Source of the DNA: a virus | Reading direction: 5' to 3' (one strand) | Virus record (IMG/VR): IMGVR_UViG_3300009187_000082 | Span: 1-22,289 of that record | Length of the DNA: 22,289 bases | In this document: positions 1-22,289 of the stretch, piece after piece | How the letters are laid out: the number at the start of each line of letters is the position of its first letter | Position numbering within the stretch: position 1 is the first letter of the stretch | Translations under genes and position numbers: made by a program | Notes under the pieces: generated by a model | The model's database searches: none | What the model saw: the letters and a program-made list of their open reading frames with translations, nothing else | What the model was told of the DNA's origin: nothing

Positions 1-832
1 CAATCTTTCCACGAAGAACTGAAGGATTAATCTCTCCACCCTGATCATTTGAAATGATGTGGAACTCTGGTTTTCCTTGAAGATTCTTTGCATGCCAATC
101 CTTAAGCATATCCAATTCTACTTCACCATTGCTTAGTTTTCTGTGAGACCAACGACCTTCTCCCATAATTGTAAACACACGGTTACGAACTTCTGTTTCA
201 CTCATCTCAAGACTGATAACCAATGGGCTACGACCCTGTTTCCAGGCCTGTACAGCGAAGTAGAGAGCCAACCAGGACTTTCCGATACCAGGATATGCCA
301 AGAAGACTCCCAACTGCCCTGGCATGATTCCAGATGGAAGATAGTTGTCAAACCCTGGCAAGCCAGTCTTTATACCTACATGCCCAAGTGCTTGCTGCTT
401 CTTTACATTTTCAAAGTAAGCAATTGCAGACTCTAAGTCTGTAACATCAATATCACGAATTGCCGATGTATTCTTTTTTAATTCTGAAGTCTTTGTAATA
501 AGGTCGTTTAGTGCAACTACTCCCTGATTATTTTGAACATTGCCTGCAGCAGATCTTATAATATCTTTAAGGCTATCATTTAAATACTCACCCTGTAACT
601 CTTCAAGGTGATGCTTTGTTGCACCAATCCCTACTGCTGGCTCAAAATCTCTAAACTTTTCAGTAACTAATTCTACTGGTGGAAGAACAGAATTGTTCTC
701 AAAATATAGTCTAATAAAGTTCCAAATATCTACATGAGTTCTTAGGAGGTTGTCAACATTTGCCTGAAGAAGAACATGTATTTGCTTATCTTTTAAAACA
801 GCCGTAAGTAATTTTGCCTCTGTATTATTCAC
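1..832 (-). CDS. DnaB-type replicative DNA helicase, N-terminal part (runs off the left edge)
   Basis: This is the first 277 residues of a RecA-fold helicase that unwinds DNA at the phage replication fork. Residues 1-140 form a helical N-terminal part. The ATPase core begins near residue 154 (GIKTGLPGFDNYLPSG), has Walker A AYPGIGKSW at 179-187 with K185 and S186 as the nucleotide-binding residues, and continues with LVISLEMSETEVRNRV at 204-219, typical of the DnaB/RecA-like family. The Walker B region and C-terminal half lie outside the window. The start is a GTG at 832, set by a good ribosome binding site (AAGGAG at 840-845, seven bases away) and overlapping the previous gene by eight bases. 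It is the last of three genes in a short replication module. Family assignment is firm; whether it also carries a primase domain cannot be seen, but the N-terminus shows none. Confidence 0.9.
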   Translation of the reverse strand, partial: MNNTEAKLLTAVLKDKQIHVLLQANVDNLLRTHVDIWNFIRLYFENNSVLPPVELVTEKFRDFEPAVGIGATKHHLEELQGEYLNDSLKDIIRSAAGNVQNNQGVVALNDLITKTSELKKNTSAIRDIDVTDLESAIAYFENVKKQQALGHVGIKTGLPGFDNYLPSGIMPGQLGVFLAYPGIGKSWLALYFAVQAWKQGRSPLVISLEMSETEVRNRVFTIMGEGRWSHRKLSNGEVELDMLKDWHAKNLQGKPEFHIISNDQGGEINPSVLRGKI

Positions 833-1133
833 TTAACCACTCCTTAGCCATTTTTCTACGCTCTGCCCTATCGTTTTCGTCTTTTGCTTTATCTTTTTTT
901 GCTTGTAAAATTTTTTCTGCGTTGTATGCAAAGTAGTTCCAGGATGGGCTAACCGCAACCAAGAAATAATACTCAAGTATATCGTAGCATACTGAAACTC
1001 CATAAGATTCAATCAGAGCATCAGAAGCCCACTGCTCAACATTTAAATTGAGAGATGGCTTTGACTCGTACTTTGCAGTATGATACTTGCTGTATCTTGA
1101 AAGCAAAGCCATTCGGTCTTTGCGTTCAGCCAT
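825..1133 (-). CDS. Small protein upstream of the helicase; possible helicase loader
   Basis: A 102-residue protein that I do not recognise with certainty. A compact helical core at residues 30-78 contains EQWASDALIESYG, a C-Y-D-I-L-E-Y-Y-F stretch and PSWNYFAYNAEKIL; the last 25 residues are strongly charged (KKDKAKDENDRAERRK). The start ATG at 1133 forms a TAATG overlap with the preceding gene, and the 3' end overlaps the helicase start by eight bases and carries its ribosome binding site, so the two are translationally coupled. Many phages place a helicase loader directly before a DnaB-type helicase, so a loader or helicase-accessory role is a reasonable inference from position, size and basic tail. 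The sequence alone shows no diagnostic motif such as an AAA+ Walker box, so it would have to be a non-ATPase loader. Confidence 0.7.
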   Translation of the reverse strand: MAERKDRMALLSRYSKYHTAKYESKPSLNLNVEQWASDALIESYGVSVCYDILEYYFLVAVSPSWNYFAYNAEKILQAKKDKAKDENDRAERRKMAKEWLSE

Positions 1134-1339
1134 TATTCGTTAATCTCAGCCTTTGCCTCGTTAATCTTTTCAGTTAACTTGTCCTCTACAAACTTATAAA
1201 CACGATCAAAAGCCTGATCTGGACTTTCTCCATTTCGTCTTGAATCAGTAACGCCAAGATCAAGTCTTAGTGATTGAAAGTTTCCTAGGTTAAGCGTGTA
1301 CCCTAATGTAACAGATACCCTTGTCTCTTCGTTTTCCAT
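1133..1339 (-). CDS. Small conserved-looking protein of unknown function
   Basis: A 68-residue protein starting MENEETRVSV. The first half is beta-strand-like (TRVSVTLGYTLNLGNFQSLRLDLGV) and the second half is a helix (DQAFDRVYKFVEDKLTEKINEAKAEI). I chose the ATG at 1339 because GAAGGG at 1346-1351 sits six bases upstream and the gene then begins just after the helix-turn-helix gene stops. Upstream in-frame ATGs at 1390 (adding MDDLFHYG...) and 1420 are possible; the 1390 start would give a short leader from the promoter at 1411-1439, but it has no clear ribosome binding site. It is the first gene of the replication module, linked to the next by a TAATG overlap. The shape resembles small proteins often seen beside phage replication genes, but I cannot name a function. 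Confidence 0.7.
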   Translation of the reverse strand: MENEETRVSVTLGYTLNLGNFQSLRLDLGVTDSRRNGESPDQAFDRVYKFVEDKLTEKINEAKAEINE

Positions 1340-1352
1340 TTTATACCCTTCG

Positions 1353-1895
1353 TTAAATAGATTCAGACCATAGTGGAATAAATCGTCCATCTTCAGTTCT
1401 CGTATATGTAAGTATACCATCGCCCATTCTTCGTGTCAACTCTTGTTTACTGGGCGTAATATCATTAGTAATTAACTTATCTTTTCTTGGTCTTCCAATA
1501 TGTCTTGTAGCAAGTATATCACGTATCTCTCTTACTTGCGACTCTGAATAATATGATCTTACTTGCCATCCTCTGTCCCCTCCTTTTTGGGAGCCAGTTG
1601 GAAATGGTATTGAACCATTTTTCATAAGTGATGGCATATATTTTTTGTGACGATTGACTAGGTCTGCAGTCTGACCAACAGTGTAGGCTCTTTCTCTTTT
1701 ATTTTTAAAATCACTAATTAAACAACTTTCAATTTGATCTTTTGTGATATTATAAACAGACATTATTCCATTAGACTGATTCAAATGATAAATTCTTACA
1801 AGGCTACCATTAAGAAACCAAACTTTTTTATTTGCTTTTATTACAGGGAGGCTATTGTAGCCTTCGCTCTTAATTGTTCCTTTTTTAGTAGCCAT
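1353..1895 (-). CDS. DNA-binding protein with MerR-like helix-turn-helix and AT-hook-like motif
   Basis: A 180-residue putative regulator. Residues 25-60 look like a small beta domain (WFLNGSLVRIYHLN...MSVYNITKDQ). Residues 71-130 look like a MerR or excisionase-type winged helix: YTVGQTADLVNRHKKYMPSLM followed by a turn, then W110QVRSYYSESQVREIRDIL. Right after it, HIGRPRKDK (132-140) contains the GRP core of an AT-hook, suited to minor-groove contact in AT-rich DNA. The ATG at 1895 follows a purine-rich AGAGGGAAG and overlaps the zinc ribbon gene by 55 bases, which is unusually long for this window, so a later start cannot be excluded. The gene sits between tail and replication genes, and its 3' end contains the replication promoter, so control of that promoter is plausible but not shown. 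Confidence 0.75.
   Translation of the reverse strand: MATKKGTIKSEGYNSLPVIKANKKVWFLNGSLVRIYHLNQSNGIMSVYNITKDQIESCLISDFKNKRERAYTVGQTADLVNRHKKYMPSLMKNGSIPFPTGSQKGGDRGWQVRSYYSESQVREIRDILATRHIGRPRKDKLITNDITPSKQELTRRMGDGILTYTRTEDGRFIPLWSESI
1411..1439 (-). promoter_or_regulatory. Strong sigma-70/sigma-A type promoter for the replication module
   Basis: Reading the minus strand, TTGACA (1434-1439) is followed by exactly 17 bases and then TATACT (1411-1416), with TGG directly before the -10, making it an extended -10 as well. This is close to the bacterial vegetative consensus. It lies inside the 3' end of the helix-turn-helix gene and points to the 68-residue protein, the possible loader and the helicase. 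Transcription should begin near 1404. A TATAC direct repeat with a ten-base period (1401-1416 region) overlaps the -10 and start site and could be an operator; that part is speculation. Confidence 0.75.
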
Positions 1896-2032
1896 CTTCC
1901 CTCTTCATAATTCTGTGCTGGATTAAAAAATTTTCTATTTCCACATATAATACAAAAAGTTTCCATATGGCTATGTTCACTAAATATCCTATCAATGAAC
2001 ATTCGCCCTTTGCATCTATTACATAAAAGCAT
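1841..2032 (-). CDS. Small zinc ribbon protein
   Basis: A 63-residue protein with two CxxC pairs, C4-x-x-C7 and C27-x-x-C30, the usual layout of a four-cysteine zinc ribbon. The rest (RKFFNPAQNYEEGRWLLKKEQLRAKA) is aromatic and basic. The start ATG at 2032 shares a TAATG with the lectin-like gene before it; I see no good ribosome binding site, so it probably depends on coupling. The 3' end overlaps the helix-turn-helix gene by 55 bases. Small zinc ribbons of this type in phages often bind nucleic acid or act as transcription accessory proteins; placed next to a helix-turn-helix gene, a regulatory role is a fair guess. Confidence 0.75.
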   Translation of the reverse strand: MLLCNRCKGRMFIDRIFSEHSHMETFCIICGNRKFFNPAQNYEEGRWLLKKEQLRAKATIASL

Positions 2033-2475
2033 TAATTTGGTATGCCAATAACAATTAGGTTAATACCAATACTAGTGTCTCCACCTGTATTAAATTTTAC
2101 TGTTCCGTCTACTCTTGAGGTTGAGATACTCTTTATTGTTACCGTCACATCTTTTCCAGCATCAGTATTTCCAACGTTGATTGGGGTTGCAGTGACGATG
2201 GGTGCAAACTTAAAGTCAGTATTAAAGTTATAAAAGAATGGTTGAGAAGATCCAGCAGTTTGCGTTTGGCTTGTAGTGACCTGGACGTAGCCTCCTATTA
2301 TTCTGGTTTCAGAAGTTTTGGCGCTTTGTTGTCCATTTTGAACAGTATCAACTGTGACATATTTATAGGTCGACGGAGAAACCTGAACTGCAAGATCATT
2401 GAGTTCTTTAACAATTTGATAAATATATGTTACATCTAGAGGTTGTCCACGCTCTGGTAATGGTAATATAGACAT
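2032..2475 (-). CDS. H-type-lectin-like tail tip or fibre protein
   Basis: A 147-residue protein, likely a receptor-binding or fibre-end structural protein. Residues 1-45 contain a helical part (LDVTYIYQIVKELNDLAVQ) that could mediate oligomerisation. Residues 60-147 are a beta sandwich with the pattern of H-type lectin folds: GGYVQVTTSQTQTAG, then FNTDFKFAPIVTATPINVGN, DVTVTIKSIST and a final INLIVIGIP strand. The family binds sugars in other proteins and is often found in tail fibres. The start has no ribosome binding site: TGGTATAAT ends exactly six bases before the ATG, consistent with a leaderless transcript. It is the last structural gene before the regulatory block. The fold call is by eye and moderate. 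Confidence 0.7.
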   Translation of the reverse strand: MSILPLPERGQPLDVTYIYQIVKELNDLAVQVSPSTYKYVTVDTVQNGQQSAKTSETRIIGGYVQVTTSQTQTAGSSQPFFYNFNTDFKFAPIVTATPINVGNTDAGKDVTVTIKSISTSRVDGTVKFNTGGDTSIGINLIVIGIPN

Positions 2476-2481
2476 AATATA

Positions 2482-2490
2482 ATTATACCA
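2482..2490 (-). promoter_or_regulatory. Extended -10 promoter giving a leaderless transcript of the lectin-like gene
   Basis: The minus strand reads TGG-TATAAT (2490 to 2482), then TATATT, then the ATG at 2475. The -10 hexamer is a perfect consensus with an extended TGn, overlaps the stop codon of the previous gene, and lies six bases before the start codon, so transcription should begin at or next to the A of ATG. No -35 box at 16-18 bases and no ribosome binding site are visible. Confidence 0.6.
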
Positions 2491-2914
2491 GAGACTTCAG
2501 TCCAGAGTTGTAAACTTGCAAAGAACCATTTATTGCTGGATTAATTGATGATATTTGAACCACAACTCTGACAGAGGTTGTGCCATTTTTTAAAAATGAA
2601 TAACTAGAGTTATTACATGTTCCAACATGTATAAAGTTTCCACCATCAAATGAAGCAAAAACATCGTATAGTACTTGCGTTGATGAGCCTGACCCATTTG
2701 ACCAGTTTACAAGTATAGTGTTACCAATAACATTCACGTCCCCTGGTAAAACCAAAACTGGTACAGATTCTACTAAAAATAATTGCGACCATGCTGACTT
2801 TCTGTTTTTATCCTCTGCTACTATTCTAAATCTAACTACATTTGAATTAGATGTTGTTACTTTTCCAAGTAATTCTTTTTTAATAATAACATTTTTTATT
2901 CCAGCATCAGCCAT
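2483..2914 (-). CDS. Fibronectin-III-like tail protein
   Basis: A 143-residue, beta-rich structural protein. Residues 24-50 (NVVRFRIVAEDKNRKSAWSQLFLV) read like the end of one Ig/FN3-type sandwich, and residues 52-125 like a second: VPVLVLPGDVNVIGNTILVNWSN, then YDVFASFDGGNFIHVG, then TSVRVVVQISS. Such domains decorate tail tips and fibres and help surface attachment. The ATG at 2914 forms a TAATG with the stop of the upstream fibre gene; the ribosome binding site is weak (GGATG), so coupling is likely. It lies between the collar-like and lectin-like genes, supporting a role at the tail tip. No enzyme motif is visible. Confidence 0.75.
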   Translation of the reverse strand: MADAGIKNVIIKKELLGKVTTSNSNVVRFRIVAEDKNRKSAWSQLFLVESVPVLVLPGDVNVIGNTILVNWSNGSGSSTQVLYDVFASFDGGNFIHVGTCNNSSYSFLKNGTTSVRVVVQISSINPAINGSLQVYNSGLKSLV

Positions 2915-4272
2915 TATGCCACATCCAAAGAAAACCTAAACTCTATATAGTTGGTTGTATTTGCTGATTTAATAATTGTTTTTGCATCTGTACTTCTAAT
3001 AACTGAATAACCAGTCATTCCGTAAACAGAGTTTGTTGATGTTGTATTTTCAAGTCTAAGCCCATCTAAACAAACATAAAAGTCTGAAGTCGGGGCAGAG
3101 TCTTTTATTACTGAAGAATAAATTCTTACAGTATTTATATCTGACCATGCAAAATTGTCACTCTTGTAAAGTTCTTGTATTTGTTTTGATATTACAAAAT
3201 ATCTGTTTGTTGCAAAGTTAACTCCTGGGTCATTGTAATTTATTTCTGCTTCAAACCTTGCCCAAGATCCAGTTGCAAAAGTTCCAGAAGATGAAAACTC
3301 AACAATGACTCTAACCTTGTCTGGAATTGTTACTGCTGCACCATTTTTATTTATTAGAGAAAATGCAAGCCTTAACTCATCAGTTGGTGAATTTTTGCTT
3401 AGGTCAATAGCAGTATCACTTAACTGAATATAGTTAGAGCCACTCTCTGCAATTAAATGATTAGCACTATTTTTAGATATGTTTGCATTGTTTCCCACAA
3501 TAGCAATAATATTATTTAAGAACCTGCATCTCTCATATCTAAGAACCCTGTTCGAGTTTGTAAAAGTTTTATTGTCTGCATTGGTTTGAAAAACTGGATA
3601 TACCTGATTAATAACATTTGTTTCAACATCATTTATTAAATAACCAGATGATTCAAAAGTTGCTACGACAGGACTAGCACTTTGAAGAGTAAAAGATGTA
3701 GTGGTTGGAACTGACACAATGTTTTTATTTGATAGATTAAAACTGGATGGAAGTATGCCCGATACTGATATCTGTGTTCCAGTTGTCAATCCGTGGGGAG
3801 TATCAGTTGTATAAGTTATGGTAGTCCCTGATGCCACAGCATTTGTTACAGTAACAATCCTGTCATCTAGTGGTTCATATATTGAAATAATTTCAGATGC
3901 TTGAGATCCATACTTCCAATTATCAGTATCTGAAAATGAATAAATGGTTTTACTATCTGAATTTCCTGCTGCTGGGTTGGATGCACCAGAATATATTCCT
4001 ACTTCAGTTATTTCATACCTATCTTGAGTCGGCAGTTCTGCTGTCAATACAACCTTTGACACTCCATCTTCACTAACAAATCCTCGTGAAATAATTGGTA
4101 CACGAAACATTTCAAAACTAAGAGATTTTTTGTTTGAAAAGTCTTGATCAGATAAGTTGTCATCTGTAGACAATGGCTTTACTCCACACCCTATAGCAAT
4201 GTGTGATGCATAGGATGGAGTTTGGCCTACTAAATATTTGGCTAAAATATTTTTACCTGTATTAGTTATCAT
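2914..4272 (-). CDS. Tail fibre or collar-like structural protein
   Basis: A 452-residue protein. Residues 1-130 resemble the N-terminal attachment domain of phage tail-collar and fibre proteins: ITNTGKNILAKYLVG, IAIGCG, a run of beta strands, and LPTQDRYEITEVGIYSG (80-96). Residues about 132-215 hold a small beta domain with TDTPHGLTTGTQISVSGI and TSFTLQSA, of a kind found as an insert in many phage tail proteins. Residues 230-452 form a second beta-rich region with DNKTFTNSNRVLRYERCRF and a sandwich containing VRVIVEFSSSGTF, WARFEAEINYN and FYVCLDGLRLEN, reminiscent of carbohydrate-binding modules. The ATG at 4272 has GAGG six bases upstream. Role: peripheral tail tip or receptor contact, inferred from fold and position. 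Confidence 0.75.
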   Translation of the reverse strand: MITNTGKNILAKYLVGQTPSYASHIAIGCGVKPLSTDDNLSDQDFSNKKSLSFEMFRVPIISRGFVSEDGVSKVVLTAELPTQDRYEITEVGIYSGASNPAAGNSDSKTIYSFSDTDNWKYGSQASEIISIYEPLDDRIVTVTNAVASGTTITYTTDTPHGLTTGTQISVSGILPSSFNLSNKNIVSVPTTTSFTLQSASPVVATFESSGYLINDVETNVINQVYPVFQTNADNKTFTNSNRVLRYERCRFLNNIIAIVGNNANISKNSANHLIAESGSNYIQLSDTAIDLSKNSPTDELRLAFSLINKNGAAVTIPDKVRVIVEFSSSGTFATGSWARFEAEINYNDPGVNFATNRYFVISKQIQELYKSDNFAWSDINTVRIYSSVIKDSAPTSDFYVCLDGLRLENTTSTNSVYGMTGYSVIRSTDAKTIIKSANTTNYIEFRFSLDVA

Positions 4273-4280
4273 TTATTTCC

Positions 4281-4790
4281 TCACTCATATATTGTACCAT
4301 CAAAGATTCCTCCACTTAGTAAGGTTTGAACTTCTGCTTGCATACCATCTTTTATATTAATAAGGTTTATGACTAGATCACCAGTTAATGGGTCTATATA
4401 AATAGACTTACAGTTTGGCACTTTAACTCCAGCCACCAGGTCATACCCTGTACCACATTCTGGCAAGTAGTCAAGAATTGAAATAGAAAGAGACTTAAAG
4501 AATGAGTCAGAGGATTGCAGTCTTAGAATATTGTTTGGATTGTATTGTAAATATAGATCTGTTAAATTTTTAATTGGAGCATAGACAACTTTTTGTCCAT
4601 TAACTAGATCATGTCTTGATATTGTTGCTAGTTCGTGGCCACCAATATCTTCAAATAACAGATCAGTCATTATATCAATTGGCATTAACTCGTCATAATT
4701 TAAAATTAAATCAGGGGTTGCAATTTTAACTGCACTGACATCTAACTGTGTTTGTGGATCTGGAAGGTTTGCTACCGCATCATTTGCCAT
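4281..4790 (-). CDS. Tail tip associated structural protein of unknown fold
   Basis: A 169-residue protein that I cannot assign to a named family. It begins with an acidic, extended N-terminus (NLPDPQTQLDVSAVKIATPD), then MTDLLFEDIGGHELATISRHDLVNGQ (41-66), NLTDLYLQYNPNNILRLQSS (74-93) and a final strand-rich part with IYIDPLTGDLVINLINI. Cysteines at 112 and 127 bracket GTGYDLVAGVKVPN and could pair. The ATG at 4790 makes a TAATG with the stop of the large hub gene, with GAGGT seven bases before it. Its place between hub and fibre genes suggests an adaptor or wedge in the tail tip. No catalytic or membrane motif is visible. Confidence 0.7.
   Translation of the reverse strand: MANDAVANLPDPQTQLDVSAVKIATPDLILNYDELMPIDIMTDLLFEDIGGHELATISRHDLVNGQKVVYAPIKNLTDLYLQYNPNNILRLQSSDSFFKSLSISILDYLPECGTGYDLVAGVKVPNCKSIYIDPLTGDLVINLINIKDGMQAEVQTLLSGGIFDGTIYE
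4291..4299 (-). promoter_or_regulatory. Possible extended -10 promoter before the fibre gene
   Basis: The minus strand reads TGG-TACAAT 19 bases before the ATG at 4272, with one change from the TGG-TATAAT element found at 2482-2490. A start near 4284 would give a leader of about 12 bases that still includes the ribosome binding site GAGG. No -35 match is seen. It lies inside the last codons of the upstream gene. Confidence 0.35.
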
Positions 4791-7700
4791 TACACTACCT
4801 CACTTAAGAATAAGGTCATCTCTGGACCATTAGAACTTCTTGAATAGTCTATGTTATAAACCACAAACCTACTTAGTGGATCGGACACTTGACTCACTGT
4901 ATTTTCTTCATAATCCAAAGTCACTATATCTCCTAGTTGAATTGTTGGAATTGAAAAAATTTTAACACCAACAGATTTTCTTGGTTTTGATATTTTATCA
5001 ATAACCCATTTCATTAAACTTTTTGCATCATCATGCGACTGAATGTATTGTGCGTTTAATGTAAAATCTTTTTTGCCGTATGTCATTCTGCTTAACTTTA
5101 TATCTTCATAATCCTTTTTAAATTTATATGGATTTGATACTGTTTTATCTGTTAAAAATTGTGGATTAGAAAGATCACTATTTTTATTAAAATAATCATC
5201 TACTGTCATTTTGTTATCTGATTGCTGTGTAAATGTAATGCCCTGTATTCTTAAATAGTTTCCAGTTGTTTCATCCAAACTAATGGCAGTGTCTGTTGAG
5301 TTTAAGACTAAAAACTCTGCCCCATATGAACCAGCCCTAAATCCAGAAACAACATAACCTTTTATTTTATTAAATGTTGGAGATATTTTAGCGGTAAGTG
5401 CTGGAAAGGCTTTATCATATTTAAACTTAAATGTTGCAGCCTCTCGCATAATGCTGCCAAATTCTTCAAAATAAATATTGTACTTAGGCATTTCAGAAGA
5501 ACCTATGCCAGCAAGATAGGTATTTTGAATTAATCCACTAAGGGCATACTTTCTAAATGATTCATTTGCATCAATATCAGAATCTCCAAACACAGAATTT
5601 ACAGGTGCACCTAAAGAGAATGAAGTATTTTGAGAATAATTATTGCAAAGCGCATAAACATTTTCAAACATTATTTTTGAAGATCCTCTTGTAAATAATG
5701 CTATGTTTGAATATGCTGGAAGTGGGTCTAAGTCATCTACTGTTTTTATTAATCTGCCGTTTAAATATAAGAAAAAGCGTCTTAAATTTCCAATGTCTTC
5801 GTACTCTACAGCAAGATCGTAAACTGTAGTATTTTCCTCAGCAACCATCCTTGCTTGGCCAGTAAATCTTCCTGCGTCTACAGTAATCTCACCTAAGCCT
5901 TCCCAAAGTTTAACTGGTATAGCCTTTCCATTTTCAGATTTAACTTTATAAAAAAGAACGTTAGAGACTCCCTGTCTTTCTTCTTCTGACAGTTGTCCAA
6001 GTCCCAGTGCTGCTATTTCGAAATAATACCCAACGTTTGTTGTTGGATTTAACATGAATGAAAGCCCTCCAGAACCACCAGATATATTTATATTTTTATC
6101 TGGGCTGCTACCATTAACAACATAGTACGTTGATGCTCCATTAGAGGTTTGGCCCCTATCAAGATTGTTTTCTATTTTACCAACAATTCTCATTCTTGTT
6201 CCAAAGTGTTTATATTTTTTTTCTAGATTTTTATGAACATAAGAAACAAAGTCTCTAGGTTTTTCTGCTGTTGTAAAGTTGGGACCTGTCAAAGAAAGAG
6301 CAGAAGACTGAAGTGTTCCAGACTGTACTTTTGTCAATGTATTGATTTCTCCTATAAAAGATGTTGACATAAAGTTTTTAATAATTCCACTTCTTGATGA
6401 AGTTTTAGCAAGTGCATCTGATGAAATTCCAGAGTTTGTTGTTTTTCCAGAAGATGAGTCAGTTGTTGTTGGCACAGTTAGGTCAGTTTCAAACAAATAT
6501 TTAGAGTCCATATAACATCCCTTAACATTGTCATCAGACTTCCAGTAATCGGATATTCCAGAACTGTGTGCTACAACCTCGGTACCAAACTGACCACGAC
6601 CATGCTTGCTTACATCTCCATTTTGTAAACTTGTGATCCCATCTTTTTCAAAATATTTTGGTTCAGAGTATATTCTTACTAGTCCAGTTGGATAAATTTT
6701 TCCATTAAATGGAAGTTTGGCAAAATAGTTTTGATAATCCTCGACAGAAGTTATCCACACATTTCCTATACCTCCCACATTATATTGCACTGCATCATAT
6801 TTTATAATTTCTCCTTGAGAATAAAAGTATCCATTATATCTTGTAATCCAATATACTGCTTCTCCAAGACTAAAAGTATTGTTTATTAATACATTGTTTT
6901 TAACTATAGGAAGTTCTGAAGATAAATCTGAGTTTAATGGTATTGCACTAAGAACGTATGCCGATTGATTACCAACTTCATTATTTATAGATTTTGTATT
7001 TTCAGTTCCAGAAACTTCCCACAGTAATGCTGGCTTGTACGTATAATATCTTTCTCCATCCACAAGACTTGCTTGCTTTATGGATCCAACAGACCTTTGT
7101 ATATGCCTTACCTGATAATTAATTGTTCCGCCATTGTATACAGATTGGTCTTGAGATGAAACGGTGATTATGTTTGATAATTTTGTAGTGGTTTTTTGAT
7201 TTTGAACTCTTCCTACTGTTTCAAAATCTTTTGTTCCTTTAAGTTCAAATGTGGCGGGTCTTTCTTCTTTTGTTGGAAGTATGTAGTTTTTGCTCATCAT
7301 TACAAAATTATTGTATTCATCAAAGAACATTGCAGTCTGTGTTGATATGGCAAGGCCTTGAAGAATTTCAGCAACATTGCTACCTGGAGAAACAAAAAAA
7401 TATGGGATAATCATTTCTTTTTCTCCAGCAACTCTTTTAAATGTATAGTTTGCAAACCCAATATAGTCAAGCAAAAGTGAGACTGCCGAACTTACTGAAA
7501 CCTCTGTCATCAATATTTCTGGAGCCTCCATAGACTCTAGATACCAAAACATATCTCTTAGGTTCATGGATATTCTTTTATTAATAATATCTGCTTTTGG
7601 GAAAGAGTCTGAATATAATGTTTTCATTGGAACGTAATAATCCCATCCATCAACATCAACTATTACTTCATAAAATTTTATTTGAACATGTCTTGTTATG

Positions 7701-9076
7701 TATTTTGCAATTATGCTATCAATATTATTTTCATTAAATCCTTGATCATAGTCAAACAGTGTGATGTTTCCATTTGATGCAACTAGTTGACCAACTGGCA
7801 AACCAGAAAGACCAAGATCTGATGCACTTTTGTTTATAGAGTAATCTAAAGTTTTATCTGATAAGTTAACTGAAAGTCTTGGAGATATTTCTATAAGGTC
7901 AAATGTTGCATCTTTTGATGTCATTGTTTCAACAACAACCCTTACTCCAGAAATATACTCAAACTCTCTATATTGTTTCTTACCATCAACCACCTTTATG
8001 AATGAACTAGGGTTTGTTACGTCTGTTACAAAGTTTGTTAGTCTGTTTGTTTGTGTGTCTTCTAAATACCAGCCATATTTTGGGGTCTTGGTTACATACT
8101 GTGTACCGTCCCAAATATGGTACGTTCCAATATCATTTTCATTTTCTTTAATTAAATATGCATATCCAACTACAGACTTTTCTGGAAGAAGGTCTACGCT
8201 TGTATATGTCTCCGCTATAACAAAATTTAAAACCCAGTCTTCTGGTACCACTAATCCGTACGCAATCTCAACATATCCATCACTTGGAATTACAGGAGAA
8301 TCGTCTTTTCTTCGTATTGATGGATTGAAAGATATTATATTCTCCCAATTTCCATTTTTTAAAAATTGTATTTTCCATTTGCTTGGAGTTTTTTGATTTG
8401 TTTCTCCATAGAAGGGGTCAGAAAATGATCCAATAGACGATGAGAAAGGACCAAGATTTTCTGTTCCTATGTGGGTTTGCATTTTTATAACAACCCTATT
8501 GGCTGGTATATTTTCTTTATAAACAACAAAAGGACAGGCATCTTCTATGTTGTACTGTGAACCACGAATACTAGATGCAATACCATACTCTTGTCCAAAC
8601 TCTGTTCTATATGAAGTCCAGTATTTAAAAATATCTTCTCTGTCTGGCATATAGTATCTTGGTCTGTCTGCCATTACAAGGTTTGGGTGGTGGAGTTTCC
8701 TATTTTGAAAAAATGCTGCTTTATTAATTCCAGACCTAGGTCGAAACTGATTAAAACAATCTTCTAAAGAATAAAGACTTTTAAGTTTTTCTTTTTTAGT
8801 AAGTAGAGTTGTTGGTAAGCCAGCATTGTCATAAGATCCATCAAGAACAATATCGGCATCTGTTGCCCCAGTATAAAAATTACCAGAATCATTAATATCA
8901 AAACTTGTAGGTAGTGATGAGTATACAGACCCTGTCTGTGTTGGTCGAAACCTATAATTTCCTATGTGTTTAATGTTGGTTGGTATGTTCATGTTCCATT
9001 CAGCAACTACAAGAGATTTGTTTCTTATCGTTGGGGATGTTTCTAAAAAGTTTTGTAAATCTTTATCTTCAAACAT
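4790..9076 (-). CDS. Large tail tip hub protein with embedded sugar-binding-like domains
   Basis: A 1428-residue protein in the Tal/hub position, one gene after the distal-tail protein. Residues 180-410 read like a discoidin (F5/8-type) sandwich: NRVVIKMQTHIGT, SKWKIQFLKNGNW, and near its end GVRVVVETMTSKDATFDLIEIS. Residues 440-600 look like hub or baseplate domains (HVQIKFYEVIVDVDGWDYYV, SAVSLLLDYIGF, GLAISTQTAMFFDEYNNFVMMS). Residues 905-1146 resemble a LamG/concanavalin-like jelly roll (GTRMRIVGKIEN, FFLYLNGRLIKTVDD, SKIMFENVYAL). The C-terminus has IQLGDIVTLDYEEN (near 1380), as in many tail tip proteins. I chose the ATG at 9076 (TAATG with the upstream stop, GGAAG before it) instead of the ATG at 9109, which would overlap that gene by 34 bases. 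No peptidase motif is visible. Confidence 0.8.
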   Translation of the reverse strand: MFEDKDLQNFLETSPTIRNKSLVVAEWNMNIPTNIKHIGNYRFRPTQTGSVYSSLPTSFDINDSGNFYTGATDADIVLDGSYDNAGLPTTLLTKKEKLKSLYSLEDCFNQFRPRSGINKAAFFQNRKLHHPNLVMADRPRYYMPDREDIFKYWTSYRTEFGQEYGIASSIRGSQYNIEDACPFVVYKENIPANRVVIKMQTHIGTENLGPFSSSIGSFSDPFYGETNQKTPSKWKIQFLKNGNWENIISFNPSIRRKDDSPVIPSDGYVEIAYGLVVPEDWVLNFVIAETYTSVDLLPEKSVVGYAYLIKENENDIGTYHIWDGTQYVTKTPKYGWYLEDTQTNRLTNFVTDVTNPSSFIKVVDGKKQYREFEYISGVRVVVETMTSKDATFDLIEISPRLSVNLSDKTLDYSINKSASDLGLSGLPVGQLVASNGNITLFDYDQGFNENNIDSIIAKYITRHVQIKFYEVIVDVDGWDYYVPMKTLYSDSFPKADIINKRISMNLRDMFWYLESMEAPEILMTEVSVSSAVSLLLDYIGFANYTFKRVAGEKEMIIPYFFVSPGSNVAEILQGLAISTQTAMFFDEYNNFVMMSKNYILPTKEERPATFELKGTKDFETVGRVQNQKTTTKLSNIITVSSQDQSVYNGGTINYQVRHIQRSVGSIKQASLVDGERYYTYKPALLWEVSGTENTKSINNEVGNQSAYVLSAIPLNSDLSSELPIVKNNVLINNTFSLGEAVYWITRYNGYFYSQGEIIKYDAVQYNVGGIGNVWITSVEDYQNYFAKLPFNGKIYPTGLVRIYSEPKYFEKDGITSLQNGDVSKHGRGQFGTEVVAHSSGISDYWKSDDNVKGCYMDSKYLFETDLTVPTTTDSSSGKTTNSGISSDALAKTSSRSGIIKNFMSTSFIGEINTLTKVQSGTLQSSALSLTGPNFTTAEKPRDFVSYVHKNLEKKYKHFGTRMRIVGKIENNLDRGQTSNGASTYYVVNGSSPDKNINISGGSGGLSFMLNPTTNVGYYFEIAALGLGQLSEEERQGVSNVLFYKVKSENGKAIPVKLWEGLGEITVDAGRFTGQARMVAEENTTVYDLAVEYEDIGNLRRFFLYLNGRLIKTVDDLDPLPAYSNIALFTRGSSKIMFENVYALCNNYSQNTSFSLGAPVNSVFGDSDIDANESFRKYALSGLIQNTYLAGIGSSEMPKYNIYFEEFGSIMREAATFKFKYDKAFPALTAKISPTFNKIKGYVVSGFRAGSYGAEFLVLNSTDTAISLDETTGNYLRIQGITFTQQSDNKMTVDDYFNKNSDLSNPQFLTDKTVSNPYKFKKDYEDIKLSRMTYGKKDFTLNAQYIQSHDDAKSLMKWVIDKISKPRKSVGVKIFSIPTIQLGDIVTLDYEENTVSQVSDPLSRFVVYNIDYSRSSNGPEMTLFLSEVV

Positions 9077-9711
9077 TATACTTCTTCCAGACTTACCGAA
9101 ACATTCCAATAATCAAAATTTGGTCCTCGTTTTTCTACAGAAAATGAAAAATCTGATATAAACATTTCTATAACCTGATTGTATTGTCTTAGGTGGCCAT
9201 ATGGACCTTCTGTTCCCCTAAAAATTCCTTTTCTGTCATATGCAAGAAATACCCAGAATGATCCCTTATGGTCGTTATACCATTCTTGAATATCTGCTCC
9301 TCCTGCTCCTCCGTCAGTAGTATAAGATTTATTTGTAGATATTCCTGTTGCTTGGTCAAAATTGGGAATATTTTCATGAGACCTTGACGGAAGCATGTTC
9401 CAACTAGTGCTAATTTTAATTTTGTCTGCAATATGATAAGACCTCATACGACCATTGATCATTCTTTCTCTTTTTTCAATTCTTTCATCTGAAAAATTTA
9501 ATGGCTCTCTGTTATCATCAGACAAGATTAAGAACTGATCAATTAAAGATTCATCCTCTACTTGTCCTGGATCTGCGCCAATTTCTAAACCATATGGGAT
9601 ATAAAGTCCATCTATTAATGTACCTGAATTTTCAGACCAAAGCATTGCACTAGGTCTTTGATATTTTTTACGACTTTGCATATACGTAAATCTTGGATCA
9701 ATTTCTGGCAT
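9076..9711 (-). CDS. Distal-tail-like minor tail protein
   Basis: A 211-residue protein directly after the tape measure gene, the usual place of the distal tail (Dit-like) protein that links the tail tube to the tip. The N-terminus is polar (MPEIDPRFTYMQSRKKYQRP); the middle (KIKISTSWNMLPSR, WYNDHKGSFWVFLAYD) and the end (YNQVIEMFISDFSFSVEKRG, FDYWNVSVSLEEV) are strand-rich, as in tail ring proteins. The last motif resembles the many tail proteins in which a strand pair ends in a description of the sandwich closing edge. Start ATG at 9711, with AAGGGGG about ten bases upstream, overlaps the end of the tape measure gene by 14 bases. Function by position mainly; fold call is tentative. Confidence 0.7.
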   Translation of the reverse strand: MPEIDPRFTYMQSRKKYQRPSAMLWSENSGTLIDGLYIPYGLEIGADPGQVEDESLIDQFLILSDDNREPLNFSDERIEKRERMINGRMRSYHIADKIKISTSWNMLPSRSHENIPNFDQATGISTNKSYTTDGGAGGADIQEWYNDHKGSFWVFLAYDRKGIFRGTEGPYGHLRQYNQVIEMFISDFSFSVEKRGPNFDYWNVSVSLEEV

Positions 9712-12700
9712 TTGTATTTATCCCCCTTACGCTTCTGTCGTTTACTGTTTTTATTTGTGACATTACTGCTTGTGCAATTTCATTTGGATTAGCGCCTGTT
9801 TTTGCATTAACTGTTAATGTATATGTATTATTATACACTGCCCCGCCAATAGATTCACCGCTATTAATTTTTTTCATGTTGTCTACACCATAAGAATCTA
9901 CAGCATACTTACTCATTATAAATTCTCCTGGGGTTAACATTGCTGGAACTGTATCTGTTCCCTTTGCAAAACCACCAAATGAGAAGTACTTAGGAATAAG
10001 ACCACCCATTGACCAGTTTCCAAATGCATTTGCTGCTGCTGCATTTCCACCAAACTTTTTTAATACTGCAGCATCTTGGGCTTTTTTGGCAGATGCTGCT
10101 GCTGCGGTGGCGTTGGCTGCATCTCTTACGGCTTTTTCTTGTGCAAGCATTCCTGAAGTTGGGGCCATGGCTTTTTGTACAGCAAGATTATTTTGTAACT
10201 TGTATAAATCTGCTAAGTGCATTCCTGGAGTACTTCCAGCATTTTTTGTTACATCTCCAACATTCATTGCCTGATTAAATAGCATGAAATTCTTTGCTGC
10301 ATCGTCTGCAATCCTTTGTAGGTCATCAAAGTGCATCTGAACAACAGATGACTGATCTGTTGGTCTATTTGAACCTGTTTGGTAACCTGTAGGGTCTGTC
10401 TTGGGGTCTGTCTTGGGGTCTGTCTTGGGGTCTACCTTGGGGTCTACCTTTGGGTCTGGTTTAGGGTCTGGAGTTGGGTCTGGTTTAGGGTCTGGAGTTG
10501 GGTCTGGTTTAGGGTCTGGTTTAGGGTCTGGTTTAGGGTCTGGTTTAGGGTCTGGAGTTGGGTCTGGTTTAGGATTTGGTTGTGTAGTTGCAGGTGTGAC
10601 TGCTGCTGCTGGAGTCTGTGCGCCATAGGCATCAATAAGTCTTTTCTGAACATCTAATGCAAGTTTCATAGAATCAACAAATGCTGCGCTCTTAATTAAT
10701 GCAAGGTCTACTTTATTTTTAATTGCTTCCCAAGCATCTTTTGTTAATCCAAGAACTGTGAGTCCTTCTATATCTTTGTCTAATAGTATTTGTCTTAAGC
10801 GAATAAACTCTTGTGCTGGTTCTAGTTTATCTTCTTCAATTTTAAATATTTCATCTTGAAGATCTTTAATTTCTTTTTCAAGTTGTAGTCTAGTTTTCCC
10901 ACCCTGAGTTACTCTAGATAGTTCATATTCTCTAGATTTTTCTATTGCATCTTTTTGTTTTGTTACAGCGTCTGCTGCTTCTTGGGCTCTCATATCTTGT
11001 ACAGCCCTTGCTGCTGCTGCAATATCTCCAGAGGTTAGCGCTTCAGCAAGTGTTAGTTGACCCTTTTGCTGATTGGAAATAGAAGCATTTGCTTTCTCTA
11101 CTTCGTCTAAAGCCTTAATTCTTTCATCATACTTGTCATTAATTTTTTGTTCTTGATCTTCGATTCCCTTTAGTGCTGCCTCTTTATCATCTATTTTATA
11201 CTGAATTGCTGAAATTGCATTCTGTGCATCTTTAATTACTGTATCTTGTGCTTTTGTATCTATTTTAAATTTTATGTTTAGTTCTGTTTCTTGAACATCA
11301 AAAGCCTGCATTGCATTGCCAAATCCTTTATCAAACAGACCTTGCATGAATTCAACGGTAGATTTTAATTGATTTAGTCTTTCATTAAAGTCAGAAATTA
11401 ACGCATTTAATTCTCCTTGTGCAGCACCAATAATTACTGCTGGTGCATCAATTCTCATCAACCTATCTACTTTTGCTTGTGCTAAAGCAACTTGGTTTTC
11501 CATTGATTTTAAGTGTTCATCTGATGAAATTGCAAAAGCGTTTTCTGCGCCATACTTAGATCTTAGTCTTGCTTCTTGCATTGTATCTTTCTTAAATTCT
11601 GCAATGTCTGTTTTTACTCCACTTATTGCTGCTGATTTTTCTTGTGCTGCAGTCAAAGTTTTATATCTCTGAATTAATGTTTTTAATGTCTTGTCGTTAA
11701 CGCCATTGGCAATTGCTGATGCTATTGTCTTATCAGAAATTAACTGATATGCATCTGCTACTGGAACCCCAAGGTTTGCCAACTTATTAAATGCAGAAGA
11801 TTGATTTTCAATAGCCTTAAACTCTGCTTCCATGCTAGAATTCCAGTCACCCATAGTTATAGAGTTTAGTGCTTCTTGAATATTGGTAGCATCTCTCTTT
11901 AAAGCAATAATATTTCCCTTATTGTCAAACTTAAACAAAGAGTTCTTTTTCTCTTCATATACCTTTGGGTCCATTCCGACTATAAGAGAGATAAGATCTT
12001 CGCTTCCGCCCAAACCTCTTATATCGTTTTCTATACCGCTAAATACATCTATGGTCTTCTTACCACCAAAGAGACCTTCTAAGGCCTTACGAGAGGCACT
12101 CCAGCCTTCTGTGACCTTTATCTGGTTCTTGCGTACATCTCGTAGTTTCTTTACTAGGTCGTCTAGCGGTGAAGACTGAACTTTCGTCCCCGTGGTAGTT
12201 GGAGTAGTTCCTGTTGGAGCAACAACACCTACCTGTGTGTTATCTGTAACGGCTTTAAATCCTTGGGCTTCTTTATATTTTTGTATTTTATAAGAAAGAC
12301 TTCCAGTTACTCCTTGTCCACCTCTAGGTCCAGGCTCTTTAAGCCACGCTTGGTAATCTTCGTCTGCCTGAATTATTGGATCTGGAATATTTACAATTGA
12401 TGCAATGGTAGTTGTGTATACTAATTTTTGATCATCTGTCAATGTCTTAAAATATGCTTCATCGAATGCTGCGGTGCCTTTAAGTTGTGGCATTATATTA
12501 TAAACAGCCTCTATTGTTTTTGGCTTTTGTGTTTCGATTGCATCAAGAATTCTATTTAGTTCATCGTATGCTGTTTTATTTTTTGGGTCTATGTAAAATC
12601 CAACTAAGAAATCTGAAGGGATTACCGTATTGAGGTTGTTCAACTTAATCATATTCTTTGCAAAGTCAAGAGCATCTGAATCTTTTTCAAATGCTTCTAC

Positions 12701-15700
12701 CTTGGTTATAAAGTTTGTCTGAACTGTCTTGTTAACGGTGCCCTTTGCATCAAGAATATTCTGTGCTGCAACACCAATTGACTCAGCAGTTGCTCCACTA
12801 AACTTAGTAATAATTTCCATCATCTTTGGAGCAATGTCTTTATTGTCTGTTGCCATTTGCAAAAGAGTTCTAAATACGGCTGGAGGAATATCTCCACTTG
12901 CCATCTTTGCTTGAATTAAAAACTCTTGACCACTATCTATTGCTCCAGATTTTCTTAAATCTTTTGATTGTTGATTTACAACATCTACATAAGCCAACTG
13001 ATTAGGATCATTTTTGTATTTTGCAGTTGTGGCTTTTTTCATTCCAGACATCATTGCTTCTTGAAGTCCACCAGCAGAGTTATACTGTGAAACAACATCT
13101 CCCTGTAAAGTACTTTGAGCAGCAGTCAATCTGTCTCTTTCTTTTATGTACTTAATTTGCAGATCATTGGCCTCATTAATTTTACCCTGCAGTCTTAACT
13201 CTTCAATTTTTTTCTGATAATACATATCAAATGAATCTAGCATTTGCTTATTTTGTTCCATTGCAATTTTTGCGTCTACGGATGCTGCTGCACCAAGAAC
13301 GGCTGCTTCTTTTACATACTTTTGTGATGCAAAATATCCAAGTGCTGAACCTGCTATTGCTCCAATTCCTGCACCAATGGCTGCTCCAATAGGTCCTCCA
13401 ACCATTGTTCCAAACCCTGCTACTGCTGCTGCTCCTCCAAGTGCTGAAGCCCCGATTCCTGCAATTTGTGTTGTTTTTTGTCCAGCAATTTTAGTTATTT
13501 GGTTAGCATTATTAATGTTACCTATGCTACTCTTCATATTTTTTGCATTTTCATTAATCATGTTTATTCTAACATTTAATGGATCATTAATAAGGTTTTC
13601 TCCGTTTGGTCCCAGCAAACTTTCTAGTTGAGCAATAACCCTTATACCAATAGACATATCTCCTGCTTGTCTAGCAGCATTCATAGCCAAACTTTTTGCT
13701 TGTGACATATCAATAGCACCAGACATAATTGCTGAAGATAATTGACCACCTAAATCTTTTACTGCAACGCTTCCTTTACCTGCAGCATTTTGTTCTGAAA
13801 TTCTTGCTGTTAATGCTTTACCCTCTGCTGTTTGAGCAAATGCTTCTCCATAGGTAGTTTTACCAGTTGCTGATCCAAGCATTGCAAAAGAATTTTTTCT
13901 TCTTAGATCCATCTGTTCTGATGCCGTTGTTTTGCCACCAAACTTTGCTATGGCCTGAAGTGCAGAGGTAGATCCTTTAAACTTTTCACCTTCTTCTAAA
14001 ACCTGATCTGCTGCTTTATCAAATGCCATTCTTAAAGCAGCCATTGCTCCTACTGTTGCAACAAGTCCTACTGCAATGGCTGACATAGGACTTTTTAACA
14101 TTGGAAGAATCATAGATAATCCCATAAGTGGCATCATTAGTTTTTGTGAAAGTTCTCCAACTTTTCCTGGAACCATTGATCCAACCATTGCTGCTCCTGC
14201 TGCTACTCCAACACCGCCAGCCAATCCCATCTTTCCAGTCTTTCCTTGTGCTGCTCTTTGTGCTGCTTCTGCTTTTTTGTTTGCAGAATAAGTTTTAAGT
14301 CTGCCAGATAAAGTTTTCTTTTGTGCTTCGGCTGCTGCTCTTTCATCAATAATTGATTGTCTATATGCAACCCTTTGTGCTAACTTACTTCTTTTTTCTT
14401 GTGCTTCTAATTGACGGCGCAAAGATTTTTGTTCAGCATCAATTATTCCCTGGCCGTACAGCGCTGTTCTAGAGGCTGCTGCCTTTGCCTGTGTTTTTGC
14501 ATTGTCTGCTTGTCTCTTTTCCATTTGACGACGTAAAGATTTTGATTCAGCATCAATTGGGCCATTGCCATATAATGCAGTTCTAGAGGCTGCTGCTGCA
14601 GATTGAGATGATGTTGCTTCTGGAGCATATGCATGTCCAGGAAGTATAAGTCTTGTTTTTGGACCTTGAACAACCCTTGTTCCTTTTTTAGGCGTTGGAG
14701 TCATTCTTGTATCTTTTGAACTGCCAGAAGAAGAAACAACGTTTGAAGGTTTAGGAGTTGTATTTAATTTTTTTAATTTTCCAGTCTTTTCATCTTCAAG
14801 CATTTCAGTTGGCTTAACAACAACAGATGAATGCATTTTGTGAAATGCTTTCCAATCAACCTTTCTGCCTTCTTCAAGTCTTTTAATCATTCCATCGTAT
14901 ATTGGTTTTTCTACATCAGAAAGATTCATACTTGCTACTGTGGCTTTTAACTTTGGAAGAACTTTATCAATTTCTGCTTTCATTGCTCTGTCATATTGCT
15001 CTGCAGTCATATTCTTTGGAATATCCAATGTTGATTCAGCAAAGAACCTTTTAGCACCACCCTTTACCCCAAGTAAATTAATTTTTGCTTGCTCTTCCAT
15101 TGAAGGCATGCTTGTAGCATATTCTCTCTTTCCAGATGCACGATTAAAGACTCCTGCTGTTCCAACATCTGCAAGAGTGTTTGCTGAAAGATTTCCTCTT
15201 CCAAGATCTTTGTCACCACGAAGATTTGCTGCGACAAGTTGTCTAAAGTATTGATCTTGTGAAAACTTTCCTGTCATTTTTGCTGGATCAAACCTCGTAT
15301 CATATGCAGACTCTAAAACAATTATCTTTCTTTTACCCTTTGGATCTTTAGGGTCAATCATTGTACTAATCTTTTGATCTGGAGAATCTAATCCGTGAAC
15401 TTCTCTAGCAATCCTTGTTGCTCTTTGTTCTGCAAGAGCAGCCTTTTCGTCCATCATTGGCTTTACAAATACTCTACTGCCATCTGGCTTTTCATATAAT
15501 CCACCAATTCCCTTAACTGGAAAACTAAACCCAGAAGTTGGAGATATCTGGGTGCCAAAGTTTGTAGGCTTTAATCTTCCAGAGGCTGTTTTCTTTGCTT
15601 CTTTTGCAATTTCTTTTAACGTTCTTGTGTCTGCATCATCTACAACTTTTGCAGACTGACTTATTGCTGGGCGTGTTCCTGCTCCAAGTCTATTCATGTT

Positions 15701-18586
15701 TACAACTGATCCATCATTTAACGTAACCGTTGAAGACTTAGTTACAATTTTTCCTTGTCTTCCATTACTTGTTCCTGTGGCAGGACCTTCTATAATACTG
15801 AAGCCCTTAATAAATCCCTTGTCTACAGCATCTTGTAGTATTTTCCTACTTTCTGCTGGAGTATTTCCTAATCCTTTTCCAAGATTAAAACTTGTAGATG
15901 TGTTGTATAATTTTTGCGCTTCTTGATATCCCTTAGTTTCTGCAACTGCTGGATGCTCTAAAGGAATTCTCTTTGTAAATATGTCACGAACATAGTTATC
16001 ATTTACTCCTTTTATTTTACCATCTGCTAAATCTTTTTTAATTGTTTCAATTATTGCACGGTCCATAGCCTGTGCATCTACAGCAGAAAGTCTAGAAGCA
16101 GCCCATTTTCCTGGACCCATTCTTTCCCATTCAGCAATAAATGATGCTGGGTTAACTCCAACAGAACCAGTCATTGCCTTGTTCATTTCTTGTGGGAAAT
16201 TAAACATTAACTTGTGAAGTGTTGAAACTGTTTCTGGTAATCCTTGTGATCTTAAAATTGAAGCCATTGCTTTTAATTTGTTTCTTTGATCTTCCGTCAT
16301 AAATGGATTATCTTTTATAACATCAGAAATTAATTTTTGATCACTTTTTCCACCAACGTGAGTTTTGTTCATTGGAACAGTTGTTGTTGATGATGCCTTG
16401 TCTGCTTGAGCCAAACTTACAGTTCCAGTTTCGTATCCCTTTAGTTTGCCCTGAATAATTGCTTTAATAATTGGTCGGTTTTGTGGATCTTGTGCTTCTT
16501 TTGCAGGAATAATTGCTTCTCCAGGAGAACCAAGAATTGGAATAATATCTCCAGCCCCTGCTGGACCTGGTAATCCAGTTGTCCCTGTTGCATATTTCTT
16601 TAAGCCTTTAACGCCTGGAGCACCACGCATTGGACCAGAAAATCCTGCTTGTGCTGCGATTGCTCTTCTGTATGCATTTGCCAAAATGTTAACTGCTGTT
16701 GCTTCAGATGTAAAAGTTTGCTTTAGTCTTTGATGAACCTGATCAAGTGACGCTGCAACTGCTGCTGCCTCAAGTTGTTCTTTAGTTAAATAGTTTGTCT
16801 GTTCTCCCAATATTTGACTTGATTGACCAGTTCTGTTATAGATAGATTTTAATCCTGCAAACATTTTAATTATATTAGCAACAGCATTTGCAATCAAACC
16901 AAATCCCATTAAGAGAACTGGGCCAACGCCAGCAAGTGCCACTGTTAGAATGGTTAAGAACTTTTTGCTACCTTCTCCCAGGTTATTAAACTTATCAAGA
17001 ATTTTTCCAACAAACTCAACAATTGGTGTTAGTGCTTTTAAGAATTGTTCTCCTACTGGAGCAATAGCCAATTTTAAATCTTCCATTGATTTTTTAAACT
17101 TGTAGGTTGTTGTGTTTTGTATCTTATCTAATTCTCGTTGTGATAAAATTGCAAGTTCTTCTGTAGTTGCTTTTGTTAGACCTAACACTCTTTGAGCCTG
17201 TGTACCCTGGGCTGTTACGTTCTGGAATAGCGTAGATAGTCTTGAGAACTGGAACTTGCCAAACAGTTGTTCAATAGCACGAGCACGGTTAAGAGGATCA
17301 AGTGTATCAAGTGCCTGAGCAAAGCCAACTACTGTTGCTTTGATATCACCTTTATTTGCTTCAACAATTCCTTTTATGTTGACTCCAAGGTCTCCAAGGA
17401 ATGCGCTTGCTTTTGCAGATGGATTAATCAAAGATGCAAGACCAGATTTGAGTGCGTTAGCACCTTCTGATGCGTTAATACCACCTTCCTTCATTGCTGT
17501 AAGGAAGAATGCAAGATCTTCTACATCTCCACCAAGTTGCTGAACAACTGGGCCAGCCTTTGGAATTGCTACTGTTAAATCTTCAATAGAAACAACAGTC
17601 TGGTTTTCAACTGCGTTAAGGAAGTCAATCTTTTTAGCAAGATCTGATGCTGCCACTCCAAATGCATTGGTTACTGAAATTGTTGTCTCTAATGCCTGTG
17701 TTTGTTCTACTCCACCAAGTACCGCAAGCCTTGTTGCCTGCACAACTTGGGCTGTCAACTCCGCACCCATCTTACCCATTGCTGCTGCATCTGCTGCCAT
17801 CTTCATTGTGTCTTCTACTGCAACACCATACTTGGTATACTCTTTTGCAAGAATCTGAATCTGCTTAACCATTGCATCGGTTTCTTCTTGTGTTGTAAAC
17901 ATCTCTCCGTATACACGTTTGAATCTAATTGCCTGCTCTTCAAGTTTCATGAATGTTTTTGAAGCAGTAACACCGAGCATTGCAAGTGGAACTGTAAATC
18001 CTACCATCAACTGACGGCCAGCCCACTGAGTATTCTTACCAAAATTTAAAAGGTTGGTTGATCCTTGCTTTAGTAATTGATTAAGCAGTTGCTGTCTTTG
18101 TGCTGCTATGGCTGTCTGCGTACCCAGGTTTTTCATATCAAGCGTTAAAGGTCTTACCGCAATTGCTTGTAAAGCACCATTTGCACCACGGCCCATTTTT
18201 ATATACTGAGTCTGTATGTCTTTTACACGCTCTCGTGCAACTTTATTTAATGTCTCAAACTCAGACTTAAATAACCTACCAAAAGTTTTTGTTGCAGCAC
18301 CAGTATATCTAAAATATTCTCTTGAGGTTAATTTATTTTTTTCTAAAGCATTAGTAAAAGACTCTGTACTTGATGTTACTGTTCGCATCGATGCTTGGAA
18401 TTGTCCAGCAGCATTGATGCTGTTCATTAAATTTTGTGCTTGATTTGCTGCTACTGCTGCTGCTGCAGTACCAGACTTTGACATCTGTGTATGGAAGGCT
18501 GATACTTGACGTTGGAGAAGTTTTAAACTTGCTAAAGCATCAGACGTATCAATATTTACATGAATATTGGATTCTACATCAGCCAT
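9698..18586 (-). CDS. Tail tape measure protein (2962 residues) with inserted domains
   Basis: This protein sets tail length and is expelled during DNA injection. Residues 185-480 match the TP901-type core: QLMVGFTVPLAMLGVTASKT, then EYTKYGVAVEDTMKMAADAA and GINASEGANALKSGLASL. Hydrophobic segments lie at about 542-578, 1449-1522 and 1702-1752, the last a glycine/alanine zipper (GAAIGAGIGAIAGSALG). An SPGE motif is at 687-690, an unassigned region at 739-1000, a kinase-like domain at about 1005-1255, 38-residue repeats at 1331-1392, a coiled coil at about 2433-2596 including LAEALTSGDIAAAARA, a DPKP repeat at 2668-2732, and the C-terminal TPGE motif at 2885-2888. The ATG at 18586 is chosen because AGAGG lies nine bases upstream; the ATG at 18590 leads to a stop after three codons. 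At roughly 1.5 angstroms per residue the tail could approach 400 nm if fully extended. Confidence 0.95.
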   Translation of the reverse strand: MADVESNIHVNIDTSDALASLKLLQRQVSAFHTQMSKSGTAAAAVAANQAQNLMNSINAAGQFQASMRTVTSSTESFTNALEKNKLTSREYFRYTGAATKTFGRLFKSEFETLNKVARERVKDIQTQYIKMGRGANGALQAIAVRPLTLDMKNLGTQTAIAAQRQQLLNQLLKQGSTNLLNFGKNTQWAGRQLMVGFTVPLAMLGVTASKTFMKLEEQAIRFKRVYGEMFTTQEETDAMVKQIQILAKEYTKYGVAVEDTMKMAADAAAMGKMGAELTAQVVQATRLAVLGGVEQTQALETTISVTNAFGVAASDLAKKIDFLNAVENQTVVSIEDLTVAIPKAGPVVQQLGGDVEDLAFFLTAMKEGGINASEGANALKSGLASLINPSAKASAFLGDLGVNIKGIVEANKGDIKATVVGFAQALDTLDPLNRARAIEQLFGKFQFSRLSTLFQNVTAQGTQAQRVLGLTKATTEELAILSQRELDKIQNTTTYKFKKSMEDLKLAIAPVGEQFLKALTPIVEFVGKILDKFNNLGEGSKKFLTILTVALAGVGPVLLMGFGLIANAVANIIKMFAGLKSIYNRTGQSSQILGEQTNYLTKEQLEAAAVAASLDQVHQRLKQTFTSEATAVNILANAYRRAIAAQAGFSGPMRGAPGVKGLKKYATGTTGLPGPAGAGDIIPILGSPGEAIIPAKEAQDPQNRPIIKAIIQGKLKGYETGTVSLAQADKASSTTTVPMNKTHVGGKSDQKLISDVIKDNPFMTEDQRNKLKAMASILRSQGLPETVSTLHKLMFNFPQEMNKAMTGSVGVNPASFIAEWERMGPGKWAASRLSAVDAQAMDRAIIETIKKDLADGKIKGVNDNYVRDIFTKRIPLEHPAVAETKGYQEAQKLYNTSTSFNLGKGLGNTPAESRKILQDAVDKGFIKGFSIIEGPATGTSNGRQGKIVTKSSTVTLNDGSVVNMNRLGAGTRPAISQSAKVVDDADTRTLKEIAKEAKKTASGRLKPTNFGTQISPTSGFSFPVKGIGGLYEKPDGSRVFVKPMMDEKAALAEQRATRIAREVHGLDSPDQKISTMIDPKDPKGKRKIIVLESAYDTRFDPAKMTGKFSQDQYFRQLVAANLRGDKDLGRGNLSANTLADVGTAGVFNRASGKREYATSMPSMEEQAKINLLGVKGGAKRFFAESTLDIPKNMTAEQYDRAMKAEIDKVLPKLKATVASMNLSDVEKPIYDGMIKRLEEGRKVDWKAFHKMHSSVVVKPTEMLEDEKTGKLKKLNTTPKPSNVVSSSGSSKDTRMTPTPKKGTRVVQGPKTRLILPGHAYAPEATSSQSAAAASRTALYGNGPIDAESKSLRRQMEKRQADNAKTQAKAAASRTALYGQGIIDAEQKSLRRQLEAQEKRSKLAQRVAYRQSIIDERAAAEAQKKTLSGRLKTYSANKKAEAAQRAAQGKTGKMGLAGGVGVAAGAAMVGSMVPGKVGELSQKLMMPLMGLSMILPMLKSPMSAIAVGLVATVGAMAALRMAFDKAADQVLEEGEKFKGSTSALQAIAKFGGKTTASEQMDLRRKNSFAMLGSATGKTTYGEAFAQTAEGKALTARISEQNAAGKGSVAVKDLGGQLSSAIMSGAIDMSQAKSLAMNAARQAGDMSIGIRVIAQLESLLGPNGENLINDPLNVRINMINENAKNMKSSIGNINNANQITKIAGQKTTQIAGIGASALGGAAAVAGFGTMVGGPIGAAIGAGIGAIAGSALGYFASQKYVKEAAVLGAAASVDAKIAMEQNKQMLDSFDMYYQKKIEELRLQGKINEANDLQIKYIKERDRLTAAQSTLQGDVVSQYNSAGGLQEAMMSGMKKATTAKYKNDPNQLAYVDVVNQQSKDLRKSGAIDSGQEFLIQAKMASGDIPPAVFRTLLQMATDNKDIAPKMMEIITKFSGATAESIGVAAQNILDAKGTVNKTVQTNFITKVEAFEKDSDALDFAKNMIKLNNLNTVIPSDFLVGFYIDPKNKTAYDELNRILDAIETQKPKTIEAVYNIMPQLKGTAAFDEAYFKTLTDDQKLVYTTTIASIVNIPDPIIQADEDYQAWLKEPGPRGGQGVTGSLSYKIQKYKEAQGFKAVTDNTQVGVVAPTGTTPTTTGTKVQSSPLDDLVKKLRDVRKNQIKVTEGWSASRKALEGLFGGKKTIDVFSGIENDIRGLGGSEDLISLIVGMDPKVYEEKKNSLFKFDNKGNIIALKRDATNIQEALNSITMGDWNSSMEAEFKAIENQSSAFNKLANLGVPVADAYQLISDKTIASAIANGVNDKTLKTLIQRYKTLTAAQEKSAAISGVKTDIAEFKKDTMQEARLRSKYGAENAFAISSDEHLKSMENQVALAQAKVDRLMRIDAPAVIIGAAQGELNALISDFNERLNQLKSTVEFMQGLFDKGFGNAMQAFDVQETELNIKFKIDTKAQDTVIKDAQNAISAIQYKIDDKEAALKGIEDQEQKINDKYDERIKALDEVEKANASISNQQKGQLTLAEALTSGDIAAAARAVQDMRAQEAADAVTKQKDAIEKSREYELSRVTQGGKTRLQLEKEIKDLQDEIFKIEEDKLEPAQEFIRLRQILLDKDIEGLTVLGLTKDAWEAIKNKVDLALIKSAAFVDSMKLALDVQKRLIDAYGAQTPAAAVTPATTQPNPKPDPTPDPKPDPKPDPKPDPKPDPTPDPKPDPTPDPKPDPKVDPKVDPKTDPKTDPKTDPTGYQTGSNRPTDQSSVVQMHFDDLQRIADDAAKNFMLFNQAMNVGDVTKNAGSTPGMHLADLYKLQNNLAVQKAMAPTSGMLAQEKAVRDAANATAAAASAKKAQDAAVLKKFGGNAAAANAFGNWSMGGLIPKYFSFGGFAKGTDTVPAMLTPGEFIMSKYAVDSYGVDNMKKINSGESIGGAVYNNTYTLTVNAKTGANPNEIAQAVMSQIKTVNDRSVRGINTNARN
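10391..10582 (-). repeat. 12-base tandem repeat coding for a DPKP hinge in the tape measure protein
   Basis: About sixteen copies of a 12-base unit (minus strand GACCCTAAACCA and close variants) encode Asp-Pro-Lys/Thr/Val-Pro repeats ending in DPKTDP units. Variants fall in blocks: KP, TP, then KV and KT at the end, which suggests stepwise duplication. The unit is a multiple of three, so copy number can change without breaking the frame. The product is a stiff, extended linker between the coiled coil and the C-terminal domain. Confidence 0.9.
14413..14596 (-). repeat. 70-base direct repeat with a 114-base period in the tape measure gene
   Basis: Two similar 70-base copies (14527-14596 and 14413-14482) encode AAASRTALYGxGxIDAExKSLRRQ at residues 1331-1354 and 1369-1392. 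A third, decayed copy may follow (AQRVAYRQSIIDERAAAEAQKK). The segments are basic, helix-forming and lie just before a hydrophobic stretch. Confidence 0.8.
14820..15574 (-). other. Kinase-like domain inside the tape measure protein
   Basis: Residues about 1005-1255 follow the order of motifs in protein-kinase-like and PI3/4-kinase- or HipA-like folds. A glycine-rich turn (KGIGGLYEKPDGS, from 1025) is followed by VFVK with K1042 in the place of the ATP-binding lysine, then E1053 in a helix (AALAEQRATRIARE) as the partner acid. A hinge-like strand IIVLESAY is at 1088-1095. The catalytic-loop-like GDKDLGRGN has D1125, D1127 and N1132, and ADVGTAGVF places D1140 where a metal-binding DFG-type acid is expected. 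The order and spacing are persuasive, but this is a by-eye assignment; activity is not shown. Confidence 0.55.
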
Positions 18587-18604
18587 CCATTAACACCTCT
18601 TTAT

Positions 18605-18928
18605 TTAATTATTTACAAGATTGCCTAGAAGTGAAGCGTCGGAAAGTTTGATTCCTGATGCTTCTTCAACAATTTTGTATACAGTTGGAAGATCTAGGTT
18701 TTCTTCTAGGGCTTCCTTGTCTTCTGCCAATTCTGGCTTGTATTGCTTCATTGCGATTTGGACACAGTCCATTAGCAAGTCCATAGATTTTTCGTTATCT
18801 TCTGCGACCTTTGCAATATCTTCAAACTTCTTCATAAACGGACGAAGTAGAGAAATCTTAAGTGGTCTGACTTTTACCTTGGTGCCATCAATCAGTGTTA
18901 CTGTCTTTTCTTCAGTGGCGATTGCCAT
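18605..18928 (-). CDS. Short tail assembly chaperone (G-only paralogue)
   Basis: A 107-residue protein in the place of the tail assembly chaperone, directly before the tape measure gene. It is clearly related to the first 93 residues of the next gene upstream: both have PLKI-x-x-LR-x-F-x-x-x-FE-x-I, a central helix (MDLLMDCVQIAMKQY against AVLAKCALVAMQQY) and a closing LDLPT-x-Y-x-I-x-x-x-A-x-GIK. It lacks the T-like part. Chaperones of this kind coat the tape measure protein while the tube grows and do not end up in the virion. The ATG at 18928 has a very strong ribosome binding site, AAGGAGG five bases upstream, and an extended -10 promoter lies at 18955-18963, suggesting high output. Confidence 0.85.
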   Translation of the reverse strand: MAIATEEKTVTLIDGTKVKVRPLKISLLRPFMKKFEDIAKVAEDNEKSMDLLMDCVQIAMKQYKPELAEDKEALEENLDLPTVYKIVEEASGIKLSDASLLGNLVNN

Positions 18929-18954
18929 TTATTCCTCCTTATAAGGTTTAGTAA

Positions 18955-18963
18955 AGTATACCA
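18955..18963 (-). promoter_or_regulatory. Extended -10 promoter before the short chaperone gene
   Basis: The minus strand reads TGG-TATACT, the same ten bases (TGGTATACTT) as at 19671-19680 and 1410-1419. It lies in the 56-base gap between the two chaperone genes. A start near 18948 gives a leader of about 20 bases holding AAGGAGG. A -35 match is not seen. Confidence 0.55.
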
Positions 18964-18984
18964 TAAATCAGGCTTATTTTTTTG

Positions 18985-19665
18985 TTATTCGTAAACCTCA
19001 TAATCAAGGCCCATACCAATACCAAAACCTACTCTTTCTGCATTCATTCCTTGTAAAGCCAAAATATCATTGCCATCTCCTGTTGAGCCTTTACTAAATA
19101 CTCTAGCCTTCATATCTTCCCATTCATTACCGCTACCCGAATTCTTATCTAGATCTACACCCTGCATAGCAGCAGCAAATTTTTTATCGCTATAGTCTAA
19201 CTCTCTTTTTATTTTTAGTGTCGCTGTTAATTCTTGCATAGACATTGATGATTCTAACTGGTCATAGTCTTTCCATATACCGATTAAAAAAACTTCTGAC
19301 TCTAGTTTTGCTAAATCTAAAGTATCCCACGAAGATCCGCTATCAACTGCCTGATCTTTAACAGTGTCTTCTGATTTTGCATTAATTTTAATTCCTGCTG
19401 CTACATCAATTATTTCATAGATTGTTGGTAAGTCTAGGCTATCTTCTAGGTCTTCTATTGTTTTTATTGATGGACAATACTGTTGCATTGCAACAAGTGC
19501 ACATTTAGCCAGAACTGCAATTGATTCGTCATCAGTTTTTGCTTCTTTTATTGTTTCAAAAGTTTCTAAAAATTCCCTTAAATATTTAATTTTTAATGGC
19601 GCAGCAATAACTACTCTGTCGTCTACTAATGATATTTTTTTAGTGTCGTATATTTTTGTTGCCAT
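18985..19665 (-). CDS. Long tail assembly chaperone, G-like and T-like parts fused in frame
   Basis: A 226-residue protein. Residues 10-93 are the G-like part shared with the short paralogue. Residues 112-226 match the T-like extension seen in GT proteins: LAKLESEVFLIGIWKDYDQL, then SMQELTATLKIKRELDYSDKKFAAAMQGVDLD. In most long-tailed phages G and GT are made from overlapping frames by ribosomal frameshifting; here one frame encodes both. The T part recruits the tail tube protein while G binds the tape measure protein. I chose the ATG at 19665; an in-frame TTG at 19716 would begin inside the terminator stem. No ribosome binding site precedes the ATG, but TGG-TATACT lies six bases upstream, so a leaderless transcript is likely. 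The C-terminus (GFGIGMGLDYEVYE) is glycine-rich. Confidence 0.85.
   Translation of the reverse strand: MATKIYDTKKISLVDDRVVIAAPLKIKYLREFLETFETIKEAKTDDESIAVLAKCALVAMQQYCPSIKTIEDLEDSLDLPTIYEIIDVAAGIKINAKSEDTVKDQAVDSGSSWDTLDLAKLESEVFLIGIWKDYDQLESSMSMQELTATLKIKRELDYSDKKFAAAMQGVDLDKNSGSGNEWEDMKARVFSKGSTGDGNDILALQGMNAERVGFGIGMGLDYEVYE
19285..19291 (-). other. In-frame slippery heptamer T TTT TTA
   Basis: Within codons 125-127 (GTT TTT TTA) the reading frame presents T TTT TTA, a classical -1 slippery site. A -1 shift here would add seven residues (NRYMERL) and stop at TGA, giving a G-only product of about 134 residues. I see no obvious stimulatory hairpin or upstream booster, and T-runs are common in AT-rich DNA, so use of the site is uncertain. 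Confidence 0.3.
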
Positions 19666-19671
19666 TATACA

Positions 19672-19680
19672 AGTATACCA
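19672..19680 (-). promoter_or_regulatory. Extended -10 promoter giving a leaderless transcript of the long chaperone
   Basis: The minus strand reads TGG-TATACT, then TGTATA, then the ATG at 19665. The six-base gap equals that at the lectin-like gene and would place the transcription start on the start codon. It lies directly downstream of the terminator hairpin, so the chaperone is likely transcribed anew after termination. No -35 box is visible; the expected position falls in the terminator stem. Confidence 0.6.
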
Positions 19681-19712
19681 AACAGAAAGACCCAACCCAC
19701 TAAAGGGTTGGG
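19680..19712 (-). terminator. Rho-independent-type terminator after the major tail protein gene
   Basis: A perfect 8-base-pair stem, CCCAACCC (19705-19712 read on the minus strand) and GGGTTGGG (19691-19698), with the 6-base loop TTTAGT, is followed on the minus strand by the T-rich TCTTTCTGTTT. It begins 22 bases after the tail protein stop codon. It should hold back readthrough from the abundant tail protein transcript. The T tract is interrupted, so termination is probably partial. Confidence 0.8.
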
Positions 19713-19734
19713 CCAACTGTATTATTAAGTTGTA

Positions 19735-20391
19735 TTATGCTAGTGAGCGGTCTACGATTTTACCATATGATGCATCATCGTTTGGAAGAAGGCGGAATGA
19801 TACTTCAAACATTGAAGCCTCATCACGCTTTGCTGATACTGAAACATTCTCAATTGAGAGTGCACGGTATGCAACATAAATTCTTTCCTTTGGATCTAGA
19901 GAAGAACCAGAACCTGGTCCTACTGCGACAAGTCCACGCTCTAGTGGAACGTCACCAATATCTCCTGCAGACATAGTGAGTGTTTGAAGACCCGATGCTT
20001 CTGCTGGAAGATCTGTATTCTTTCCTGCAATTGCTACTAGAAGATTTTCTAGTGTTGCCTCTGCGAAAGATGTATTTAGATTAACTGTCATACCCTGCTT
20101 GAATAAACGAGCAACGTCGAGAAGTTGATCTACTGCTACATCACCAAAGTCTGGCTGGAATGCGAGTTCCAAACCATTTGATGTGTATCCTATATTTGTG
20201 TAATCTTCATCAAGTGACAAAGTGTCCTTATAGGAAGTTGCGGATGCTGTGAGTACTGGAAGATCTGTTGCTGCTTTAGCATTAGTAACTTTTCCAGTTG
20301 CTTCTACATATCCGATTGGGCCTGCATCATGCGTAAATAGTGCTGCTGCACCTACGATAATGTTACTACTTGAACCACGGCTGTATGCCAT
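19735..20391 (-). CDS. Major tail (tube) protein
   Basis: A 218-residue protein in the tube protein position, after the tail terminator and before the chaperones. It begins MAYSRGSSSNIIVGAAALFTH and has a strand-rich tube-like body (NIGYTSNGLELAFQPDFGDV, RIYVAYRALSIENVSVSAKRD, MFEVSFRLLPND). Hundreds of copies stack as rings around the tape measure protein. I chose the ATG at 20391 because AGAGGTG (20398-20404) lies six bases upstream; the in-frame ATG at 20409 would put this site inside the coding region. The gene has its own promoter (20442-20450) and a terminator just after it, and its base composition is less AT-rich than its neighbours, all as expected for the most abundant tail protein. 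Confidence 0.88.
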   Translation of the reverse strand: MAYSRGSSSNIIVGAAALFTHDAGPIGYVEATGKVTNAKAATDLPVLTASATSYKDTLSLDEDYTNIGYTSNGLELAFQPDFGDVAVDQLLDVARLFKQGMTVNLNTSFAEATLENLLVAIAGKNTDLPAEASGLQTLTMSAGDIGDVPLERGLVAVGPGSGSSLDPKERIYVAYRALSIENVSVSAKRDEASMFEVSFRLLPNDDASYGKIVDRSLA

Positions 20392-20441
20392 ATATTTCAC
20401 CTCTTTCATTTTTATTAAAAGGGGGTTGTTTCCTCACCTTA

Positions 20442-20450
20442 ATTATAACA
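20442..20450 (-). promoter_or_regulatory. Extended -10 promoter of the major tail protein gene
   Basis: The minus strand reads TGT-TATAAT, an exact extended -10 (TGnTATAAT), in the 66-base gap between the tail-terminator-like gene and the tube gene. A start near 20435 gives a leader of about 44 bases that includes AGAGGTG. At the 17-base spacing the -35 region reads CATAAA, a poor match. Confidence 0.6.
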
Positions 20451-20457
20451 CTGTTTA

Positions 20458-20973
20458 TTAAGAGTTTATGGGGTGCCAGTCATAGTCGATAATTATCTTG
20501 TTCCCCGCATAAGTACGTGCTGTTGCAAAGTCAACAATGTCTCGTGTTTCTTCTAACTGGTATATCTTAAAATTATGGAAAAATACAGGCTTAGATTCTA
20601 TAGTCTCATAGTCTAGGTTTGCTGTGGCCCACTCATTTAGATCTTTTGCTGAGTCATCTCCATTATCCAAAAGGTCACTTACCTGCTGCTGGGTTATGAC
20701 CATATTCTTTTGTGCGTCATCACCTACTGAATAAAAATAATATAGTAACTGCTCACACTTGATGTATGGGAATGGAGTCCTTCTCATTTTAAACATTCTG
20801 TCATATACTCCAAATACACCATTACTTTGTGGAAATGTTTCGGTTAATGAATCAATTTCTGTTGGCAGTGTTGGGAAGAAATATGTTGTTCCTTGAGCAT
20901 TAAATGCAGGATCTATTTTTGCTGCTAAGTACGCATTAATAATTGTAGGTGGGTGATGAATTACTGCAGCCAT
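20458..20973 (-). CDS. Tail-terminator-like protein
   Basis: A 171-residue protein between the gp10-like neck gene and the tube gene, the normal place of the tail terminator that caps the tube and joins it to the head. Recognisable stretches are FPYIKCEQLLYYFYSVGDD (68-86), FHNFKIYQLEETRDIVDFAT (132-151) and ARTYAGNKIIIDYDWHP near the end. The alternation of helix and edge strands fits the small alpha/beta fold of terminators, but the call rests mostly on gene order. The ATG at 20973 forms a TAATG with the upstream stop, with GGGTG close by. Confidence 0.65.
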   Translation of the reverse strand: MAAVIHHPPTIINAYLAAKIDPAFNAQGTTYFFPTLPTEIDSLTETFPQSNGVFGVYDRMFKMRRTPFPYIKCEQLLYYFYSVGDDAQKNMVITQQQVSDLLDNGDDSAKDLNEWATANLDYETIESKPVFFHNFKIYQLEETRDIVDFATARTYAGNKIIIDYDWHPINS

Positions 20974-21647
20974 TATGCACCCATCCCAGCGTTAGCAATC
21001 CAGCGATATCCAGTTGATAGTCCCTTTGCTTTACCCATTTTTTTGCCTGCTGGCATATCTTTTTTATATACCTGTGGGTTTTCAAGATATCTTGCTACAC
21101 CACTTGTTCTTAAAAATGCTTGTGAAAAATACTTATTAAAAAACATATCAAAGGCTTTTTCAAAACCTCCCTCTACTTCTGTTCCTCCAGGATTCATAAC
21201 CTGAACTGGGCCTCTAGTAAAAATAGTTTCACCGTTATCATCAAAGGCTAAAACTTGTGCAACCTTTGGTCTAATTGTAACTGGAATGCCGTATTCCATA
21301 ATCCTTGCTTTATCATAAAATGGTGTTCGTGAACCATCTTTGATAGATGTAGACTGGCTAAATGATGATCTAAAAGATAATCCTAGATTGCTTGTTGTAT
21401 ACGAAATATCATAAAGTCTTGCATCTGGGCTTCCAACCATAGTCCATTCGTAAACATGGTGTAGCATCTGAGGGTTAACTCGTGCATTTGAATCTATAAA
21501 CTCTTTCATTACCTCTACAGTTTCCATTCCAAGAGTTTTTAAAAATACAGTCTTTCCTCTTTGAACGCCTTCTAAAAATCCTATAGAATAGTTAACAATA
21601 TTATTCATATCTTTTTTAAATTGATTTGAGTTAAATTTTGTTATCAT
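20973..21647 (-). CDS. HK97 gp10-like neck protein
   Basis: A 224-residue protein. The long N-terminal helix (MITKFNSNQFKKDMNNIVNY, FLKTLGMETVEVMKEFID), the central strand pair (LYDISYTTSNLGLSFRSSFS) and the EYGIPVTIRPKVAQVLAF stretch resemble gp10-like head-tail connector or tail-completion proteins, whose usual motif is 'E-x-G-x-...-I-x-P' followed by an FxxxG turn. The C-terminus is basic (KKDMPAGKKMGKAKG). The start ATG at 21647 overlaps the upstream stop as ATGA, with AGGTG a few bases before it. It should join the closed head to the tail. Confidence is moderate because the match is by pattern. Confidence 0.7.
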   Translation of the reverse strand: MITKFNSNQFKKDMNNIVNYSIGFLEGVQRGKTVFLKTLGMETVEVMKEFIDSNARVNPQMLHHVYEWTMVGSPDARLYDISYTTSNLGLSFRSSFSQSTSIKDGSRTPFYDKARIMEYGIPVTIRPKVAQVLAFDDNGETIFTRGPVQVMNPGGTEVEGGFEKAFDMFFNKYFSQAFLRTSGVARYLENPQVYKKDMPAGKKMGKAKGLSTGYRWIANAGMGA

Positions 21648-22093
21648 ACATCACCTGACTGATTCTCTGATCTTCTGATTACCAACTTGTAAGATTCAAT
21701 AGAGCCAAATGGTCCAGTAAATGGTTCATAAGTTGCCACTTCAAATAATGTTCCCTTGCCAGATCTGGGTCCTGAAGTCTCCATGTATATAAGATTACCC
21801 TCTTGATCTTTTATATCAGAAATTAATATATTTGTTAAAGCATTTCTGCTATCCAACAAAGAAATTCTAATGTCAGATCTTATTCTTCCAACTAGAATTG
21901 AGTTTTGTGTAATATTTACATTTGGCTTTACTTCTTCTTTAAATGCTGACCCACCTGAAGAAAAACTACAGGCAAATACTCTATCTAAAACCCATTTCTT
22001 TTTTATTGCTCCAAAGTCTCCTTGCTCAACTATTGGATGATATACAGATGCCTGCATTGGAAACATAAAATCTGGGCTCTCACAAACTGTCAT
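21644..22093 (-). CDS. Head-closure or head-tail adaptor-like protein
   Basis: A 149-residue, strand-rich protein: FMFPMQASVYHPIVEQGDFG (9-28), KKWVLDRVFACSF, then IRISLLDSRNALTNILISDIKD and a C-terminal GPFGSIESYKLVIRRSE. The mix of a small barrel with an extended loop fits head-closure proteins such as SPP1 gp16, which plug the portal channel after packaging. It sits between a connector fragment and the gp10-like gene, the expected slot. The ATG at 22093 forms a TAATG with the upstream stop and has GGGG eight bases before it. Confidence 0.65.
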   Translation of the reverse strand: MTVCESPDFMFPMQASVYHPIVEQGDFGAIKKKWVLDRVFACSFSSGGSAFKEEVKPNVNITQNSILVGRIRSDIRISLLDSRNALTNILISDIKDQEGNLIYMETSGPRSGKGTLFEVATYEPFTGPFGSIESYKLVIRRSENQSGDV

Positions 22094-22289
22094 TACAATA
22101 CCCCAATTTTTGTAATAGACTTAGAGTACTTTGAAAGTATCTTGTCTACAATTATGTTTCCTGTTCCTTCGAAAAGACCTTTATCAAATTGAATTCTATA
22201 TTGATCTGTGTTGTAAGAAGAAATGAATCTCTTGTAATAATCTAACTTACCACACTCTATATCATGAATAAGCATTTCTGTTGCTCTGG
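22093..22289 (-). CDS. Head-tail connector-like protein, C-terminal part (runs off the right edge)
   Basis: The frame stays open from the right edge (first visible residues RATEML), so at least 64 residues plus the stop are in view and the true start is outside the window. The ATG at 22275 is not a convincing start. Residues include IECGKLDYYKRFISSYNTDQYRIQFDKGLFEGTGNIIVDKILSKY when read in two overlapping parts, a helix-turn pattern seen in small gp6-like connector proteins that bind the portal. Being first in the connector-closure-neck-terminator series supports this. No further detail can be drawn from a fragment. Confidence 0.55.
   Translation of the reverse strand, partial: RATEMLIHDIECGKLDYYKRFISSYNTDQYRIQFDKGLFEGTGNIIVDKILSKYSKSITKIGVL

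What the first reader, a model, noticed from the sequence alone, without database searches (positions are those of the whole stretch)
14820..15574. Kinase-like domain built into a tape measure protein
Seen: a glycine-rich turn from K1025, VFVK with K1042, helix acid E1053, hinge IIVLESAY, GDKDLGRGN (D1125, D1127, N1132) and ADVGTAGVF (D1140), in the order and rough spacing of ATP-grasping kinase folds. Known: tape measure proteins often carry peptidase or lysozyme domains; kinase-type domains in them are not something I know as established. Inference: the domain may be delivered with the tape measure protein at infection and modify a host or phage target, or it may act in tail assembly.
Basis: partly seen in the sequence, partly recalled or inferred. 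Interest (0 to 1): 0.78.

Follow-up and report, generated by a model that had tools for sequence, protein, structure and literature searches.

The report
Kinase domain in phage tape measure
Many uncultured tailed phages carry, inside the long protein that sets tail length and is ejected at infection, a swappable domain with a protein-kinase fold and an intact active site, which suggests they inject a kinase into the host along with their DNA.

Summary
Residues 1005-1256 of a 2962-aa tape measure protein (TMP; 9698-18586, minus strand) form a compact domain. AlphaFold2 models it at pLDDT 92, pTM 0.90, with kinase strand and helix order. The named residues (K1042, E1053, D1125, D1127, N1132, D1140) and G1142 are invariant in 60 of 60 non-redundant relatives, down to about 38% identity. 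All 113 distinct relatives lie in TMPs of uncultured phages; none was found in about 85,000 bacterial and archaeal genomes or in 50,697 phage records. Foldseek returns protein kinases and HipA in PDB, at low TM-scores. In viral models it returns phage head proteins that combine a HipA/CtkA-like domain with an ADP-ribosyltransferase. Profile-profile comparison with 70 such head kinases puts every active-site residue in register (E 1.3e-6, score 49 against at most 20.5 in 60 shuffles). The domain sits in a variable slot between conserved TMP parts and changes state at least five times among related TMPs, so tail assembly does not need it. Best reading: an atypical HipA-related kinase carried as exchangeable cargo and delivered at infection to phosphorylate a host target. 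Fold and active site are well supported; activity, delivery and target are inferred. I found no published kinase in a TMP.

The parts
9698..18586 (-). tape measure protein, 2962 aa, which contains the domain
   Evidence: PF10145 PhageMin_Tail 1.3e-23 at residues 247-443; phrog_10030 tape measure 3.8e-98 at residues 38-656
14814..15577 (-). atypical kinase domain, residues 1004-1257
   Evidence: AF2 pLDDT 92.1; Foldseek; profile match to head kinases
15461..15463 (-). K1042, strand-3 lysine of VFVKP
   Evidence: invariant 60/60
15428..15430 (-). E1053, helix C glutamate
   Evidence: invariant 60/60
15191..15214 (-). catalytic loop D1125-K-D1127-L-G-R-G-N1132
   Evidence: D1125, D1127, N1132 invariant 60/60; aligned with NWD....DN of head kinases
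15161..15169 (-). D1140-V-G1142, DFG-like metal-binding motif
   Evidence: D1140, G1142 invariant 60/60
15653..16396 (-). second module of the slot, residues 731-978, upstream of the kinase; conserved T-H-V-G start
   Evidence: found in other kinase TMPs and, in part, in kinase-less ones; AF2 pLDDT 83.8; no PDB match
14492..16426 (-). variable slot of the TMP, about residues 721-1365, between conserved flanks
   Evidence: blastp against kinase-less TMPs aligns only either side of it; alignment of junctions
16859..16966 (-). first membrane-like hydrophobic segment, residues 541-576
   Evidence: hydropathy scan
14021..14113 (-). second membrane-like hydrophobic segment, residues 1492-1522
   Evidence: hydropathy scan

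Best explanation
Residues about 1004-1257 of the TMP are an atypical protein kinase of the HipA/CtkA-like branch, carried in an exchangeable cargo slot. Shown by computation: a kinase fold, a complete and invariant set of catalytic residues, homology to kinase domains in phage head effector proteins, and repeated presence or absence on one TMP backbone. Inferred: the domain is packed with the TMP in the tail lumen, ejected with it when the phage infects, folds (or refolds) at the inner membrane or in the cytoplasm, binds ATP with K1042/E1053, and uses D1127, N1132 and D1140 to transfer phosphate to a host protein so as to favour early takeover or blunt a host defence. The target is unknown; HipA-type kinases act on aminoacyl-tRNA synthetases (general knowledge), so a translation factor is one natural candidate.
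For: AF2 model pLDDT 92.1, pTM 0.90 with kinase topology. All 50 listed PDB matches are protein-kinase fold, HipA 4pu4 at probability 0.85 and AAK1 at 0.80, whereas the neighbouring domain, run as a contrast, gives only scattered matches below 0.22. Viral models at probability 1.00 include phage proteins annotated as ADP-ribosyltransferase or portal fusions. The head-protein kinase profiles reach CtkA (E 1.7e-4), HipA_C (3.5e-5) and PI3/PI4 kinase (2.4e-4). hhalign of TMP domains against 70 head kinases: probability 90.7, E 1.3e-6, 186 columns, active site in register, score 49.3; shuffled controls at most 20.5. Catalytic residues invariant 60/60. Present in 41 and absent in 30 of 71 scoreable close TMPs; at least 5-6 changes on the TMP tree. 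A related kinase-bearing protein is annotated as particle-associated in Yersinia phage fHe-Yen8-01. TMPs are ejected cargo, and TMP-related effectors with swappable domains are known in contractile injection systems (PMC13277306).
Against: No phosphotransfer has been shown. PDB TM-scores are low (at most 0.36 listed) and no PDB match reaches E 0.001, so the fold assignment is remote. No Pfam, PHROG or NCBIfam kinase model matches the TMP domain directly. Only a few TMP copies per virion exist (general knowledge), so the delivered dose would be small. The domain is internal, between two hydrophobic segments, so which side of the membrane it reaches is unknown. The head-kinase link to HipA is not above Pfam's curated cut-offs where these were shown.
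Confidence: 0.62

Rival explanations
1. The domain is an active kinase, but it works in the infected cell late in infection, on tail proteins or the TMP itself, to control tail assembly or TMP conformation, rather than after delivery.
For: TMPs are made late with other tail proteins (general knowledge), so the enzyme meets ATP in the cytoplasm before packaging; large TMPs need chaperones, and two chaperone-like genes lie next to this TMP.
Against: Close relatives with N-terminal regions up to 82% identical and the same flanks lack the domain, so assembly does not require it. Homologous domains sit in head effector proteins, several fused to ADP-ribosyltransferases, not in assembly factors.
Confidence: 0.17
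2. The domain is a delivered kinase-fold enzyme that does not phosphorylate proteins: it modifies a small molecule, lipid or nucleotide, or performs AMPylation or another transfer from ATP.
For: The superfamily includes PI3/PI4 kinases and small-molecule kinases; two head relatives hit the PI3/PI4 kinase model (best 2.4e-4).
Against: CtkA and HipA, the closest named relatives of the head kinases by profile, phosphorylate proteins (general knowledge); the substrate pocket was not analysed.
Confidence: 0.12
3. The kinase fold is kept as a structural or binding module (pseudokinase), for instance to fill or stiffen part of the TMP.
For: TMPs tolerate many inserts, and the slot is filled with other modules in other phages.
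Against: Every catalytic position is invariant in 60/60 sequences while the rest of the domain falls to about 38-55% identity; pseudokinases usually lose such residues.
Confidence: 0.06
4. The motif match is accidental and the domain is an ordinary tail-protein domain of another fold.
For: A loose motif pattern appears in 23% of shuffled TMPs; PDB TM-scores are low.
Against: Confident model with kinase topology, kinase-only PDB list, and a profile match with active-site register far above 60 shuffled and one reversed control.
Confidence: 0.03

Closest known systems
HipA/CtkA-like kinase domains in phage head-side proteins (Mycobacterium phage Onyinye gp16, Gordonia phage GodonK gp67, M. abscessus prophage minor capsid-ART fusions, Yersinia phage fHe-Yen8-01 particle protein)
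   Same: Same kinase core with lysine, helix-C acid, D....N and DxG in register; part of large virion or head-cluster proteins with other effector modules
   Different: Carried in capsid-side proteins, several with an ADP-ribosyltransferase, not in the tape measure protein; only about 15% identical
HipA-family kinase of Gratiaviridae gut phages (PMC8008677)
   Same: HipA-type kinase encoded in a phage structural-gene cluster, between portal and major capsid genes
   Different: Not reported in a tape measure protein; proposed there to act in superinfection immunity
Kinase domains of phage polyvalent proteins (PMC5512222)
   Same: Kinase domain inside a large multidomain phage protein predicted to enter the host
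   Different: That group is described as having lost its C-terminal subdomain and is found mainly in Verrucomicrobia-Chlamydia and Bacteroidetes (pro)phages; no tape measure protein is mentioned
Tape measure proteins with cell-wall hydrolase domains (TM4, phiIPLA35, T5; cited in PMC6116005)
   Same: Enzymatic domain built into a TMP
   Different: Those cut peptidoglycan during entry; a kinase needs ATP and so points to action inside the cell
TMP-related effectors of contractile injection systems, Sle1 type (PMC13277306)
   Same: TMP-like scaffold with exchangeable functional domain delivered by a tail-like tube; actinobacterial
   Different: Domesticated tail-like particle, C-terminal cargo, no kinase reported

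Membership tests
Protein-kinase-like superfamily | Kinase fold: strand-rich N-lobe with helix C, then helix E and catalytic loop | tested here: met
   AF2 pLDDT 92.1 with this order; top 50 PDB matches all kinase fold, though with low TM-scores
Protein-kinase-like superfamily | Conserved strand-3 Lys, helix-C Glu, catalytic Asp with Asn five residues on, and metal-binding DxG | tested here: met
   K1042, E1053, D1127, N1132, D1140, G1142 invariant in 60/60
Protein-kinase-like superfamily | ATP binding and phosphotransfer | not testable with these tools
   needs a biochemical assay
HipA-like kinases (Pfam HipA_C PF07804) | Match to the family model above its curated cut-off | tested here: not met
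   No match for the TMP domain or its relatives; head relatives match weakly, best 3.5e-5
HipA-like kinases (Pfam HipA_C PF07804) | HipB-type antitoxin partner | tested here: not met
   The domain is internal to a TMP; no HipB-like gene was seen beside it among the window's reading frames (neighbours not searched by profile)
HipA/CtkA-like kinase domains of phage head-side proteins | Profile similarity over most of the domain with active site in register | tested here: met
   hhalign probability 90.7, E 1.3e-6, 186 columns; 60 shuffles score at most 20.5 against 49.3
HipA/CtkA-like kinase domains of phage head-side proteins | Carried in a capsid-side protein, often with an ADP-ribosyltransferase | tested here: not met
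   All 113 distinct relatives lie in TMPs; no ART match in this TMP
Phage tape measure protein | TMP family match and place in the tail gene cluster | tested here: met
   PF10145 and ten tape-measure PHROGs; two tail-chaperone-like genes directly upstream

The most novel reading that the evidence does not exclude
The tape measure proteins of a large group of uncultured aquatic phages are effector-delivery scaffolds with a defined cargo slot, and a common cargo is an active HipA-related kinase injected through the tail to phosphorylate a host protein at the start of infection.
Probability: 0.5. Interest if true: 0.85.

Novelty: new variant of a known kind. Interest (0 to 1): 0.68.

Why it matters
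Tape measure proteins are treated as rulers, pore formers and, at most, cell-wall hydrolases. A kinase needs ATP, so finding one in a TMP, in an exchangeable slot, implies that TMPs can bring signalling enzymes into the host. It suggests that tail-delivered effectors may be common in siphophages and links them to injection-system effectors built on TMP-like scaffolds. It also gives a concrete, testable case: residues to change and a domain small enough to express alone.

Tried and rejected
Direct family searches (Pfam, PHROGs, NCBIfam, PDB sequences) with the domain and its alignments gave only chance matches such as N-acetylmannosamine-6-phosphate epimerase, RaiA and designed helical bundles. 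Two scans of bacterial and archaeal genomes found no relative, and searches of annotated phages and plasmids found none, so no host or prophage context is available. The first comparisons with 12 head kinases were only suggestive (probability 25-54) and became firm only with 70. I tested whether the kinase was exchanged between TMPs: identities to the window's copy are decoupled (N-terminal 0.81-0.90 with kinase 0.46-0.68; N-terminal 0.35-0.40 with kinase 0.54-0.63), but the AU test did not reject the main TMP clade in the kinase tree (p 0.79), so I do not claim exchange within that clade. The module upstream of the kinase folds (pLDDT 84) but has no PDB or family match; I cannot say what it does.

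Full report
Observation. The window is a 22,289-base uncultured virus record with a tail gene cluster on the minus strand. The largest gene, 9698-18586, encodes a 2962-aa tape measure protein (TMP): PF10145 at residues 247-443 and ten tape-measure PHROGs. The finding's residues are all at the stated places: K1042 in VFVKP, E1053, hinge IIVLES, D1125/D1127/N1132 in GDKDLGRGN and D1140 in ADVG. The motif order by itself is weak evidence, since a loose version occurs in 462 of 2000 shuffles of the same protein.

Homologues. The domain has no match in Pfam, PHROGs or PDB sequences. A scan of viral contigs with the window sequence found 11 relatives, and alignment-based scans found at least 151 and then at least 328. 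Two scans of 84,980 bacterial and archaeal species genomes found none, nor did tblastn against annotated phages or plasmids. Among fetched loci, all 113 distinct domain sequences lie in TMPs: 108 in reading frames with the TMP N-terminal region, four on contigs cut at that side, and one behind a simple frameshift. The TMP N-terminal region has distant relatives mostly in Streptomyces and Gordonia phages, so an actinobacterial host is plausible but not shown.

Active site. In 60 relatives below 90% mutual identity, K1042, E1053, D1125, D1127, N1132, D1140 and G1142 are invariant, while whole-domain identity to the window falls to 38%. This is the pattern of an enzyme under selection, not of a pseudokinase.

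Structure. AlphaFold2 with 39 aligned sequences gives pLDDT 92.1 and pTM 0.90. Residue i of the model is TMP residue 978+i. Elements: strands 34-38, 51-54 and 60-65 (ending just after K1042), helix 69-84 (containing E1053), strands 94-99 and 109-116 (hinge), helix 132-145, catalytic loop at 147-154, then DxG and a helical C-lobe. Foldseek against PDB lists only kinase-fold proteins in its top 50: mostly eukaryotic protein kinases, the Pan3 pseudokinase, and Shewanella HipA at probability 0.85. E-values are 0.004-0.04 and TM-scores at most 0.36, so the resemblance is remote. The neighbouring domain, run the same way, gave only scattered, unrelated matches below probability 0.22.

Nearest relatives. 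Foldseek against viral models gave four matches with E below 0.001 and probability 1.00, among them an ADP-ribosyltransferase of Mycobacterium phage Onyinye and a portal-protein fusion; Gordonia phage GodonK gp67 followed at 0.91. The Onyinye and GodonK proteins are large and encoded in the head gene cluster. Their domains resemble kinases in sequence: PF07804 HipA_C (best 3.5e-5 over 70 members), PI3/PI4 kinase (2.4e-4), and the solved kinase CtkA (1.7e-4 over nearly the whole profile of the first 12; weaker, 0.31, with the broader profile). Several carry an ADP-ribosyltransferase domain, and two begin with a VG15 domain in proteins annotated as minor capsid fusions; the Yersinia phage fHe-Yen8-01 relative is annotated as particle-associated. 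At least 468 places in viral contigs encode this head-type family. Profile-profile comparison of TMP domains with 70 head kinases gave probability 90.7, E 1.3e-6 over 186 columns, with the lysine, helix-C glutamate, D....N and DxG in register. Score 49.3 compares with at most 20.5 in 60 column shuffles, 16.4 for the reversed profile, and 22.2 and 14.3 for two unrelated TMP regions.

The slot. Comparison with kinase-less TMPs whose N-terminal region is about 63-82% identical shows conserved sequence up to about residue 720-850 and again from about 1310-1365, with different content between. In the window the slot holds a 250-residue module (731-978), which other kinase TMPs and in part kinase-less TMPs share, and then the kinase. 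A PGE[A/F]-type motif precedes the kinase in 85 of 113 proteins, either 48-105 or 290-409 residues upstream, that is, without or with an intervening module. The slot lies between two membrane-like hydrophobic segments, 541-576 and 1492-1522. Among the 80 closest TMPs, 41 carry the kinase, 30 do not and 9 are cut short (my count). On a tree of TMP N-terminal regions the presence of the kinase changes at least five to six times. The domain is therefore cargo, not a fixed part of the ruler.

How it probably works. Shown: fold, active site, kinship, modular presence. From general knowledge: TMPs fill the tail tube and leave it at infection, entering or crossing the inner membrane. Inferred: the kinase is carried with the TMP and acts on a host protein in or at the cytoplasm, where ATP is available. 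Head-side relatives combined with ADP-ribosyltransferases, a class of host-modifying enzyme, support an effector role. The weak points are dose (few TMP copies per virion), unknown membrane topology, and the absence of any assay.

Literature. I found no report of a kinase in a TMP in the held library, which lacks most subscription journals and preprints. Related ideas exist: kinase domains in polyvalent phage proteins (PMC5512222), a HipA-family kinase between portal and capsid genes in Gratiaviridae (PMC8008677), TMP-related injection-system effectors with swappable domains (PMC13277306), and cell-wall hydrolase domains in TMPs (cited in PMC6116005). The combination is a new variant of a known kind.

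Noticed in passing
L173, L174, L175-L184 and L267-L346, about 5000-5700 in most of the latter: A large family of HipA/CtkA-like kinase domains in phage head-side proteins, several fused to ADP-ribosyltransferases, with at least 468 places in viral contigs; no Pfam or NCBIfam model covers the family well, and four tested members had no PHROG for this domain.
   Followed up: partly
slots of L118, L130, L132, L137, L140, L148, L150, L151, L153, L157, L163: Kinase-less TMPs hold several other modules in the same slot, many with a conserved SHI/AHV/THV motif or an SPSK...VDDA segment; possible further cargo.
   Followed up: partly
window 15653-16396 (-): Module upstream of the kinase, T-H-V-G start, confident own fold (pLDDT 84) without PDB match.
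   Followed up: partly
window 18605-19716 (-): Two neighbouring genes are paralogues (43% identity over 89 residues) and look like duplicated tail assembly chaperones; the larger one has a C-terminal extension.
   Followed up: partly
window 10427-10588 (-): Repeat of Pro-Asp-Pro-Lys units in the TMP, residues about 2667-2720, probably a flexible linker.
   Followed up: no
L077 near 7725 and L120 near 8980: TMP reading frame shifts just before or inside the kinase domain in two contigs; sequencing error or real inactivation cannot be told apart.
   Followed up: partly
L003 compared with L093, L098, L095 and with L029, L030, L036: Kinase and TMP backbone diverge out of step: N-terminal 88-90% with kinase about 50%, but N-terminal 35-40% with kinase about 62%.
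   Followed up: partly

Follow-up and report, generated by a model that had tools for sequence, protein, structure and literature searches.

Organization of the locus

The window, by which we mean the whole stretch of 22,289 nt analyzed here (IMG/VR virus record IMGVR_UViG_3300009187_000082), encodes two proteins between the major tail protein (MTP) and the tape measure protein. Both open reading frames described in an earlier note on this DNA are found at the coordinates it had given, and both lie on the minus strand: 19665-18985 for the longer gene (LONG) and 18928-18605 for the shorter one (SHORT). The order of transcription on this strand is MTP, LONG, SHORT, tape measure, and the features are as follows.

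19735..20391, minus strand: gene of the MTP (the tail tube), directly upstream of LONG
20442..20450, minus strand: extended -10 box TGTTATAAT before the MTP gene
19689..19714, minus strand: intrinsic-terminator hairpin in the gap between MTP and LONG (terminator-like at the same place in 26/29 cluster representatives)
19672..19680, minus strand: extended -10 box TGGTATACT of LONG, which stops 6 nt short of the ATG and is predicted to act as a leaderless promoter
18985..19665, minus strand: LONG, in-frame GT-type tail assembly chaperone of 226 aa, as judged from the open reading frame, PHROG and profile matches
19381..19665, minus strand: G-like part of LONG (residues 1-95), by similarity to SHORT and profiles
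18988..19335, minus strand: T-like part of LONG (residues 111-226), by PHROG 10474 and profiles
18955..18963, minus strand: extended -10 box TGGTATACT of SHORT, ending 26 nt before the ATG
18934..18940, minus strand: Shine-Dalgarno sequence AAGGAGG of SHORT, five bases before the ATG
18605..18928, minus strand: SHORT, G-type tail assembly chaperone of 107 aa, as judged from the open reading frame, PHROG match, G tree and fold search
9698..18586, minus strand: tape measure protein gene (2962 aa), by length and position; order as in phages Circinus and Moab

The motifs that the earlier note had listed as shared (PLKI, LR-F, FE-I, LDLPT-Y-I and GIK) are indeed present in both proteins. LONG reads on into its T-like part in one frame, a single open reading frame spanning both parts, and the description of the starts also holds: AAGGAGG precedes SHORT, whereas LONG has no Shine-Dalgarno sequence. 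Within the tape measure gene we observed a 12-bp tandem repeat of 16 copies (window 10390-10581) that encodes a PDPK/PDPT run; on the other strand this region has GS-rich and VWFR-like open frames. No tRNA was found in the window, and a DNA-level search with window 18400-20000 against 50,697 phage records found no similarity.

Identity of the two proteins

BLASTP aligns residues 9-95 of LONG with residues 8-96 of SHORT, with 38/89 identical positions (43%). At an E value of 8e-21 this similarity is far beyond chance, which bears out the proposal that the two chaperone genes are paralogs. Both proteins match PHROG 10504 (E 3e-20 for LONG, 1e-20 for SHORT) and the C-terminal half of LONG matches PHROG 10474 (E 1e-14). 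These two PHROGs are unnamed, and no named chaperone family in Pfam or PHROGs matches LONG or SHORT convincingly: SHORT weakly matches PHROGs named tail assembly chaperone (E 0.06 and 0.12), the Pfam matches of the two proteins are sub-threshold, and among 38 G-type members three PHROGs of that name match one member each (E 0.0015 to 0.0099). The MTP matches PHROG 2175 (E 3e-32), weakly PHROGs 885 and 117 (major tail protein), and Pfam Phage_TTP_17 (E 5e-4) in a match that falls short of that family's cut-off.

In tblastn searches against the same 50,697 phage records, LONG matches 127 Streptomyces and 5 Rhodococcus phages (E values down to 4e-33) and SHORT matches 127 Streptomyces phages, at one place per record (down to 7e-15). 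Many of the matched Streptomyces phage genes are annotated as tail assembly chaperones, and two Rhodococcus phages have the matched T part within a joined chaperone annotation. LONG and SHORT are homologous to annotated tail assembly chaperones, their genes lie between those of the MTP and the tape measure, and they represent a short G form and a longer form that shares the G part. Given these annotations and the shared gene order, LONG is, by homology, the GT form and SHORT the G form of one tail assembly chaperone, encoded by two genes.

In the model of LONG (pLDDT 66) the first 90 residues form two strands and four main helices, ordered as in the model of SHORT (pLDDT 77). When the SHORT model was compared with 350,542 PDB chains using Foldseek, the HK97 chaperone 2ob9 came first, though weakly (E 0.23, probability 0.66); the Z score of 4.2 over 86 residues is under 5 and tied with unrelated chains. 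The LONG model gave no match to solved structures at E 0.001 (Z at most 4.5, to unrelated chains), and a profile search of PDB sequences returned nothing credible.

Relatives with and without a frameshift

In most long-tailed phages a ribosomal slip allows a single gene to give two chaperone forms, and the G/GT frameshift is among the most widely conserved phage recoding events. To place the window among its relatives we collected at least 334 loci from IMG/VR scans, one bacterial-genome scan and two Streptomyces loci; G and T profiles were then run against these and three window pieces, at least 337 loci in all. As the scans took the best 80 loci each, rarer arrangements may be missed. Usable loci, with G and T on the plus strand, numbered 323 of 337. 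Left out were nine loci with the fused GT at a contig end (including L307; in eight of them the contig stops within 160 nt past the stop, too short for SHORT), L148 (G only, cut), L001 and L337 (no match), and L002 and L003 (window pieces).

Among the 323 usable loci listed, 274 have the fused gene followed by the short one (GT-G) and 49 have the frameshift arrangement (G-T). Merging of duplicates leaves 170 distinct cores among these loci, 144 GT-G and 26 G-T, in 31 and 24 clusters, respectively; since the clusters are interrelated, the k-of-n figures given here are not counts of independent trials. An arrangement intermediate between the two types was not found among the loci listed. The fused gene precedes SHORT in all 31 GT-G clusters, the gap between them is short (median 55 nt, range 26-69, in 143 loci) and a large open frame starts within 120 nt after SHORT in 28/30 clusters. 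The bacterial-genome scan contributed two loci, L336 (frameshift type) and L337 (which the profiles did not confirm). L336 is a contig of a metagenome-assembled genome labelled as a cyanobacterium; its chaperone locus is of the frameshift type and belongs to this phage family, and the contig probably comes from a phage and was wrongly binned.

In all 24 G-T representatives T lies in the -1 frame relative to G, and in 23 of them (all but L292) an in-frame X XXY YYZ heptamer is present inside the G/T overlap of 37-91 nt, where simple arithmetic would predict one in about 16 overlaps by chance. The heptamers are CCCAAAC/T, GGGAAAC or AAATTTA. Circinus and Moab likewise have C CCA AAT near the end of the G gene, with the T part open in the -1 frame. 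The two-gene loci differ: G and T share one frame in LONG and a heptamer occurs in only 2/31 of the SHORT tails, so that the earlier claim of two genes standing in place of the frameshift is supported. A relic slippery site in LONG was sought at the G-T junction as well, and no heptamer there is conserved across clusters.

LONG does contain scattered heptamers, of which T TTT TT(A/G) near residue 126-129 recurs in 9/30 clusters, L004 (the window's own type) included. These might indicate that recoding within LONG itself also gives rise to a short G-like protein, with SHORT as a supplement. We regard this as very improbable, given that the heptamer near residue 126 encodes a conserved V-F-L, the off-frame tails vary (7 to 26 codons) and the product would include part of T.

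Promoters and translation starts

Start signals of LONG were scored in clusters with 45 nt of upstream sequence (L310 is without LONG's start and the upstream of L290 is too short; that of the frameshift-type L267 is too short for both the start-signal and the hexamer analyses). A TGN-TANNNT box ending 4-10 nt before the start is present in 29/29 clusters, against 57/4000 random ATGs, 3/140 other open reading frames, 0/31 for SHORT and 0/23 for frameshifting G. Over all distinct 45-mers the counts are 63/64 for LONG and 0/81 for SHORT; if up to 12 nt and shorter upstreams are allowed, the box is found in 30/30 clusters, most commonly at 6 nt (17/30). In none of the 29 clusters does LONG have a Shine-Dalgarno match of 5 or more, whereas one of 4 or more precedes SHORT in 31/31 and frameshifting G in 23/23. 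The box of SHORT lies 23-35 nt upstream of its start, with TGN in 29/31 clusters. LONG therefore has, in all 29 clusters, the sequence hallmarks of a leaderless gene (a -10 box close to the start and no Shine-Dalgarno sequence), and its mRNA is predicted to be leaderless. A passage of PMC3160421 defines such genes (TANNNT type) by a -10 box located some 10-12 nt upstream of the start codon.

The promoters also differ in sequence. The hexamer TATAAT is used by SHORT in 28/31 clusters, against 3/30 for LONG; as the window has TATACT in both promoters, it is the other clusters that carry the argument from promoter strength. Terminator-like hairpins are found upstream of LONG in 26/29 clusters, of SHORT in 0/31 and of frameshifting G in 17/23. 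Given this conserved contrast, and given that the start signals of frameshifting G are like those of SHORT, SHORT is, as far as its start region can tell, the gene that keeps the ancestral-type promoter, leader and Shine-Dalgarno sequence, and the start region of LONG would be new. A difference was seen in the start codons: frameshifting G begins with TTG in 16/24 representatives despite its Shine-Dalgarno sequence, and all 31 SHORT use ATG.

It might be argued that LONG is translated without a Shine-Dalgarno sequence from read-through of the highly expressed MTP message, its -10 box being incidental or serving SHORT. The absence of a Shine-Dalgarno sequence would suit this explanation, as AT-rich start regions can initiate without one. 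It nevertheless seems improbable to us, since the hairpin lies between the two genes in most clusters, the extended -10 box keeps leaderless spacing in every cluster scored, and SHORT has a -10 box of its own. Moreover, lacking a Shine-Dalgarno sequence, LONG should gain little GT from read-through of the tail-tube gene.

A general promoter scan of the window stayed at chance level (15 sites against 13.8 expected) and no clear -35 element accompanies the extended -10 boxes; the extended -10 analysis was used instead. Several further boxes were observed. A second gene with a near box lies at window 2032-2475 (minus strand), with TGGTATAAT at 2490-2482, 6 nt before the ATG; it may be leaderless too, in which case LONG is not the sole such gene in the phage. 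Other extended -10 boxes stand before genes on the minus strand (TGGTATACT at 1419-1411 and TGGTACAAT at 4299-4291), and the phage group may use late promoters that consist of a -10 element only. At L284:2245 and L324:2137, roughly 1.4 kb upstream of LONG, another gene is preceded by TAGAAT with TGN at a distance of 6 nt from the ATG. Finally, TATAAT overlaps the ATG of LONG in 7/30 clusters, the window's included, and could start transcripts that are without the start of LONG.

WhiB genes are typical of actinobacteria and their phages. Ten related records were searched, and a WhiB gene was found in four of 115-119 kb and in none of the six shorter ones; among 14 control genomes only Corynebacterium was matched. 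The WhiB gene in related records suggests that the host is probably actinobacterial. Leaderless genes are described as common in actinobacteria in a section of PMC3160421.

Codon usage and selection

A codon score was trained on tail-tube versus tape measure genes and applied to the 25 of 30 clusters in which both neighbors are present. Mean scores decrease from the tail tube (0.20) via SHORT (0.01) and the tape measure (-0.26) to LONG (-0.44); SHORT scores above LONG, and LONG below the tape measure, in 25/25 clusters. The window itself shows the same tendency, the share of AAG among lysine codons being 0.69 for SHORT, 0.62 for the tail tube and 0.10 for LONG. In frameshifting phages (16 low-GC of 22) the score of G exceeds that of T in 14/16.

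Taken together, promoter, initiation and codon signals would each favor an abundant G and a scarce GT. The earlier note had proposed that the ratio is set by separate signals, and the differences on which this would depend are conserved and in the expected direction.

Median dN/dS in five clusters is 0.06-0.09 for LONG and 0.03-0.15 for SHORT, values at which both genes are evidently under purifying selection. The notion that one of the two is a non-functional remnant could draw on L147, where LONG lacks most of T through an apparent in-frame internal deletion that keeps both ends (L147:4483-4941), which may be a true variant or an artifact of assembly. With both frames kept in at least 144 distinct loci and dN/dS well under 1, we give it hardly any credence.

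Origin of the two genes

The origin by duplication suggested in the earlier note was examined with a tree of the G parts (97 columns, 86 rows), and it gains support. The LONG_G sequences fall together in a single clade (94/94) whose stem is long (0.71). SHORT_G clusters with G from L268, L276 and L332 (87/73), the nearest frameshifting phages among the loci listed. LONG_G, SHORT_G and these three are jointly set apart from the remaining 21 frameshifting G (100/99); a single clade of SHORT and LONG is not rejected (p 0.474). The three loci are not cleanly outside the GT-G group, as their T and tail-tube sequences adjoin it or fall within it: the tail-tube tree unites them with the GT-G phages (100/100), placing them among these, and in the T tree the T of L332 lies inside LONG_T on a long branch. 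Accordingly, neither tree placed the duplication before or after the split of L268, L276 and L332, which may be outgroups, cases of loss or reversions. L332 combines a frameshift arrangement and a T within LONG_T with a G that groups with SHORT, possibly through a return to the frameshift or through recombination.

One old duplication is the simplest reading of these trees. On their evidence SHORT is the copy that resembles frameshifting G and LONG is the diverged copy. That GT comes before G, as noted earlier, is correct in the sense that LONG is transcribed first; the description as a reversal is less apt, as the order would follow from a tandem duplication of a promoter-G-T unit and reciprocal loss in the two copies.

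The long stem of LONG_G and the divergence of the G parts could also mean that a new function arose: LONG alone would do the GT job with its own stoichiometry irrelevant, and SHORT would be a dedicated tape-measure chaperone, or the reverse. The very long tape measure (2962 aa) would fit such a role. We consider this unlikely, because SHORT groups with frameshifting G, keeps their promoter, leader and Shine-Dalgarno sequence and so looks like an unchanged G, and because the strong signals accompany the copy taken as G and the weak ones that taken as GT, as expected.

Proposed mechanism

Overall, we favor the explanation that LONG and SHORT are a split GT/G pair which arose by tandem duplication and whose ratio is set by their own start signals, and from the sequences we would give it a probability of about 0.78. 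A promoter-G-T unit would have been duplicated in tandem; the first copy would have been fused in frame with loss of slippery site and leader, giving LONG, and the second would have lost T, giving SHORT. SHORT would then be made abundantly from its own promoter, leader and strong Shine-Dalgarno sequence. LONG would be sparse, with a weaker extended -10 promoter and an mRNA that begins at the start codon or a few nt from it, and the upstream terminator and absent Shine-Dalgarno sequence would keep read-through of the MTP message from raising GT. As in lambda, the tape measure would be coated through the G part, while subunits of the tail tube would be recruited through the T part.

More tentatively, the ratio once given by slippage might now be set by contrasting initiation, a leaderless GT beside a Shine-Dalgarno-led G, a proposal that we find rather doubtful. 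If true, host physiology could influence the G:GT ratio, and thereby tail assembly, in a manner not open to a frameshift ratio, since messages with and without a leader differ in how they compete for ribosomes and initiation factors.

A large frameshift-free group with frameshifting close relatives would show how two genes take over a product pair made by frameshifting, and what needs rebuilding (promoter, initiation, codons) for unequal products. It also offers a test of whether selection holds the ratio itself or the frameshift. For annotators, there is no slippery site to seek in GT-G loci.

Comparison with known systems

The literature passages found on tail assembly chaperones together with leaderless genes or duplication do not describe a GT-then-G arrangement in actinophages. 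For cluster O mycobacteriophages a passage of PMC4351075 reports promoters whose mRNAs are predicted to be leaderless, and it does not locate them at the chaperone genes. The HK97 chaperone 2ob9, the top-ranked fold match of the SHORT model, is aligned over near full length, with a weak score and 12% identity.

The Stanwilliamsviridae phages of Streptomyces (Circinus, Moab) resemble the window in their homologous G and T and in the order MTP, chaperone, tape measure, but encode G in a single gene that carries CCCAAAT, T following in the -1 frame. Lambda, too, encodes a short G (gpG) and a G-T form (gpGT) just before the tape measure; there the two arise by a -1 frameshift at about 30:1, whereas the window has two genes. 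According to the part of PMC5009743 concerned, lambda G binds the tape measure, T binds the tail tube and the G:GT ratio matters. A parallel in gene arrangement comes from another phage group: as related in a passage of PMC10885494 (citing Vladimirov et al. 2022), some T4-like phages have a short gene alongside a fused long one instead of a frameshift, a pair of separate genes of the kind that SHORT and LONG form here. The two-gene solution itself therefore has a precedent in T4-like phages.
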